Source: an uncultured Opitutales bacterium (GTDB taxonomy: Bacteria > Verrucomicrobiota > Verrucomicrobiia > Opitutales > Intestinicryptomonadaceae). From it: 64,000 bases of DNA. Positions within the stretch are counted from its first letter, which is position 1. Each line of letters starts with the position of its first letter. The DNA is taken from NCBI GenBank assembly GCA_944389175.1, contig CALXLK010000007.1, forward strand, positions 62,001 through 126,000, in the 5' to 3' direction. Position numbers and translations under genes: made by a program. Shown here piece by piece: positions 1-64,000 of this stretch. The notes under the pieces are model-generated. The model was not told the origin of the DNA. It made no database searches and was given only the letters and a program-made list of their open reading frames with translations.

Positions 1-576
1 TTCGAGTCGGATGAAAGCATTAGGGAAAATGTGCTAAAGGATATCATGGCAGTCCGCGAACGCGATCCTGCATGCGTTTATTGCATTGCCCCAATACTCT
101 ACTTCAAGGGGTTCCACGCAATAACCACACACAGGGTTTCCCACTGGCTTTGGGGCAGGGGCAAAATACACTCGGCTCTCTATCTGCAGAGCTTGGCAAG
201 CGATGTTTTTGCTGTCGATATACATCCGGCGGCGCGCTTTGGCGGCGGAATACTTCTTGACCATGCCACGTCGTTTGTCGCCGGCGAGACGAGCGTCGTC
301 GAGGACAACGTTTCGATTCTCCACGAGGTTACCCTCGGGGGCACCGGCAACGAGGTCGGCGACCGCCATCCGAAGGTCCGTTCGGGCGTGCTAATCGGCG
401 CAGGCGCAAAACTCATCGGCAATATAATAATCGGCGAGAATGCAAAAATCGGCGCAGGCAGCGTAGTCTTAGACAATGTTCCCGCGCACACGACTGTCGC
501 GGGCGTCCCCGCGCGCGTCGTCTCGTGCGCATGCGACGAAGAGCCTGCGCTTTGCATGAATCAAAAACTCAACTAA
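1..576 (+). CDS. cysE: Serine O-acetyltransferase, 5'-truncated by window edge
   Basis: Makes O-acetylserine from serine and acetyl-CoA, the first step of cysteine synthesis in the cytoplasm. The reading frame is open back to base 1 (FESDESIRENV before the first internal start codon), so the gene begins outside the window. The visible part covers the end of the helical N-domain (AVRERDPA, YFKGFHA, HRVSHWLW) and then the left-handed beta-helix with DIHPAA, LDHATSFVAGET, HEVTLGGTG and DRHPK, all typical of CysE, ending with GVPARVV. His in LDHAT and in DRHPK are the family's active-site residues. The C-terminal tail is short and keeps Cys residues. Identification is firm; the missing N-terminus (about 80-100 residues by family length) cannot be judged here. 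Confidence 0.95.
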   Translation, partial: FESDESIRENVLKDIMAVRERDPACVYCIAPILYFKGFHAITTHRVSHWLWGRGKIHSALYLQSLASDVFAVDIHPAARFGGGILLDHATSFVAGETSVVEDNVSILHEVTLGGTGNEVGDRHPKVRSGVLIGAGAKLIGNIIIGENAKIGAGSVVLDNVPAHTTVAGVPARVVSCACDEEPALCMNQKLN

Positions 577-1224
577 AGCCCCGTGTTGCCGTCTTTCCCT
601 TTTTGGGGGAGGGCGGCGTCCCGTATTCTTTTTATGTGTTTTGGGATAAAAAGTGCGTTCCTTGCCGTTTTTTATCTTATGAGCCGAACGTCTGCTGTAT
701 TGCTTGGACTGAAATGATTTTTACTCCGCGTGGCGGAGCTGCTATGGAACACGCAGAGATACCGCACTGTTGAGGTGCGCTTCCCTTTGGCATATAGCGC
801 GTCGAAACAAATCATTGTCTTGTTCTGACTGTCCTGCGCCTGCGCGATATTTCCACTTCGTGGACGGAAAATTTCCTTCTGGAAACTTTTTTCACCTTTT
901 CACCTATCTTTTTTTCCCCCACGCATTCTCTACAAAAGATAATTTTTGGCAATGGCAACGATTGGTAAAAAACGTTTCCCTGCCGTCTCTTTGGTTCCGT
1001 GCGCGTCTGAATCTATTTTCATGCGTGAGCTTCTTCTATTTGCTGGAGCGGAATGGGGTTAAGTTTTTGAAAAACATCCGCTTATTTTAGCTTGTTTCTG
1101 TCTCGTTTTCGATGACAAGCTGCAACACATTTCAGCAACAGCTCCCGTCCGCCTGACTCCGGAGTATCCGTTCAACAAAAAAAGCGCAACTCTTTCAATT
1201 TTTGAGCGCGCCCGCCGGTCATTC
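577..1224. other. Intergenic stretch without a recognised gene
   Basis: About 650 bases between cysE and the convergent TPR gene. It is T-rich with many short pyrimidine runs. Two short open frames (525-773 and 770-1090, plus strand) give basic, aromatic-rich peptides without any known motif or ribosome binding site, so I do not call them. No RNA gene or clear terminator was recognised. Confidence 0.5.
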
Positions 1225-2958
1225 TTAAAATCCCAGATTGAAATGCTCGTATTTGCGCTTTTTCTCCCTGGCTTTCTCTATTTGTTCAGCCAATTTTTTG
1301 CGCTTGTCTCCGGGGATAAAAATAAACTTGTCCGAGTATGGATTTGATATTCCTTCAGCGGTCAAGACGTACACCGGCACATGAACGTCGGACTCGACGA
1401 TTGCCTCGACCAAATGGGCGGAATCGCCCAAGCTCCAAAGTATTTCTATCAGACGTGTTTTTGCGCGCTGGCTGTCGTCCTTGCCGCTTTGAATAGCCGA
1501 CATGAGCACTTCAACCCCGTAGCGCCCGCGGCCTATGTCTTCGATCAAATCTACAAAGCTTATAATTCTTTCCTTGTCCGCGCGCTCGACAAATTCGCGC
1601 ACTTGGTGCGATTTTTCGGTTCTTGCGGATATGTCGGAGGCGAAGCGCAAGTCGCGTACGATGGAATCCTGTTTCGGCGTCTTGCTTCGCGAGGCCAACT
1701 CTTCGATTATCTTAGAGGCTGCGTCGTTGTCCCCCAGTGAAAGCATCGCTTCGGCGGCTGCGGCCTGCATGGTGAACTTTAGGCTTTCGCTCATTGTTTC
1801 GAATTTTTCCATGCACATTTTCAGCGCCAAGCGGTCCTTGTATTTGCCGGCGCAGCGAATCGCTTTGAGTAACTTTACAGGCTTTGAATCCGCTATTAAA
1901 GTTTGGAGGATATCGTATTGTTTGGTTGATACGGCATTGTCAACTTGGGCCTCTTCGTCGAGATTTGAAAGAATTGATAGGCGCAGGGCATATTTTTTTG
2001 CACGCTCATCGCCGAATTCATTGCATATCTTTATAAGTATTGAGTAAAAACGCGACGGATTTTTAGATAGCCTTATACCCCGGAGAGTCCTTCCCAGAGC
2101 CTGGATTTCATTGCCCATGGCGATATCGTTGTAAATTGAAATCGTCTCGTATACCTCGCCGTCTTTTACTCCGCCTCTTTTTAGGGCATCGTTTGCCTCT
2201 TGCGCCCTGCCGTCGGCCAAGTACAAAATAGCCAAACATTTTGTGGCAAATTTCGATATTTTTTTGTCGGCGGACAACTCTTTTGCCGCGTATGAGAAAA
2301 ATTTTATTCCCTCTTCTTTGTCTGTGGAGCCGAAGTATTTGTTGGCGTCGGCGAGAATTTTTAAGACTTTCTTATCCGTGACCATCCCGTCTTTTAACGC
2401 CTTTGAAAGCAACAGTATGGACTTTTTTGCAGTCTTTGGATTTCTGGCAAAAAGCGTGGCGGCAATAGATATGTAGTCGCCGTTTTTTTGCTTAAAGGCT
2501 TCTGGCAATTTTGCCTCAAGTATCATGGAGGCCTGTTCTATGTTCTTTAGCGAGATTGCGTGAATTGTGGCAAGTGTCACCCTCGCTTCGAGGTTGTTCG
2601 GAGAGCGGGCGACGCCGGCTGTCAGATTCATAAATCCCAATGAAACGTCTCCTCTGCTAAAATATTCCCGGGCCTTCCTTATGTTGCATTCTCCGACTTT
2701 TTGGCGGTATGTCGCCATATCAAACGGCGCCATGAAAGCGTCGGTTATGGTGATATCGTCAAACCCTTTTACAAATTTGGAAACGGAATATATGGCGCAT
2801 ACAACCAAAATAAAGGCGACAAACGCCAGCGCCGCCAAGTATGTTATTATGCGTCCCCAGCAAGGTTTGAGCGACCATCTTCGGGCATCGGGATTGAAGG
2901 ATCGTTCAAATGTGCCCAAAAATACCCTATTCTTCGGTTCTGAGTATCTGTCGTTCAT
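1225..2958 (-). CDS. Membrane-anchored TPR-like protein (paralogue A)
   Basis: 577 residues. A basic cytoplasmic N-terminus (about residues 1-35) is followed by one membrane segment (about 36-62, IITYLAALAFVAFILVV), then a long helical-repeat domain of TPR type that probably lies in the periplasm. It is a paralogue of the gene at 51935-53638: both share the layout and a matching block after the membrane segment (here ITDAFMAPF...YRQKVGECNI; there LADAVKLPF...FREKMGDYNI), the phrase AR(S/N)P(N/K)NL in the first repeats, and a C-terminal KFIFI/RFIFI motif. Function is unknown. Such proteins often act as scaffolds or in envelope assembly, but nothing adjacent points to a pathway. It is transcribed alone. 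The start at 2958 leaves a hydrophilic leader; no better start is evident. Confidence 0.75.
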   Translation of the reverse strand: MNDRYSEPKNRVFLGTFERSFNPDARRWSLKPCWGRIITYLAALAFVAFILVVCAIYSVSKFVKGFDDITITDAFMAPFDMATYRQKVGECNIRKAREYFSRGDVSLGFMNLTAGVARSPNNLEARVTLATIHAISLKNIEQASMILEAKLPEAFKQKNGDYISIAATLFARNPKTAKKSILLLSKALKDGMVTDKKVLKILADANKYFGSTDKEEGIKFFSYAAKELSADKKISKFATKCLAILYLADGRAQEANDALKRGGVKDGEVYETISIYNDIAMGNEIQALGRTLRGIRLSKNPSRFYSILIKICNEFGDERAKKYALRLSILSNLDEEAQVDNAVSTKQYDILQTLIADSKPVKLLKAIRCAGKYKDRLALKMCMEKFETMSESLKFTMQAAAAEAMLSLGDNDAASKIIEELASRSKTPKQDSIVRDLRFASDISARTEKSHQVREFVERADKERIISFVDLIEDIGRGRYGVEVLMSAIQSGKDDSQRAKTRLIEILWSLGDSAHLVEAIVESDVHVPVYVLTAEGISNPYSDKFIFIPGDKRKKLAEQIEKAREKKRKYEHFNLGF

Positions 2959-3115
2959 GGTGTTAAAGCGCGGTATGCATTGTTGCGACCCGAAATATGG
3001 CAGTCCCGCAGATAATTACAAGAATAAAAGAACTCCGCGGCCTTTTATATGCTCAATTTAATTTTGCGTAAAAAAATGGTTGATTTTTACAAGATAGGCG
3101 GTAGTCTAATACCTC

Positions 3116-3370
3116 ATGAAACCTCGTAAATTAACTTTGTTATTTTCCTCCATCGCCGCTGCAATTCTCTTGGGCGCCTGCGCGTCCAACGATGATGTCG
3201 CAGATAAGGGCTTTAACTGCCTGGGTATAGTCAAGTATACCCCCGCCTCGTTCGAACCGGCTTCGCAATACAGCGCCGTTATCAGAACTCAGGACGTCTT
3301 TGGCTGTGAAATTCCCTCGGGCAATAGGCTCTCCATCCTTTGGGGTGCCGTAGTTGTTCAGGACTACTAA
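3116..3370 (+). CDS. Small lipoprotein, function unknown
   Basis: 84 residues. A lysine/arginine-rich start, a hydrophobic stretch and a lipobox LLGAC (Cys at about residue 22) mark it as a lipoprotein processed by Lgt and LspA. The mature part is only about 60 residues, with two further Cys residues (NCLG and FGCE), and no recognised domain. It stands alone between the divergent TPR gene and coaX and is followed by a strong terminator, so it is probably a single-gene transcript. The lipobox supports a real gene in spite of the small size. Confidence 0.7.
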   Translation: MKPRKLTLLFSSIAAAILLGACASNDDVADKGFNCLGIVKYTPASFEPASQYSAVIRTQDVFGCEIPSGNRLSILWGAVVVQDY

Positions 3371-3406
3371 TCCAAGGCCATATTAGATTGGTTTGCTTTT
3401 ATATCT

Positions 3407-3448
3407 AAAGCCTTCCCTCCACGATTGGGCGGAAAGGCTTTTTTGTTT
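3407..3448 (+). terminator. Rho-independent terminator after the small lipoprotein
   Basis: Inverted repeat AAAGCCTT (3407-3414) with AAGGCTTT (3434-3441) closing a loop, followed by a T-rich tract. It lies 36 bases after the lipoprotein stop codon. Confidence 0.8.
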
Positions 3449-3492
3449 TGCAAATGCGCCGTTTTTCACTACGTATAGATAGCATTTGAAAT

Positions 3493-4323
3493 ATGCGTAT
3501 ATTTTGCATAGACATAGGAAACACCAGGACACATTGCGCCGCAGTTGACTGTCCCGACGCCTTTGGTTTCGATGTGGCCTCCGGCTGCGCAGGCGCGCCG
3601 CGCAACGGTTTGCCCGCAGAGCCTGAATGTTACCGCATCGAGGCTCGGGCAGACTATCCGAGCGACCGCTTCGCCGACATATTTTGCGAAAAAAATCTTT
3701 GCGACGGGGCGGACGCCGTGAGTTGGTGTTCGGTCGTGCCCAAATATTCCAAGGCGCTGGAGGGCAAGATGGGGAAAGGTCGGGATACGATGCAGCTTAC
3801 CTTTGAGCGTTCGCCGATACCCCTTGACATTGATTTTCCCCAAACTCTCGGGCAAGACAGAATAGCCGATGCCGTGGGTGCAGGGGTCTTTATGCGCCCT
3901 CCCTACCTGGTCGTAGACATGGGGACTGCCGTTACGATAGACCTGGTCGACAAAAACGGCAGATACGCAGGAGGCGCAATAGCCCCCGGCATGGACGCCT
4001 TTTCCCAATACCTGAGCACGCGGACGGCCCAGTTGCCTCCGATAAACCCAGCCGAGGCCGACTGCGGGCTGGTCATAGGCAAAAACACTGTAGAGGCCAT
4101 GTACGTCGGGTGCGCCAAGGGCTTTTGCCGGCTTATCGACGGGCTTATTGCCGACATCGAAAGGGAGTATTTCGGCGGTGAATCGGCGCAGTCTAAGACT
4201 ATATTTACGGGGGGAAGCGTCAGTCTTTTGCCCAAGGAGTGGGTCGGCGCGCGCCTTGTCAACCGGGACTTGGCCTTTATTGGGCTTGCAAAATCGTTTT
4301 TAATAGACAGAAAAAAGATATGA
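3493..4323 (+). CDS. coaX: Type III pantothenate kinase
   Basis: Phosphorylates pantothenate, the first step of coenzyme A synthesis, in the cytoplasm. 276 residues, normal for CoaX. The N-terminal phosphate-binding motif CIDIGNTRT of the ASKHA fold is at residues 5-13; the second motif DMGTAVTIDLVD is near 140, followed by GGAIAPGMDAF and the RTAQLPPI segment that shapes the substrate site. GKNTVEAMYVG and TIFTGGS complete the family signature. Its stop codon overlaps the start of the next gene (ATGA), so the two are probably translated together. No Shine-Dalgarno sequence is obvious before the ATG. The type III enzyme is not feedback-inhibited by CoA in characterised members. Confidence 0.93.
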   Translation: MRIFCIDIGNTRTHCAAVDCPDAFGFDVASGCAGAPRNGLPAEPECYRIEARADYPSDRFADIFCEKNLCDGADAVSWCSVVPKYSKALEGKMGKGRDTMQLTFERSPIPLDIDFPQTLGQDRIADAVGAGVFMRPPYLVVDMGTAVTIDLVDKNGRYAGGAIAPGMDAFSQYLSTRTAQLPPINPAEADCGLVIGKNTVEAMYVGCAKGFCRLIDGLIADIEREYFGGESAQSKTIFTGGSVSLLPKEWVGARLVNRDLAFIGLAKSFLIDRKKI

Positions 4324-5507
4324 AAAAATTTTTGACAGCGCTATTGATTTGCGTGTTATCTGCTTCGGCGTCTTTGGCGGCGGAGCCGCTATCTCCGGAG
4401 TTGCTCAAGCAAAAGGACAAGTTTTCGGACATAAAGCTCTTTGAGGCCAGGAGCATATATGCAAGCGAAAAAGCCAACGCCGAGCTTTTGAAGGACTACG
4501 CAAAGAACCCGGCATCCTATAAAAACGATCAGCTCTTTCCCATAGCTATTTGCTATCTCACCTTTAAAGATTTCACCAAGGCCTTGCAGACGCTGCAGAA
4601 ACTTTCCGCGGCAAAGCCCAAAGACATTATAGTCTACCGCACGCTCGGCAGCGTTTACTTCCTAATGCGCGACCTGCCCAACAGCGTTGAGGCCTATAAA
4701 AAGGCCGTGGAATTGGGCGACAACTTTTCCGCGATATTTTGCGCGAGCGCGCTGATAGTCGATAAAAAGATGGACCAGGTAAAGCCCCTGTTGCCAAAGC
4801 TCGAGGAATTTGCCCCTGAAAATCTGGAGGCCATGAACATCATAATTTCCTACGCCCTTCAGACGAAGGATAACGCCGCGGAAAAAATGGTCGAGAATGC
4901 CTTTAAGAAGGCCAAGGCGCGTAAGTTGCTCGCTTCGGCGACGCCCCAGAGCATGGGGCTTGCCTTCAGCCTTTACCGCGCGCGTCCCGATTTATGGCCC
5001 ACGGACATGCTCGTAATTCCGGCGAGGGCCGCGGCCTTGTTTGACCAGTGGCCAATAGCGCTGGATCTATACCAAAAGGTGCTTTCGGCGGATCCCTCCG
5101 ACACGGTTGCCCTGCGCGGAATGGGGCTTGTGCAGTACCGCCTTGGCGATATTACCGCCGCGGCAAGGTACGTAAAAGAGGCCTATGATAAAGGCGACAA
5201 AGACGCTCTTGTCGACGGTGTGGATTTGTTCCTGCTTTCAAAATATCCTTTCATATGGGATATGTTTAAGGACAAAATCGACTTCGAAAACATGTCGGCA
5301 AACATGAGGGCCGGCTTGATTCAGTACGCGGCCGACAACGATAAAAATGCCGACATGTTCTATTCGGCGCTCAAGGGCAAAAACGTCGACGAACTCTACA
5401 GGGAGAAAAAATTTGCGGCCATAATAAAGCGCGGGCTCGACCGCTATGCGTCGGATCCGAGAGCCAGGGAAGTTGCGGCGGCCATGTACAAGGCCACCCA
5501 AAAATAG
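4320..5507 (+). CDS. Exported TPR-repeat protein
   Basis: 395 residues from the ATG at 4320, which overlaps the coaX stop codon. The reading frame continues upstream, but this start is the one followed at once by a signal peptide (MKKFLTALLICVLSASASLAAEP, cut after about residue 21). The mature protein is made of helical tandem repeats: YRTLGSVYFLMRDLPNSVEAYKKAVELG and ALRGMGLVQYRLGDITAAARYVKEAYDKG are good TPR units. It is probably periplasmic or attached to the outer membrane as an adaptor. The partner is unknown. It sits between coaX and a Cdd1-like gene, 2 bases apart from the latter, so the three form an operon without an obvious common function. Confidence 0.75.
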   Translation: MKKFLTALLICVLSASASLAAEPLSPELLKQKDKFSDIKLFEARSIYASEKANAELLKDYAKNPASYKNDQLFPIAICYLTFKDFTKALQTLQKLSAAKPKDIIVYRTLGSVYFLMRDLPNSVEAYKKAVELGDNFSAIFCASALIVDKKMDQVKPLLPKLEEFAPENLEAMNIIISYALQTKDNAAEKMVENAFKKAKARKLLASATPQSMGLAFSLYRARPDLWPTDMLVIPARAAALFDQWPIALDLYQKVLSADPSDTVALRGMGLVQYRLGDITAAARYVKEAYDKGDKDALVDGVDLFLLSKYPFIWDMFKDKIDFENMSANMRAGLIQYAADNDKNADMFYSALKGKNVDELYREKKFAAIIKRGLDRYASDPRAREVAAAMYKATQK

Positions 5508-5509
5508 CC

Positions 5510-5755
5510 ATGAAAAAGAACCGTGAAAAGGTCGACTACGAGGCCTTGGGAAGCCCCTTTATGCGAATTCCCAAGATGCGGGTCGAGGGCGCACGGGCAC
5601 TGATGGATTTGGGTATAAGGGAAGTCTACGAGCTCCGCGGCCGCGATCCGCAGTCGTTGATGGCCGATTTCTCAAAGCTCAAGAAAAAAGAAGTCCCGCC
5701 CCAGATTTTAAACTATTTCAAGATCGCAGTCGATTTCGCCGAGTCGAATCCGTAA
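5510..5755 (+). CDS. Cdd1-like helix-hairpin-helix protein
   Basis: 81 residues. The stretch IPKMRVEGARALMDLGI looks like a helix-hairpin-helix, and the following LRGRDPQSL...ILNYFKIAVDFAES matches the 'pathogenicity locus' Cdd1 family as I remember it (LRGRDPEEL, then a helix ending in VYFA). Members are small cytoplasmic proteins thought to bind DNA through the hairpin; no biochemical role is settled. The start lies 2 bases after the TPR gene stop, which suggests translational coupling. The family assignment rests on these motifs alone. Confidence 0.55.
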   Translation: MKKNREKVDYEALGSPFMRIPKMRVEGARALMDLGIREVYELRGRDPQSLMADFSKLKKKEVPPQILNYFKIAVDFAESNP

Positions 5756-5780
5756 TTGTTTTGCATGGTCGGGGTTTCGG

Positions 5781-7241
5781 CTAAATCAGGAAGAAGTAGA
5801 TAGCCGCCGCCACGAGCGTCGGGCCTATCGCGCCCAGAAACAGTTTTGCAGGCGATATTGCGTTGCCGAATTGCGGTTTTAATATGGATGCGCCCGCGAG
5901 GTTTGGGGCGTTTGCAATCAGTGTGAGGCCGCCGCCTGTGACGGCGCCTGCCACTATTAGGTACTTGGCCTCGTCGGAAAAGTTCGGGGCCAGCGTCGCC
6001 AGATATGTGATGGCGGCGTTGTCGTTGAACGAGGTAAGGACAATGCTGCCTATGAATACCGAGACGTCGTTTAAGCTTCCGAGCACCGGTCCGATCCACC
6101 AGCCCTGAAAGCTGCCGTGTATGACAAGCGAGGCGAGGAAAATACACACAAGCAGCGGGTTCTCCACCTTGAATTTGTCTTGGAAGGGCAGTGTCACCTT
6201 TATAAGCCCCAGGAACATGAAGAATAGAAAGACTATAAATACCGTGTAGTGCATTAGCAATATGCTGCATATCAGGAAAAATACGTGGCAGACTATAAGC
6301 CATGCGGGCGAGCACTCCCGCTGCTCTTGGGCCTGAGCGGCCTGCCTTTTCTTCTGTTCGAGCAGTTTGAATTCTTTTCGGAAGAAAAACGCATACGCCA
6401 TCACCGATATAAATATGCCAAGGATCGATTTCCACGCAAATGTTTCAAGCATGAACATAAAATCCCAGTCCCATGGTTTTTTTACCATGAGCACCGGAGG
6501 GGCTGCAAACGGGGTGAGGGTGCCGCCTATTGATATGGATACAAGCAACAAGCCGAGCGTCGCGTATTTGAATTTTGCGCTCGGTTCGTATTTGAAGAAG
6601 TGTTCGCACAGCAGGAGGGCGCAAATTGTTATGGCGGCGGGTTCCGTGATAAAGGAGCCAAGCAGCGATCCAACTATTAAAATGCAACACCACCAGGCCC
6701 TCACCGTATTGCCCCACATTCGCGCAACAACCTCTATAGCCTTTGAGGCCAAATCCACAATCGGCCGCGTCGCCGATATGCTCATTATAACAAGCACAAA
6801 GACCGGCTCGGCAAACCTCTCCTTCTCATAGGCCATTTCGTCGATGTAAGAGACGAGGCTCTCCCAGCCAAAGTAATACACGTATCCGATAAACAGCGGC
6901 AACAGCCACAGCGCAAATACAATCTCAACTTCGCTTAGAAAGCGCAGAAAGCGTATTGCCACCTCCCGAAAATTCCTGGCATGGTCTCCGACAACTTTTA
7001 TCCGGTTAGACAAATACAAAAATTCGCCGTAAAAGAACGAATGCACTATCGCCAACAAAAACATTGCCGTTGCGAATAAATTAAAGTGGTTTTTCCCGAC
7101 CGCATCGGCAAGCTGCGCCCACAAAGGCGCGCCAGACGCCTCCGCAGCGCCGCCGTTTGCGGCCGTCTGGGCAAACGCCGTTGCGCAGGCGCAAAAGATT
7201 GCCGCAGTTGCAAAAAATTTTTTTAGCGTCGAAACTCTCAT
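5781..7241 (-). CDS. Putative Na+/H+ antiporter (PF07399-type)
   Basis: 486 residues with about ten or more hydrophobic segments. It begins with a cleavable-looking signal (MRVSTLKKFFATAAIFCACATAFA) and a short Ala/Gly-rich linker. Conserved-looking membrane motifs are ISATRPIVDLA, GSFITEPAAIT, SIGGTLTPFAAPPVL and SFNDNAAITYLATL; charged residues inside membrane segments fit ion coupling. The length, signal and motifs resemble the putative Na+/H+ antiporter family known from Chlamydiae and Verrucomicrobia. Substrate is inferred from the family. It converges with the coaX operon (25 bases between stops) and no terminator hairpin was found in that gap. Confidence 0.7.
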   Translation of the reverse strand: MRVSTLKKFFATAAIFCACATAFAQTAANGGAAEASGAPLWAQLADAVGKNHFNLFATAMFLLAIVHSFFYGEFLYLSNRIKVVGDHARNFREVAIRFLRFLSEVEIVFALWLLPLFIGYVYYFGWESLVSYIDEMAYEKERFAEPVFVLVIMSISATRPIVDLASKAIEVVARMWGNTVRAWWCCILIVGSLLGSFITEPAAITICALLLCEHFFKYEPSAKFKYATLGLLLVSISIGGTLTPFAAPPVLMVKKPWDWDFMFMLETFAWKSILGIFISVMAYAFFFRKEFKLLEQKKRQAAQAQEQRECSPAWLIVCHVFFLICSILLMHYTVFIVFLFFMFLGLIKVTLPFQDKFKVENPLLVCIFLASLVIHGSFQGWWIGPVLGSLNDVSVFIGSIVLTSFNDNAAITYLATLAPNFSDEAKYLIVAGAVTGGGLTLIANAPNLAGASILKPQFGNAISPAKLFLGAIGPTLVAAAIYFFLI

Positions 7242-7686
7242 TATTTATATATGCGTATTATTTATATAGTCGGAATATTTTAGACAAGAAAAATCGGCTA
7301 TTTATCTTTATTCAAATATCTTATCAATCGCTAGTTATTATGTGATTAAACTCTATGGGCCTTTAGACAATCGGACTGCTCCAGGCCTTTAATTACCATG
7401 CGACTAAAATTCCTCGGGGCTTTTGCCTGTTTGGGTATGCAAGCAAGAGAAAAGAGATTGCGCGCGGCTAAATTGCCTTACGCCGTTTGCTTTTCAAGTC
7501 TCGATAAGCTTCACTTTAAACGTGCACGGCGCATATTTATATTACTTCGCAGGATGTTGCAGGCTTTGCCCGCCGGCTTTAGATATGTGCCGGGCAGGGG
7601 CAAAACAGCGCCTTTTCCATTTTACTTTTTCCATCTTTATACTTCTTCTGCTTTAACACTCTCTTCCTATTTACCTTTTTCTCTTT

Positions 7687-7734
7687 TCCCCCCCCCCACA
7701 CACACCACCACACACACACATACACACATACACA
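7687..7734. repeat. Poly-C and CA microsatellite
   Basis: A run of about ten C residues runs directly into CACACACACC, CACACACACACA and ACACATACACA units. Such tracts are prone to slippage. It lies outside any gene. Confidence 0.8.
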
Positions 7735-7746
7735 GCTCTTTCTAAC

Positions 7747-7771
7747 TATCTATGCGTACTACGCATAGATA
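7747..7771. repeat. Perfect 12-bp inverted repeat
   Basis: TATCTATGCGTA (7747-7758), one C, then TACGCATAGATA (7760-7771). The arms match at every base. There is no T tract after it, so it looks more like a protein-binding site or cruciform than a terminator. Confidence 0.7.
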
Positions 7772-8262
7772 TATTCTCTCCCCCGGCTCGCCCTATTCTA
7801 TATACATATAATGATGGCGCGCATGCGCGCGCGTTCGGATAGGCGGGCGTGCTTGCATATGTGTTGGAGGCGACCCAAATATATGTTACCTATTGCCGCT
7901 TTCGCCCATTCGGCGCCCCGGTGCGCGGGTGCGCTAGCTTCTATTATTAATGGAAGGACGGGTCTATATTTGAACGCTTATGGGCGCTCTCTGAGAGCAG
8001 GGAAAGTATGAGAAAGTATGTTATTGCGGCAAATCTGGTGCGTTTTTCTTTCGTGTAAGGGGCATGAGAGTGTCGGGAGGAACATGGCGATACTGTGTGC
8101 GCATTCGTTGCCAAGTAGTGCCAATGTGGGACGTTCTATGTGCGCGCCTGTGACATTTTGGCGCATAATTGTGCCCGTAAAGACAAATCCTTAACGGCCT
8201 TTATTGGCGCAAAGTTTCTAACTGGCTTATTTTCAGGGAGCATTTGCCGAGAATAAAAAAAA

Positions 8263-8278
8263 TGGCACGGATTTTGCT
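8263..8278 (+). promoter_or_regulatory. Consensus sigma-54 (-24/-12) promoter of dnaK
   Basis: TGGCACG (8263-8269), four bases, TTGCT (8274-8278): this matches the sigma-54 consensus TGGCACG-N4-TTGCW at all fixed positions, with exactly 10 bp between the -24 GG and the -12 GC. The predicted start near 8289 leaves a leader of about 20 bases holding the ribosome binding site AGAAGGA (8292-8298) before the dnaK ATG at 8308, so the geometry is right. An activator binding site further upstream is not identified. Confidence 0.75.
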
Positions 8279-8307
8279 AATGATAAAAAACAGAAGGAAT
8301 TAAAACT

Positions 8308-10260
8308 ATGAGTAAAATATTAGGTATAGACTTAGGTACAACAAACTCATGTATGGCTGTAATGGAAGGCGGCGAAAGCACCGTTATTCCGAACAGGGAA
8401 GGCGGCAGAACCACCCCTTCAATAGTTGCATTTGCTAAAAACGGCGAACGTCTGGTAGGCCAGGCGGCTAAACGTCAGGCTATCACGAATCCGGCGAACA
8501 CCATATTCTCTGTCAAGAGGCTTATGGGCAGAAAGTTTGCCGAAGTTCAGGATTTGGCGAAGGCTCTACCGTACAAGGTTGTAGAAGGTTCAAACGGGGC
8601 GGCGGCCATCGAATGCGAGGTCGCCGGGAAGACTGAAAGGTTCACGCCCGAGCAGATTTCTGCAATAATATTGCAGCAGCTCAAGGCCGATGCGGAATCG
8701 TACTTGGGCGAGAAAATCACGGAGGCCGTTATTACGGTTCCGGCTTACTTTAACGACGCCCAGCGTCAGGCCACTAAAGACGCGGGTACTATTGCCGGCC
8801 TCGACGTCAAGAGAATTGTCAACGAGCCCACGGCTGCTTCTTTGGCCTACGGCTTGGACAAGAAAAACGACGAGACTATTGCAGTGTATGACCTCGGTGG
8901 CGGCACGTTCGATGTGTCGATTCTTGAAATTGGCGACGGCGTCTTTGAAGTAAAGGCCACAAACGGCGACACGCAGTTGGGCGGCGACAATTGGGATACA
9001 GCCATAATGAATTGGCTTATCAACGATTTCAAGGCTCAAAACGGCATAGACTTGCGCAACGACCCGATGGCGATGCAGCGCTTGAAGGAAGAGGCCGAAA
9101 AGGCCAAGATAGCGTTGTCTTCGGCGCAGTCGACAGACATCAACCTGCCCTTTATCACGGCCGACGCCACAGGCCCGAAACACTTGAACGTTACGCTGAC
9201 GAGGGCGAAACTCGAGCAGCTCACCGACGATCTGGTGCAGCGCACGATAAAGCCCTTTGAGGATTGCCTGCGCGACGCGGGTCTGAGCAAGGGCGACATT
9301 GACGAATTGGTGCTCGTCGGCGGTATGACCCGTATGCCGAAGGTTGTCGAGGTTGCCAACCAGCTCGCCGGCAAAGAGGCGCACAAGGGTGTTAACCCCG
9401 ATGAAGTTGTAGCCCGCGGTGCCGCTATTCAGGGCGGTGTTTTGCAAGGCGACGTCCGCGATGTTCTTTTGTTGGATGTTACCCCGCTTACGCTTTCCAT
9501 TGAGACTGCAGGCGGCGTGTCAACGCCCATGATAGAGCGCAATACGACAATTCCTAAGAAACATTCGCAGGTGTTCTCGACATACTCCGACAATCAAACT
9601 GCAGTCGACATTCACGTCTTGCAGGGCGAGCGTCCGATGGCTAAGGACAACAAGCTCATCGGCAACTTCCGCTTGGACGGCATTGCTCCGGCTCCGAGAG
9701 GCCTGCCGCAGATCGAGGTTACATTTGACATAGACGCCAACGGCATTCTCAACGTCAGCGCCAAGGATAAGAGTTCCGGCAAGGAGCAGAAGATTACCAT
9801 TACCAACTCCAGCGGTCTGAGCAAAGACGAGGTTGAAAAGATGCGTAAAGAGGCCGAGATGCACGCGGCCGAAGATACGCTCTTGAAAGAGACCGCCGAG
9901 ACGCGCAACGAGCTTGACAACATGGTGTATTCTCTCGAAAAGCAGCTCAAAGAAGCAGGCGATAAGATTCCGGCTTCTGTCAAGAGCGCTTTCGATACCG
10001 AGATCGCCTCGGCTAAGAAGGTTTTGGATAACCGCGAGGCCAAGAAAGACGAGCTTGTGGCGGCAAAAGATAGCCTCATGAAGGTAATCGAGGCCAACGC
10101 GCAGAGTTTGCAGGCTGCCGCGCAGGCGGCTCAGGGCGCAGCGGCCCAAGGCGCTTCGGCGGGTTCTGCCCAACAGGGCGCTTCCCAAGCCGACAAGTCT
10201 GGCAAGGGCAATGTCCAAGACGCCGACTTTGAGGTTGTGGACGACGATCCCAAGAAATAG
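8308..10260 (+). CDS. dnaK: Chaperone DnaK (Hsp70)
   Basis: ATP-dependent cytoplasmic chaperone that binds unfolded segments with DnaJ and GrpE. 650 residues, normal length. The nucleotide-binding domain starts [13 protein letters not shown] and shows [47 protein letters not shown] and LVGGMTRMP. The substrate domain follows ([30 protein letters not shown]), then a helical lid, an Ala/Gln/Gly-rich linker and the C-terminal acidic [10 protein letters not shown] Shine-Dalgarno AGAAGGA precedes the ATG. It is separated from groES by a terminator; dnaJ and grpE are not nearby. Expression is probably driven by the sigma-54 promoter just upstream, an unusual arrangement. Confidence 0.98.
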
Positions 10261-10270
10261 TGCTTGTGCT

Positions 10271-10312
10271 GGGAACGGCTAAAAAAGAGCCGTTCCCGGC
10301 TTATTTGTCTTT
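10271..10312 (+). terminator. Terminator between dnaK and groES
   Basis: GGGAACGGCT (10271-10280) pairs with AGCCGTTCCC (10288-10297) around an A-rich loop, followed by a T-rich stretch (TTATTTGTCTTT). Ten perfect pairs, 10 bases after the dnaK stop. The T tract is interrupted, so some read-through into groESL is possible. Confidence 0.75.
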
Positions 10313-10383
10313 AAAAAAACGAAAAAATGTCCATCATAGTGTGGATAAACTTTTAACCAAATAAAGATAGGAAACACAAAATT

Positions 10384-10680
10384 ATGGCAAAAATAAAGAT
10401 TCAGCCGTTGGGCGATAGAGTCCTCGTAAAGCAAGTAGAGGAAAAGGAACAGGTTCGCGGAGGCATCATCATTCCCGATGCAGCCAAGGAAAAATCTCAG
10501 GAAGCTGAGGTTGTGGCGATTGGAAGCGGCAAGCTTACCAACGACGGCAAGCGCCAGGCCTTTGAGGTGAAGGTGGGCGACAAGGTTCTAATATCCAAGT
10601 ACGGCGGCACTGAGGTCACCCTGGGCGATGAAAAGTATATGCTCATGCGCGAGGAAGACATCATTGCAATTTTGAAGTAA
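10384..10680 (+). CDS. groES: Co-chaperonin GroES
   Basis: 98 residues, forms the seven-subunit lid of the GroEL folding chamber. Family signature [30 protein letters not shown] sits at the N-terminus and includes the mobile loop ([13 protein letters not shown]) that docks on Gro[18 protein letters not shown] and the C-terminal [10 protein letters not shown] are also typical. A purine-rich AGATAGGAAAC precedes the start. groEL starts 24 bases after its stop, so the two are one operon. No CIRCE inverted repeat (TTAGCACTC-N9-GAGTGCTAA) is present upstream, so HrcA control is not supported here. Confidence 0.98.
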
Positions 10681-10683
10681 TAA

Positions 10684-12333
<1,650 letters not shown>

Positions 12334-12369
12334 TCTGCGGCTAAATTTGTCCCGAAAGGGAAAAGCAAG

Positions 12370-12398
12370 GCCCGAGGGGGTTTCCCCTCGGGCTTTTT
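12370..12398 (+). terminator. Terminator of groES-groEL
   Basis: GCCCGAGGGG (12370-12379) pairs perfectly with CCCCTCGGGC (12384-12393) around a GTTT loop and is followed by TTTTT. 37 bases after the groEL stop. Confidence 0.92.
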
Positions 12399-12615
12399 GT
12401 ATTTATATCAACAGGGATTTTTTGCTAGTACATGAAAGCATTAAGTCTGCTTTTCCTAACGTTACGTATTTGTACGGGGGCGGCTATCTAAATAAAATTG
12501 CCGCCGCCGCGCGGGACGCGCGCCTATATATGATGCGATCGGCGCGCTTGAGGAAAAATTTCGCGGGCGGGTGGCGGGGCGGATCTAAGATATTCCAAAG
12601 ATGGGCAAGGCGTAT

Positions 12616-13185
12616 TTATTCTGCCGTTTGTTTTAGGGATTCGGGGTCAAACATATCCCTGGGAAGCGGCTTTGAGGGCGTCCAATACTGGTTGAGGCCG
12701 AAAAATAAAAGCTCTCCGCGAACGACGAGTTTTTGCAGTTTGGTGTCGAACCATACACGGCAACGGTATGTGCGGTTCGTGTCTGGATCCGTCACTTTGC
12801 CGATATATTTGTCCCCTTGCAAGACAAGGTTGTTTATAAAGTCGAATTTGCAGACAAAGGGGTTGTTTGGCACGCCCTTCGTCCTCTCAAGGGGGTTGTT
12901 TGCGGTATCGTCTATTTTGCCATTGTGGTAGACCGCCACCATTCGCGCCGCTATGGCGGCGTTTTTCTTGTAGAAATAGGCTATGCCGCAGGAGGCGTTG
13001 GGCAGATCCGGATCGGGCACGAAAAAGTAGCCGAGTATGTCAGTCTGAGCCCGTGGGCGTTCGGGCGCGGATTGTTCGGCGGCTTGCGACTGCGTCGGAA
13101 CGGGGCTCTTTGCAATATACAGGCATGCAGCCGCCAACGCGGCGGCCAGTATTGCCGAATATATTTTGGATATTCTTCCTCTCAT
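12616..13185 (-). CDS. DUF2147-like envelope protein
   Basis: 189 residues. An N-terminal hydrophobic segment (about 8-24, IYSAILAAALAAACLYIA) acts as signal or anchor. After a Gln/Ala/Pro-rich linker, the C-terminal 120 residues resemble the DUF2147 family: an IAARMVAVYHNGKID strand pair, NPLERTKGVPNNPFV, then GKVTDPDTNRTYRCRVW and LVVRGELLFFGLNQYW, matching the family pattern of 'DPENGKTYSAK' and 'LKVRGY..G..LGRTQTW'. DUF2147 folds as a small beta-barrel of lipocalin type; its role is unknown. The gene stands alone, divergent from the CPA2 antiporter. Family assignment is from motif memory. Confidence 0.6.
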   Translation of the reverse strand: MRGRISKIYSAILAAALAAACLYIAKSPVPTQSQAAEQSAPERPRAQTDILGYFFVPDPDLPNASCGIAYFYKKNAAIAARMVAVYHNGKIDDTANNPLERTKGVPNNPFVCKFDFINNLVLQGDKYIGKVTDPDTNRTYRCRVWFDTKLQKLVVRGELLFFGLNQYWTPSKPLPRDMFDPESLKQTAE

Positions 13186-13318
13186 GTCTTTCCGCTCCTA
13201 ATAGTCATATATTCGGCCGATTTGCGGTCAATTATAATTTTTAGTCTGCGGCTTTTTGGTGTGAATTTACGCTTGAAAAAGTTTCAATTAGGCGCTCTTT
13301 ATTTCTACCGAGGTTTTT

Positions 13319-15622
13319 ATGGAAAGTTCGTCAAACTTACTTCTAACGGATTTGGCGGCAATAACGATAGCCGCCGCCGTGTCCATGCGGCTATTCAGCT
13401 TTCTAAAGCTGCCCCAGCTATTGGGATTTATATTTACTGGCATGGTGCTCTCGCCCGTCCTGCACGTAATTGAAGACAGCGCGGCAATACGGGAATTGGG
13501 CGAGTTGGGAGTGATGTTCATGATGTTTATCGTGGGCATGGAATTCAATCTCGATAAGCTTAAAAAGGTTTTTTTGACGAGCTTTGTGGGAATGGGCGTC
13601 GAGGTGGCGGGCATGCTGATTTTCGGGCTAATAGTTGCTTCGTTTATGTCTATGAGCACGATGGCGGGCCTGTTTTTTGGCGGGTTGCTGTCTATGAGCT
13701 CGACGATAGTAATACTTGAGATTCTCAATCAGCGCAGGGAAATGGGAAATCCCTACGCGCAAATATCCACGGGCATACTCATAATGGAGGACTTGTTTGC
13801 CATATTCCTGCTGGTTTTGCTCGTCGGCGTTTCATCGGGAAAACCCGATTTGGCAAAGTTGGGAATGTCGACGCTGTCGATGTCGGCCTTCGTGATAGCG
13901 ATATTTGTCCTCGGGAAGCTGGTAATTCCATACGTGCTAAAAAAGCTCGCCCTGGCGCGGAATCCGCAGGAGACTGTTATGTTTACGCTTTCGATGGTCT
14001 TGGGCTTGGGCTTTTTGGCGATGGAGTCGGGAATGTCGCTTGCCCTCGGGGCCTTTCTTGCCGGCTCCATAATATCGGGCACGTTTGCAGACCGCCACAT
14101 AGAGCAGCTAATGACGCCATTTAGAAACTTTTTTGTGGCAATATTCTTTGTGTCGATAGGCACAATGATTAGTCCGGAGCAGATATTGGACATGTGGCTG
14201 CCGATTCTGCTGATAACTATCGGCATGATAATCTTTAGGGTTGCCTTTACCTTCTTGGGCGTAGTTTTGGCCGGAGAAAAAGCATCCGAGGCTTTCATGA
14301 CGGGCATGTGCATGGCGCCAATAGGCGAATTTAGCTTTGTCGTGGCGGGGTTGGGCATAACGCAGGGCCTATTCAACCAGTCTGTCATGGTTATAACGAT
14401 GGGCGTATCGTTTTTGTCTATTTTGCTCAATCCGTTTTTGATGGACATTTCTCCGGTCGCGGCGAAATTCCTAAAGAAGATTGCGCCGATGAAAATAAAA
14501 GCGCTATTCGACATCTATCATGACGGCGTTTCGGCGCTCTTTAGTGCGGCCGGGAAAAGTTCCGACTTGCAGACCCTCGTTCAGCCGATGGGAAAAATTA
14601 TCGTTTACGCTCTGCTTTTTTGCGCGCTCATATTCACGGCCTATTTTGCCAACAATTTTCTTTTGCGCTGCGACGGCCTGGGCGCGTACAAAAATTGGGC
14701 CGTAATTGCCTCGTGGGCCGTGTTCACGGTGATTGCGGCGCCGATTATCACGGGCATGCTCGGCAACGTCGAGATTGCGGTGGAGAGGTTCTTTTCTCTT
14801 TCGGCTGTCGGGCTTAATAAAAAGCCTGAGCTTAAACACAAGGTTGTGCGCTTTTTTAGCGGCACGTTTTCGTTCCTAATAATAATAGGCTTTACCGTAG
14901 TTTACATGTTCGCCCTGGCGTATTGTTTGCCACTGGGAGACTTTTCCCTGTTGGGAGCGTTCGTCATTTTGTTTGCCTGCTTTTTAATGCGCAAAAAAAT
15001 AATAGATATAAAGACTACGCTCGAGGGGCGCTTTTCAGTCGTTCTAAAGCGCGACCTTCAGAATGCTGTATCCAGCCAGCATGACAAAATGATTGAACGC
15101 CTTAAGAACAGCTACAAATGGACAGTCGAGGTTTCGGAAGTCGACATAGACGAAATGGCGAGGGTTGCCGGAAAGAGGCTTGCTGAGCTTGCTCTGAGGA
15201 CTCAGACCGGCGCGGAAGTAGTAGCCATAAGGCGCGGCGGCCTTGTCTCCTACAACATAAACGCAGATACGCGCATTTTCCCGGGAGATACGGTTGTTTT
15301 GTGCGGAACCGCGCAGTCAAACGAAAAGGCCGAAGATCTTCTTTCGGCTTTGCAGCTTGACTACGACGAGCAGGAGCGAAAGGTAAATGACAACTACCAG
15401 ATAGGCACGTACGTCCTCGACGAAGGCTCTCCTCTGATATCCCAGACGCTTGCGGGGGTTGACCTCAACAGGAAGTACGGCGTGAAAGTTCTTGCCGTTT
15501 CGAGGGGGCAACGCAGCCTTATGCCATCGGCGAATCTCGAATTCAACAAGGAGGATAAAATTCTGGCCATGGGCTCCGCCGAGAAACTTGAAAATTTCAA
15601 GCGCGAATTTAAGCTCGCATAG
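13319..15622 (+). CDS. CPA2-family cation:proton antiporter with RCK_C domains
   Basis: 767 residues. The first 370 or so form the antiporter core of the KefB/CPA2 type: LKLPQLLGFIFTGMVLSP, LGELGVMFMMFIVGMEF, MSSTIVILEIL, GILIMEDLFAIFLL (the conserved acidic pair ED) and MAPIGEFSFVVAGLG. It is followed by about four extra membrane helices (roughly 425-560), then two RCK_C-like (TrkA_C) domains: one around 615-680 (AELALRTQTGAEVVAIRR, FPGDTVVLCGT) and one around 690-765. No nucleotide-binding RCK_N domain is seen, so gating is probably not by NAD. It likely exchanges K+ or Na+ for protons. A GAGG Shine-Dalgarno lies just before the ATG. Confidence 0.85.
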   Translation: MESSSNLLLTDLAAITIAAAVSMRLFSFLKLPQLLGFIFTGMVLSPVLHVIEDSAAIRELGELGVMFMMFIVGMEFNLDKLKKVFLTSFVGMGVEVAGMLIFGLIVASFMSMSTMAGLFFGGLLSMSSTIVILEILNQRREMGNPYAQISTGILIMEDLFAIFLLVLLVGVSSGKPDLAKLGMSTLSMSAFVIAIFVLGKLVIPYVLKKLALARNPQETVMFTLSMVLGLGFLAMESGMSLALGAFLAGSIISGTFADRHIEQLMTPFRNFFVAIFFVSIGTMISPEQILDMWLPILLITIGMIIFRVAFTFLGVVLAGEKASEAFMTGMCMAPIGEFSFVVAGLGITQGLFNQSVMVITMGVSFLSILLNPFLMDISPVAAKFLKKIAPMKIKALFDIYHDGVSALFSAAGKSSDLQTLVQPMGKIIVYALLFCALIFTAYFANNFLLRCDGLGAYKNWAVIASWAVFTVIAAPIITGMLGNVEIAVERFFSLSAVGLNKKPELKHKVVRFFSGTFSFLIIIGFTVVYMFALAYCLPLGDFSLLGAFVILFACFLMRKKIIDIKTTLEGRFSVVLKRDLQNAVSSQHDKMIERLKNSYKWTVEVSEVDIDEMARVAGKRLAELALRTQTGAEVVAIRRGGLVSYNINADTRIFPGDTVVLCGTAQSNEKAEDLLSALQLDYDEQERKVNDNYQIGTYVLDEGSPLISQTLAGVDLNRKYGVKVLAVSRGQRSLMPSANLEFNKEDKILAMGSAEKLENFKREFKLA

Positions 15623-15938
15623 TTTTCTTGTTTGCCGCTTTCTCCTTGGCAATGTTTCTTAGGGCGTATTTTCTGCGGCGTGTGCGAGGATTCTAAAAAA
15701 AAACGCATCTTGCATTGTCTGCGAAAAAATTCCGAGGCGTTTTTTTATATTTTTATTCTTCCGTTCATTGCCTTGTTTGCGCCGCGCAAAGTGGCGGATT
15801 TGCAAAACGCGGCGCCGTTTGCGCGCTTTAATTGTCGGCGTCTGCGCTTTTACCCGGTGCCTATCGGCCAAGGAGGTTTATTTTGGGGATTAAAATTGTG
15901 TTGAAAAGACAATCAAAAATATAAATATCTCTTGGATT
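15623..15938. other. Intergenic, no gene seen
   Basis: 316 bases, T- and A-rich, with an inverted GCGCAAA/TTTGCGC pair around 15781-15827 but no clean terminator or RNA gene. Confidence 0.5.
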
Positions 15939-16469
15939 ATGACACTTGAGGAACGTCTTCATACTTACTTGGATAAAACTCCGTCGATAGACCCGACTGC
16001 GTACGTCAGCCGCCACGCCGTGCTTATCGGCGACGTCACAATCGGCAAGAATGCCAGCGTATGGCCCGGCTGCGTGTTGCGCGCCGACATAAACTCGATA
16101 GAGCTGGGCGAAAACTCGAATCTGCAGGACGGCGTGCTCGTGCACCTTGCAAACGACGCCGGCGTGAAGGTGGGCAAGAACGTCACCGTGGGTCACGGAG
16201 CGATTTTGCACGCATGCGAGGTCGGCGACGGCTGCCTAATAGGCATGGGCGCCATTCTCCTTGATAAATGCGTTATTGGGAAGGGGTCGATTGTAGGCGC
16301 CGGGGCTTTGGTCACGAAAAATACCGTGATACCGGAAGGCTCGCTCGTTCTTGGATCCCCTGCAAAAGTGGTGAAATCCATAGACGCCGAGCGCCAACAG
16401 AAGCTGCTTGACCAAGCCCACAAATACGTGGAGCTTGCCCGCGCAAACAAGAAAGCCGAGGAAAAATGA
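15939..16469 (+). CDS. Gamma-class carbonic anhydrase-like protein
   Basis: 176 residues, left-handed beta-helix of hexapeptide repeats (VLIGDVTIGKNASVWPGCVLRADINSIELGENSNLQDG). The three zinc-binding histidines of the gamma-carbonic anhydrase family are present: H69 in LVHLAN, and H86 and H91 in VGHGAILH. A C-terminal helix (SIDAERQQKLLDQAHKYVELA) closes the trimer. Many members of this YrdA/PaaY group have weak or no carbonic anhydrase activity, so the reaction (CO2 hydration) is inferred from the metal site. The stop overlaps the trmB start by ATGA, so the two are one operon. Confidence 0.85.
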   Translation: MTLEERLHTYLDKTPSIDPTAYVSRHAVLIGDVTIGKNASVWPGCVLRADINSIELGENSNLQDGVLVHLANDAGVKVGKNVTVGHGAILHACEVGDGCLIGMGAILLDKCVIGKGSIVGAGALVTKNTVIPEGSLVLGSPAKVVKSIDAERQQKLLDQAHKYVELARANKKAEEK

Positions 16470-17050
16470 GTCTGGAAGAGGCTCTGCAGCGGCGCGCACA
16501 GCGCATAAGAAACATCGCAGACGAGTGCGCGCCCCTGTGGGAGCGTTCAAAGAACATCACCTTCGAGATAGGTTGCGGCAAAGGGCACTATTTAAGCGCC
16601 TACGCTGCGTCCTTCCCCGAGCAGACATGCGTCGGAATAGACCTCATATCAGAGCGCGTGCGCGACTCCCGCAGGCGCGCCCAGAATAAGGGCGCTCAAA
16701 ACGCCTTCTTTTTCAAGGCCGAGGCAATGGAATTCTTGGAGGCCATGCCGCGCGACGCCGTCTTGGAAAAGATATTTATCTTCTTTCCCGACCCGTGGCC
16801 AAAAGAACGGCACCACCGCCGCAGGTTGATGCAGGGCGATTTTTTGGACTATATCCGCCAGTTTTCCCGCGCCGGGGCCCGCATGTATTTTAGAACCGAC
16901 TACGCCGAATATTTTGAGTGGACGCTAAATACAATAAACCAAAATTCAAACTGGGAAATAATAGCCGACAATTCCCTGCCTTTTGAGGAGGTTTCGCAAT
17001 TTCAGCGCATATTGCCCGATTTTTCCACGCTTGTAGCCGAGGCGGTATAG
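16466..17050 (+). CDS. trmB: tRNA (guanine-N7-)-methyltransferase
   Basis: Uses S-adenosylmethionine to make m7G46 in the tRNA variable loop. 194 residues. The Rossmann-type SAM site is at ITFEIGCGKGHYL (about 31-43), followed by CVGIDLISERV; the catalytic/tRNA-binding signature FIFFPDPWPKERHHRRR is at about 108-124, and FRTDYAEYFEW near the C-terminus is also typical. The start codon overlaps the stop of the carbonic anhydrase-like gene. A strong terminator follows. The protein is compact, lacking long N-terminal additions. Confidence 0.95.
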   Translation: MSLEEALQRRAQRIRNIADECAPLWERSKNITFEIGCGKGHYLSAYAASFPEQTCVGIDLISERVRDSRRRAQNKGAQNAFFFKAEAMEFLEAMPRDAVLEKIFIFFPDPWPKERHHRRRLMQGDFLDYIRQFSRAGARMYFRTDYAEYFEWTLNTINQNSNWEIIADNSLPFEEVSQFQRILPDFSTLVAEAV

Positions 17051-17063
17051 GGGGCTTTAGACG

Positions 17064-17097
17064 AAGCGGCGCCGATTATTGGCGCCGCTTAATTTTT
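17064..17097 (+). terminator. Terminator of the carbonic anhydrase-trmB operon
   Basis: AAGCGGCGCC (17064-17073) and GGCGCCGCTT (17081-17090) pair perfectly around GATTATT, followed by AATTTTTT. Confidence 0.92.
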
Positions 17098-17236
17098 TGC
17101 ATCTTATATTTTCTCTTACCTTGTAACGAGATAAGCCTTGTTTGATTTTATTTTATGCCGTTTTCCCCTTCCGCCCAAAGGAAACACAACTGTCGAAGAC
17201 GCGCATGCGCGGTTTAAACTTATACGCCAAGTAAAT

Positions 17237-17267
17237 AAAAAAAAGCAACGCTCCAATGCGTTGCTTT
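17237..17267 (-). terminator. Terminator of the NapHG/DUF362 operon
   Basis: On the minus strand AAAGCAACGC pairs with GCGTTGCTTT (arms 17242-17251 and 17258-17267) and runs into eight T residues. It lies 15 bases past the stop of the iron-sulfur gene. Confidence 0.92.
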
Positions 17268-17281
17268 CTTTGTCGTTCGTT

Positions 17282-19060
17282 TTAGAACGGGAATGGCGAA
17301 TTTGAAGTCGCCGGTTCGTCATACTTGGGCTTATTGACCCTCATCGACGTCTGAAATTCTTTCGCCTGCGCATGGACGCTTAGGCCTTGGACGACTATGG
17401 CCCTGTGGGGCCTCACCGGGCAAATGCTTTCGCACGCGCCGCAGCCTATGCACACACTTGCATGTACGTGGGGTATGTAGAGGCTGTCGCTTTTTTTGCC
17501 GAAGGGGACCATTTCAATAGCCTGCACGGGGCAGTGCTCACCGCATGCCGCGCAGTCTGTACCATCGGTTTTTACTATACACAAATCCTCGTTAAATACC
17601 GCCGTTCCAAGCTTTATCTTGCGCTTTTGTTTTAAGTTCACGAAATTTATCGCGCCTGTTGGGCATACCTTCGAACAGTTGTGGCAGTCAAACAGGCAGA
17701 AGCCCTGGTCGTAGTCCATGTACGGCTGCATAAAGTGCGACAGGCCCCATTGGCCGAGCGAGGGCTTGAGAATTTGCGCCTTGCATGCGGCGGTGCACCG
17801 CTGGCAGGCTATGCAATTATCGAGAAAATTCTCAATGCTTTTCGAGCCGGGAGGCGTCGTCAAGCGCTTGTCGTCCCTGTGCCCGGCAAGCCGGTACGGC
17901 GATATTTTCGCGCAGTTTTTGCCTTTTCCCGCGCAGCCTTTCCCGGCTCCCTCTCCGCCGCGGTATCTTTTCCGCTCTTGCGCGTCGGTTTTGGCTCCCG
18001 ATATGAACAGAGCCGATATCCCCGCGAATATTGCGGGAAATTTTCTACGGCTTATCTTGCGCTCGAGCGCCGAGCCACGGCAGCTGAGTTTTGCGCTCTC
18101 TATCGCGCTTTCCGCACGCATTGCCGGGGCGGGTTCTGCTTTGAATATGCGTTTGTACTTGTCGTTGAGAGTGTACGATATTGCCTTCTTCGGGCAGTTC
18201 GCCGCGCAGTTAAAGCAGAGAACGCACTTTGAAAAGTCTATCTTCTTTCCTTTCGCGTCGGCGCATTCGCTTTTGCAAGCGCGCTCGCACATGCCGCACG
18301 AAACGCACTTGCCCTTGTCTATCGAAAGATTAAACAGGGCGAACTTCGACAGAAAGCCCAGCAATGCGCCCACAGGGCAGAGAGTATTGCAGAAAAGCCT
18401 TCCCCTGATAATCGACGCGGCCGAAATGCCGACCAAAACGATAAGCCCGAAGGCGAACGCCGCCAATGGCACCTGCGGGTTGCCGTTTACCGGGTCTATT
18501 ACGTAGAGGCCCACCGACGAAAGCATGGCGCTTGTCGCGTCGCAGAGCGTCGCAACCACAGGGTGGACGACCGCCCCCATTGTCTTGCCGTATAGCGCGT
18601 ACGGATCTATCAGCCCCAGCAGCGCAATCCAGCCAAAGATTATGCATATGGCGGCGATTGCAATCATGCAAGACTTCAACACGTTGCGCGCCTTTTTAAA
18701 TTTCATCGTGGAGCATTTTTTCGCGAATTTTCCCAGCTTAGACTTTGCCAGAAATTTGCGGCTGCACAAATAGAAAAAAGGCCTGCGTATGGCGTCCATT
18801 AGCAGACCGAACGCGCAAAAGCTTGCGCAGTAGGCGCGCCCAAAAAGCAGCGCGCACACGCAGAATGTGATAAATGCCGCCCCCGATACGACCGCCCCTG
18901 TGGCGAGCCATTTCAACAGCGACGGCACAAATTGCGTCGCGACGACGTCGTATCTGTAATATGGCTTCGGCAGGGCGTGGTATATGTCGAGGAATTGCGC
19001 GCACATTAGCGCGAATACCGCTACGGCAACTGTTATCCTAATATATCTAAGAGCTTTCAT
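17282..19060 (-). CDS. NapH-NapG-like fused membrane ferredoxin
   Basis: 592 residues. The first 245 form a polytopic membrane domain of NapH/NosR-type with the paired motifs GRAYCASFCAFG (74-85) and GRLFCNTLCPVG (220-231), where the Cys and hydrophobic context are characteristic. Two 4Fe-4S clusters follow on the cytoplasmic side (CVSCGMCERAC at 252, CVLCFNCAANCP at 279). At 337-341 there is a twin-arginine motif SRRKF followed by a hydrophobic helix (PAIFAGISALFISGA). The rest (about 410-560) has four Cys groups resembling NapG: CIACQRC, CHNCSKVCP, CAACGEHCP and CIGCGACESICP, plus YIPHVHASVC. This reads as NapH joined to Tat-exported NapG, moving electrons from quinol or a cytoplasmic donor to a periplasmic acceptor. 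No nitrate reductase is nearby; the partner is perhaps the adjacent DUF362 protein, 6 bases upstream. Confidence 0.75.
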   Translation of the reverse strand: MKALRYIRITVAVAVFALMCAQFLDIYHALPKPYYRYDVVATQFVPSLLKWLATGAVVSGAAFITFCVCALLFGRAYCASFCAFGLLMDAIRRPFFYLCSRKFLAKSKLGKFAKKCSTMKFKKARNVLKSCMIAIAAICIIFGWIALLGLIDPYALYGKTMGAVVHPVVATLCDATSAMLSSVGLYVIDPVNGNPQVPLAAFAFGLIVLVGISAASIIRGRLFCNTLCPVGALLGFLSKFALFNLSIDKGKCVSCGMCERACKSECADAKGKKIDFSKCVLCFNCAANCPKKAISYTLNDKYKRIFKAEPAPAMRAESAIESAKLSCRGSALERKISRRKFPAIFAGISALFISGAKTDAQERKRYRGGEGAGKGCAGKGKNCAKISPYRLAGHRDDKRLTTPPGSKSIENFLDNCIACQRCTAACKAQILKPSLGQWGLSHFMQPYMDYDQGFCLFDCHNCSKVCPTGAINFVNLKQKRKIKLGTAVFNEDLCIVKTDGTDCAACGEHCPVQAIEMVPFGKKSDSLYIPHVHASVCIGCGACESICPVRPHRAIVVQGLSVHAQAKEFQTSMRVNKPKYDEPATSNSPFPF

Positions 19061-19066
19061 CGAAAT

Positions 19067-20014
19067 TTAGCTTGTCAATGAGATTCTCTTGACTGCTATC
19101 TTCGAAAGGTCGCTTGTGCCTACTCCCAACGCTTCGGCTTCGGCAATATATTTAATGTCGGAGAGCGAGAAAGGAGTCCCTTTCTTATGCAGCCTCGCCA
19201 TTGCCGCGAAAATCTGAACCGATGCGGCGTCGGCTGCGACGATATCCGTGGAAAGAATCTGATATTTTGCAATCGGCGCATATTCGGGCGATCTTCCAAT
19301 CGGGCCGTAGTCGAGCATGACCCTGTAGGCGTCGACAATTGTCAGAGTCGTCTTTTGGAATGTGGCGTAGTCTGCGACGCACTGCGGCATGTCGTGGGTG
19401 TGGTACCATTTTCTATCCCATACGCAGCCCATATAATTTTTCATCGCGCATGTTATTTTTGCGCCGCTGTGGTGCTTGAGAACGGGTATGTTTATAAAGA
19501 CGTCGGGATTTATTGCGAGCCTGTGAACCTTTGCGTTTTTGAGGTTCTTCCCCTTGGGGATCTGGCATTCTTCATACATGGCCTCGCTGTTTCCGGCCAC
19601 CATTTTCCCGCCGCTTGATATCACGGCGTTTTCTATTCCGCTTATCTTATAGCGGTTGTCCCAGTCGTTTCCGCACGTGTGGTCGAAGCAGAGCACCTCT
19701 TTGGCGCCCGCTTCGTAGCATTCTTTGACAACCGCGGCAACGAGGTCGGGGTTTGTGTTTGCCCCGAAATCGGGCGTTCTGTCCCAGCCGATGTTAGGCT
19801 TGACAATCACTGTCTGCCCTTTCGAGACAAACCGTTTCATCCCGCCCATCTCGGCGATGCCGCGCTTGAACATTTCAACGGCTTCTCCGCCGTAGATTGC
19901 CACCAGCTGAGGCGTGGCGCCGGTATTTGTCGCCTCTGCAAAAAGATTTTCCGGGGCTAGCATTGCGGCCGCGCCGGCCGAGGCTGCAGTTTTTAAAAAT
20001 TCGCGTCTTTGCAT
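19067..20014 (-). CDS. Tat-exported DUF362 protein
   Basis: 315 residues from the ATG at 20014, preceded by GGAG on the minus strand; the frame extends upstream but this start gives a clean Tat signal, MQRREFLKTAASAGAAAM, cut near residue 30. The mature part matches DUF362: VIVKPNIGWDRTPDFGANTNPDLVAAVVKECYEAGAKEVLCFDHT, INIPVLKHHSGAKITCAMKNYMG and VDAYRVMLDYGPIGRSP. Conserved His/Cys/Asp residues could hold a metal. Tat export implies that a cofactor is loaded before export. It shares an operon with the NapH-NapG fusion (6 bases apart), which suggests an electron-transfer pair. The reaction is unknown. Confidence 0.8.
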   Translation of the reverse strand: MQRREFLKTAASAGAAAMLAPENLFAEATNTGATPQLVAIYGGEAVEMFKRGIAEMGGMKRFVSKGQTVIVKPNIGWDRTPDFGANTNPDLVAAVVKECYEAGAKEVLCFDHTCGNDWDNRYKISGIENAVISSGGKMVAGNSEAMYEECQIPKGKNLKNAKVHRLAINPDVFINIPVLKHHSGAKITCAMKNYMGCVWDRKWYHTHDMPQCVADYATFQKTTLTIVDAYRVMLDYGPIGRSPEYAPIAKYQILSTDIVAADAASVQIFAAMARLHKKGTPFSLSDIKYIAEAEALGVGTSDLSKIAVKRISLTS

Positions 20015-20161
20015 ATTTTTATGCTCCTTTTTTGTTGATAGGTTACGTTTGCGCTGCAAGTACTGTCAAAATGTCCGCTTTATTGCAAGTTTTTTTATAT
20101 TAAAACTTCCAATCTTGAACGCTTGACAAAGCAATACTTGCGTAAAGAATCTGCCGGTTTT

Positions 20162-20920
20162 ATGGAGGAGCTTTTTACACTTTTAGATTCCCCGGCGCGG
20201 CTGTCGATCGTATTTCTTTGCTCGCTGTTGATAGGAATGTCCAAGACCGGAGTGCAGGGCATTGCAATGATATCGGTTCCCATTATGGCCATCGTTTTCG
20301 GGGCAAAGGAATCGACGGGGGTCATACTTCCCATGCTATGCTTTGCCGATTTAATCGCAGTGGTATACTACAGGCACTCCGTTCAGTGGCGCCACGTTTT
20401 CGCACTGCTGCCTCCTGCAATCGCAGGTCTGTTTGTGGCAATCGCAGTGGATAGATTCGTCCCGGCCGAGGCTTTTCAGCTCATGATGGCTTTCTGCATA
20501 TTGGCGGGCCTTGCCGTAATGGTTGTAAACGAATTTAAAAAGCCCGACGAGCATGCTCTTTGCGGCAAGTGGTGGTATGCGCCCATATTCGGCGTGCTCG
20601 GTGGTTTTACCACAATGATAGGCAACGCGGCAGGCGGCATTATGGCCGTGTATTTGCTTTCCATGCGCATGAATAAACTCTCTTTCGTGGGAACAAACGC
20701 GTGGTTTTTCATGGCGATAAACTACACGAAGATTCCGCTTCAGGTTTTTGCATGGGACAATATCGGACCCTCGTCTCTTGCCATAGACGCCCTGTGCATC
20801 CCGTTTTTGATTGCGGGCGCAATCGCGGGCGTTTGGTTTGTCAAAATTTTGCCAGAAAAAGGATACAGAATTTTTGTAATCGCCTCGACGTTTGTTTCAA
20901 CTTTTCTGATGTTTTTCTAA
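20162..20920 (+). CDS. TSUP/TauE-SafE family membrane exporter
   Basis: 252 residues from the ATG at 20162. A TTG 39 bases upstream is also in frame, but that TTG is part of a TTGACA hexamer that looks like a -35 box, so the later start is preferred. Seven to eight membrane segments are visible. Family features: an SLLIGMSKTGVQG motif near the N-terminus, VYYRHSVQWRHVFALLPPAIAG after the third helix, and a repeat of the first half at GVLGGFTTMIGNAAGGIM. Members move sulfite, sulfoacetate or other small anions out of the cell. Substrate here is unknown. It is divergent from DUF362. Its end overlaps the convergent aminotransferase gene by 24 bases. Confidence 0.85.
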   Translation: MEELFTLLDSPARLSIVFLCSLLIGMSKTGVQGIAMISVPIMAIVFGAKESTGVILPMLCFADLIAVVYYRHSVQWRHVFALLPPAIAGLFVAIAVDRFVPAEAFQLMMAFCILAGLAVMVVNEFKKPDEHALCGKWWYAPIFGVLGGFTTMIGNAAGGIMAVYLLSMRMNKLSFVGTNAWFFMAINYTKIPLQVFAWDNIGPSSLAIDALCIPFLIAGAIAGVWFVKILPEKGYRIFVIASTFVSTFLMFF

Positions 20921-21370
20921 TGAAATTGCCGGCCCGCGCAACCTGACTTCCTTCATTCCTCGAACCGAATTGAGGCAGTATATTTTTTCGGCGGCTGCCA
21001 AATCGTCCGCATAGAGAATTCTCTCTGCGCATGCGCCGCTTTCAAGCAGCTTTGCCCGTATTATTCCGCCCAAAAGGCCGCACTCTTTGGGCGGGGTATA
21101 GAGCCGCCCCCCGATTTTAAGGACTATGTTTGTGCGGGCCCCTTCGCATACTTGCCCGAGATCGTTAAAGAATATTTCGTCAAAGATTTCCCCGGCGCGT
21201 ATTCTGCGCATTGCCTCGTCGTACCATGGCCTCCACGTCGTTTTGTAGCGCAGATGCTCTTGAGTGCGGTCCAAAATAATCGGCGATACCTCCACGATGT
21301 TGTTCTTAGCGCCCTTCGCGCCAATCGTCTCTATTGCGTTTTTGTAGATTCTGTCTTTTAAAATCACCAT
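20897..21370 (-). CDS. Aminotransferase class IV, C-terminal domain only (PabC-like)
   Basis: 157 residues. It carries the PLP lysine motif HLRYKTTWRPWYDEAM (K about 44), then FNDLGQVCEGARTNIVLKIGGRLYTPP, CGLLGGIIRAKLLESGA and IYCLNSVRGMKEVRL, all typical of 4-amino-4-deoxychorismate lyase (PabC), which makes p-aminobenzoate for folate. Normal PabC has about 270 residues; the N-terminal domain is missing. The start at 21370 is favoured because the upstream part of the frame lies in the yicC terminator hairpin. It may be a short stand-alone version, or a partner of PabB elsewhere. It could also be a remnant. No adjacent folate gene is seen. Confidence 0.65.
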   Translation of the reverse strand: MVILKDRIYKNAIETIGAKGAKNNIVEVSPIILDRTQEHLRYKTTWRPWYDEAMRRIRAGEIFDEIFFNDLGQVCEGARTNIVLKIGGRLYTPPKECGLLGGIIRAKLLESGACAERILYADDLAAAEKIYCLNSVRGMKEVRLRGPAISLEKHQKS

Positions 21371-21382
21371 TCTTTTTTGACT

Positions 21383-21415
21383 AAAAAAAACGCCGGCAAT
21401 TTGTATTTGCCGGCG
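21383..21415 (-). terminator. Terminator of yicC
   Basis: CGCCGGCAA and TTGCCGGCG (21391-21399 and 21407-21415) pair perfectly; read on the minus strand the hairpin is followed by eight T residues. It ends 13 bases before the aminotransferase start. Confidence 0.9.
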
Positions 21416-21445
21416 CAAGAGTGTACGGAATTATGTTTTGAAGAG

Positions 21446-22324
21446 TTACTCTATGTTTTGAACCTGCTCTCTTACGCGCTCCATCTCGTTTTTTAACTCC
21501 AGCGTTATTTTCGTGAGATTGAGGTTGTTTGCCTTGCTTGCGGTGGTGTTTATTTCACGCCCCATTTCCTGGCACAAAAAGTCGAGCTTGCGCCCAACGG
21601 CGTCTTCGGCGCCCGCCATAATCTGCCTAAATTGGCCGATATGGCTTTTTAGACGGGTTATTTCTTCGGCGACGTCGCAGCGGTCGGCGAAAATGCACAC
21701 CTCTTTTAGCACCCGCTCGTCGTCGAGATCAATTTCAAGCCCGAGGCTTTCGAGCTTTTCCATCAGGCTTTGCCTGTAGTTTTTCGGGGAATTTTTCGCT
21801 TCTGCCTCGGCCTCTTCGACAAGATTTTCAATTCGATCAAGCCTCGATTGCAAATCCGCTTCAAGGCGGCCGCCTTCGGTTTCCCTCATTCGCCCGAGTT
21901 CCGCGCAGGCGGAGTCGAGCAGGGGCTCTAGCTTTTCCCAAGCCTCCTGCCAATCTACCGAATCCGCCGACGAGTCCTTAGCCAGATCGTTTATCTTCAG
22001 CAGCGTCTCCTGGTTCGGCAAAAACTGGGCTCCGTTTTCCGCGCATAGCCTTTTAAGCTCGCCCAAGGCCTCTTTTACGGCGCCCTCGTTTGCGAATATG
22101 CAGCCCTTTTGCCGCGCGAAAACAACGCTGAAGCACACGTTGAACTTTCCGCGCAGAAAGCGCTTCTTAAGCGCCGCATTTACGGTGGGCTCAAGCGCCA
22201 TCCACTCGCGCGGCAGCGACACGAAAACCTCTATCCCCTTCTTGTTTACCGACGATATGTCGATTGTCGCCGAGAAGTCGGAGAAATCGGCGCTGGCGCG
22301 CCCAAAACCTGTCATGCTCTTCAT
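21446..22324 (-). CDS. yicC: YicC family protein (endoribonuclease-like)
   Basis: 292 residues from MKSMTGFGRA, the hallmark N-terminus of the family; the longer frame start upstream is not used. The C-terminal third has EEITRLKSHIGQF, VGRKLDFLCQEMGREINTTASK and ELKNEMERVREQVQNIE, the DUF1732 signature. E. coli YicC acts as an RNase that affects small RNA turnover; others are described as stress-induced. The protein ends on its own terminator; it lies 49 bases from ilvD on the same strand, so both may be co-transcribed. Confidence 0.9.
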   Translation of the reverse strand: MKSMTGFGRASADFSDFSATIDISSVNKKGIEVFVSLPREWMALEPTVNAALKKRFLRGKFNVCFSVVFARQKGCIFANEGAVKEALGELKRLCAENGAQFLPNQETLLKINDLAKDSSADSVDWQEAWEKLEPLLDSACAELGRMRETEGGRLEADLQSRLDRIENLVEEAEAEAKNSPKNYRQSLMEKLESLGLEIDLDDERVLKEVCIFADRCDVAEEITRLKSHIGQFRQIMAGAEDAVGRKLDFLCQEMGREINTTASKANNLNLTKITLELKNEMERVREQVQNIE

Positions 22325-22373
22325 TGTAAAATTTGGCTTTTGCGCGCAGAACGCGCGCAAAAGCCGTACGGGG

Positions 22374-24215
22374 TTATTTGTTTAGTTTCCTGACTGCGCC
22401 GTCGGCAGCCGAAGAGACAGACTGCGCATAGAATTCAAGCGCCCTCGATACATTCCTGTCGCGGATAGGCTTGTAGGCGGCGGGCCCTTTAGCCTGCATT
22501 TCGGCTCGGCGCGCCTGCATTTCACTGTCGGATATTTCAAGGGAGATTGTGCGGTTGGGGATGTCTATGTCGATCATGTCGCCGTCTTTTACAAGCGCTA
22601 TATCGCCGCCGTCGGCGGCTTCGGGCGAGGCGTGACCTATCGACAGCCCGCTCGTCCCTCCGGAAAACCTGCCGTCTGTAAGAAGCGCGCACACCTTGCC
22701 CAGGCCCATGCTTTTAAGATGGCTTGTCGGATAGAGCATTTCCTGCATTCCGGGGCCTCCGCGCGGGCCCTCGTATATTATGACCACGACATCTCCGGGC
22801 GACACTTTGCCCGATAGAATCCCGGCGCTTGCGTCCTGCTCGGAGTGGTAAACCTTGGCCGTCCCCTTAAATTTTAGTATCGACTCGTCGACTCCGGCCG
22901 TTTTGACAATCGAGCCGTCGCGGGCTATGTTGCCGAAAAGAACCGCCAGCCCGCCGTCTTTGCTGAAGGCGTTTTCCACCGACCTTATGGCTCCGGATTT
23001 TCTGTCGGTATCGTTGTCCGGATAGTATTGCTCCTGCGTCCAGGCCTGCGTGGAATGGACTCCTCCGGGCGCGGCAGTGAAGAATTTCTTTGTCTCTTCG
23101 GAGCAATGCGGCGAGAGAATATCGTATTCGTCTATCTCTTCGGCCAGCGTTTTCGAGCAGACTGAGCCGGTCGAGGTGTCGAGCAGCCCGGCTCTGGCCA
23201 ATTCTCCGAGGATCGCCATTATTCCGCCGGCTCTATGCACGTCTTGGACGTGCACCTTTTGCGTGCTCGGGGCGACCTTGCATATGCAGGGAGTGCGGCG
23301 CGAAAGGGCGTCTATGTCTTTCATCGAGAAATCGACTCCCCCCTCGCGGGCGATTGCCAGAAGGTGGAGAACAGTGTTGGTGCTGCCTCCCATTGCTATG
23401 TCGAGTTTCATGGCGTTTAGAAAATTTGCGCGCCTTGCTATCGAGCGGGGCAATACGCTTTCGTCACCGCTCTCGTAGTAGGCCTTCGCCATTTCGACTA
23501 TGCGCTTTGCCGCCCTGTCGAAAAGCCCCTTGCGCGCCTTGTGCGTGGCAACGAGCGTTCCGTTCCCGGGCAGGGCCAACCCTATCGCCTCCGCAAGGCA
23601 GTTCATGGAATTCGCCGTAAACATTCCCGAGCACGAACCGCACGTCGGACATGCGTTTCGCTCCATCTTCAGGCTGTCCTGGTCGGATACTTTGGGATTG
23701 GCGCCGGCTATCATGGCGTCGATAAGGTCGAGTTTGCGCTCGCCGTCGCCAAAATCGCCGACTCCGGCTTCCATCGGTCCGCCCGACACGAATATCGCCG
23801 GAATGTTCATGCGCATGGCGGCCATCATCATTCCGGGCGTTATCTTGTCGCAGTTTGAAATGCATATCATGGCGTCGGCGCAATGGGCGGTGCACATGTA
23901 TTCTACGCTGTCGGCTATGAGCTCCCTAGAGGGAAGGGAATAAAGCATGCCCTCGTGCCCCATGGCTATGCCGTCGTCTATTGCGATGGTGTTGAATTCG
24001 CGCGCGATGGCTCCGGCCTTTTCGACTTGCTCTCTGACATACGCGCCGACCTTGTCCAGGTGCACGTGTCCGGGGACAAACTGCGTAAACGAGTTTACTA
24101 CCGCTATTACGGGTTTGCCGAAGTCTTCCTCTTTTACGCCCGTGGCTCTCCAAAGAGCCCTGGCGCCGGCCATATTCCTGCCGTTAAAACTTTTTTTAGA
24201 TCTATATTCTGGCAT
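22374..24215 (-). CDS. ilvD: Dihydroxy-acid dehydratase
   Basis: Converts 2,3-dihydroxy-isovalerate and 2,3-dihydroxy-3-methylvalerate to 2-keto acids in valine and isoleucine synthesis. 613 residues, normal length for the bacterial IlvD. Iron-sulfur and substrate motifs are present: [59 protein letters not shown] and [21 protein letters not shown] clean start [23 protein letters not shown] matches the family. No other ilv gene is in the window. The gene is followed by yicC on the same strand. Confidence 0.97.
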
Positions 24216-24283
24216 ATTCTTATATGTGATTGTCGGCTTCGATTAAAGCACGGAGGCTCAAATAGGTCAACAAATTGTGCAAT

Positions 24284-25717
24284 CTATTTTTTGTTCTCAG
24301 GCGCTTTTTCAACGTAGAGCGACATCGACGGATACGCAAACGAAAGCCCCCTTCCTTCCACGAGTTTGATAATCTCCATGTTTACCAACGTGCGCGTGGC
24401 CATGTGCCAAGGGCGCTCGACGGCCTCGGTGTAATAGATTATCTCTATGTTCAGCGACGAGTCCGCAAACTCGCAGAATTCGGCCAGCACGCCCATGTCC
24501 TTGCTCACCCCTTCAACTTTTTGTATTTTTGAGCGCAGGTCGCCCAATATGTCTCGTATCTGATCCGGCTTGGAGTCGTAAGTCAGCCCGATAATCTGCA
24601 CCACGCGCCTCTCCTCCATTTTCGACAGGTTTTCAACCGGTTCTTTCGCCAGTCCAGAGTTCGGAATCGTCACGAGCGTCTTTGCCGGAGTGCGGATCCT
24701 CGTCGAGCGGAATCCTATCGTCTCAACGGTGCCTTCGCAGGCTGAGGTTTTTACATAGTCGCCGACGATAAACGGGCGGTCTACTATTATGGAAACTGAG
24801 CCGAAGAAGTTCGCTATAGTGTCTTGCGAGGCGAATGCAAGCGCCATACCTCCTATACCGAGGGAGGCTATAATCGTATTAACATTCACGCCGCAATTTG
24901 TAAGAATTGAAAGAACTGCAATGGTGTATATGACCGCTTTTGATACCCGCCTTATAAACTCGAAGAGGTTTGCCGTCGAGGCCGATGACTTTCTCAGCCG
25001 TTTTGTGGCCGTCATGAAAAATGTGTCGGATAATATCCCTATGCACCAGAAAACGGCAATCCAGAATACAATTCCCGCGCCCCTTGCAAGCGTTACGATA
25101 TTTCCGCTGTCTCTAAGCAGAAACACGAAAGCAAAATACAGGCCGACTATTATGGCCAGTATGTTCAGCGGCTTCTTTATCTGTTTTGCCAGTATCGACA
25201 TGAACGAACTCTCCCCCATGATCTTCGTGGATACATACAGCAGTTTTTTGAGTATGAAGTTGAGCCCGTACTTTGTGAGAATGAACGTAAATAAGAGTAT
25301 TGTAAGGGAAGCCAGATATTGCACGAGTCTTATGCCGAGATACTGGGTCTTTAACGAGGCGGCCAAATCTGGGTGGTTTTTCTCTATTCTGCCTATAAGG
25401 CTCTTTAGCATGAAGTGCATATTGCGCGCCTTGGCAACGGCTTCCCTGTCAAGTTCCGCTCTCCGGGCTTTTATGCGCTTGTCAGCCTCGCTTAGGGCGG
25501 CATCGGCGTCGTATTTTGGCTCTTCGATTTCCTTAGAGTGTTCGAGTTTATCGGGTCTGTCCCCTTTTGTTTGCTTTGCCTTTGCCTGTTCGGCAGGCGC
25601 CGCTTGAACCTGGGTTTCATTGGCCGTTTGGGCAAATATTTCCGCCGTGCCCAGGCATAGCAGTAATGCCGCAGAAACGGCGAGGCAGCTTATTATCTTT
25701 AATATTCGGTTTTTCAT
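24284..25717 (-). CDS. MscS-family mechanosensitive channel
   Basis: 477 residues from the ATG at 25717 (AGAAG upstream), which begins with a signal peptide (MKNRILKIISCLAVSAALLLCLG, ending at FAQ). A charged periplasmic coiled-coil-like part (about 30-110) is followed by five membrane helices. The pore helix and beta domain match MscS: LGIGGMALAFASQDTIANFFGSVSIIVDRPFIVGD, then GTVETIGFRSTRIRT and TIPNSGLAKEPVENLS. It releases osmolytes under membrane tension. No ion or regulatory domain was recognised in the N-terminal part. It is a single-gene unit. Confidence 0.88.
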   Translation of the reverse strand: MKNRILKIISCLAVSAALLLCLGTAEIFAQTANETQVQAAPAEQAKAKQTKGDRPDKLEHSKEIEEPKYDADAALSEADKRIKARRAELDREAVAKARNMHFMLKSLIGRIEKNHPDLAASLKTQYLGIRLVQYLASLTILLFTFILTKYGLNFILKKLLYVSTKIMGESSFMSILAKQIKKPLNILAIIVGLYFAFVFLLRDSGNIVTLARGAGIVFWIAVFWCIGILSDTFFMTATKRLRKSSASTANLFEFIRRVSKAVIYTIAVLSILTNCGVNVNTIIASLGIGGMALAFASQDTIANFFGSVSIIVDRPFIVGDYVKTSACEGTVETIGFRSTRIRTPAKTLVTIPNSGLAKEPVENLSKMEERRVVQIIGLTYDSKPDQIRDILGDLRSKIQKVEGVSKDMGVLAEFCEFADSSLNIEIIYYTEAVERPWHMATRTLVNMEIIKLVEGRGLSFAYPSMSLYVEKAPENKK

Positions 25718-26029
25718 ATCTTCTCGTGACGGATTTTTGTCCTTTCCCCCGCAGACTTCAACCATTTTTATTTCCGCGGGCATTGCGGTCTTTTATAAAT
25801 CGGTTGGCGGTTTCAAACGTTAAAGCATGGCCGTGCCTAAATGCCCCAAATGTATTTTTTGCTAGTCTTAGGCGCTTTTGTGCCGTCTGTGCGGTGATTC
25901 AACGGACATCGAAACGCCACATCTTGTTTCCAATTTTTGTTGCGGGCCTCGGCGCGCAAAATGGCCGGCTATTGCCGCCGTCGAATTGAATTTTATTTCC
26001 CCCCTTACGCCGCGCGGAAGCTTCGAGCA
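25718..26029. other. Intergenic, no gene seen
   Basis: 312 bases between mscS and the amidase end. Open frames here are continuations of shadow frames; no RNA gene or terminator was recognised. Confidence 0.5.
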
Positions 26030-27028
26030 TTATCGGCGGCTTCTTGAGGCCGCGTTCTTTACCGCCGATTCGTATCGGACTATTCCGTTTGCAATGGCGT
26101 TTGCTATTTTGAGCCTGTATGAGGGCGTGGCAAGCTTTAGGCATTCCGCGTTATTTGACAAAAAGCCAATTTCAACGAGGCAGGCGGGCATATTCGTCGT
26201 CCTCAATACCGCAAAGCGCGCGCGGCGCGCGCCGCGATCGTCCGCCCCGGTTCTCTCCAGCAGCGATTTCTGTATGCTGTACGAAAGGTACTGGCTCCAA
26301 TTGTCGGTGTTGTTGCCGGGATATTTCACGCCGTCGCCGGCCCGCAATCTCGAAGAGGAGCTCGACGGCAGCCACACCGGCGTAAGCGCGTATGTTTCAA
26401 CACCCGAGACAGATTTCGTCCCGGTCGAATTGCTGTGGATTGATATAAACAAATCCGCATTGCGCCTGTTTGCTATAATCGGGCGCATTTCGAGATCAAC
26501 ATATACGTCTTTTGTCCGCGTATAGCTTACCTTGTAGCCCATTTTGCGCAGTATGGCCCCGAGCTTTAAGGCTACATCCAAGTTTATGGATTTTTCCTTT
26601 ATGTTGTACTTGGAATTTTTTGCGCCATCGTCTTTGCCGCCGTGCCCGGCGTCTATTACAATATGGGTGGGTTTGCGAGCGTTTTTTAAAATTGCGGGGA
26701 AGACAACCGGATATATGTTTTTGTAGACGTCGCGCTTCGATACGTAAAGCAGGCCGTTCTTTACCGCCACGGGATGCCCGAGATTTACATAAACGCCGTT
26801 TATTTTCGAGGCCCTGCTGTTGACTTCAAATGCGATGCTTTGCCACTTGCTGAAGACCCTCATCTTCTTTCCGCGGACTACCGTCTTGTACTTCATGCCG
26901 GCCATGCGAGCAAACTCGTTGACGCCGACGTATTCTACGCCGTTTATGTTCAGCGCCATCGCCGCTTGCGCAAAAAGTGCAAAGACGAACGCGCAAAGAA
27001 TCCTGAGGTACAAGACCGGGCCGCTCAC
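26030..27028 (-). CDS. N-acetylmuramoyl-L-alanine amidase (Amidase_3)
   Basis: 332 residues. An N-terminal signal (about 1-25, ending AAMA) directs it to the periplasm. A copper-amine-oxidase-like or AMIN-like beta module covers about 27-110 (INGVEYVGVNEFARMAGMKYK). The zinc amidase domain (about 120-325) shows IVIDAGHGGKDDGA (His), IKEKSINLDVALKLG (Glu), DLFISIHSNS (His) and ACLVEIGFLSN (catalytic Glu). It cleaves the amide between MurNAc and L-alanine in peptidoglycan, for cell separation or turnover. It starts 4 bases after infC stops and so is probably in one operon with infC. Confidence 0.9.
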   Translation of the reverse strand: MSGPVLYLRILCAFVFALFAQAAMALNINGVEYVGVNEFARMAGMKYKTVVRGKKMRVFSKWQSIAFEVNSRASKINGVYVNLGHPVAVKNGLLYVSKRDVYKNIYPVVFPAILKNARKPTHIVIDAGHGGKDDGAKNSKYNIKEKSINLDVALKLGAILRKMGYKVSYTRTKDVYVDLEMRPIIANRRNADLFISIHSNSTGTKSVSGVETYALTPVWLPSSSSSRLRAGDGVKYPGNNTDNWSQYLSYSIQKSLLERTGADDRGARRARFAVLRTTNMPACLVEIGFLSNNAECLKLATPSYRLKIANAIANGIVRYESAVKNAASRSRR

Positions 27029-27032
27029 TCTG

Positions 27033-27689
27033 CTAGCCCTCCTGGGAGTCGTCTTCGGGAATTTCGTCCGCGTCTTTTGAGTACTTGAGCTTGCGCTGGT
27101 TTTGCGGGACAGGCGAAAGCGTTACGGATATGTTTCTGCCCATGAGTTTCGGCTCGGAATCGGCGTGCCCAATATGCTTGAGCTCCTCAATCAACCTTTT
27201 GACGGCGTCGAAGGCCTTGTCCTTAAATTCCATTTCTCTGCCGCGCATCATCAGGGTTATTTTTAGCTTGTTGCCCTGAAAAAGAAATTTTTCGGCGTTG
27301 CGCGTCTTTGTCATGAAGTCGTTCTGCTCGATCATCGGGCGCAGCTTGACTTCTTTTACCTTCATGGGCGCAACCTTGTGCGACTTCTGCTTCTTGGACT
27401 CCTCGTACATGTACTTGCCGTAATCGAGTATCCTGCAAACCGGCGGTTCCGCGTTCGGCGAGACTTCCAAAAGATCAAGACCCGCGCGCCTTGCCATCGC
27501 CAGCGCCTCCGCTGGAGGCATTATCCCAAGCATCGAACCGTCCGGGCCTATCACCCTTATGCGGGGGGCTCTTATCCTTTCATTGCGCCTTGGCCCGAAG
27601 TTCCTTCCGCCCTTGTTCGGCGGCCGCTTTCCGGAATTGTTATTGTTGTTGTTTGCTCCGTTGAAGCTGTAAGGTCTGTTTTTTGTCAT
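27033..27689 (-). CDS. infC: Translation initiation factor IF-3
   Basis: 218 residues from the ATG at 27689 (a TTG lies just before it in frame). Binds 30S, keeps 50S off and proofreads the start codon. The first 35 residues are a disordered Asn-rich extension (a run of six Asn) with RRNERIRAPRIRVIGPDG beginning the N-domain. The two conserved blocks are ALAMARRAGLDLLEVSPNAEPPVCRILDYGKYMYEESKKQK and KLRPMIEQNDFMTKTRNAEKFL. The C-terminus ends with an acidic tail (DEIPEDDSQEG). rpmI and rplT, which usually follow, are absent; an amidase gene takes their place 4 bases downstream. Confidence 0.97.
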   Translation of the reverse strand: MTKNRPYSFNGANNNNNNSGKRPPNKGGRNFGPRRNERIRAPRIRVIGPDGSMLGIMPPAEALAMARRAGLDLLEVSPNAEPPVCRILDYGKYMYEESKKQKSHKVAPMKVKEVKLRPMIEQNDFMTKTRNAEKFLFQGNKLKITLMMRGREMEFKDKAFDAVKRLIEELKHIGHADSEPKLMGRNISVTLSPVPQNQRKLKYSKDADEIPEDDSQEG

Positions 27690-27763
27690 CAATATCTTTG
27701 TTTTACGAGTGTATTTGTAATAAAATACCAGATTTAAAAAACTTCAATCTTTAAATCTTCCCT

Positions 27764-29038
27764 TTATTCGGAATTTTTCAATCTCTCCACGTCGGCGCCG
27801 AGATTAGCAAGCTTTAAATCTATGTTCTCATATCCGCGGTCGAGGTGGTATATTCGGCTTATCCGCGTTTGGCCCTCTGCGGCAAGGGCGGCTATCACCA
27901 ATGCGGCGCTAGCCCGCAAATCGCTGGCCATAACGGGAGCCCCGGAAAGTTTGCCGCGCCCGCTTATTATCGCGCTTGCGCCCTCCCGGCTTATTTCCGC
28001 GCCCATTCGGCACAACTCCGGCACATGCATGAACCGCTCGGGATATATGCGCTCGGTGATTATGGAAAGCCCGTGGGCCTGCGTCATTAACGCGCACAGC
28101 TGCGCCTGCAGGTCGGTAGGCAATCCCGGATAGGGAAGTGTTGTGGCCTCTATGGGCCTTATGTGCACTTCGGCCGCGTCGACCTCCATTGCGGTGGCGT
28201 TCTTGACGGATATTTTGCATCCGGCTTTTTCAAGCACGTCTATAAGCGCCCCCAAATGCTTTTTCTGCGCCCCTTTAACTAACACCTTTCCCCTCGAGGC
28301 AAATGCGGCTATAAGCCATGTACCCGCCTCTATCCTGTCGGGCAGAACGCTGTGTTCGGCCCCAGAGAGCTTGTCCACTCCGGTGACCGTTATCGTCGGG
28401 GATCCAGCGCCCTCTATTTGAGCGCCCATTTTTATTAGCATTTTGCACAAGTCGGTAATTTCCGGCTCGCATGCGGCGTTTTCTATTGTTGTTACTCCGG
28501 CGGCAAGCGTTGCGGCCATGACGACATTCGCCGTTCCCGTCACCGTGCTGCCGTAGCGCCCGCCGAGAAATATGTTCGCCCCCTTTATCCTGCGGGCGTC
28601 CACGTTTATGTATCCCTTGTCTATTTCGATTCCGCAATTTAGAGCGCGCAATCCCTTTATGTGCAGATCGACCGGGCGCGCGCCTATTACGCAGCCGCCG
28701 GGCATTGAAACAGAGGCCTTTTTTAGGCGCGCTGCCATCGGCCCCAACAGGCATATGCTCGCGCGCATCTTTCTAACCAGCTCGTACGGGGCAATGTTGG
28801 ATACGTTCTTTGCCTGGATTTCCCAGACGCCTTTTGACGGATTTGATATTTGCGCGCCGAGCTGACCGAGTATTTCGGCCATGAAGCGCACGTCGCTTAA
28901 GTCGGGAACGTTTTTGAGCACGCATTTCTGGTCGGTTAGAAGCGCCGCCGCAAACATCGGCAGGCACGCATTCTTTGCACCAGAAACCGATACCTCGCCG
29001 TTGAGACGGCATTTCCCGTTTATCAAAAGACAATCCAT
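27764..29038 (-). CDS. murA: UDP-N-acetylglucosamine 1-carboxyvinyltransferase
   Basis: First committed step of peptidoglycan synthesis: adds enolpyruvate from PEP to UDP-GlcNAc. 424 residues from MDCLLINGK (29038), which places the conserved GEVSVSGAKNACLP near residue 15 as in the family; a longer frame upstream is ignored. K22 in SGAKNA and the loop Cys C116 in SMPGGCVIGARPVDLHI are present, so the enzyme should be fosfomycin-sensitive in principle. FLGGRYGSTVTGTANVVMAATLA and YPGLPTDLQAQ are also typical. It is upstream of infC by 74 bases. Start is divergent from the lipoprotein epimerase gene. Confidence 0.95.
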   Translation of the reverse strand: MDCLLINGKCRLNGEVSVSGAKNACLPMFAAALLTDQKCVLKNVPDLSDVRFMAEILGQLGAQISNPSKGVWEIQAKNVSNIAPYELVRKMRASICLLGPMAARLKKASVSMPGGCVIGARPVDLHIKGLRALNCGIEIDKGYINVDARRIKGANIFLGGRYGSTVTGTANVVMAATLAAGVTTIENAACEPEITDLCKMLIKMGAQIEGAGSPTITVTGVDKLSGAEHSVLPDRIEAGTWLIAAFASRGKVLVKGAQKKHLGALIDVLEKAGCKISVKNATAMEVDAAEVHIRPIEATTLPYPGLPTDLQAQLCALMTQAHGLSIITERIYPERFMHVPELCRMGAEISREGASAIISGRGKLSGAPVMASDLRASAALVIAALAAEGQTRISRIYHLDRGYENIDLKLANLGADVERLKNSE

Positions 29039-29127
29039 GTTTTTTTTCGGGAATGCTAACTTTTGCGCATTGCGCGTCAACAAGAAAAGTATTGACTCTG
29101 CCGGGCTTCCCGACATCATTCATTCGT

Positions 29128-29979
29128 ATGAGGAGAGTTGTATTTCTGCTTGGCGCCGTCATGTCGGTGTCGTTGTCTTTTATTTTTTCCGGGTGTTGCA
29201 CGGGCGACATTCGGTCCGAAACGCCGCATAGGAAGATTGCATTGCACGCATATGTGTACAACAAGTGCGGCACTTTGGAGGACGTAATTGCCGATGCGAA
29301 GCGCATGGGCGCCGACGGCGTGGTTCTCTCCAATTCGATAACGATAGGAAAATATAAATGTAAAGTTTCTCCGTACCTAAACAAGGAGCAAAAAGACTAT
29401 ATCAAAAAACTTTACAACGATGCCGGCCTAAAGATTGCCTCGTACGGGATTTATCCCGGATTTAAAGATGAGGCGGCTGCGCGCGCCTACTTGTCTTTCT
29501 GCCGCGATATGGGTATTGAGTATTTTACCTGGGAGGGCAACTACAAAGACCTGCCCGAAGTCTCAAAGATTGCCAAGGAATACGGCGTAAAAATTGCCAT
29601 ACACCACCATGTAAAGCGCGCTAATAAGGAAAACCTCTACAATGTCCCCGAGGGCATGAGGCACCGCTGCATGCCTTTTGACAATGTTTTTGCCGTCATA
29701 GACAACGGGCATTGGGCGCGCGAAAGCACTGATATAGTCCGCGGCTACCGTACCGTCGGGGACAAAATTCGCATACTTCATTTTAAGGACGTCTCGCATT
29801 TCGGGGTCGACAAAAAAACCGATACGGCTTTGGGGGAGGGGTGTTTGAATCTTCCCGAGATGTTGCGCACTCTCGATGATATGGGCTTCGACGGCTGGTT
29901 CGTGCTCGAAAATGAGTCTGTTTTCAAGAATCCCACTCCGGCTATGGAGAAGAGCGTTAAGTACTTAAGAGAACATTAA
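29128..29979 (+). CDS. Lipoprotein with sugar-phosphate isomerase/epimerase (TIM-barrel) domain
   Basis: 283 residues. Start at 29128 gives MRRVVFLL and a signal ending in a lipobox FSGC (Cys at about 22); the longer upstream frame is not needed. The rest looks like an AP-endonuclease-2-type TIM barrel (xylose isomerase-like): LEDVIADAKRMGADGVVLS, IASYGIYPGF, IEYFTWEG, VKIAIHHHVKRANKENLYNVPEGM, IRILHFKDVSHFG, ALGEGCLNLPEML and GWFVLENES. His and Glu/Asp residues typical of the metal site are visible. Family members isomerise sugars, but an exported lipoprotein form suggests action on oligosaccharides outside the cytoplasm. It lies beside a GH78 lipoprotein. Confidence 0.78.
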   Translation: MRRVVFLLGAVMSVSLSFIFSGCCTGDIRSETPHRKIALHAYVYNKCGTLEDVIADAKRMGADGVVLSNSITIGKYKCKVSPYLNKEQKDYIKKLYNDAGLKIASYGIYPGFKDEAAARAYLSFCRDMGIEYFTWEGNYKDLPEVSKIAKEYGVKIAIHHHVKRANKENLYNVPEGMRHRCMPFDNVFAVIDNGHWARESTDIVRGYRTVGDKIRILHFKDVSHFGVDKKTDTALGEGCLNLPEMLRTLDDMGFDGWFVLENESVFKNPTPAMEKSVKYLREH

Positions 29980-29987
29980 TTTGACGA

Positions 29988-30020
29988 AATAAGCGCCAGA
30001 CTTCTCCGGCGCTTATTTTC
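29988..30020 (+). terminator. Terminator after the TIM-barrel lipoprotein
   Basis: AATAAGCGCC (29988-29997) pairs with GGCGCTTATT (30008-30017) around AGACTTCTCC, then TTC. It separates this gene from the GH78 gene. Confidence 0.8.
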
Positions 30021-30049
30021 TAATGTCTAAAGTTATGGCAGGGAGGTCT

Positions 30050-32803
30050 ATGAATAAGTATTTGGTGGCATTAATTTTTTCTATTGCGCTATTGCCGGTT
30101 GCAGGATGTGCGGTTTCACCGCGGGCAGTGCCCGAGGGCTTGAGCGTGGGCGAGTTCTTCGAGAACCCGCTCGGGTATAACTTGGAAGACCCTTCGTTTT
30201 CGTGGCGGCTTCCCCAGCGCGACGGAATGAGGCAGAGCGCCTATCAGATAGTCGTCGCATCTTCCGAGGACATGGAGGAAGAGTCTATAGTTTGGGACTC
30301 GGGCAAGGTGGTCTCGTCGGAAAATACAAAAATTGCCTATCCCGGAAAAATTTCGCCGAGGCAGAGGCTATTCTGGAAGGTGCGCTTCTGGGACGGCGAC
30401 GGGAAGTGCAGCCAATGGTCGGCAGTCAACAGCTTTGAGGCGGGCCTCTCCACTTCGGATTGGACTGCAAGCTGGCTGTCCTCCCCCGATACTCCGGCTC
30501 CCGCCGACAAGGAATTTCTTTTCATGGGCAAGAAGATGACGCTCAAGTACAGGAACGTCCCGCCCTCCTATTTTAGAAGAGACGTAGAGCTTTCCAAAGA
30601 CAAAACCATAAAAAAGGCGCGTCTTTATTTTGCATGCCGGGGCATAGCCAAGGTGCGCATAAACGGGGAAATTGTCGGCGACGACTACTGGTCGACCGGC
30701 TGGACCGAATACTCCAAGCGCGTCCAATCCAACACGTACGATATTTCCAAGATGCTAAGGCGCGGAGAAAACGCCGTGGGCGTAGAGCTTGCCGACGGCT
30801 GGTATTGCGGCACCCAGGCCTGGTGCTACGTCGTAAGGGCGGGAAATCCGCCCCTTGAAAATTATAAGCCCGACTTTATTCTCCAGCTCGAGGTCGAATA
30901 TGCGGACGGTTCCAAACAGGTAGTGGCAAGCGACCGCTCGTGGAAGTTTTCCTACGGGGCGCGCAAGTTTGCCGATATATACGACGGCGAAATTTACGAC
31001 TCGCGCCTTGAGTTCGACGGTTGGTCTTGCGCGGGTTTCAATGACAGCGTGTGGTCTGCGCCGGCGGTGCAAAAGCGCGGGGCGCTCCCCTTGATAGAGC
31101 CCCGCCGCTGCCAGCCGATTCGCTGCACGGACGTTCTCGCCCCCGTATCCATACGCAAAACGTCGCCCGGGACGTTTATTGTGGACTTCGGCCAGAATTT
31201 TGCGGGCATTGAGCGGCTGAATTTTCCGTCTATGCCGTCGGGCACGCAGATAAAGATAAGGTGCGCCGAAATTCTCGACGACGACGGTTCGTTTTATACC
31301 AAGAACTACACGACCGCAAAGTCCACCGACATATACATATCGAACGGCAAGCCCTTCAAGTGGGAGCCCATGTTTACCTATCACGGCTTTAGGTATCTGG
31401 AAGTCAGCGGCCTGCCCAAAGACTTTTCACTTCAAAAAGAAAATATTTGCGGGCTTGTCCTGCGCACCGACGCCCCCATGGCCGGCGGATTTGAATGTTC
31501 CGACGCGCTCGTAAACAAGCTTCAAAGCAACATTCAATGGGGGCAGCGCAGCAACTTTTTCTCGACGCCCACAGACTGCCCTCAGCGCGCCGAGCGCATG
31601 GGCTTTACCGGGGATTGCCAGGTCTTTATGCCCACGGCGCTCTTTAACATGGGGCTTGAGGCCTTCTTCATGAAATGGACCACCGATCTCGACGACGCCC
31701 AAAGCAGCGACGGAGTCTATCCGTATTACGCGCCGAACCTGCCCAAGTATACTCCCCCGACGCCCGGCTGGTCCGACTGCGGCGTCATCGCCCCGTGGAA
31801 AGTATATCTGTTTTACGGAGACAAAAAAATACTCAGGCGCAACTATTCGGGCATGGTCAAGTGGGTTCTCTACCAGCAGCGCGCCTCTAAAAATTTGATT
31901 GCCCCGGACCGCGGCATAGGCGACTGGCTCCAGCCCAATCCCCGCCCGAAAAAGCGCATGCACGGCGTCCGCTACGCCCCCGACGCGCCCAACGACCTCA
32001 TAGGCACAGCCTACTTTGTCAGGACGGCCGACATTGTTGCAAAGACTGCGAAGGTGCTTGGCAAAAATGACGACTTTAAAAAGTTTTCCAAACTTGCCGA
32101 GGAAGTAAGAGGCGCGTATGTGAAGCGGTTTGTCGGCGCCGACGGCACTGTCGAGTCGGACTGTCAAACGGCCTATTTGATGACGCTTTCGAACGACATC
32201 ATAAGGGATTCGTCGCTGCGGGCTAAGTGTTTCGACAAATTTGTGAATCGCTTGGCCGCCGATAAATACCGCCTTAATACCGGATTCCTCGGCACTCCGC
32301 TGCTTAATCCCACGCTCTCGAAGTTCGGCAGAACCGATCTTGCCTACAGACTGCTTTCCAACCGCCAATGCCCGTCGTGGCTTTATGCCGTCACAAAGGG
32401 CGCTACCACAATTTGGGAAACTTGGGAGGGGCAAAAGGACATGTCGTTTAACCACTACGCCTACGGGGCGGTCGGGCAATGGCTCTATAAGGATATCGCG
32501 GGGCTGTGGTACGACGAATCGGCTCCAGGATTTAAAAATATAATATTTGCCCCGAAGCTCGACGGAGTCGGGCTTACGAGCGCCGGCGCCTATCACATTA
32601 CACCCAACGGCAAGGCTTCCAGCTCGTGGCGAAAGACGGCCGACGGTTTGGAGTGGGATATACTAATTCCCCCCAACAGCACAGGCACCATAGAGCTTCC
32701 CTGCAAAGACGCCTCAAAGGCGACAATCGACGGCCGCAGGCCTTCTTCACTGTCGATATCCGGGGTCGGTAGCGGAAAGCACAAGATAAAAATATCAAAC
32801 TGA
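30050..32803 (+). CDS. GH78 alpha-L-rhamnosidase lipoprotein
   Basis: 917 residues from the ATG at 30050, preceded by GGGAGG (30041-30046 region). Lipobox PVAGC makes it a lipoprotein. The N-terminal beta modules (WRLPQRDGMRQSAYQIVVASS, W.A.W.SSP) and the carbohydrate-binding part (KKARLYFACRGIAKVRINGE) precede the (alpha/alpha)6 barrel. Family marks are FVDFGQNFAGIERL, CAEILDDDGSFYTKNYTTAKSTDIYI, TPTDCPQRAERMGFTGDCQ, SDCGVIAPWKVYLFYGD, WLYAVTKGATTIWETWEG and SFNHYAYGAVGQWLY. It should release L-rhamnose from plant or bacterial polysaccharides. Where most members have CPQRDER the sequence here is CPQRAER; the Glu is kept. The 3' gene is an esterase-like hydrolase. Confidence 0.9.
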   Translation: MNKYLVALIFSIALLPVAGCAVSPRAVPEGLSVGEFFENPLGYNLEDPSFSWRLPQRDGMRQSAYQIVVASSEDMEEESIVWDSGKVVSSENTKIAYPGKISPRQRLFWKVRFWDGDGKCSQWSAVNSFEAGLSTSDWTASWLSSPDTPAPADKEFLFMGKKMTLKYRNVPPSYFRRDVELSKDKTIKKARLYFACRGIAKVRINGEIVGDDYWSTGWTEYSKRVQSNTYDISKMLRRGENAVGVELADGWYCGTQAWCYVVRAGNPPLENYKPDFILQLEVEYADGSKQVVASDRSWKFSYGARKFADIYDGEIYDSRLEFDGWSCAGFNDSVWSAPAVQKRGALPLIEPRRCQPIRCTDVLAPVSIRKTSPGTFIVDFGQNFAGIERLNFPSMPSGTQIKIRCAEILDDDGSFYTKNYTTAKSTDIYISNGKPFKWEPMFTYHGFRYLEVSGLPKDFSLQKENICGLVLRTDAPMAGGFECSDALVNKLQSNIQWGQRSNFFSTPTDCPQRAERMGFTGDCQVFMPTALFNMGLEAFFMKWTTDLDDAQSSDGVYPYYAPNLPKYTPPTPGWSDCGVIAPWKVYLFYGDKKILRRNYSGMVKWVLYQQRASKNLIAPDRGIGDWLQPNPRPKKRMHGVRYAPDAPNDLIGTAYFVRTADIVAKTAKVLGKNDDFKKFSKLAEEVRGAYVKRFVGADGTVESDCQTAYLMTLSNDIIRDSSLRAKCFDKFVNRLAADKYRLNTGFLGTPLLNPTLSKFGRTDLAYRLLSNRQCPSWLYAVTKGATTIWETWEGQKDMSFNHYAYGAVGQWLYKDIAGLWYDESAPGFKNIIFAPKLDGVGLTSAGAYHITPNGKASSSWRKTADGLEWDILIPPNSTGTIELPCKDASKATIDGRRPSSLSISGVGSGKHKIKISN

Positions 32804-32854
32804 AAATATTTTTTGACAATGCCCGCGTTTTGTGCGGGGTTCTCAAACGGAAAA

Positions 32855-33412
32855 ATGAATCCTAAGATATACTACATACACGGGCTTTCAGGCAGCAGGG
32901 AATCGGCTACGTGCGTGGGGCTGAGGGAGCGCTTCGAGGGCGTGGAATGCCTTGAATATCCCTCTCAGACGGCTTCGTACGCCGAGAATCTGCGCATTAT
33001 AACCTCGGCGTTTTACGCGCTGGAGGAGTTTTTTAAGAGCGAAAAGATCATAGTAGTTGGCACGTCGCTCGGCGGTTTTTTCGCCTCGAAACTCGCCGAC
33101 GAAATTCAGAAGCGAGGGGGAGTAGGCGATGTTTCCTTTCTCCTGATAAACCCGGCGGTTTGCCCGTATGAGACTGCTCGGGGCAAGGGGTATGAAAGGG
33201 AGCTTGTCGACTCGTACAAGGGCCTGACGATATCCTACAATAAAATGTTCAAAACGCGCGCGGTGGTCACTCTCGACGACGAGCTGCTAAATCCGCGGCA
33301 GGCTATCGACATATTTGGGAGCGCATGCACAGTTTTCCCCTCCGGCGGGCATAGTTGTTGGAATATGCGCCAAGATGAAATTTCACAAATTATTAAAGAT
33401 ATGATGCGCTGA
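32855..33412 (+). CDS. YqiA/YcfP-like alpha/beta hydrolase
   Basis: 185 residues from MNPKIYYIHGL (32855). It has an alpha/beta-hydrolase nucleophile elbow VVGTSLGGFFA (Ser about 67), an oxyanion strand IYYIHGLSGS at the start, a conserved LLINPAVCPYE and a late FPSGGHSCW with the catalytic His; DDELL holds the likely acid. This small cytoplasmic UPF0227 group hydrolyses esters or acyl-CoA in tested members. Substrate unknown. It follows the GH78 gene by 51 bases on the same strand, so it may remove ester groups from sugars, but it has no signal peptide. No terminator was found downstream. Confidence 0.72.
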   Translation: MNPKIYYIHGLSGSRESATCVGLRERFEGVECLEYPSQTASYAENLRIITSAFYALEEFFKSEKIIVVGTSLGGFFASKLADEIQKRGGVGDVSFLLINPAVCPYETARGKGYERELVDSYKGLTISYNKMFKTRAVVTLDDELLNPRQAIDIFGSACTVFPSGGHSCWNMRQDEISQIIKDMMR

Positions 33413-33957
33413 TAAAAAATCGCATTTTGCTTTTTCTACTCTTTTTACTTCTTCTATCTTTTCAAATTTGCCTCTCGCGCATTTTGCAGTCGATTTTAAC
33501 CGCTTGCCGCGCTCCAGCCATCTTTGTTATTTTGGCATATTGAAAAAAAAAGAAAAAGTTGCAGGCGATTTTTGAGCAATCTCTTATTGGTTAAGGCGCG
33601 CGTCTTTCAAGAGGGGGGAGTTGCGGCGGCTATTTGGCGCTTTATTATCTTTCTTATATTGCCCAGTTTCTCCGTACCCTTTCGCCGCGCGGCGGCGCAA
33701 ATTTATAGGCTTGGAATTATCCGCAGGGTCGGGTTTTGCGGTGGCTAAACGTTGCGGCAAAATGCGCATTTTCCCTCATGCTGCACGCAAGCTAAATAAT
33801 TTCGGCTTTTACGCATGAAGATTTTTTCATTTAAGCGTATTCTTTTTTTTTGGAAAAAAGGTTAGATTTTGCCTTTTGCAAAACGCTTAAAACGAGGGAA
33901 ACGACACGGGGTTGATTAAGGGGGAAAAGCGACAGACAAAAATTATGCGCAAATAAT
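33413..33957. other. Intergenic, no gene seen
   Basis: About 545 bases of T-rich sequence with several pyrimidine runs (TTTTTACTTCTTCTATC). Short frames (33524-33748 and 33621-33818) have no motif. No terminator for the hydrolase was recognised. Confidence 0.5.
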
Positions 33958-33979
33958 AAAAAACGCGCCAAAAGGCGCG
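33958..33979 (-). terminator. Terminator of tRNA-Gln
   Basis: On the minus strand CGCGCC-TTTT-GGCGCG (33964-33969, 33974-33979) followed by six or more T residues. It lies just past the 3' end of the tRNA. Confidence 0.85.
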
Positions 33980-33989
33980 CCAACAGAAG

Positions 33990-34060
33990 TTCCCCGATAG
34001 GGATTCGAACCCCAACTATATGAACCAAAATCACATGTGCTACCATTACACCATCGGGGA
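33990..34060 (-). tRNA. tRNA-Gln (anticodon TTG)
   Basis: 71 bases fold as a cloverleaf on the minus strand: acceptor TCCCCGA/TCGGGGA, D-arm GTGT-GCAC, anticodon stem TGTGA/TCATA with loop TTTTGGT (TTG decodes CAA), T-arm TGGGG-TTCGAAT-CCCTA, discriminator A. The CCA end is not encoded. It lies 83 bases after the hpnG-like gene on the same strand and has its own terminator. Confidence 0.95.
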
Positions 34061-34143
34061 GAATCTTCTTATATATACTTTTACGTATATACGGCATTCC
34101 AAATTGCACAAATGGGGCTTGAGTGCAAGAAAAAACAAATATC

Positions 34144-34836
34144 TTAATAATCCCGATTTGAAATTTCTTTCAGTTTTTCGGTCAAATCAGAGCAAAATTT
34201 CGCCCAGCGCCTGTTTACAGGAATCATCTCGAGGCCGAATTTAATCAAGCCAATAAGCAACGTGGGATATTTTTTTACATTTGCAAGCGATACCATTTTT
34301 AACGGTTCAATTGCGCCGGTGTCGGGATTTAGCGAGGAATCCATAACATCGGCCGGGAGCGGAGAATTGTAGGCGTCGCTTATGCAGCGCACGTGGGCGA
34401 ATCTTGCCCCGGCGGCCTTCGCCGCTTGTTCGAATATGATGCTTTCCATGTCGACTGCGTCGAAACCTTCCCGCTCGAGTCCCAGCCTTTTTTGATCGTC
34501 GGCGGCTGTGGCGGAGCAGGCTATTTTCCCGGGGCGGGCGCCGAGGTTAGAAAATATTTCCATTAGGCTCTCGTCGGAGGTTTCAAATACTATGTCGGCG
34601 GGCTTGAGCTTTCTTGAGCATGCCCCGCCGAACCCGAGCAATACAACCACTTGCGGCTTGTATTTGCCAATCTGCACGCCAAGGCGCTTTGCCGCGGCGG
34701 CGCTTCTGGCTCCGGAAACAAAGGCCCGCACATTTCCCGCAAGATCCACCTCCGCGCCAAGGCGCGCTTTTGCATTGGCTGCTTTGAAAGTTGGGGCGGC
34801 TTCAAACGTGCTGGGAAATACGGCAAGTATCTTCAT
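34144..34836 (-). CDS. Nucleoside phosphorylase-like protein (HpnG-type)
   Basis: 230 residues from MKILAVFPS (34836). The purine nucleoside phosphorylase/MTAN fold is visible: VVVLLGFGGACSRKLKPADIVFET, FDAVDMESIIFEQAAKAAGARFAHVRCISDAYNS, where DMES binds ribose and the late Asp is catalytic. HpnG removes adenine from adenosylhopane in hopanoid synthesis; MTA/SAH nucleosidase is the close alternative. The context decides for HpnG: its first 35 bases overlap the end of the HpnDE fusion gene. The hopanoid gene hpnH and the squalene-hopene cyclase are not in this window, so the pathway cannot be confirmed from here. The C-terminal 30 residues are basic and hydrophobic. Confidence 0.65.
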   Translation of the reverse strand: MKILAVFPSTFEAAPTFKAANAKARLGAEVDLAGNVRAFVSGARSAAAAKRLGVQIGKYKPQVVVLLGFGGACSRKLKPADIVFETSDESLMEIFSNLGARPGKIACSATAADDQKRLGLEREGFDAVDMESIIFEQAAKAAGARFAHVRCISDAYNSPLPADVMDSSLNPDTGAIEPLKMVSLANVKKYPTLLIGLIKFGLEMIPVNRRWAKFCSDLTEKLKEISNRDY

Positions 34837-37009
34837 ATCTGTCGAATGTAACCTCAAGGGCGCTCTTTGCCGCGCTTTCCATGGTGCATGGCAGGTCGGT
34901 CTGCAGCCAGTCGCCGACGGCGTTTACGTTTTCAAAGGCTCCGATTATTTCACTTTGGCGGGGCCTGGCACTTTGCGTTTTTGGGTCGGCGCTTATGGTG
35001 GCCTGCCTAAATAGCGACGGGAGCACCTGCTGTGTTTCAAACTTTCCAAAGACCTTTCCCAGTTCCCGCTCTATGAAGTCTTTTGAAATCTCCCATCCCG
35101 CCCCGCCTATCTCGGCGTCGCTTATCGTTATTGAATAGAGCCGCTTTTGGGCGGAGGCGCCCAGTCTGCCGGTGAGGTCGAAGAGCCAATGAATGGGCGA
35201 ACCTATTATGCAGGCGTATTCGGAGGCTATGAGCTTTTTATCCGTCGTGAAATATGCGTTTGCTATGTCCGTAGTGCGCACGCTGCCAAGCTTTTCCGCA
35301 ATTGGAGAATTTTTGGGAAGCAGGCGCTCAGTCGCCTTTGCGGGCAGCGCCAGCAAAAGATAATCGAATGAATGGGCACCAGATTTCGAGGTGGTAATTT
35401 CAGCGGCGCGCGTTCCGTCAAAGGCTATATGTGAAAGACTGTCGCCAAAGTTGACGGATCCGCCGCAGGCTTTTACGTAGACTTCAAAATGTTCGTACGC
35501 GTCGGCTATCGGGCGCTTGGCAAGGTACAGAAGGCCGGCCTCGCGCCCCTTTAGCAGGCTTTTTCTGAGAGTGTCCGCCATTAGGCGGGCGTCGGCCTCT
35601 TCCGGTTTCGTATTGAGGGCCGAGACGCAAAATGGCAGCCAAAATGTTTTCACCGTTTGTTCGGGAATTTTTTTGCGCCGAAGCAGTTCCGCGGCCGTCT
35701 CGCCCTCTCGAGGCATCATTGCCGCCTTTATTTCAAGCAGCAGCGCCATATTGCGCGCCGAGGCAAACCCCTTTATCTTTGCATATGAGAGCACGGAGAG
35801 CGCCTTTGAAAAAAGGTTGCCTTTGGGATATTTTACGGTTGTTGAGGCTGAGTCGGCGGATACGAAGTCCATGCCGGATACCGGGCTAAAAATATCGTTC
35901 ATGTCCGCGCCGCAAAGGGCCATAGAGGCTCTGAGATTGTCGTAGCAGCCCATGGCCGCATGGGTCGCGTTGTCCAGCCGCGCGCCAAAGGCCGAAATTG
36001 TAGCAACCCTTCCGCCGCGCGAGCCGCGCGCTTCAAAGACGTCGACATCGTAGCCGTCAAGCAACAGCTTCAAAGCCGACGTCATGCCCGCTATGCCGGC
36101 TCCAACGACGGCGACTTTCCCGAAGCTCTTTCTCTCGCGGCTCGGCCGCTTTGAATACCTGATGGCTTTCATCGCGAGCCAAATTTTTTCCGGCTTGGAG
36201 ATTTTAACCGACTTTTCGGTGATGTTAAAGCCGCTTTCGCGAATGCGCTCGAGAATTTTTTCGTAGATTGCCCACATTATAAACGCAGGCGCGAGCGCGC
36301 GCCTGTCCTCTTCGGCAATGAGGCGCCGCGCCTTGTTAAAGAAGTGCTTGGCGCGAAAATACATCAGCTGAAAAAGCTTTTTGCAGTTGGGATTTGACGA
36401 CGGGTTGCGCAGGTCGCCATCCGTCACGCCGAAGTGGGCCATTTCGTCGGCGGGAATGTAGACTCTCGAGTGGCAGATAGCATCGCCTACGACGTCCCTG
36501 AGGATATTTGTAAACTGCAGGGCGTAGCCGAGCGCCTCGGCGAAGAGTTTTGTCTGCGGATTTTTGAACCCAAAAATGTATATCGAGGCAAGCCCGACAG
36601 CCGAGGCCACCCCGTAGCAATACTTGCGCACCTGTTCGTACGTTTGGAATTTTACCGCCTCGGTATCGGTTAGCACGCCGTCGATGATATCCTGTATGTA
36701 CTCTTGGGGGATATTTCTGCGCGCTATCATTTCCCGCATTTCTTTGGCCAATGCAGTCAGGTCTTCCCGGCCTTCGTAGAGCTTTTTTATCTCCTCCTTC
36801 CAGAGCAGAAGCTGGCGCCGCCGCTCCTCGACGGGGCGCGTCTCTTCGTCGGCGATGTCGTCCATGAGGCGGCAGAAGGCGTAGAAGGTTTCCATGTCTT
36901 TTGCGCGGTCTGCGTCCATGCAGAAAAACGCAAAGGCGAGGTTCGACTTGCGGCGCTCCTGCGCGTTGTGCGCGCTCTCCGATGTCTGACTTTCCAGATC
37001 CTGGCTCAT
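34802..37009 (-). CDS. HpnD-HpnE fusion: squalene-type synthase plus FAD desaturase/reductase
   Basis: 735 residues in two domains. The first (about 20-270) is a trans-isoprenyl diphosphate synthase of the HpnD type: Asp-rich motifs DDIADE (50-55) and NILRDVVGD (168-176), YCYGVASAVGL and CHSRVYIPADE. The second (about 297-735) is an FAD-dependent amine-oxidase-like protein of the HpnE/CrtI group: VAVVGAGIAGMTSALKL with GxGxxG (303-308), VFEARGSRGGRV, FDYLLLALPA, and the C-terminal VNAVGDWLQTDLPCTMESAAKSA that binds FAD. In HpnC/D/E pathways HpnD makes hydroxysqualene steps and HpnE reduces to squalene, so one chain would carry two successive enzymes. The start overlaps hpnC by ATGA. A C30 carotenoid desaturase is the main alternative for the second half. 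Confidence 0.85.
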   Translation of the reverse strand: MSQDLESQTSESAHNAQERRKSNLAFAFFCMDADRAKDMETFYAFCRLMDDIADEETRPVEERRRQLLLWKEEIKKLYEGREDLTALAKEMREMIARRNIPQEYIQDIIDGVLTDTEAVKFQTYEQVRKYCYGVASAVGLASIYIFGFKNPQTKLFAEALGYALQFTNILRDVVGDAICHSRVYIPADEMAHFGVTDGDLRNPSSNPNCKKLFQLMYFRAKHFFNKARRLIAEEDRRALAPAFIMWAIYEKILERIRESGFNITEKSVKISKPEKIWLAMKAIRYSKRPSRERKSFGKVAVVGAGIAGMTSALKLLLDGYDVDVFEARGSRGGRVATISAFGARLDNATHAAMGCYDNLRASMALCGADMNDIFSPVSGMDFVSADSASTTVKYPKGNLFSKALSVLSYAKIKGFASARNMALLLEIKAAMMPREGETAAELLRRKKIPEQTVKTFWLPFCVSALNTKPEEADARLMADTLRKSLLKGREAGLLYLAKRPIADAYEHFEVYVKACGGSVNFGDSLSHIAFDGTRAAEITTSKSGAHSFDYLLLALPAKATERLLPKNSPIAEKLGSVRTTDIANAYFTTDKKLIASEYACIIGSPIHWLFDLTGRLGASAQKRLYSITISDAEIGGAGWEISKDFIERELGKVFGKFETQQVLPSLFRQATISADPKTQSARPRQSEIIGAFENVNAVGDWLQTDLPCTMESAAKSALEVTFDRYEDTCRISQHV

Positions 37010-37860
37010 AGCAGCGATGTTATTAGGATTTTTACCTTGTCAAATTTCGATATTTTCGGGCGCCCCGCCAGAGTGTCGTAGTCTTGCGAGGCTATTTTTG
37101 AAAGTATGCAGCGCCCTCCGGCAATAGTCGCTCTTATCTCAAGCGAGAGCGGAAACGGCAGATATTTTGGCAGGCGCTCCCCCGCGGCAAAGAGTTTCTC
37201 CGTCCGCGCTACCTGAAATTTTACCACGTCCCTTACTGCCTTTGAGGCTTTGTCGGCAAAAAAGTCCGCCTCGGAAAGCCCGTTCCAATCGCTCATGGGA
37301 ATATATATGCGGTTCTTGAGCTTGTCGACTCTCATGTCCTGCCAAAAATTTGCAAGCTGCAGCGCGGTGCAGATGTTGTCGGACATCTCGAAAGACTCGG
37401 CGCTTCTGATTCCGTGCAGAATAAGCACAAGGCGCCCCACGGGATTGGCCGACCTCCTGCAGTAGTCGAGCAGTTCGGGAAAGTCGGCGTAGCGCTTCTT
37501 TACGACGTCCTGCTTGAATGCGCTGACAAGGTCAAAAAAAAGCTGCTTGGGTATGTCGAATTCCTTTATTGTAGAATCGCACGCGGTGAAAATCCAACGC
37601 CATTTATCCTCGCGCAGGCTGTCGGGCTTGTCGAGCTGCGATTCGAATTCTTCGAGGTTTGCAATTCTCGACGGGTCGTCTTCGGCTATGCTCTCGTGGT
37701 GCTCGTCGGCGATGTCGTCGGCCGTTCTGGCAAATGCGTACACCGCGGCGACATGCTTGCGAAGCCCCTTTGGCACCATTTTTGCCACGGGAAAATTTTC
37801 ATAGTGCGAATGTGCCAGTTCAAGGCATTTCTCGTAAGATTGTTCGATTGCGTCGCTCAT
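37006..37860 (-). CDS. hpnC: Squalene/hydroxysqualene synthase HpnC
   Basis: 284 residues. Squalene/phytoene synthase fold with Asp-rich motif TADDIADEHHES (about 46-57) and the second motif ANFWQDMRVDKLKNRIYIP (about 168-186); HYENFPVAKMVPKGLRKHVAAVYAFAR is the characteristic HpnC opening. In the three-enzyme route, HpnC converts presqualene diphosphate to hydroxysqualene. It is followed immediately by the HpnD-HpnE fusion (4-base overlap) and preceded by tsaD by 12 bases. Naming HpnC versus HpnD is based on the sequence flavour and gene order. Confidence 0.85.
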   Translation of the reverse strand: MSDAIEQSYEKCLELAHSHYENFPVAKMVPKGLRKHVAAVYAFARTADDIADEHHESIAEDDPSRIANLEEFESQLDKPDSLREDKWRWIFTACDSTIKEFDIPKQLFFDLVSAFKQDVVKKRYADFPELLDYCRRSANPVGRLVLILHGIRSAESFEMSDNICTALQLANFWQDMRVDKLKNRIYIPMSDWNGLSEADFFADKASKAVRDVVKFQVARTEKLFAAGERLPKYLPFPLSLEIRATIAGGRCILSKIASQDYDTLAGRPKISKFDKVKILITSLL

Positions 37861-37872
37861 TTTTTGTGCTTG

Positions 37873-38913
37873 TTATTGGATCGTCCACGCCGGGTTTACA
37901 CTTAGCGTGGCATTTTTTGCCTCCTGCAGGTGGTCGGGGCGCATGAAGGCCGCAAATGCTATCATGGCGGCGTTGTCGCCGCGGTACTGTTTTGGCGCTA
38001 TGAGAAATTTCGCCCCGGAGCGCCTCGCCATGCCTTCAAATGCCTCGGCAAATCTCGAATTGTTCGAAACGCCGCCGCTTATTCCAAGGCTCGCGTATTT
38101 GCCGCGCCTGGCAAAATATTCGGCGCGCAGCCTCAGCTGCTCTATCACCGCAAACTGGTACGAGGCGCATATGTCGGGCAGGCTCTCCTTCAGGCGCCCG
38201 GCATCGAGCTTCTCTATGTAGTAGCGCAGGCTCGTTTTCAATCCGGAAAAACTGAAATTCGGATCGTCCTCAATCTTGCGGTTTTTGCCACACGGGAAAA
38301 GATTCTTATCGACCCTGCCCGCGCGGGCGAGCCTTTCGAGAACCGGCGCCCCGGGATAGGCTATGCCCAGCAGTTTCGCGCCCTTGTCAAGCGCCTCTCC
38401 CGCCGCGTCGTCGATGGTCTCGGCGAGAACGCTAAGCTTCCCGTCAGTACATATCTCAAACAGCACGGTGTTTCCGCCGGATACCGTAAGCCCCAGATGC
38501 GGCAGCAGACCCTCGAATTCCGAGCGGAAATTTTCGGGATTTTGCGCGTGCACCTCTATGAATGGCGAATATGCGTGGCCGTCGAGGTGGTTGACGCCAA
38601 AAAGCGGCTTCTTTAGCATCATGGCAAGCGCGCTTGCCGCGGACACCCCCATCTCGAGGCAGTTCGGCAACCCGGGCCCGGACGTCGCCACTATCTCGTC
38701 GACGCCGTTTATATCGCATTCCTGTTTGGCGCGCCCTATCAGGGCGGGGAGCATTTTTAAATGTTGGGAGCTCGCCAAATCCGGAACCACGCCCCCGTAG
38801 AGTGCGTGCAGGTCTATCTGCGAGTGGATCAGCGATAGCTCGATGCCCTTGGCGGTGTCAAACACCGCCACCGCCGATTCGTCGCATGAGCTTTCTATCG
38901 ACAATATTTTCAT
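37873..38913 (-). CDS. tsaD: tRNA N6-adenosine threonylcarbamoyltransferase
   Basis: 346 residues. Makes t6A37 with TsaB and TsaE. The ASKHA-type opening is ILSIESSCDESAVAVFD, the metal motif is ALYGGVVPDLASSQHLKML and GVNHLDGHAYSPF holds the conserved histidines; TVSGGNTVLFEI, DDAAGEALDKGAKLLG and YPGAP are typical of Kae1/TsaD. YRGDNAAMIAFA replaces the usual CTDNAAMIA. The late GISGGVSNNSRF shows the usual Gly-rich phosphate loop. Its start overlaps the radC stop (ATGA). Confidence 0.95.
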   Translation of the reverse strand: MKILSIESSCDESAVAVFDTAKGIELSLIHSQIDLHALYGGVVPDLASSQHLKMLPALIGRAKQECDINGVDEIVATSGPGLPNCLEMGVSAASALAMMLKKPLFGVNHLDGHAYSPFIEVHAQNPENFRSEFEGLLPHLGLTVSGGNTVLFEICTDGKLSVLAETIDDAAGEALDKGAKLLGIAYPGAPVLERLARAGRVDKNLFPCGKNRKIEDDPNFSFSGLKTSLRYYIEKLDAGRLKESLPDICASYQFAVIEQLRLRAEYFARRGKYASLGISGGVSNNSRFAEAFEGMARRSGAKFLIAPKQYRGDNAAMIAFAAFMRPDHLQEAKNATLSVNPAWTIQ

Positions 38914-39731
38914 TGAAGGGAAATTCTCCTCCGCGGTTCGGCCGCGCCGCGCGAGGCGCGTTTCGATTGGGCGGGGCGCGCCTTTTGCGCGTTGGGCTGT
39001 TGGTCGTCTTCGTCGTAAAGGCAGTCGAAATGTCCGTCGCGCCTAAACGAGAAACAGGCCCCTTTGCCGACGATTACATGGTCTATAAAACTCAGTCCTA
39101 TCGGCCTGCAGGCATCGGATATGCGCGTTGTAAAACGCAGATCCTCCGACGACGGGCGGGGATCGCCGCTTGGATGGTTGTGGGCTATTGCAATGCTCGA
39201 GGCGCCGTTTCTTATGGCAACTTCTATTATCCTTCTGACGTCTATGTTTGCCGAATTTACCGAACCTTCGACCAGGCGTATCGACGAGTCTCCTATGATT
39301 TTTAGCTTCGTATCAAAGCATATCATCTCCAATACTTCGTTGCGCTCGGCCGCTATGCGGCTCTTGAAATAATCTATTAGCATCGATATTGTAGTTATCT
39401 CGCGCCCGCCACTTTCGAGGTTGTCGGAGAGGTATATGGGTATTATTTCCCGTATGAACTGCAGCATGTGCGCCGAAGTCTCCCCCATACCCTTTACGCT
39501 TTCGAGCTCCTCCGGGTGCGCGTCGAGTATGCCGCGCAGCGTGCGGAACTTTTCAATAAGACGCTTTGCAATCGGCTTTACATCTATGCGCGGAATAATG
39601 AGCGTAAGCAGCAGTTCGACAATTTCGTAGTCGGCAAGAGCCCTCATTCCGCCGACGCAATACCTCTGGCGGAGGCGTTGACGGTGTCCTTCGCGCATGT
39701 CTTTTTCGGGCTCTTTTTCACTCAAACTCAT
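38910..39731 (-). CDS. radC: RadC family JAB-domain protein
   Basis: 273 residues. N-terminal UPF0758 helix-hairpin-helix domain (MREGHRQRLRQRY, ADYEIVELLL, KGMGETSAHM) and C-terminal MPN/JAB metalloprotease-like domain with SIAIAHNHPSGDPRPSSEDL, the JAMM motif (HxH-x7-SxxD). The last about 30 residues are a basic tail (KARPAQSKRASRGAAEPRRR). RadC is often near DNA repair genes, but its enzymatic role is unsettled. Its start overlaps the thiD stop and its stop overlaps tsaD start, so it is inside a tightly joined operon. Confidence 0.93.
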   Translation of the reverse strand: MSLSEKEPEKDMREGHRQRLRQRYCVGGMRALADYEIVELLLTLIIPRIDVKPIAKRLIEKFRTLRGILDAHPEELESVKGMGETSAHMLQFIREIIPIYLSDNLESGGREITTISMLIDYFKSRIAAERNEVLEMICFDTKLKIIGDSSIRLVEGSVNSANIDVRRIIEVAIRNGASSIAIAHNHPSGDPRPSSEDLRFTTRISDACRPIGLSFIDHVIVGKGACFSFRRDGHFDCLYDEDDQQPNAQKARPAQSKRASRGAAEPRRRISLQ

Positions 39732-40516
39732 CTGCTGGGAAAGTGGTTTATGAAACTTCCTGACCCCACCCTAACAGGATTTTCCATGCCCGCAAGAATA
39801 TAGTTGCGTGCCCGCTCCACGGCGCGCTCAAGGCCGTTTCCAAGCGCCAGAAAGGCGGTTATGGCCGCGCTTAGGGTGCAACCGCTTCCGTGGGTGTTTA
39901 CGCCGTCTACGCGCCGGCTTTTCCACGTCCTTGTCGGGCCGCCGCGCACGGCCAGAACATCGATTATTTCAGTGCCCGGCAAATGCCCGCCCTTCAGCAA
40001 AACCGATGTGCCAAATTTTTTCGAAAGAGAGCGCGCGGCGCTATCCATGTTTGTTATCTCTTCCCCTAGAATAAATTCGGCCTCGCCGAGATTGGGCGTT
40101 ATGAGCGCCGCTTCGGGGAGGAGCTTTGCAGTCAGCGCCTCGACGGCGTCGTCTCTTAGAAGCTTTGCCCCGCTTGTTGAAATCATCACTGGATCCGCAA
40201 CGAGTGTGCATTTTTGGCCTTTGAGCGCGTTCGCGGCGGTCTCTATGAGTTGGGCGTTAAATAACATTCCCGTCTTCGCGGCTCGGGGCGCGTAGAAACT
40301 AAATACAGCTTTAATTTGGGCTTCAAAGACTTCTGGCGAAACGGGCTCTATTGCCGAAATTCCGTTCGGGTTTTGCGCCGTAAGCGCGGCTATTGCCGAC
40401 GTGGCGTAGACGCCGTTTGCCGCAAAGGTAAGCATATCGGCTTGAACGCCCGCGCCGGCGCCGCTGTCGCTGCCTGCCATTGTCAGCGCGCATGGAATTT
40501 TTCCCGAAAATTTCAT
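39728..40516 (-). CDS. thiD: Hydroxymethylpyrimidine/phosphomethylpyrimidine kinase
   Basis: 262 residues from MKFSGKIPCALTMAGSD (40516); a longer frame upstream is ignored. Ribokinase fold: SGAGAGVQADMLTFAANGVYATSAIAALTAQNP (pyrimidine site), LITPNLGEAEFILG, VLLKGGH and the anion hole DGVNTHGSGCTLSAAI. Phosphorylates HMP to HMP-PP for thiamin diphosphate synthesis. No TPP riboswitch is visible in the 81 bases between it and the divergent rarA gene. It is the first gene of the minus-strand operon leading to the squalene genes. Confidence 0.93.
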   Translation of the reverse strand: MKFSGKIPCALTMAGSDSGAGAGVQADMLTFAANGVYATSAIAALTAQNPNGISAIEPVSPEVFEAQIKAVFSFYAPRAAKTGMLFNAQLIETAANALKGQKCTLVADPVMISTSGAKLLRDDAVEALTAKLLPEAALITPNLGEAEFILGEEITNMDSAARSLSKKFGTSVLLKGGHLPGTEIIDVLAVRGGPTRTWKSRRVDGVNTHGSGCTLSAAITAFLALGNGLERAVERARNYILAGMENPVRVGSGSFINHFPSR

Positions 40517-40597
40517 TGTCGAAGCTAAAATTAGCCAATAGATTGCATTATTTGACAAAACTTTCAAGAAATGCTTTAATTTTTCGACTTAAAAAAT

Positions 40598-41953
40598 ATG
40601 GACGCTGACGGCGAATTGAACCTATTTCCGGAGCGGGGCGGCGGTGACGGCGGCTCCGAGAGCGCCGGTGTTTCAATGACGGCGCCCCTGGCTGTGAGAA
40701 TGCGCCCGAGAAGCCTTTCCGAGGTTGTCGGCCACGAGCATATTCTCGCCCCGGGCTGTTTGTTGCCGCGCCTTATTCAGACCGACAGTTTCGGATCCCT
40801 GCTTTTTTACGGCCCGCCCGGTTGCGGAAAAACTACTCTCGCCGAGGTTATAGCCCACCAGACTAAGTCGAGGTTTGTCAAGATTAACGCCGTTCTTTCA
40901 AATGTTGCGCAGCTGCGCGACGAGCTCGCCTATGCGCGCCGTCGAAAGGACTCGCGCACGATATTGTTTATCGACGAAATCCACCGTTTCAACAAGGCCC
41001 AGCAAGACTTGCTCCTGCCCGACGTCGAGGACGGCAATGTGCGGCTGATCGGGGCCACGACGCAAAATCCTGGTTTCTACATAAACGCGCCGCTGCTTTC
41101 GCGAAGCCACCTCTTCAGGCTGGAGCCGCTTTCCTCTGATGATATTCTAAAGGTTTTGCGCAGGGCTCTCGAGGACACCCAGCGGGGCTTGGGCAATTTT
41201 AACTGCAAAGCTTCCGACGAAGTATTAAAGGCGCTTGCCGGCATCTGCGACGGCGATATGCGCCGCGCGCTAAACGCTCTTGAGACCATGGTCTTGGCCG
41301 CGGGAGGCAATTCCGAACTTACCGAGGAAGACGTAAAGGTATTTGCCAAGGAGAGGCGCGTGCGCTACGACGCCGACGAGGACGAGCATTACAACACAAT
41401 TTCCGCGTTCATAAAAAGCATACGCGGCTGCGATCCCGACGCGGCAATGTATTGGTTGGCGAAGATGCTCTCAGGCGGGGAGGATCCGCGCTTCATAGCG
41501 CGCCGGCTGGTGATTTTGGCAAGCGAAGACGTCGGTCTTGCCGATTCGCGGGGGCTTCTCGTGGCGAACGCGGCATTCGATGCGGTTGAGCGCGTGGGGT
41601 TGCCCGAATGCGAACTAAACCTAGCCCACGCGGTAATATTTTTGGCGACGGCGCCGAAAAGCAATTCGGCGACAATGGCTCTCGCCAGGGCAAAAGAGAT
41701 AGTCTCAAAAGAGGAAATCCGTCCGGTGCCTATGCATCTTAGAGATTCCCACACGTCGTTAAACCGAAAGCTTGGAAACGGGCAGGGCTACATCTACAAC
41801 CACGAATGCCCGAACCACATAAGCGGGCAGGAATACATGGAAAAACCCGTCTGCATATACAAACCGACCAATTACGGGAACGAGCGTCTCGTGGCGGAGC
41901 GCCTGGCGTTTTATAAAAAGATAAAAAAGGAAATTCAAAATGGACAAAAATAA
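40598..41953 (+). CDS. rarA: Replication-associated recombination protein A (AAA+ ATPase)
   Basis: 451 residues. Acts at stalled replication forks. After a 30-residue Gly-rich extension, [18 protein letters not shown] opens the core; Walker [19 protein letters not shown] at about 71, Walker [22 protein letters not shown], sensor [10 protein letters not shown], then [12 protein letters not shown] and the C-terminal RarA-specific part ([38 protein letters not shown]). Overlaps the next gene by 14 bases. Confidence 0.95.
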
Positions 41954-42422
41954 CGCGGAACGTTCAGGTGCGCGGGTGAGGATTACGCGCCGCATAGACC
42001 TTAAGTTTTGGAAAAGCTGCGGTCTGATAGCTTTGGGGCTGCTCATAGCCGGCGCTACGTCGTCGGGGATAAGCTTTTCAAACGTGTTTTATTTCTTCCT
42101 GTTGGTATTTTTGGTCTGGCTTTTGAACTGCCTTATACGGCCTATTCTGGTTGTGTTTGCGCTGCCTTTTATAGTTTTGACTATGGGGGTGGGCATGCTG
42201 TTTATAAACGCCATAATAATCTATCTTGCGGCCAAGCTGATACCGGAGGGCATAACGGTATCCTCGTATTGGGCGGCGCTTTGGGCGTCGTTTTGGGTGT
42301 CGTTTTTGTGGTGGGCGCTCGAGATGTTTAGGGCCGAGCGCATTGCCACGTTTAAATTTCGCGGCCGCGCAAGCCGCGAAGAGGATCAACAAAAAAAGGA
42401 TGACGATGTTATCGACATTTAA
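41940..42422 (+). CDS. Phage-holin-4-like (PF04020) membrane protein
   Basis: 160 residues. Four hydrophobic segments (about 28-120) with the family pattern SCGLIALGLLIAGATS, LVWLLNCLIRPILVVFALPFIVLTMGVGMLFINAIIIYLAAKLIPE and a Trp-rich fourth helix. The first 25 residues are basic; the tail is charged (SREEDQQKKDDD). Members are common in bacterial chromosomes and are not usually phage lysis genes despite the name. Its start overlaps the end of rarA by 14 bases and its end overlaps the next gene by 17, so it is translationally linked to both. Function unknown. Confidence 0.75.
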   Translation: MDKNNAERSGARVRITRRIDLKFWKSCGLIALGLLIAGATSSGISFSNVFYFFLLVFLVWLLNCLIRPILVVFALPFIVLTMGVGMLFINAIIIYLAAKLIPEGITVSSYWAALWASFWVSFLWWALEMFRAERIATFKFRGRASREEDQQKKDDDVIDI

Positions 42423-43053
42423 AAAAATTTTTGTAAGCGCGCTGTTGTTTGCCGCCGCGTGCGCGTGCGGCGAACCGATTTCGCTTTTTGACAAGACTTC
42501 CATTGCCGAGGCGTTTTTTACGCCCGAGCAGATTCTAAAGGCCTATGTCGGCAAGTGGAGCGGCAGGCAGGTAGTCAGGGTAGGGGAAAATTCGGCGACC
42601 GGCAGGATAGAGGTTACATACACCGTGGATGCCGATTCGCCCGATCTGCGCCTCATAGGCGTGGGCCGAATAACCTCCGACAGCGGCGATTCCGTTCCGA
42701 CGACCTCATACATGTACATAGAGAACGGCCAGGCGATTCTTCAGATGCGCAACGAGCAGGGGCAGAGCTTTTACTACAAGGGCTACCCCCAGATGTCGAG
42801 CGTCATCTGGATGCCAATTTACGACTTTTTCCTGTTCGACTTTCAACAGGACTACTTTTATTCCGAGAACGGCAAGCGCTTTATGACGGCCGACGGCAAG
42901 CGCAATCTGGAGTACAGGGGAAAATGGATAATGGTAAGCATTTTCTCAAGTTTTGAATATGTCAGGCAGACATATCCCATAGGCAGTGTCAAGTCGTCGA
43001 TAAAGCGCGATGTAAAGCCGAAGATTGAAAGCGGCGTTCAGTTTGGCGATTAA
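42406..43053 (+). CDS. Small exported protein of unknown function
   Basis: 215 residues from ATG 42406, with AAAGGA five bases upstream. A signal peptide (MLSTFKKIFVSALLFAAACACGEP) may be cut after CACGE or processed as a weak lipoprotein. The mature part is a predicted beta-rich domain: ILKAYVGKWSGRQVVRVGENSATGRIEVTYTV, LRLIGVGRITSDSGDSVP, then a Tyr/Phe-rich YDFFLFDFQQDYFYSENGKRF. This is reminiscent of a lipocalin or DUF1579-like calyx binding small lipophilic ligands. It has no clear neighbours of the same role: rarA and holin-like upstream, hrpB 3 bases downstream. Confidence 0.6.
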   Translation: MLSTFKKIFVSALLFAAACACGEPISLFDKTSIAEAFFTPEQILKAYVGKWSGRQVVRVGENSATGRIEVTYTVDADSPDLRLIGVGRITSDSGDSVPTTSYMYIENGQAILQMRNEQGQSFYYKGYPQMSSVIWMPIYDFFLFDFQQDYFYSENGKRFMTADGKRNLEYRGKWIMVSIFSSFEYVRQTYPIGSVKSSIKRDVKPKIESGVQFGD

Positions 43054-43056
43054 TCC

Positions 43057-45588
43057 ATGGAGTTGCCCGTAGAGCAGTTGCGCGCGGATTTGTTTGGCGC
43101 GTTGGACAGGGGCGCGAGCCGGTTTGTAATTTCCGCGCCCACGGGGTCGGGCAAGTCTACCGCGCTGCCTGTCATGATTCAGCGGCGCTTGGGCGGCCAA
43201 GTGTTCGTGCTTCAGCCGCGCAGGGTCGCCGCGCGCATGCTCGCCCGCTCCATAGAGAAAATGTTTTCCATGAAGGGCGAGGCCGGCTGGCACATACGAT
43301 TTGAAAAAAACTATACTCGCGACACGAAAATAGTTTTCCTTACGGAGGGAATTTTGGCGCGCATGCTTATTTCGGGGTCTCTTCCAGAAAATGTCAGCGC
43401 CATAATTTTCGACGAATTTCACGAGCGCAATATTTTTACCGACATATCGCTTGCACTGGCTCTTAAACTTGCAGAAAAGTCGGGGCGAGACTTGAAGCTT
43501 TTTGCATGCTCGGCGTCGATAGACACCGGCGCGCTCGCCAGCTACATGAAGGCCGAGGTATTGGAGTGTTCGTCGAGGCTTTTTAATGTCGACATTAAGT
43601 ATTCCGATTTGATGGGGCGAAATTTGCCTATATGGGAAGTCGCCGCGCGGGAGGCTGCGCGCGCGGCCGAGCGCTCTTGCGGAAACATTCTCGTATTTAT
43701 GCCGGGCATATACGAGATTACAAAGACAATCTCAAAAATGCTGGAGATTCCGCGCCTTCGCAAAATGAGAATCCTTCCCCTTTACGGGGAGATGCCAAGC
43801 GCGGCCCAGGACGAAATTTTAAGCCCGTCGCCGCAGCGCAAGGTTATTGTTTCAACAAACATAGCCGAGACGTCGCTTACGATAGAGGGGGTCGACTGCG
43901 TCGTAGATTCCGGGCTTGCAAAAATACTCAGATACGACGCGGCAAGGGGGGTAAACACCCTGCTTGTCGAGCGCATATCGCTTGCCAGCGCCACACAGCG
44001 GGCCGGCCGGGCCGGCCGCCTGCGCGACGGCGCGGCAATCCGCCTTTGGCGGCCGTCCGAAGAGCGCGGATTTGCCGCCTACACCGAGCCGGAAATCAGG
44101 CGCGTCGATTTGTCGCAGACTCTGCTTTGGCTAAAGGCGGGAGGCCTTGAGGCCGGCGGGATAAACCTTTTCGAGCCGCCTCCGCCCCAGGCTGTTGACG
44201 CGGCGGAAAACCTGCTGAAGATGCTCGGGGCTGCGGACGAATTTGGAAATATAACGGCCCTTGGTGCAAAAATGGCGCGCTTTCCGTCGTCTCCGCGCCT
44301 GGCGAGGCTTTTTGCGGAGGCGGCAAAGCGCGGTTGTGCGGCGGATGCGGCTTTTATTGCGGCAGTCCAAGAGTCGGGCAGAATAAAGCTCGATATTGAC
44401 GACGATCGCCGTAGCATGCAAAGGGCCTCCCTTTTGAGCGCGCCCAGCCAGCCGTTGGAAGAGGTTGAGTTGTCTAGGCTGGCCAAGGCCAATTCGTTTT
44501 CGGCCGACTTCTGCGGCGAATACGGTATTCATGCGGCAAATGCGCGCCGGGCATTTGTTTTTGCAGCAGACTATCTGCGCCTGTGCAAATCGGCATTTAG
44601 GGAGTTTTCCGACATGGCGGAGGTGTCGTTCGAGGACGACGGCGGGAAGGCCGTCTCCGAATGTGTCTTAAGCGCGTATCCCGACCGGGTATGCAAGCGC
44701 TTGAGCTCCGGATTGGTTTGCAGGAAAGTGGGAGGGGAAACCGCCCAGATACGGAAATCGGCGAAGGATTTTGCAAAGGATTTGTTTGTAGCGATGTCTC
44801 TTCAGCAGACAAACACCGCCTCCGGAGTGCAGCTAGTTGCCGACGATATTGTTCCCGTCAGTGTTGAAAGCCTTCGCGAGCTTTTTCCCGAAGACTTTTC
44901 CCATGTGCGCTGCGTCGATATAGACCAGAGCCAGCGGCGCGTTTGCGTAAGCGATAGGATTTGCTATCGCGATATTCCCCTAAGCCAAAAAATCTCCTAC
45001 GACGTTCCCGCCGGTGAGGCTGCCGAGTTATTGTATTCGAAAATTCAGAGCGGGGAAATAAAGCTCAAAAATTTTGGCGACCAGGAGCGCGAATTCATAG
45101 AGCGCGTCAATTTTTTTGCGGCGGCCATGCCCGAAATGGGGGTTCTGCCGATCGACGACGAAGGTATGGGGCTGATTTTACGCCAGATGTGCGAAGGCCT
45201 GTATTCGTATTCCGAAGTGCGGAATGCCGACGTCATGTCGGCATTGAGGCAGTGGCTATCGGCCGAACAGTTGGCGGCCATGGATTCTTACGCGCCAAAA
45301 ACCGTGGAGATATCGCCGAAGCGCAGGCCGGTAAAGATCCGCTACAGCGCCGCTCCGCTTAGGGCTGTTGTTTCGGCGTCGTTTAAAGACTTGTTTTCTT
45401 TCAATGCCGATTCATTGAAAATATGCGGCGGCAGGGTGAGGGTAACGTACGAGATTTTGGCGCCCAATTCGCGGCCGGTGCAGACCACACAAGATTTAAA
45501 AAACTTTTGGAAGACTTCGTGGGAGGGCGTGAGAAAGGAAATGAAGGCGCGCTATCCAAAACATTTTAAATCAACCGACCCGTGGTAA
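43057..45588 (+). CDS. hrpB: ATP-dependent RNA helicase-like protein HrpB
   Basis: 843 residues, normal for HrpB. DExH core: Walker A SAPTGSGKSTALPVMI (I), LQPRRVAARMLA (Ia), FLTEGILARML, DEFHERNIFTDISLAL (II), CSASIDTGAL, FMPGIYEI (IV), VSTNIAETSLTI and ATQRAGRAGRL (VI). The HrpB-specific C-terminal domain follows (RFPSSPRLARLF, RVNFFAAAMPE, AQMRLGR-like arrangement of basic residues, TTQDLKNFWKTSWEGVRKEMKARYPKH). Role is uncertain; a link with peptidoglycan and RNA turnover has been suggested. Begins 3 bases after the small exported protein. Confidence 0.93.
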   Translation: MELPVEQLRADLFGALDRGASRFVISAPTGSGKSTALPVMIQRRLGGQVFVLQPRRVAARMLARSIEKMFSMKGEAGWHIRFEKNYTRDTKIVFLTEGILARMLISGSLPENVSAIIFDEFHERNIFTDISLALALKLAEKSGRDLKLFACSASIDTGALASYMKAEVLECSSRLFNVDIKYSDLMGRNLPIWEVAAREAARAAERSCGNILVFMPGIYEITKTISKMLEIPRLRKMRILPLYGEMPSAAQDEILSPSPQRKVIVSTNIAETSLTIEGVDCVVDSGLAKILRYDAARGVNTLLVERISLASATQRAGRAGRLRDGAAIRLWRPSEERGFAAYTEPEIRRVDLSQTLLWLKAGGLEAGGINLFEPPPPQAVDAAENLLKMLGAADEFGNITALGAKMARFPSSPRLARLFAEAAKRGCAADAAFIAAVQESGRIKLDIDDDRRSMQRASLLSAPSQPLEEVELSRLAKANSFSADFCGEYGIHAANARRAFVFAADYLRLCKSAFREFSDMAEVSFEDDGGKAVSECVLSAYPDRVCKRLSSGLVCRKVGGETAQIRKSAKDFAKDLFVAMSLQQTNTASGVQLVADDIVPVSVESLRELFPEDFSHVRCVDIDQSQRRVCVSDRICYRDIPLSQKISYDVPAGEAAELLYSKIQSGEIKLKNFGDQEREFIERVNFFAAAMPEMGVLPIDDEGMGLILRQMCEGLYSYSEVRNADVMSALRQWLSAEQLAAMDSYAPKTVEISPKRRPVKIRYSAAPLRAVVSASFKDLFSFNADSLKICGGRVRVTYEILAPNSRPVQTTQDLKNFWKTSWEGVRKEMKARYPKHFKSTDPW

Positions 45589-45620
45589 CGGCAATTTTTT
45601 GTAACAATCGTATATACATT

Positions 45621-46817
45621 ATGAAAATGATTAAAGATATAAAACTATGCGTAATGATGTTCCTGCAGTTCATGCTTGTGGCCGTATTCTGGGTGCAGCT
45701 TTCAAGTTATTTGGACAGCATGAAGATAACCGGGACGATGATGTCGCTGATTATGTCGAGCATGGCAATCGGCTCGATATTTTCCCCACTCGTCGGCGCG
45801 TTTGCCGACAGAATTGCAAACGGCGAGAAGGTGCTGGCTTTCCTTAATGCGCTTGTGGCTCTATGCCTTGTCTGGGCGTATTTTTCGACATCCGCGGTTT
45901 CGATTTTTGTTTCCATTACGCTTGCAATGTGCGCGTATATGCCTTCGTGGGGGCTTACTACTACAATAGCATTGCGCCACAGTTCCTCTGAAACTTTCCC
46001 CTTTATAAGAGTTTTTGGATCTTTGGGTTGGGTGTGCTCGGCGCTTTTTGCCCTGGCTGCAAAGCAGCTATTTGACACAAATATCGATGGCACGGCTATC
46101 CCCCTTGCTTGCGGCGCCGGTATCGCGGCCTTTGCGGCGGTTTTTTCCCTGCTATTGCCCCATACGCCGCCGGCGGACACCTCAAAAAAGATATCGTTGC
46201 CCGCCGTTTTGGGGTTGGGGGCGTTTTCGATATTGCGCGACCGCAACGTGGCTGTTTTGATACTCTGCGAAGTTCTCTACACGATAGCGTTTACAATTTA
46301 CTGGATGTACGGTTCATTCTTGGCGTCGCTTGGCATAGCTGAAATAACGCCTATATTAAACGTGGGGCAGATATCCGAGATGCTGTTCATGCTGTTGCTT
46401 CCCGTTTCAATAAAATATTTGGGCATAAAAAACACAATTGCAATAGGCTTGGGGGCAATGGCGCTGCGTTATTTTGCAAGCATCTTCGGCGGGGATTATT
46501 CGGCAGGGTATTGGACTGCCATATGCCTGCACGGGCTCGTATTCGGTTTCTTTATCGTGGCCGCCCAGATTTATATAGGCAAAAAGGCTCCGGAAGGCAT
46601 TCAGGCTCAGGCCCAGGGCTTTTTCTATCTCGTCTATGGGATTGCCCAGACGCTGGGAACGTTCTTTTCCGTGTGGCTTATAAACGTAAATTCGACTGTC
46701 GTAAACGGCGTTCGCTCCACGGATTGGGCGAGCCTATTCACGGTGGAGGCAATCTTTTCGGCGGCAATTTTGGTTTTGTTTGTGGCCGCATTTAAAAGCG
46801 AAAAAATAAGCTCCTAA
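45621..46817 (+). CDS. MFS transporter, nucleoside/H+ symporter-like
   Basis: 398 residues from the ATG at 45621; the frame reaches upstream to 45582 but the hydrophobic start MKMIKDIKLCVMMFLQFM fits best. Twelve hydrophobic segments are visible. VFWVQLSSYLDSMKITGTMMSLIMSSMAIGSIFSPLVGAFADRI is like the NupG/nucleoside H+ symporter family (PF03825), and RVFGSLGWVCSALF and ILNVGQISEMLFMLLLPVSIKYLGIK match its middle motifs. Substrate would be nucleosides or a sugar. No Shine-Dalgarno is evident. A strong terminator follows. Confidence 0.8.
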   Translation: MKMIKDIKLCVMMFLQFMLVAVFWVQLSSYLDSMKITGTMMSLIMSSMAIGSIFSPLVGAFADRIANGEKVLAFLNALVALCLVWAYFSTSAVSIFVSITLAMCAYMPSWGLTTTIALRHSSSETFPFIRVFGSLGWVCSALFALAAKQLFDTNIDGTAIPLACGAGIAAFAAVFSLLLPHTPPADTSKKISLPAVLGLGAFSILRDRNVAVLILCEVLYTIAFTIYWMYGSFLASLGIAEITPILNVGQISEMLFMLLLPVSIKYLGIKNTIAIGLGAMALRYFASIFGGDYSAGYWTAICLHGLVFGFFIVAAQIYIGKKAPEGIQAQAQGFFYLVYGIAQTLGTFFSVWLINVNSTVVNGVRSTDWASLFTVEAIFSAAILVLFVAAFKSEKISS

Positions 46818-46840
46818 TATATTTCTTAGCTAACCTTTGG

Positions 46841-46868
46841 CGCGCGGTGCATGCCGCGCGTTTTTTTT
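46841..46868 (+). terminator. Terminator of the MFS gene
   Basis: CGCGCGG (46841-46847) pairs with CCGCGCG (46854-46860) around TGCATG and is followed by eight T residues. Confidence 0.92.
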
Positions 46869-47603
46869 GCTGAAGCAAACGATTGTCATAAGGCTTCCAA
46901 TGCTTGTCATAAAATTTTCCTGAACTTTTTTACCGCGACTATTGTTTTGCCCAAAGGCGAACGCATAGTATATAAACATAAAACGGATCGTTTGCGCAGA
47001 AAATATGCTTAAGACATGGGCGCGCCTATTCGCGCATGTCCGTATGAACGAGGAGGCTGTACGCAATTTCTCTTCGGAATCGCAAGATGGGGGCTATCGG
47101 TATAAAAGCGAATTTGAAATAATTAAAGAACGTTGCAAGGCAGGATTTCTCTTTTTCTTTACTTCTTTTCCCCACCTCTGACATGCATGTAAATGAATAC
47201 GGAGTCAATTTGTATCGGCTGAAAACAAAAAGGGCATTTTTGCTCTATACCCACTTTTTAGATATGCGCGATGGCACAATTAATATCGACGACATTGTAG
47301 AATAGCACATCTTTCAAAATATTTTTGTGTTAGCCGAATCGTCGGCGTGTAAGCTACGAGTTGCGCAAAACATTTTATTTCGCTGCAATTCTTTTTACGA
47401 TGTGATGTAGCTTTCCCCGCAATGGAGCAGTGATCTTGTTTCTTTTTTATCCGGCGTGGGCTTTTAGCGTGCGACCGGCATGTGAATTACCGCGCGGCGG
47501 CAATTTTGTTTTCTCATTGAGGGCAAGCAAGCCGTAGGCCTTGAAAAAAGATTTTTGCTACAAAAAGGATTTTTATTCTCAAATATCGGCAGAGTGTGGG
47601 CGC
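46869..47603. other. Intergenic with weak short ORFs
   Basis: About 730 bases. Two short plus-strand frames, 47005-47181 (58 residues, MLKTWARLFAHV...) and 47183-47305 (40 residues, MHVNEYGVNLYRLKT...), have charged, protein-like composition but no ribosome binding site and no known match; they may be remnants of a decayed gene or chance frames. Confidence 0.4.
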
Positions 47604-47631
47604 AAAAATGGGGTTCCACTGCGGAAACCCC
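47604..47631 (-). terminator. Hairpin after tRNA-Phe
   Basis: GGGGTTCC (47610-47617) against GGAAACCCC (47623-47631) with one extra A; on the minus strand it is followed by ATTTTTG, as for a terminator. Confidence 0.6.
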
Positions 47632-47638
47632 TTAAAAA

Positions 47639-47714
47639 TGGTGGCCAGACCAGGAATCGAACCAGGGACACAAGGATTTTCAGTCCTCCGCTCTACCAAC
47701 TGAGCTATCTGGCC
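47639..47714 (-). tRNA. tRNA-Phe (anticodon GAA)
   Basis: 76 bases fold into a cloverleaf: acceptor GGCCAGA/TCTGGCC with discriminator A, D-arm GCTC/GAGC, anticodon stem GAGGA/TCCTT with loop CTGAAAA (GAA), T-arm CCTGG-TTCGATT-CCTGG. The 3' CCA is encoded. Confidence 0.96.
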
Positions 47715-47787
47715 ATTTGAAAAATATTAGCCGACATTAAGCCGAATTCGCGCGCTTGCGTCAATACTTTTTTTGCTTTTTTTGCCG

Positions 47788-48561
47788 TCAAAATTCCACA
47801 GGCGAACTCGGCGCGTCAAACGGCGAAACTATTTCTATTCGCCTTAGCATCTCAGAGTCTATTCCGCTCTTGCCGAGCAATTCGGCTATGTGACCTACGC
47901 TGTTGCATTCGCGCGATACGTGCGTTAGATACACTTTTTTTACGACGGGCGGCAATGCTTTCAGCAGCGATATGGCGTCGGCATTTGAAAGATGCCCGCT
48001 GGTGCTTGAAATTCGGTTCTTTAGCCTCGGCGGGCGGTTGGATCTGGCAAGCATCAACGGACAATAATTGCTTTCAAGCACGAGCACGCTGCAATTTCGC
48101 GCGAAGTCCTGCACGGAGTTTGTGACCTTGCCGATATCCGTGGCGTACGTAAGCGCGCTTCCTTGATGCGTGAAAGAATATCCCACCGGGTCGGTGGTGT
48201 CGTGCGGTATAGTAAACGGCAGAACGTCTATGCCGTAAAAGTCAAACTTCTGCCCAGTCTCGAAAATTTGCCAGTTGGCGTTCTTTGTCTTGCTGTCCTT
48301 ATAGCGTATGCATTCGGCCGTTCCGCGGTTTGCATATATCTTCGTGCCGGCCGCGGCAAAATAGCAAAGAGACGCGTAATGGTCGAAATGTTCGTGCGTG
48401 ACAAATACGGCATCGATATCCTCAATATCTAGCCCGCGCCCGGCAAGGTATTTGCGGATTCTTTTTATACCCAGTCCCGCATCTATGAAAGCCTTTACGC
48501 CGTCGCATTCAAGATACGAACAGTTTCCCGAACTGGAACTTCCCAATACTTGAAAAAACAT
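47788..48561 (-). CDS. MBL-fold metallo-hydrolase (YycJ/WalJ-like)
   Basis: 257 residues. N-terminal LGSSSSGNCSYLECDGVKAFIDAGLG and the metal motif VFVTHEHFDHYASL (HxHxDH, about 55-62) mark the metallo-beta-lactamase fold; PHDTTDPVGYSF, YATDIG, LESNY and SSTSGHLSNADA add the other metal residues of the YycJ group. Such proteins are exonuclease-like phosphodiesterases, in some cases linked to cell-wall signalling. Here it is separated by only 2 bases from the GH32-like gene upstream, so it shares a transcript. It has no signal, so acts in the cytoplasm. Confidence 0.88.
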   Translation of the reverse strand: MFFQVLGSSSSGNCSYLECDGVKAFIDAGLGIKRIRKYLAGRGLDIEDIDAVFVTHEHFDHYASLCYFAAAGTKIYANRGTAECIRYKDSKTKNANWQIFETGQKFDFYGIDVLPFTIPHDTTDPVGYSFTHQGSALTYATDIGKVTNSVQDFARNCSVLVLESNYCPLMLARSNRPPRLKNRISSTSGHLSNADAISLLKALPPVVKKVYLTHVSRECNSVGHIAELLGKSGIDSEMLRRIEIVSPFDAPSSPVEF

Positions 48562-48563
48562 AC

Positions 48564-50441
48564 CTATTTACCCTTGGTTCCTTTAGGCTGTTTAGGCAAT
48601 TCCGCGGCCTTAGCGCTATTGGGCGCTTTCTCGCCGCCGCGTGCAGACTTATTTTCTGCAGATACTGCAGGGCTTGTATTGCCAATGGCATTTTTCTGGG
48701 GATTGCGCTTTATTCGGGCGTCGTTTATTATCTTATTTAACTCTTTAAGTTCCCGCCTGAGTATGCTGCTGCGCTCAAGCCGCGGCACAAAAATGTCCCC
48801 GAAGGCCCCGACCCTTATTGTCTGGTGCGGGTTTATAAACGAATCTCCGGCCATCAATACAGTGTCGCCGGTGAACCAGTACATCTCTGTGCTGTACGAA
48901 TCCACAAAGGCGGTGAAGGGGATGTCGGTCACATCGCGCTTTACGGGTATTTTCCACTGGCCGATATCATAAATAATCCTTCTGGTGAAAAATTCGGAGT
49001 TTTTTATGTCGTAGCCAAATACGGCCGTTCCAACTTCAAATCTGACGGCGTCGGTGTCCTTGAGCTTGCGGAATATTCCCGTGTACATGCTGTAATTGCC
49101 GTAAGCGTTGGGCACTACGAACGTGTTTGACGAAAACGACATGTCACCGCCCGATGCGTCCATGGGCACGTTTATGTGCGCTTTAAATTTGTCGGGTACG
49201 TCGGCTCTGAGCTGAATTTGCCCGTCGGCCGTAGTGACAAAACGCAGCTCCCATGGCAGGCTGAGCGTATTGGCAAACTTTTGGCCCAGCGATCTCATTA
49301 TGTCGGCGGGCTGCTGTATAGTAGCTGTGATGAGCGTCTGCGACTCGTCGGTATTGGCCCACGGCTGTACAAACGTTATGGTGCCCGCGAGAATATTTAA
49401 GGGCTTTTTCGTGATGCGTTTGAATTGCCTGCCGTCGAAATCTCCCACTATATATCGGCCATCCCCGGATATTATAGCCCACTTTGTCCCCCGGGCAATT
49501 CCTTCAAATTTAGCCTTCACCAAGACCGCGTTATTTTGGCCCAACTCGGGGAAATATTGACCCGTCTTTTCCCACTTTCTTAGATTCTTTGATACATATA
49601 TGGCAACCGCCGCCGATTTCCCGTCGGCCGAACTTTCAGTGCGCAAAAGCGTCCACAATCCACTGTCTTTGTTGAAAAATAAATACGGCCATTGGCCAGT
49701 GCCGCCTATCTTTGCCTCTTCAATCACCTCGATGTCGAAGAAATTTTTACTGAAGGCAAAGAACGTCCTAAAGTTTTTGTCGGTAGAGGCCATTATTAGC
49801 TTTTTGTCTGTCGAAGAAAATAGGCCGCTGCGGTTTTCCGAGTCGACGCATACCGACGCTGGCGAGAAAATGGGGCTTTTTAAAAGCTTCGGGTTTTTTA
49901 TGTAGCTCCAGTTGACGAAATCACGAGTCTGGGCAAGACAAAGGTTAAACATCCCATCATACACAAAAGATGCTTCATTTTGCAGAAAATATGCATAATA
50001 AGTATCCCCAAGCTTGAATAAACCGCTGGAGGAGCCCAATAGGCCGCTCGTAGCAGTGAGGTGGAATCTCGGGCGCCCGACGTCGGCTGCCCAATCGCGC
50101 TCAAAAGACTGGTCGCTAAAAAGAATAATTGGCGCGCCGATCAATTCTTTTGACGGGTAAACGACCTTGAGCTTTTGACCCTTGTATTTTGATACGTTAA
50201 ACGGCGCAAACCACTGTCCCTTCCCGGTCGAAAGCATTACTGGCATGTTATGTATTATCTTTCCCCCAGCATCCAAAATGCAGACGTCCCTTAGCGGCGC
50301 CTTCGGGTCTATCGGAAGATAGAGAAAATCCGCATCTGCTTCGATTTCTTGAACCGTCATGGCCTGCTTCTTTTCTTGGCCCGCGACGGTCGCCGCTACG
50401 ATTGTCAATGATAATAGCAGTAATGTTTTTAAACGTCTCAT
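48564..50441 (-). CDS. Secreted DUF4980-GH32-like protein without catalytic residues
   Basis: 625 residues from MRRLKTLLLLSLT (50441) with a signal peptide (cut near residue 20). About 38-95 match the DUF4980 module that precedes GH32 in Bacteroidota (LYLPIDPKAPLRDVCI, PFNVSKYKGQKLKVVY). The five-bladed GH32 propeller follows: RPRFHLTATSGLLGSSSGLF aligns with the 'FHxTPxxGWLNDPNG' block, IFSPASVCVDSENRSGLF with 'FSGSAVVDxxNTSGF', YLFFNKDSGLWTLL with 'RDPKVFWHxxTxxW', then YIVGDFDGRQF, and LPWELRFVTTADGQIQL begins the C-terminal sandwich. The nucleophile (Asp in NDPNG, residues 133-140), the Asp of RDP (249-256) and the acid of EC (near 303-310) are all replaced. It should bind rather than cleave fructans. 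The tail is Ala/Lys-rich. Confidence 0.75.
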   Translation of the reverse strand: MRRLKTLLLLSLTIVAATVAGQEKKQAMTVQEIEADADFLYLPIDPKAPLRDVCILDAGGKIIHNMPVMLSTGKGQWFAPFNVSKYKGQKLKVVYPSKELIGAPIILFSDQSFERDWAADVGRPRFHLTATSGLLGSSSGLFKLGDTYYAYFLQNEASFVYDGMFNLCLAQTRDFVNWSYIKNPKLLKSPIFSPASVCVDSENRSGLFSSTDKKLIMASTDKNFRTFFAFSKNFFDIEVIEEAKIGGTGQWPYLFFNKDSGLWTLLRTESSADGKSAAVAIYVSKNLRKWEKTGQYFPELGQNNAVLVKAKFEGIARGTKWAIISGDGRYIVGDFDGRQFKRITKKPLNILAGTITFVQPWANTDESQTLITATIQQPADIMRSLGQKFANTLSLPWELRFVTTADGQIQLRADVPDKFKAHINVPMDASGGDMSFSSNTFVVPNAYGNYSMYTGIFRKLKDTDAVRFEVGTAVFGYDIKNSEFFTRRIIYDIGQWKIPVKRDVTDIPFTAFVDSYSTEMYWFTGDTVLMAGDSFINPHQTIRVGAFGDIFVPRLERSSILRRELKELNKIINDARIKRNPQKNAIGNTSPAVSAENKSARGGEKAPNSAKAAELPKQPKGTKGK

Positions 50442-50529
50442 TTGTGTTGTCGATTTTCTTAGCAGACCAAATAGCATGCGGCTTGGCAATTAAATATTTC
50501 CCCGAATGCAATGATACTTTGTATAGACA

Positions 50530-50562
50530 AAAAAAACCGGATTAAAGAATCCGGTTTTTTTT
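50530..50562 (-). terminator. Bidirectional-type terminator after the outer-membrane barrel
   Basis: AAACCGGATT (50534-50543) pairs with AATCCGGTTT (50548-50557) around AAAG; A and T tracts flank both sides, so it can act on either strand. Confidence 0.92.
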
Positions 50563-50577
50563 GAATGAAGCTCTTTT

Positions 50578-51756
50578 TTAGTATCTGAGCGAAGCTTCAA
50601 ACGATACAACGTGCTGGTTGTAGGATGCGCCCGCAACGTCGGAGGAGTTGTTGAGGTAGTTGTAGCTTACGCCGAGGTTGATGAATTTGTTCGGCCTGTA
50701 CGAAACACCGACGCGCGTCCAGATGGTGTCGTCTTCTCTGTCGATGCCCTGGTAGCTCGTCTGCCTGTACTGCATAGAAGCCGTTCCGACAATTTTCGTG
50801 TTGAAGAAGTAGTTCACGCCGCCCTCAACAAATGTGTAGGTTGTCGAGTAGTTGGCCGCGCTCGTTCCAAAGTCTCTGGCTGCTTTCACGAATACGCCCA
50901 TCTTTTCGGATACCTCGTAGTTGAGCGTGACTCTGCCCGAGAATGTCCAGTCGCTTACATCGCCCGTGAGGCAGTCGTACGACCTGTTGGATGCGCCTGC
51001 GTAGAGCTCGCAAGTGAGTTTCGGTGCCAATTCGCCCAAGACCGTAACGCCAACGAAGTTGTCCGTCCTGTCGTCGCCGAAGAGAATCAAACTCCGTTGC
51101 AGACCGTCATACATTTCGGTGTAGCGGTACATGTATGTAAGACCAACCGAAATCTTCTGCGTGACCCTGTAGTACACGCTCAACGGAACAGAGTACATGT
51201 TGTAGCTCGTGTATAGATCCTTGTACTGGTGGATGTACTCGAGTTCGTACCAGTCAAAAGCCAACGTTGCAAAAACTTTTTCCGTAAAATCGTACTGGCC
51301 GTTTACTCCGACCGCCCATGTGTTGTAGTCGACGAGTTTGCCGTTGTTTCTCATCGCTGCATCGATATCTGCGCTGTTCTGGGCATTCTGGTCAAACTTA
51401 AACTTGGCGCCAACCTTCCAGTTAGATTCAACGTACGATGCAGTCGCGGCAACGTGCGCAAGATTGCGGTTGAACGTCTTGTGGTCTACGTACTTTGTGA
51501 AGTCTTCGTAGAACTTGATATTGGCCTTGAACTTGCTGTTGCGGCCGTAGTCCGCCTCAACACCGAGCCTTAGCGTGCCACAGTAGTCTTCTATTTTCTG
51601 GTTCGGATTCGAAGCGTATGTAACGTTCGAATTATAACTTCCCATAACAGCGCCGTGGAAGAAAATGTCCAACTGGTCGCCGACTGTCACCAAGGGCGCG
51701 GCGTTGGCCGCCAACGCTATGGCAGTAAGCAATGATGTAGCGATTGTCTTTTTCAT
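50578..51756 (-). CDS. Outer-membrane beta-barrel protein
   Basis: 392 residues with a signal peptide (MKKTIATSLLTAIALAANAAP). The mature protein alternates aromatic and polar strands and ends in VVSFEASLRY with a terminal aromatic, the usual signature for BAM-dependent insertion. Strand phrases such as DIFFHGAVMGSYNSNVTY, LRLGVEADYGRN, VSLTYMYRYTEM and VGVSYRPNKFINLGVSYNYL fit a porin-like barrel (BBP2-type putative beta-barrel porin). Substrate is not known. It has its own terminator and starts upstream of the GH32-like gene (137 bases apart), which may make a sugar-binding partnership. Divergent from TPR paralogue B. Confidence 0.75.
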   Translation of the reverse strand: MKKTIATSLLTAIALAANAAPLVTVGDQLDIFFHGAVMGSYNSNVTYASNPNQKIEDYCGTLRLGVEADYGRNSKFKANIKFYEDFTKYVDHKTFNRNLAHVAATASYVESNWKVGAKFKFDQNAQNSADIDAAMRNNGKLVDYNTWAVGVNGQYDFTEKVFATLAFDWYELEYIHQYKDLYTSYNMYSVPLSVYYRVTQKISVGLTYMYRYTEMYDGLQRSLILFGDDRTDNFVGVTVLGELAPKLTCELYAGASNRSYDCLTGDVSDWTFSGRVTLNYEVSEKMGVFVKAARDFGTSAANYSTTYTFVEGGVNYFFNTKIVGTASMQYRQTSYQGIDREDDTIWTRVGVSYRPNKFINLGVSYNYLNNSSDVAGASYNQHVVSFEASLRY

Positions 51757-51934
51757 ATTTTCTTTGGTAGTTTAAATATTTTTTAGCAAAGAGGTTTTAA
51801 ATTGAACTGAGTCTCTACCTTCAAAATCTGCTTGTCAAGTCTTTTATGCAGTTATTTTTTATTTGCAGTTTCAACATTAGGCTTGAAAAACATCGAATCT
51901 GCATATTCTTATTTGTCCAACAGCTTTCCTCCCA

Positions 51935-53638
51935 ATGGTTACATCGGATAAAAATAGTTCTATAGGCAATAAATATTCAGTTTTTTTTGGACTGGGGTAC
52001 AGATTTTGCGACAGCGAGGGGAATTGGCACCTTAGATTCGTTTGGCGGAGGGTGTTTGTCCTCGTATTGGTTTTGGGTGTGCTTTCCTATGCCGCTTTTA
52101 CTCTCGGACTGTACTTCTTCATAAAAAATTACAGGGACTATTCCGAAATGACTCTCGCCGACGCCGTGAAATTGCCGTTCCAGCGCAAGGCCTTCCGCGA
52201 GAAAATGGGCGATTACAATATTGCCCAGGCCAAGGAGTTCTTTAGAAACGGCAAATTTAGGGACGGGTATATGTCGCTCGTCTCGGGCTGCGCCAGAAAT
52301 CCCAAAAACCTAGACGGTATCAGGCTGTTGGCGGAAATATATCTGGTGTCTTTCAGAAGGGCCGACCGCGCCATAGAGACTCTCGAGCACAGTCTTCCCT
52401 ACGGCGTCAACGACATCGGCTACGTGCGCCTATATATAAAGATACTTATGGACAGGGCAGAAGACGAGCGCCTGGTTGGCGTTGCAAAGAAGCTCCTTTC
52501 CATGAAGAGCGTGACTTCCATAGAGGTGCGGCTCTATTTGGCAATGGCTCTTTCCACAATACACGCCTACCACGGCGACTACGACCTTTCGAAAAAGTAC
52601 ATTCAAGACTTCAACCTTTCAAAGACTCTCCCCGGCATTTTGCGCCTTTCAAAAAACCAGTGGGAGCAGGGCGACCGTGACGGCGCGATTAGAATTTTGG
52701 CCGAAAATATATCGTATCCCGAAAACAAGGAGGCCATTTATGCGCTGTTGGTCAACTACTACGTGTCGATGAAAGACTATGAAACGGCGCGCAAGTACTC
52801 GATGTTGCGCTCCCTTGAAAATCCGTTTTCCAAGGGGCAGCGCATGGAATATCTGGGCCTCTTGCGCAAGACCGGCGAAGTCGAGGCCATGAAGCGCGAC
52901 ATGGAATTGTTCTTCAACGAATACAACAACGACGACCGCAGCATGCTTTACTTTGCAAATTTCCTCGCCGACATAGGCGATCTTAAGTTTATGCGTCGCG
53001 TTTACGACAACGCCGTCAAAAAAGAATTTCCCATCGTCCCCTACTGCCTGCTGCTGCTCGAGACTACTATAGACCAGGGTCACTATAAAGAAGCCGTAGC
53101 CTTCATAGAGGAGATGATGCGCACGAAGCCGGTTTGGCGGACGCGCCACGAGGAGGTCATTTTGTGCCTTAGAGCCGTGGCGTATTATGCGGTTGGAAAT
53201 ACGAACATGTCGGGCGTTATTATCGGCGATGTCCTAAAGAAAAGCGATGTCTCCGAAAACGTCCTCGTTTCTACCGCGCGCATGTTTGAAAGCCTCGGCG
53301 CGAGGTCGACGGCTCTTAAACTCTTGGAGAGGGCCGTAGCTTTATATCCGACCTCCCAGATTGCCCTTACGCGCCTCATACAGCTCGAGCTTAGAATGGG
53401 CATATCCGCCGACATGAACAAGCACATAATGAATTTGCTTAAAATGAGGCGTCCCCCGCGCGAGCTCATAGCCGACGCCCGCAAAAGCATTTGCAGCGAC
53501 AGATTTATATTTATAGCCGAACGCGATGCCATTATAAAAGAGATAGACTATCTCATGAACAAGAAGTCCTCCGTCTTTACAGACTCTTCCCAGCCCAACA
53601 ATAATCTTCAGAATCTCGACAAGGGGTTGGATTTTTGA
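51935..53638 (+). CDS. Membrane-anchored TPR-like protein (paralogue B)
   Basis: 567 residues. N-terminal cytoplasmic part (about 1-42), one membrane helix (about 43-67, VFVLVLVLGVLSYAAFTLGLYFFI), then about 500 residues of helical repeats. It shares architecture and a conserved block (LADAVKLPFQ...FREKMGDYNIAQAKEFFRNG, GYMSLVSGCARNPKNLDG) with the gene at 1225-2958, and the C-terminal SDRFIFIAERD matches SDKFIFIPGDK there. So two family members sit about 49 kb apart in the window. Role unknown. TPR motifs suggest a scaffold in the envelope. A strong terminator follows. Confidence 0.75.
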   Translation: MVTSDKNSSIGNKYSVFFGLGYRFCDSEGNWHLRFVWRRVFVLVLVLGVLSYAAFTLGLYFFIKNYRDYSEMTLADAVKLPFQRKAFREKMGDYNIAQAKEFFRNGKFRDGYMSLVSGCARNPKNLDGIRLLAEIYLVSFRRADRAIETLEHSLPYGVNDIGYVRLYIKILMDRAEDERLVGVAKKLLSMKSVTSIEVRLYLAMALSTIHAYHGDYDLSKKYIQDFNLSKTLPGILRLSKNQWEQGDRDGAIRILAENISYPENKEAIYALLVNYYVSMKDYETARKYSMLRSLENPFSKGQRMEYLGLLRKTGEVEAMKRDMELFFNEYNNDDRSMLYFANFLADIGDLKFMRRVYDNAVKKEFPIVPYCLLLLETTIDQGHYKEAVAFIEEMMRTKPVWRTRHEEVILCLRAVAYYAVGNTNMSGVIIGDVLKKSDVSENVLVSTARMFESLGARSTALKLLERAVALYPTSQIALTRLIQLELRMGISADMNKHIMNLLKMRRPPRELIADARKSICSDRFIFIAERDAIIKEIDYLMNKKSSVFTDSSQPNNNLQNLDKGLDF

Positions 53639-53662
53639 TCTTGTTTCCAAAGCGCATCCTTT

Positions 53663-53687
53663 GCCCCGCGCATGCGGGGCTTTTTTA
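53663..53687 (+). terminator. Terminator of TPR paralogue B
   Basis: GCCCCGC (53663-53669) with GCGGGGC (53674-53680), loop GCAT, then TTTTTT. Confidence 0.92.
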
Positions 53688-54569
53688 TTTTTTTCACTCC
53701 TTGTAATATCCTTAAAAAAAACGCCTCTAATTTGTCTGCACAAATATCCGATTATTTCGGTTTCCCTAATTTTTTTATTTGAGCGGGAGTTTGAGTCTCA
53801 TTGTATTCTGAAAAAAAGCGTAAGATACCAGTATGCGCCTTTTGCCCCGAAATTCTTTACAGCGCGGAATGCTTTTGATAGCGCTTTCTTCTACATCGAT
53901 TGCGGAGTTTGCAAAAAAGGGGAGTGCTTAAAAAAATCAAAAAATGCGCGGCTTGCGCGCTTAATCTCTTCATCTTTGCGCCCAGGCTAATGCGCGCTCT
54001 TTTCGGAGATTTTCATATTTTTATTCTTTTGCTTTTTCTTTCAATATGCCGAATGCGGCGCCGTCTCGGCACAAAGTACCTATTTTTACCCATTTTTTCT
54101 TTTCTTCTCTCTCGTTGTTTGTGTCGGTTTGCGTTATATGCGGCGGTAAACACGGAGTGCCTGCCTTCTGCAAATTTTCGCAGCGTTATTTTGTTAACCG
54201 AGAGTTGGCAGGTGCCGTGTTCTGCGCAGGTATCCTACGTTTACGAGCGCATTTAAAGGCAAAGGCGGGTATTCGCGCCGCGGAGTGGGGACGGGCTTTG
54301 GCGCGCCAATTTTTTTTTGACTTAGAGGCCGAGGGAGAAGAAATGCCGCTAGGGGGGGAGGAGCGCGCCGCAAGTGTCGGGTTGCGCCGCGCGGCAGGCG
54401 GCGACTGCAGTGTGCGGAAATTTTGGCGATAGCGGTGGTTGGGAAATTTTGGCGCCAAATGTGGTTAGAGGCGCATTAATTATTCTGCGGTGGCGTCCAT
54501 ACGGGTAGACAAAGCTTTTTTGCGCAAAGGTGCCGGCGGCGTTAGATTTGAATGGAAAATTCAATAAAC
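53688..54569. other. 880-base intergenic region, no gene seen
   Basis: T-rich left half and G/C-rich right half. Frames at 53900-54256, 54046-54432 and 54349-54990 (minus) are shadow-like or low-complexity, with no recognisable domain. No RNA gene was recognised. Confidence 0.5.
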
Positions 54570-55466
54570 CTACCTTGCGCGCGGATGTGTTGCGTTGTGT
54601 TCTGCGACGAGCTTGCGCATGTTTAGGTGGGTGTAGATTTGAGTTGTCGATAGGCTGGAGTGCCCCAGCATTTCCTGGAGGGCTCGCAAATCGACACCCG
54701 CGTTTACGAGGTGGGTGGCAAACGAGTGTCTGAGCTTGTGCGGCGTTATATCCGAGGGCAGGTGGGTTTGGGCCAGATACTTTGAGAGTTCGCGCTGAAT
54801 GTACCGCGGGTACATCGGCTTTTTGCGCGGCGTGTACAGCACGAAGTCGCCGTCTCCCTTGGCAAGGGCAAATTCGTCGCGCCAGCGCCGCAAAAGCGCT
54901 CCGGCATTGGGGCCAAAGGGGCAAAAGCGCCTCTTGTTGCCTTTGCCCAATATGTTGGCCGCATTTCGGGAAAAATCGATATCGCCCCACTTCAGCGCGC
55001 AGAGTTCGCTTATTCGCAGGCCCGCGCCGTACAAGAGCTCAAGGCAGAGGGCGTCGCGCACTGTTGTGATTTCGTCCTGCTCGTTGTTGCGCTCGTCTTC
55101 CCACGGGGCTTCGAGCAGCCGCGGCACCTGGTTTTGCGTCAGAAAAACGGGCAAATCGAGTTTCCTTTTGGGCAGTTTGACTCCAGAAAACGGATCCGAC
55201 TGTGCGTCGTATGTTTTCATCAGGAATTTGTAGAAGGAGCGAACCGCCGAAATTTTGTTGCGCACAGTGGCGGCGTCGAATTTTCCCGACAACCACATGA
55301 CGTACTTTCGGGCGTCCCTTCTAGTCGCGCCGCCAACGCCTATGCCCCTTTCAGCCAAAAACCCCAGCCACAGCTCGATTGCGTTTTTATAGTTGCGGCT
55401 CGTATATTTCGAATACCGCCGCTGGGCCGATATGTACGTTAAAAAATCTTCGAGCTGCCCGGTCAT
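54570..55466 (-). CDS. XerC/XerD-type tyrosine recombinase
   Basis: 298 residues from MTGQLEDFLTYIS (55466), a normal Xer length; longer upstream frame discarded because this ATG overlaps the prepilin-peptidase stop. SAM-like N-domain then catalytic domain with YGAGLRISELCAL (Arg I), GKGNKRR (Lys), THPHKLRHSFATHL as HKLRHSF (HxxR), MLGHSSLSTTQIYTH (His and Tyr nucleophile). Probably resolves chromosome dimers with a partner recombinase, cytoplasmic, at a dif site. XerC versus XerD cannot be told apart here. It ends a five-gene operon. Confidence 0.93.
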   Translation of the reverse strand: MTGQLEDFLTYISAQRRYSKYTSRNYKNAIELWLGFLAERGIGVGGATRRDARKYVMWLSGKFDAATVRNKISAVRSFYKFLMKTYDAQSDPFSGVKLPKRKLDLPVFLTQNQVPRLLEAPWEDERNNEQDEITTVRDALCLELLYGAGLRISELCALKWGDIDFSRNAANILGKGNKRRFCPFGPNAGALLRRWRDEFALAKGDGDFVLYTPRKKPMYPRYIQRELSKYLAQTHLPSDITPHKLRHSFATHLVNAGVDLRALQEMLGHSSLSTTQIYTHLNMRKLVAEHNATHPRAR

Positions 55467-56332
55467 TTTGCAAACAAGAGCAAGAAAGAATCTATTATGG
55501 GCAGAACCCATCGCGAGGCGAAAACATATACGATGGCGCCGGCGGCAAGCCACGGGCCAAACGGTATCTCAAGCCCGAGCCCGCCCGACTGTTTCGGCTT
55601 TAGGCATTCCCAAAATACCAGCGGCAGCATCACCGCGCATCCTATTATACTGCCTGCAAACAGCGCGAATATGGCGCCCTTCCAGCCGCAGAAAGCCCCT
55701 ATAAAGCCAAGCAGAATGACGTCGCCCTCGCCCATGGCCTCGCGCTTGAGTGCCTTTTCGGCAAGAAGCCTCACCCAATACAAAAAACCGGCGGCCGCCG
55801 CCGCGGAGAATACAGACAGGCCAAACCCTTTTAAATGCGATGCAAATGCCGGGAGGTCTGCCATGCGGGCGTCATGGAGTTCCGGGACCATCGCTGAGGC
55901 AACAACCGCGCAAACAGTTCCTCCGATCGTAGCCGCGTCGGGAATGGTCATTGTGTCTATGTCGTAGAACGTGCAGAAAATGAGTATGGAGGCAAAGACC
56001 ATGTAGCAGGCCGCCTGCGCAGGTTCGAAATTTAACCAGAGCGCCAAAAAAACGAGGGCTGTGAGAGTTTCGACAAACGGGTGCCTAAATGAAATCCTGC
56101 AGCCGCAGCAGCGCGCCTTTCCCTTAAGAATAAACCACGACAGTATCGGTATGTTTTCGTAGAATTTTATGGGCTTGCCGCATTCGCAGTGAGATGGCGG
56201 GTACGTTATCGACTGCCCTTTTTGAATCCGAAACACGCAGACGTTTATAAAACTGCCCACGCACGCTCCGATGGCAAATACGGCTATCTGCAGTATCAGG
56301 GGAAATTCGTTTGCCGCTTCCGCAAAGCTCAT
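55463..56332 (-). CDS. Prepilin peptidase / leader methyltransferase
   Basis: 289 residues with about eight membrane helices. Cleaves type IV prepilin and pseudopilin leaders. The N-terminal part has the Cys motif HCECGKP...ARCCGCR (zinc knuckle of the methyltransferase half), and the catalytic aspartates are in FYDIDTMTIPD and MGEGDV. SFINVCVFRIQKGQSITYPPSHC is a family hallmark. It is not near pilin or secretion genes in this window; it sits between aroE and the recombinase with 4-base overlaps on both sides. Confidence 0.93.
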   Translation of the reverse strand: MSFAEAANEFPLILQIAVFAIGACVGSFINVCVFRIQKGQSITYPPSHCECGKPIKFYENIPILSWFILKGKARCCGCRISFRHPFVETLTALVFLALWLNFEPAQAACYMVFASILIFCTFYDIDTMTIPDAATIGGTVCAVVASAMVPELHDARMADLPAFASHLKGFGLSVFSAAAAAGFLYWVRLLAEKALKREAMGEGDVILLGFIGAFCGWKGAIFALFAGSIIGCAVMLPLVFWECLKPKQSGGLGLEIPFGPWLAAGAIVYVFASRWVLPIIDSFLLLFAK

Positions 56333-57216
56333 AGTATAGCCTCCAGCATAACATTTTCAAGTTCCCCGATGTCGGCGCCCGTCCATATGTTCATCGACTT
56401 GGCGCCCTGGTAGGCGAGCATCGCCAGGCCGCTTTCGGCCCTTATTCCCTCCGCCCGCGCGGCCCTCACCGACGCCGTTTGGCGCCCCTTTGCGTAGGGC
56501 ATATCGAAAAATACCGCGTCTTTGGGGAATTTTGAAAAATCGAGCACCGGGGCGTCTGAGAAGCCAAGACCTACGGAAGTCGCATTTACCACTATCGCCG
56601 AGTCCGGTATTTTTATATCGGGCGAGAGCGCAAGCCCCGCGCATTTGAACCCCGCCGCGACTATGTCGCCTACGAGCCTTTCGAGCCTGTCTTTCGACCT
56701 GTTTGCTATCGCGAGGCTGGAGCATCCCTGCTTTAGCGCGTAGAAGGCCGCCCCCCGCGCGGCTCCTCCGGCGCCCAGAATAACCACGTCGGCGCCTTTG
56801 AAACGCCTGCCAAAGGCCAGATTAAGCGCGCCCTCAAGCCCGTAGCCGTCGGTATTAAACCCTATCCAGCCCCCGTCGGAGGCCAACAGCGTATTGCAGG
56901 CCTTCGCCGATTCGGCAAGTCCGTCAATCTCTTTTAAAAACGGCAGGACGACCTCTTTGTGGGGAATCGTAAGATTCATGCCCAGAAACTTCTTTTCCAG
57001 AAACTGTCCGAGCGCATCAGGGAGCTTTTCGGGCTCGATGTCGAAGGCGTAGTACTTTGATTTCGCCAGATCGGGGCGGATTTTTGCCAGCATTTTTAGC
57101 GCGGCGTTTTGCATCTGCGGGCTTAGCGAGTGCGCTATCGGATGCCCGAAAACGGCAAACTTCGGCTCGGGCCCGGCGAATTCTTCAAGCGATAAATCTT
57201 GCGGACTATAAATCAT
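56329..57216 (-). CDS. aroE: Shikimate dehydrogenase (NADP+)
   Basis: 295 residues from the ATG at 57216, which overlaps the yggS stop (57213). Reduces 3-dehydroshikimate in aromatic amino acid synthesis. Motifs: FAVFGHPIAHSLSPQMQNAAL (substrate site), GMNLTIPHKEVVLPFL with the catalytic Lys, CNTL, GFNTDGYGLEG and the NADP site VVILGAGGAARGAAFYAL. C-terminal ESGLAMLAYQGAKSMNIWTG is also typical. Translationally coupled to both neighbours. Confidence 0.95.
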   Translation of the reverse strand: MIYSPQDLSLEEFAGPEPKFAVFGHPIAHSLSPQMQNAALKMLAKIRPDLAKSKYYAFDIEPEKLPDALGQFLEKKFLGMNLTIPHKEVVLPFLKEIDGLAESAKACNTLLASDGGWIGFNTDGYGLEGALNLAFGRRFKGADVVILGAGGAARGAAFYALKQGCSSLAIANRSKDRLERLVGDIVAAGFKCAGLALSPDIKIPDSAIVVNATSVGLGFSDAPVLDFSKFPKDAVFFDMPYAKGRQTASVRAARAEGIRAESGLAMLAYQGAKSMNIWTGADIGELENVMLEAIL

Positions 57217-57929
57217 TTTTCGGGATAAAATCTTTGCCCGTAAAGAAAGGTTCCTACCCTTATCATGGTGGAGCCGGCCTCTATGGCGCATTCGAGATCA
57301 GATGTCATGCCCATTGAAAGTTCGGGCAGGGAAACGCCAAAGCGGGCTTGAAAATCGTCGCGCATGGTTCTTAGAGTATCGAATGCCCTCCGTGCCGAAT
57401 CGGGGGCTTCGTCCAGCGGGGCAATGGCCATCAGGCCTTCCACGGCTATGTTTTGCTTCGACAAAACAGCCTCCAGCAACGGCTCGGCCTCCTCTATCTC
57501 GGCGCCGAACTTGGCCGGATCGCGCCCCGAGTTTATCTGCAATAAAACCCGCTGAATCTTGCCTATTTTTTTTGCCTCAAAATCGATTTTGTCGGCGAGC
57601 TTGACGCTGTCGAGACTCTGGATTCTGTCGAAGTGCTCTACGGCCTTTTTCGCCTTGTTCGACTGCAGGTGCCCAATCAGCTCCCAATGCATTCCAGATG
57701 CGGTTGTCGACTCGGCCTGGGCCATTTTCTGCACAGCCTCCTGAACCTTGTTTTCCCCCACGCTTGCAAATCCCGCCCGCGCGGCGAATACGACGGCGTC
57801 GACGGGGTGGGTCTTTGTAACCGGCAAAATCTTTACGTCTTTTGGATCGCGCCCGCAGGCCGCCGCGGCCGCGGCGACGCGCCCGCGCAGCGCCTGCAGG
57901 TTTTGCTCGAATTGCCGAAAATCTACCAT
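57213..57929 (-). CDS. yggS: YggS-family pyridoxal phosphate homeostasis protein
   Basis: 238 residues from MVDFRQFEQNL (57929). PLP-binding TIM barrel of the alanine racemase type: ILPVTKTHPVDAV with the PLP lysine near residue 37, FASVGENKVQEA, WELIGHLQSNKAKKAVEHFDRIQSLDS, LLQINSGRDPAKFG, EGLMAIAP, LSMGMTSDLECAIEAGSTMIRVGTFLYG. Buffers free PLP and affects B6-dependent enzymes. Two bases separate it from an aminotransferase (PLP enzyme) upstream. Confidence 0.95.
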   Translation of the reverse strand: MVDFRQFEQNLQALRGRVAAAAAACGRDPKDVKILPVTKTHPVDAVVFAARAGFASVGENKVQEAVQKMAQAESTTASGMHWELIGHLQSNKAKKAVEHFDRIQSLDSVKLADKIDFEAKKIGKIQRVLLQINSGRDPAKFGAEIEEAEPLLEAVLSKQNIAVEGLMAIAPLDEAPDSARRAFDTLRTMRDDFQARFGVSLPELSMGMTSDLECAIEAGSTMIRVGTFLYGQRFYPEK

Positions 57930-57931
57930 GG

Positions 57932-59320
57932 CTATTTCTTGTTGTCTATGCTTGCGGCTATTAGGCGCTTGCCGAATTTCCACAGCGCGCCGGTCGGATT
58001 GGCGGCCTCGGACAGCGTTTCGTCGAAGGCCTTTACGAAGAAGTCGACCTCTTTTTCAGTTATTATAAACGGCGGCAGGAGCTTTACGGCGTGGACTTCG
58101 TGGCTGGTAACCTGCGTTATTATCCTGTACTTGTCCATCAGCGAAGTGACAATCATCTGCGTAAACAGCGAGTTGTTCGCGGCCTTGAGCGCCCTCCAGG
58201 CGGCCTTCTGCAAAAGCCCTTTGGGTTCCTGAAACTCTATTGCTATCATCAATCCAAGCCCGCGAACCTCCTTTATGTAGGAGTGCTTCTGCTTTAACGC
58301 CTCCAGCTTCTCCTTGAGCAGTTTGCCCATCTTGGCGCAGTTTTCCACCATGCCCTCGCTTTCGATGACGTGTATCGAGGCCAGGCCGGCAACCATGGCC
58401 AGATTGTTTCTGCCGAACGTTGTCGAGTGCTTTACGCAGTTGTCGAGCGGTGAGAAAACGCTCTGGTGTATTTCGCGCGTGGTGACAAAAGCCGCCGCCG
58501 GAACGTATCCGCCGCTTAGGGCTTTGGCTATCGTAACTATGTCGGGCTCAAGCCCCCAATGTTGGAAGGCGAACATCTTTCCGGTGCGGCCGAGGCCGGT
58601 CTGGACTTCGTCCATAATAAAAAGCGCGCCGTACTTGTGGCAGAGTTCCTGGGCCTTCGGGAAAAAGTCGTCGGATGGAATATCGACGCCGTGCCCGATG
58701 ACAGGCTCGGCGATGAAGGCGGCTACGTCGCCTTTTTTAAGCTTTTCTTCGAGGTCGGATATGTCGTTAAATTTTATCACGTCCGTATCGGGCATAAACG
58801 GGCCGAACCCCTCCTGAAAGTGCGGAGTCTTCGTTATCGAAAGGGAGCCCAGCGTAAGCCCGTGGTAGCCGCCGTCCATCGAAATTATCTTCGACTTCTT
58901 CGTGTGGGCCCGGGCGAATTTTATCGCGCCTTCGTTGGCCTCCGTTCCCGAGTTGCAGAAGAAAACGGCCGTGAGCTTGTTGTTTAAGAGCTTGACTATG
59001 CGTTCGGCCAACAGGCCGCTGAGTTCGGCGCAATCCAACTGCACCATGTTTGGCAGGTCGAGGTCGATGGCGTCTTTTAGGGCCTTTGCTATTACCGGGT
59101 GGTTTCTGCCCATGCCGTACACGCCGTATCCGGATATGAAATCAAGATACGCGTTGCCTTCGGCGTCGTACAAGTACGCGCCCTTTGCCGATTTATAGCA
59201 CTTGTCAAAGCCTATTGTCTTTAGGACTTTCGCGAGAGTCCTGTTTACGTATTTCTCGTGGAGATCGTAATTTTCGCCAAAGCGCGAATCCAACAATTCT
59301 TTTAAATTGAATTCTTTCAT
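57932..59320 (-). CDS. Class III aminotransferase
   Basis: 462 residues from MKEFNLKELLDS (59320). PLP fold type I: FISGYGVYGMGRNHPVI, FFCNSGTEANEGAIKFAR, MDGGYHGLTLGSLS, FIMDEVQTGLGRTGKMFAFQHWGLEPDIVTIAKALSGGYVPAAA with the PLP lysine in IAKAL. Family relatives include ornithine/acetylornithine and putrescine aminotransferases; the exact substrate is not evident. The C-terminus carries a further 40 residues after the usual family end. It heads the five-gene operon of yggS, aroE, prepilin peptidase and recombinase. Confidence 0.85.
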   Translation of the reverse strand: MKEFNLKELLDSRFGENYDLHEKYVNRTLAKVLKTIGFDKCYKSAKGAYLYDAEGNAYLDFISGYGVYGMGRNHPVIAKALKDAIDLDLPNMVQLDCAELSGLLAERIVKLLNNKLTAVFFCNSGTEANEGAIKFARAHTKKSKIISMDGGYHGLTLGSLSITKTPHFQEGFGPFMPDTDVIKFNDISDLEEKLKKGDVAAFIAEPVIGHGVDIPSDDFFPKAQELCHKYGALFIMDEVQTGLGRTGKMFAFQHWGLEPDIVTIAKALSGGYVPAAAFVTTREIHQSVFSPLDNCVKHSTTFGRNNLAMVAGLASIHVIESEGMVENCAKMGKLLKEKLEALKQKHSYIKEVRGLGLMIAIEFQEPKGLLQKAAWRALKAANNSLFTQMIVTSLMDKYRIITQVTSHEVHAVKLLPPFIITEKEVDFFVKAFDETLSEAANPTGALWKFGKRLIAASIDNKK

Positions 59321-59383
59321 TGATAAAAAAATAAAACCCACTAAGCATTATAGACAACAAAATTTTCTTCAAACTTTATTTTT

Positions 59384-60208
59384 ATGGACAGATACGTCGT
59401 AAACTTTGACCCGTTTGCAATCCGCTTTCCCGACGGCTTTTTTCTCGAGGGCATACGCTGGTACGGCCTGGCATACATGGCGGGCTTTTTGATTGCCCTG
59501 TGGCTTTTTAACCTTTACTCCAGCAAGGGCAAGAGCCCGCTTTCAAAGGACGACAATTCCGTCTTTATGACATATCTGCTTTTCGGCGTAATCATAGGCG
59601 GGCGCCTGGGGTATATGCTCTTTTATTCGTTCGACGCTTTCGTGTCCAACCCCCTTCTTTTCTTTAAGGTTTGGAAGGGCGGCATGGCAAGCCACGGCGC
59701 GTTCATCGGCACTCTTATCGCCATAATTTTGTACTCGAAAATTTACAAGAAGCCGTTTGGGGCGCTTGCGGATATCGTCGTTTCTTCGGCCTCTCCGGGC
59801 ATTTTTCTCGGCAGAATTGCAAATTTTGTCAACGGCGAGTTGTGGGGCAAAATTTCCTACGCGCCCTGGGCTATGATTTTCCCAAATTCCGACCAATTCG
59901 GCCGCCCTGTCGACCAAATTGCACCGCGCCACCCCTCCCAGTTGTACGAGGCTTTCGGCGAGGGACTGTTTTTGTTTGTGTATATGCAGTTTCGCCTGTG
60001 GAAGGGGAACGCGCCGCGCGGACAGCTCGCGGGCGAATACCTCATTTTATACGGAATTGTGCGCATAATTTGCGAGGTCTTTAGGGAACCCGACGTCGGG
60101 GTGGCGCTCATATGCGGTTTAAGCAGGGGTACGTTTTATTCCATCTTTGCAATATTAGCGGGCGTAGGTTTCGTCGTTTGGGCGAGGCTTGCAAATAGGC
60201 GCCCGTAA
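59384..60208 (+). CDS. lgt: Prolipoprotein diacylglyceryl transferase
   Basis: 274 residues, seven membrane helices. Transfers diacylglycerol from phosphatidylglycerol to the lipobox Cys of prolipoproteins, several of which occur in this window. Motifs: IRWYGLAYMAGFL, GVIIGGRLGYMLFY, KGGMASHGAFIGTLIA (the essential His), GRIANFVNGELWGK, and RHPSQLYEAFGEG. C-terminal LILYGIVRIICEVFREPD is also typical. It is transcribed alone and divergent from the aminotransferase operon. Confidence 0.96.
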   Translation: MDRYVVNFDPFAIRFPDGFFLEGIRWYGLAYMAGFLIALWLFNLYSSKGKSPLSKDDNSVFMTYLLFGVIIGGRLGYMLFYSFDAFVSNPLLFFKVWKGGMASHGAFIGTLIAIILYSKIYKKPFGALADIVVSSASPGIFLGRIANFVNGELWGKISYAPWAMIFPNSDQFGRPVDQIAPRHPSQLYEAFGEGLFLFVYMQFRLWKGNAPRGQLAGEYLILYGIVRIICEVFREPDVGVALICGLSRGTFYSIFAILAGVGFVVWARLANRRP

Positions 60209-60555
60209 TTTGCGCCTCCTTCGCGCCTTTTATCCTTATTATTTTGTTTTTTACCTTCCCTTTTTCCTGCGCGCGCCATACAATCCGCGCAAAAAAAACG
60301 CATTTTGCACGGGCGCGCTCCTTGCGGTGCAGCGCGCCTTTTTAATATTTTTAAGAATCTTTTTTTATTTCCGGTTGGAGGGGAGTGTGGGGCGCCCATT
60401 ATCGGAAATTTTTCCGAACAATGGCGCGGTTATAGGGGTCAAAAAAGTCTTGACGAGGCGGGCGTTTTTTATGGATAATTGGCTACGTTGCAATCGCTTG
60501 AGTAAGGGGAGAGCCATTGCATGCTCGGTATCTATATTTGAATATAAAGGCACAG
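60209..60555. other. Intergenic, holding the lgt terminator
   Basis: 347 bases. Apart from the terminator at 60312-60343 nothing was recognised; the frame 60189-60590 is a low-complexity shadow. Confidence 0.5.
60312..60343 (+). terminator. Terminator of lgt
   Basis: GGCGCGCT (60312-60319) pairs with AGCGCGCC (60331-60338), an 8-bp stem with an 11-base loop, then TTTTT. Confidence 0.75.
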
Positions 60556-61869
60556 ATGAAAAGAAGAGAATTTGTAAAGAATATTGTTAAAGCGGGGGCA
60601 GTGTTGGGCTTTCCAACCATAATACCCGCGTCTGCCCTCGGCAAAGACGGCGCGGTTGCCCCGAGCCAGAGGGTGACCATGGGCGTTATAGGCCTGGGCA
60701 CGCAGGGAACAAGCAATACGCGCAATTTTCAGGGCGACAAGCGCGTGCAGTTGGTGGCCTTGTGCGACGTAAACAATTCGCAGGGGCGCCAGTACTACGG
60801 ATACAAGAATAACGGCACGTACGGGCTTAGAAACGCACGCGAGCTTTTCGGCAAAGACATTCCCTGCTACAACGATTTCCGCGACGTGCTTGCGCGAAAG
60901 GATATCGACGTAATTTCCACCGCCACGCCCGACCATTGGCACGCCATAATAGGAATCGCCTGCGCAAAAGCGGGCAAAGACGTCTGGGGCGAAAAGCCCC
61001 TTACTAGGACAATTAGGGAGGGCAAGGTTCTGCGCGACGTCGTCAAGAGCTCTGGGATAATTTGGCAGACGGGCTCGTGGCAGCGTTCCGTTTCGGAGTT
61101 CGTCCACGCGGCCGAGATTGTGCGCAACGGCTATTTGGGAGAGGTTAAGCGCATAAAGATCGGGCTTCCGTCAAATTTCGAGTCGGAGGTGCTATCTGCC
61201 GAGCCCATTCCCGAAGGAATGGATTTCGAGATGTGGCAGGGGCCTGCGATGCGCAGCTATTACAATCCGCGCAAGACCTTTACCCGCTGGCGCGGCGTTT
61301 GCAATTACAGCGCGGGAAAAATCGCCGACTGGGGCGCGCACCATCTCGATATCGCCCACTGGGCGCTCGGAATAGACAATACGGGGCCGGTCGAGATAGT
61401 TCCCAGGCTTGTGAAGTGGGGCCGCGACGGCTTTTCCGACCAGCCGGCGAAATTCAACGTATCGCTCTTTTATAAAAACGGGCTTGAAATAGAGATATCC
61501 GACATGAACGACAACGGCGTCGAATTTTTCGGCTCAAAAGGGAGGCTTTTTGTCGGGCGCGGCATAATATATTCCGACCCCGTCGATATTTCTGGCAGGA
61601 TAATTTTGCCTACCGAAGACAGGCTTTTCCCGATACGCTTCCGCAACCACTTTACGGCTTTCATCGACAGCGTTCTCGACCGCAGAAAGACCGTTACCGA
61701 CATCGAAGTGGCCCACCGCACAAACACCGGGTGCCTCCTTGCAGAGATAGCCTACAAGCTCAACCGCCCGATAAGCTGGAACCCCGATACGGAGGAGATT
61801 GAGGGCGACGAGGCGGCCGCGCGCATGTGCGATCGCGCGTACACGGCGCCGTGGTCTTTGCAGGCGTAG
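60556..61869 (+). CDS. Tat-exported Gfo/Idh/MocA oxidoreductase
   Basis: 437 residues from MKRREFVKNIVKAG (60556), preceded by AAAGG. A Tat signal (RR-x-F then AVLGFPTIIPASALG) precedes the Rossmann domain: MGVIGLGTQGTSNTRNFQ, VALCDVNNSQG, DVISTATPDHWHAIIGIACAKAGKDVWGEKPLTRTIREGK. The EKP lysine/His region and the later ADWGAHHLDIAHWALG are common in family members. Oxidises or reduces a sugar or its derivative with NAD(P), here exported with its cofactor. It is followed 27 bases later by a secreted helical-repeat protein. Confidence 0.88.
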   Translation: MKRREFVKNIVKAGAVLGFPTIIPASALGKDGAVAPSQRVTMGVIGLGTQGTSNTRNFQGDKRVQLVALCDVNNSQGRQYYGYKNNGTYGLRNARELFGKDIPCYNDFRDVLARKDIDVISTATPDHWHAIIGIACAKAGKDVWGEKPLTRTIREGKVLRDVVKSSGIIWQTGSWQRSVSEFVHAAEIVRNGYLGEVKRIKIGLPSNFESEVLSAEPIPEGMDFEMWQGPAMRSYYNPRKTFTRWRGVCNYSAGKIADWGAHHLDIAHWALGIDNTGPVEIVPRLVKWGRDGFSDQPAKFNVSLFYKNGLEIEISDMNDNGVEFFGSKGRLFVGRGIIYSDPVDISGRIILPTEDRLFPIRFRNHFTAFIDSVLDRRKTVTDIEVAHRTNTGCLLAEIAYKLNRPISWNPDTEEIEGDEAAARMCDRAYTAPWSLQA

Positions 61870-61896
61870 ATGAATTTCAAACACAGGATGGCAATT

Positions 61897-63402
61897 ATGA
61901 AAAAACTTTTTTTTGCGGGGCTTTTAACTGCGGCATTTGCGCTTTTTGCCGACGAATATTCCGACATGGCCGCCTACGAGCCGGGAAAATCTCTATCATG
62001 GTTTCACTCCCTGGGCCAGAAGGCCCAGTCTGAGGATTCCGGAGCGGAGGTGGCCTCAAAAATTCTCGATGAGATTTCCAAGAACAGCGGTCTTTCCCCC
62101 GAGGCCTTTCGCTTGGCCTGCGCAATACTCAAGCCCATAGCCGACAGCGATTGCGTCGAAGTTTTGGCGCCCTACCTCTACGACGAGCTTCGCGCCCCCA
62201 GCGTCTGCGACGTGTTTTTAGGGATAGATTCGTCCTCCGTCGACGAGGCTCTCATAAAAGTTCTCGGGGACTCTTCCGCCAAGAGGCAGCTTAGGGAGAA
62301 CGCCGCGGCGCTGCTTGCCGCCCGCGGAACCGGCAAAAAGCAAATGATAGAGGCTGCAAATTCCGCAGACAAGGATTTGGCGCTTTTTGCCGTTGGCGCC
62401 CTCGCGCGCTACAGCGACGACACCGGGCTTTTCTCCATATTCGACACCAGCGTAGTTTCGGCATTGGGCAAGATTGCCGGCATGTACGACTACCGCAGCA
62501 AGGCGGCGGTTGAGTCGCTGTGCCTCATAGCGCAAAAAGCCGCGGTAAACGGCGAGCCGGCATTGGCCAGAAAGGCGCTCGAGTTCGTGCCTTTGGATTG
62601 CCCGAACGCCGTGTATGCGCGTTCGGTTCTCATGGATGGCGAGGAGAGGGTAAAGTATCTGGATTCGCTGATAATCCAGGGAGGCAACCTCACTGCGGCG
62701 GCGGCAAAGGCCATGAACCAGGGGCGCACATTCGAGAACTCGCTGGAGCTGATCAAGCGCTTCCCGAATCTCAACAAGAAGGCAAAGCTCGCGGCGATGG
62801 GCAGCTTTATGATAGCCAACGACACCGCGTTTTACCAGGCTATCGCCCCCGAGCTCGACAACCCCGACAGCGATATTAGGGGGCTTGCCGTTTACAGCGC
62901 GCGTTTCCTATGCACCGACGACGCCAACATGCTAAAAATTTACAACATATACAAAAAGAATGAAGAGCCCATAAGCAGGTACGCCTACAACGTCCTGCTT
63001 GAAAACCCCAGCTATGCGGTTCAGAGGGTGCTCAAGGACAAGGCCGATTCCGGAGACATGGACGCCTTTGAGATACTCGTTCTCCGCGGCGACGAATCGT
63101 ACAGAATGAAGCTATGGAACATGTTCTTTGACGAGGCCACGCGCACCCCGGCAATATGCAAAATGCTTGAAAACACTATAACTTCGGGGCAGATCAATTT
63201 GCTAGCCACAAATTATAAGCTCGACGATCCTGAGCTTTCAAAGGAGATAACAAAAATAATCGTCAGAAAAATGATGCATTACAAGAAGTCTCCCAGCTAT
63301 ATGGCTATGGCGGTAAAGACGGCTCTTGACGGCAACCTCAAGCCCGACGATCCAAACTACAAATTCATAGTCGAAAAACTCAGGATAAAAGACAAAATGT
63401 AG
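61897..63402 (+). CDS. Secreted helical-repeat protein
   Basis: 501 residues from MKKLFFAGLLTAAFALFA (61897), AGGATGG upstream. A signal peptide is cut at FADEYS. The mature part consists of repeated amphipathic helices: VDEALIKVLGDSSAKRQLRENAAALLAARG, AVGALARYSDDTGLFSI, IAPELDNPDSDIRGLAVYSARFLC, reminiscent of HEAT or Armadillo repeats. No enzyme motif is visible. It follows the Gfo/Idh oxidoreductase by 27 bases and precedes a GH97-like gene, so it may belong to the same carbohydrate-use unit. Function not known. Confidence 0.65.
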   Translation: MKKLFFAGLLTAAFALFADEYSDMAAYEPGKSLSWFHSLGQKAQSEDSGAEVASKILDEISKNSGLSPEAFRLACAILKPIADSDCVEVLAPYLYDELRAPSVCDVFLGIDSSSVDEALIKVLGDSSAKRQLRENAAALLAARGTGKKQMIEAANSADKDLALFAVGALARYSDDTGLFSIFDTSVVSALGKIAGMYDYRSKAAVESLCLIAQKAAVNGEPALARKALEFVPLDCPNAVYARSVLMDGEERVKYLDSLIIQGGNLTAAAAKAMNQGRTFENSLELIKRFPNLNKKAKLAAMGSFMIANDTAFYQAIAPELDNPDSDIRGLAVYSARFLCTDDANMLKIYNIYKKNEEPISRYAYNVLLENPSYAVQRVLKDKADSGDMDAFEILVLRGDESYRMKLWNMFFDEATRTPAICKMLENTITSGQINLLATNYKLDDPELSKEITKIIVRKMMHYKKSPSYMAMAVKTALDGNLKPDDPNYKFIVEKLRIKDKM

Positions 63403-63427
63403 CACTATTTGGCATTGATGTTTTGCG

Positions 63428-63450
63428 CCCGCCTTTCGGCGGGTTTTTTT
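63428..63450 (+). terminator. Terminator after the helical-repeat gene
   Basis: CCCGCC (63428-63433) with GGCGGG (63438-63443), TTTC loop, then TTTTTTT. Confidence 0.9.
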
Positions 63451-63840
63451 GCGTCTTTTTGCGCTTTTATGTGTGCTTGCCGTCGCGTTTTCCCCTTTGC
63501 TTGAGATTTTTTGTCTTGGGCTTTCTTGAGCGGTAAATTCACCACCGCCCGCGTTTGAACGCATGCAAAATTGCGCGGCATATAAATTCGGCCGCATGCG
63601 CAAAATTCCGCGTCGCCAACGGTAGGCTTTTTATTTTACGCGAATTTACGTCAAGGCGTTTTTTCTCTTCTTCTTTCACAGACCACACCGCAGAGAATTT
63701 TCCCTGTGGGAGACTTTGTGGCGGGGGGGAGGGTAAAATGTGGCGGTTGCAGGCGGCGGCGCGGCATAGAAAAGTCTCGACTTTATTTTTAGATTTTTTT
63801 AGTCTACAGGATGTTTATAAATTAACCCTTACTTATCGAC
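63451..63840. other. Intergenic upstream of the GH97-like gene
   Basis: 390 bases, partly T-rich. No gene or RNA seen. Presumed promoter region of the following gene; no motif is clear. Confidence 0.5.
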
Positions 63841-64000
63841 ATGAAAAAACTCACACTTGCTTTGTTGTGGACGCTTGCCTTTAGTTCGCTTGCGTCGGCC
63901 TACTATTCGGTAAAATCGCCCGACGGATCCCTCGAGGCCAGAGTGGACGTTGGCGACAAAATAACGCTTGGCATTTACTCAGGCGGCAAGCCGCTAATGG
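63841..64000 (+). CDS. GH97-like glycoside hydrolase, 3'-truncated by window edge
   Basis: Frame open to the window end. Signal peptide MKKLTLALLWTLAFSSLASA, then YYSVKSPDGSLEARVDVGDKITLGIYSGGKPLM. That beginning (SPDG-S/K-L, D/V-rich strand, then GGKPL) is characteristic of the N-terminal domain of GH97 alpha-glucosidase/alpha-galactosidase enzymes. Only 53 residues are visible, so the family name is tentative and catalytic residues are outside the window. Confidence 0.5.
   Translation, partial: MKKLTLALLWTLAFSSLASAYYSVKSPDGSLEARVDVGDKITLGIYSGGKPLM

Follow-up and report, generated by a model that had tools for sequence, protein, structure and literature searches.

Conserved sigma-54-like sites upstream of dnaK in Verrucomicrobiota and their candidate activator

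Bacterial chaperone genes are commonly controlled by HrcA and the CIRCE element or by a sigma-32-like factor, and the locus described here raises the question of whether dnaK may instead be transcribed with sigma-54. The locus lies in a 64,000-nucleotide stretch of DNA (hereafter, the window), in which dnaK occupies positions 8308 to 10260 of the forward strand, as identified by TIGR02350 (profile search, E = 8.8e-287) and NF001413, both over their cut-offs. An earlier note on the window had pointed to a perfect sigma-54 promoter just before this gene, followed by a leader and a Shine-Dalgarno sequence, and its sequence and coordinates proved to be exact. The -24/-12 element TGGCACGGATTTTGCT (TGGCACG and TTGCT separated by GATT) occupies positions 8263 to 8278 of the forward strand, as do all further features of the window on that strand given below, and the dnaK ATG follows 29 nt downstream of its 3′ end. 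Counting from the GC at -12 places the inferred transcription start at position 8289, where the note had expected it, although this is a count without transcript data. The leader would then be 19 nt long and include the Shine-Dalgarno-like sequence AGAAGGAA at positions 8292 to 8299, as read from the sequence. No other zero-mismatch occurrence of TGGCACG-N4-TTGCW exists in the window, and because the arithmetic chance of one is 0.015 per window, the note's estimate of one in tens was about right. With two mismatches allowed, there was no excess of the pattern (8 matches vs. 11.9 expected). The defining features of a sigma-54 promoter, namely GG at -24 and GC at -12 at a fixed spacing as well as upstream activator sites, are present, the latter as a phased array that is weak in the window. 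As far as can be judged from sequence, the element at 8263 to 8278 is very likely a working sigma-54 promoter.

Conservation of the element was assessed in 81 Verrucomicrobiota loci, consisting of the window and the best 80, by similarity, of at least 565 dnaK loci. Judged by the similarity of its DnaK, the window's genome groups with Opitutales-type Verrucomicrobiota. When the best sigma-54-like match in the 150 bp upstream of dnaK was tested, it was significant in 75 of these 81 loci (p < 0.05 against Markov shuffles), and no significant site was found by the same test in L038, L045, L051, L059, L065, and L096. Because this test presupposes the motif, every pair of trinucleotides within the 90 bp preceding dnaK was also counted, free of assumptions. 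The top pair was GGC-N8-TGC, which occurs in 67 of the 81 upstream regions (best 80 of at least 565 plus the window) compared to 1.6 expected. Similarly, GGCA-N7-TGCW was present in 56 of 81, with each of the other spacings from 4 to 19 in at most two. A second set of 30 loci, taken from the 45 genomes with a match amongst 54 searched, partly overlaps with the first, as the window and several first-set loci recur; it had sites in 29 of 30 loci, and 98 copies of the half-site described below compared to 14.8 expected.

Amongst the 76 dnaK sites with p ≤ 0.05, 47 end 10–15 nt before the start codon, nine end 16–31 nt before it, and 20 lie farther away. A site ending 10–15 nt before the start codon would leave a leader of approximately 0–5 nt, implying that the dnaK mRNA is almost leaderless in 47 of 76 loci, an inference that depends on site position only. 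A Shine-Dalgarno-like tetramer at -16 to -4 was found in 12 of the 47 close-site loci. With its inferred 19-nt leader and Shine-Dalgarno sequence, the window's species departs from most of its genus, in which distances of 12–15 nt prevail.

Many bacteria need DnaK continuously, and a sigma-54 promoter gives no transcript unless an activator acts on it. Both points favor the possibility that dnaK is transcribed mainly from an unrecognised housekeeping promoter and that the sigma-54 site is minor or part of a tandem arrangement. There is a precedent in the tandem sigma-66 and sigma-54 promoters of Chlamydia hrcA, as given in the accessible part of the source (PMC7482065). However, this possibility appears unlikely, as a scan with the Escherichia coli consensus detected nothing sigma-70-like in the 600 bp before dnaK in the window (the nearest such site ends approximately 665 bp before the gene), and the site near the start codon in most relatives would, from its position, give dnaK a near-leaderless mRNA of its own.

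Farther upstream, unbiased pair counting and EM in 78 of the 81 loci (the others lacked a site or upstream sequence) identified the half-site TGNSNCA, typically TGTGACA or TGGGACA. Between -230 and -80, these 78 loci, which derive from the best 80 of at least 565 plus the window, contain 241 copies compared to 32.9 expected, and 63 of them have at least two. The half-sites cluster at about -190 to -110, and the spacing between them peaks at 10–11, 20–22, 32, and 42 bp, corresponding to one side of the helix. The array in the window is weaker than in most relatives. It includes TGTGACA at positions 8149 to 8155 (about -140), which received the top score of a PWM built without the window, and TGGCGCA 10 bp further at 8159 to 8165. 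Three weak half-sites with one mismatch each, AGTGCCA (8117 to 8123), TGGGACG (8127 to 8133), and TGTGCCC (8170 to 8176), are in helical register with low PWM scores. The role of a further TGGCGCA at 8205 to 8211 (about -84), which matches TGNSNCA and is closer than the usual array position, is uncertain. Another half-site candidate, TGNCA-N3-TGNCA, was dropped in favor of TGNSNCA, and models of 18–21 bp motifs upstream of dnaK returned AT-richness only. IHF-like sites at -95 to -35 are mildly enriched (60 of 80 loci with at most two mismatches vs. 40.8 expected; 46 vs. 41.1 in the other orientation). An IHF looping site in this interval is merely suggestive, and none was seen by eye in the same interval of the window. 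In six loci (L046, L052, L054, L055, L056, and L087), a divergent gene upstream of dnaK resembles, by reading, a LON substrate-binding-domain protein, and the array may therefore serve that gene as well. The window has a long gene-poor stretch upstream of dnaK, within which positions 7690 to 7771 harbor a C-run and AC-rich low-complexity sequence and then a perfect hairpin (TATCTATGCG-TACTA-CGCATAGATA).

The gene rpoN, the absence of which had been named as a refutation of the promoter, is encoded in the window's genome (2.29 Mb on 32 contigs, 92.8% complete), and the proposed search for enhancer-binding proteins recovered two with apparently complete architecture. A gene-content survey of 51 genomes (50 of the 80 relatives' genomes and that of the window) identified rpoN in 44 and did not find it in seven. 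Five small gut-type genomes (G011, G013, G020, G022, and G023) have a -24/-12-like site before dnaK and no rpoN that could be found, which may reflect either incomplete assembly or a relic promoter. The two enhancer-binding proteins are EBP1, with GAF, AAA+, and HTH domains on contig C8, and EBP2 on contig C2, which meets the domain criteria of the NtrC type with a receiver, a Sigma54_activat/AAA+ domain with GAFTGA, and a Fis-type HTH. A paralogue of EBP1 with the same GAF-AAA+-HTH arrangement, EBP3 (L004:877-2478, G000:C1), lacks the GAFTGA loop in its AAA+ domain and is perhaps a non-activating antagonist.

Orthologues of EBP2 were collected in 45 of the 51 genomes (at least 48% identity, compared to at most 46% for full-length paralogues), although G007, G020, and G035 are less sure because the match is partial or a long row, and the protein of G044 is cut by a contig end. 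In six small genomes (G011, G012, G013, G014, G020, and G035), EBP2 stops right after the AAA+ domain, as examined with Pfam on two, and no HTH remnant was found near the truncated gene in these six. At least two half-sites precede dnaK in 36 of the 38 genomes in which EBP2 has the HTH and in none of the six without it (Fisher p = 4e-6). This p-value overstates independence because the genomes that lost the HTH group together on the EBP2 tree; that tree calls for two or more switches between presence and absence of the HTH. Two genomes, G004 and G007, depart from the pattern in having the HTH and fewer than two half-sites; in addition, G021, G032, G041, and G042 have at least two half-sites, with no EBP2 found. 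The joint loss of HTH and array, in the absence of binding data, suggests that EBP2 is the likely driver of the dnaK promoter. A histidine kinase gene adjoins EBP2 in several relatives and encodes PAS, HisKA, and HATPase domains by Pfam (one tested), and an orthologue with 45% identity is located apart from EBP2 on contig C14 of the window's genome.

Only two zero-mismatch copies of TGGCACG-N4-TTGCW occur in the 2.29-Mb genome, one before dnaK and one before clpB, the latter 13 nt before the ATG. Allowing up to one mismatch gave hardly any excess (20 vs. 16), whereas the relaxed pattern TGGCAY-N6-TGCW matched 19 times genome-wide compared to four for the reversed control pattern. Most of the other relaxed matches are intragenic, with intergenic ones before the genes for PII, type III glutamine synthetase, glutamate synthase, and a porin-like protein (names read from translations). 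The sites before PII, glutamine synthetase III, and glutamate synthase (L020, L025, and L115 at G000:C6:44415, C8:82926, and C8:83240) indicate that sigma-54 probably serves nitrogen genes in this genome as well. The PII upstream region also has two TGNSNCA matches, and the half-site is thus not exclusive to chaperone genes. This, together with the complete EBP1 being encoded on the contig that also has the sites for glutamine synthetase and glutamate synthase, leaves room for the sigma-54 promoter of dnaK to be driven by a different activator, for example EBP1 with its GAF domain, in which case chaperone supply would follow the nitrogen state. Such an arrangement is improbable, as the array and the HTH of EBP2 disappear together. 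Moreover, TTGTAGC/GCTACAA words recur in all three nitrogen promoters, which differ in this from the dnaK array and appear to form a separate nitrogen group, although this was seen by eye and without statistics.

In a set of 30 clpB loci, read from 49 genomes with a match, significant sites were present in 18, and 57 half-sites were counted compared to 15.7 expected. Site and half-sites occurred together in only 11 of the 30, and no significant site was found in the last five of the list (L235–L239), which belong to lineages outside Opitutia. As a control, the same procedure was applied to groES, which could be located in 50 of the 81 loci. It yielded two significant sites in these 50 upstream regions and 21 half-sites compared to 20.7 expected, and groES-groEL was rejected as a target. 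Autoregulation of EBP2 was likewise rejected, as GGCA-N7-TGCW is absent within 200 nt upstream of its gene (39 loci; half-sites 37 vs. 23.1 expected).

The usual heat-shock controls seem to be missing from these genomes. HrcA was found in none of the 51 genomes by a search that detects 7 of 14 known ones in a control, and no genome of the 51 had an RpoH match (TIGR02392, a proteobacterial model) over the curated cut-off. In the window's genome, the model gave only two matches, to open frames of 697 and 263 aa, and neither came near the cut-off; many relatives, but not this genome, have sigma-70-family matches of 160–182 bits. No CIRCE element was found in the window with up to three mismatches allowed, the best CIRCE match in the 81 dnaK upstream regions has 5 mismatches in 18 positions, and dnaK does not qualify as a member of an HrcA/CIRCE or sigma-32 regulon. 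Textbook control by HrcA/CIRCE or a sigma-32-like factor, with the sigma-54 site arising by chance, would be the common bacterial solution but is scarcely credible given these results and the exact sigma-54 spacing kept in dozens of dnaK loci. In the part of the literature source that was accessible, HrcA is described as missing from Verrucomicrobia and AtoC as conserved throughout the superphylum (PMC4989314). Sigma-54 and the activator array probably stand in for the usual controls in these Verrucomicrobia.

The preferred explanation, with a probability of roughly 0.75, is that a sigma-54/EBP2 switch controls dnaK and clpB. The sites, their geometry and conservation, the phased array, the gene content, and the co-loss of HTH and array on which it draws are observed; sigma-54 use, the identity of the activator, its phosphorylation, and the signal are inferred. 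The enhancer-dependent control envisaged in the earlier note is supported by rpoN, the enhancer-binding proteins, the conserved spacing, the phased array, and the lack of HrcA and RpoH matches, with the start site remaining an inference. In the proposed mechanism, RNA polymerase with sigma-54 would transcribe dnaK from 8263 to 8278, and the NtrC-type activator EBP2 would bind the phased TGNSNCA half-sites approximately 110–190 bp upstream, loop to the polymerase, and open the promoter by ATP hydrolysis. The PAS-histidine kinase, represented by the orthologue on C14, would probably phosphorylate EBP2 according to conditions in the cytoplasm, for instance damage to proteins; that the signal is heat or protein damage is inferred from the targets only. 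The gene clpB would be under the same switch and groES-groEL outside it, and the DnaK-ClpB disaggregation pair would therefore be supplied together.

Control of heat-shock genes by sigma-54 has several parallels. The Escherichia coli heat-shock gene ibpB, which encodes a small heat-shock protein, likewise has a sigma-54 promoter, there as a side promoter and in an organism that uses sigma-32. In Flavobacterium psychrophilum, transcription start site mapping placed sigma-54 promoters (motif SM4) before dnaK, clpB, groESL, grpE-dnaJ, htpG, and lon, with no activator assigned in the accessible part of the paper (PMC9723704). The -24/-12 promoters before dnaK and clpB are thus common to both, whereas the Verrucomicrobia, a different phylum, differ in the exclusion of groES, the proposed activator and array, and the near-leaderless position. 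In Chlamydia, of the same superphylum, a sigma-54 site is also found at a chaperone operon (hrcA-grpE-dnaK), and the activator CtcC/AtoC has no DNA-binding domain, as does EBP2 in the six small genomes (PMC7482065 and PMC8762339, as far as accessible). However, Chlamydia has HrcA and a tandem sigma-66 promoter, whereas here HrcA was not found and most activators keep the HTH and the array. A PSSM survey reported an enrichment of predicted sigma-54 promoters in the DnaK, GroE, and GrpE groups of Planctomycetota and Bacteroidota, and its accessible part names neither Opitutia nor an activator or array (PMC12316311). Sigma-54 control of chaperones is therefore not new in kind, as it is known in Flavobacterium and Chlamydia, although no description of a sigma-54/EBP2 chaperone system in Verrucomicrobia or Opitutia was found in the titles and abstract openings of the open-licence literature. 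EBP2 itself resembles NtrC/AtoC-type proteins in its domains but differs in that its proposed targets are chaperones and in its kinase gene, which lies next to it in several relatives and elsewhere in the window's genome.

Bacteria without HrcA and sigma-32 need another form of chaperone control, for which the Verrucomicrobiota offer a candidate comprising an activator, a kinase, landing sites, a promoter, and two targets. A broader reading, which is tentative and stands at slightly less than even odds, is that Verrucomicrobiota respond to protein damage chiefly through the sigma-54/EBP2 two-component switch, in place of HrcA and sigma-32. Its core targets would be dnaK and clpB, and the dnaK mRNA of Opitutia would be almost leaderless. 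As gut symbionts shrank, their activator may have shed its DNA-binding domain and the promoter its enhancer, resulting in enhancer-free sigma-54 control of chaperones in parallel to Chlamydia. The joint disappearance of the enhancer and the DNA-binding domain of the presumed activator would represent a natural experiment, and the position of the sites predicts that sigma-54 polymerase makes a class of mRNAs with almost no leader. In L261, L267, L279, and other loci, GGCAT or GGC abuts the dnaK start codon, where the mRNA 5′ end is inferred to lie, for reasons that are unexplained, and GGC is the commonest triplet directly before the start codon (7 of 47 loci).
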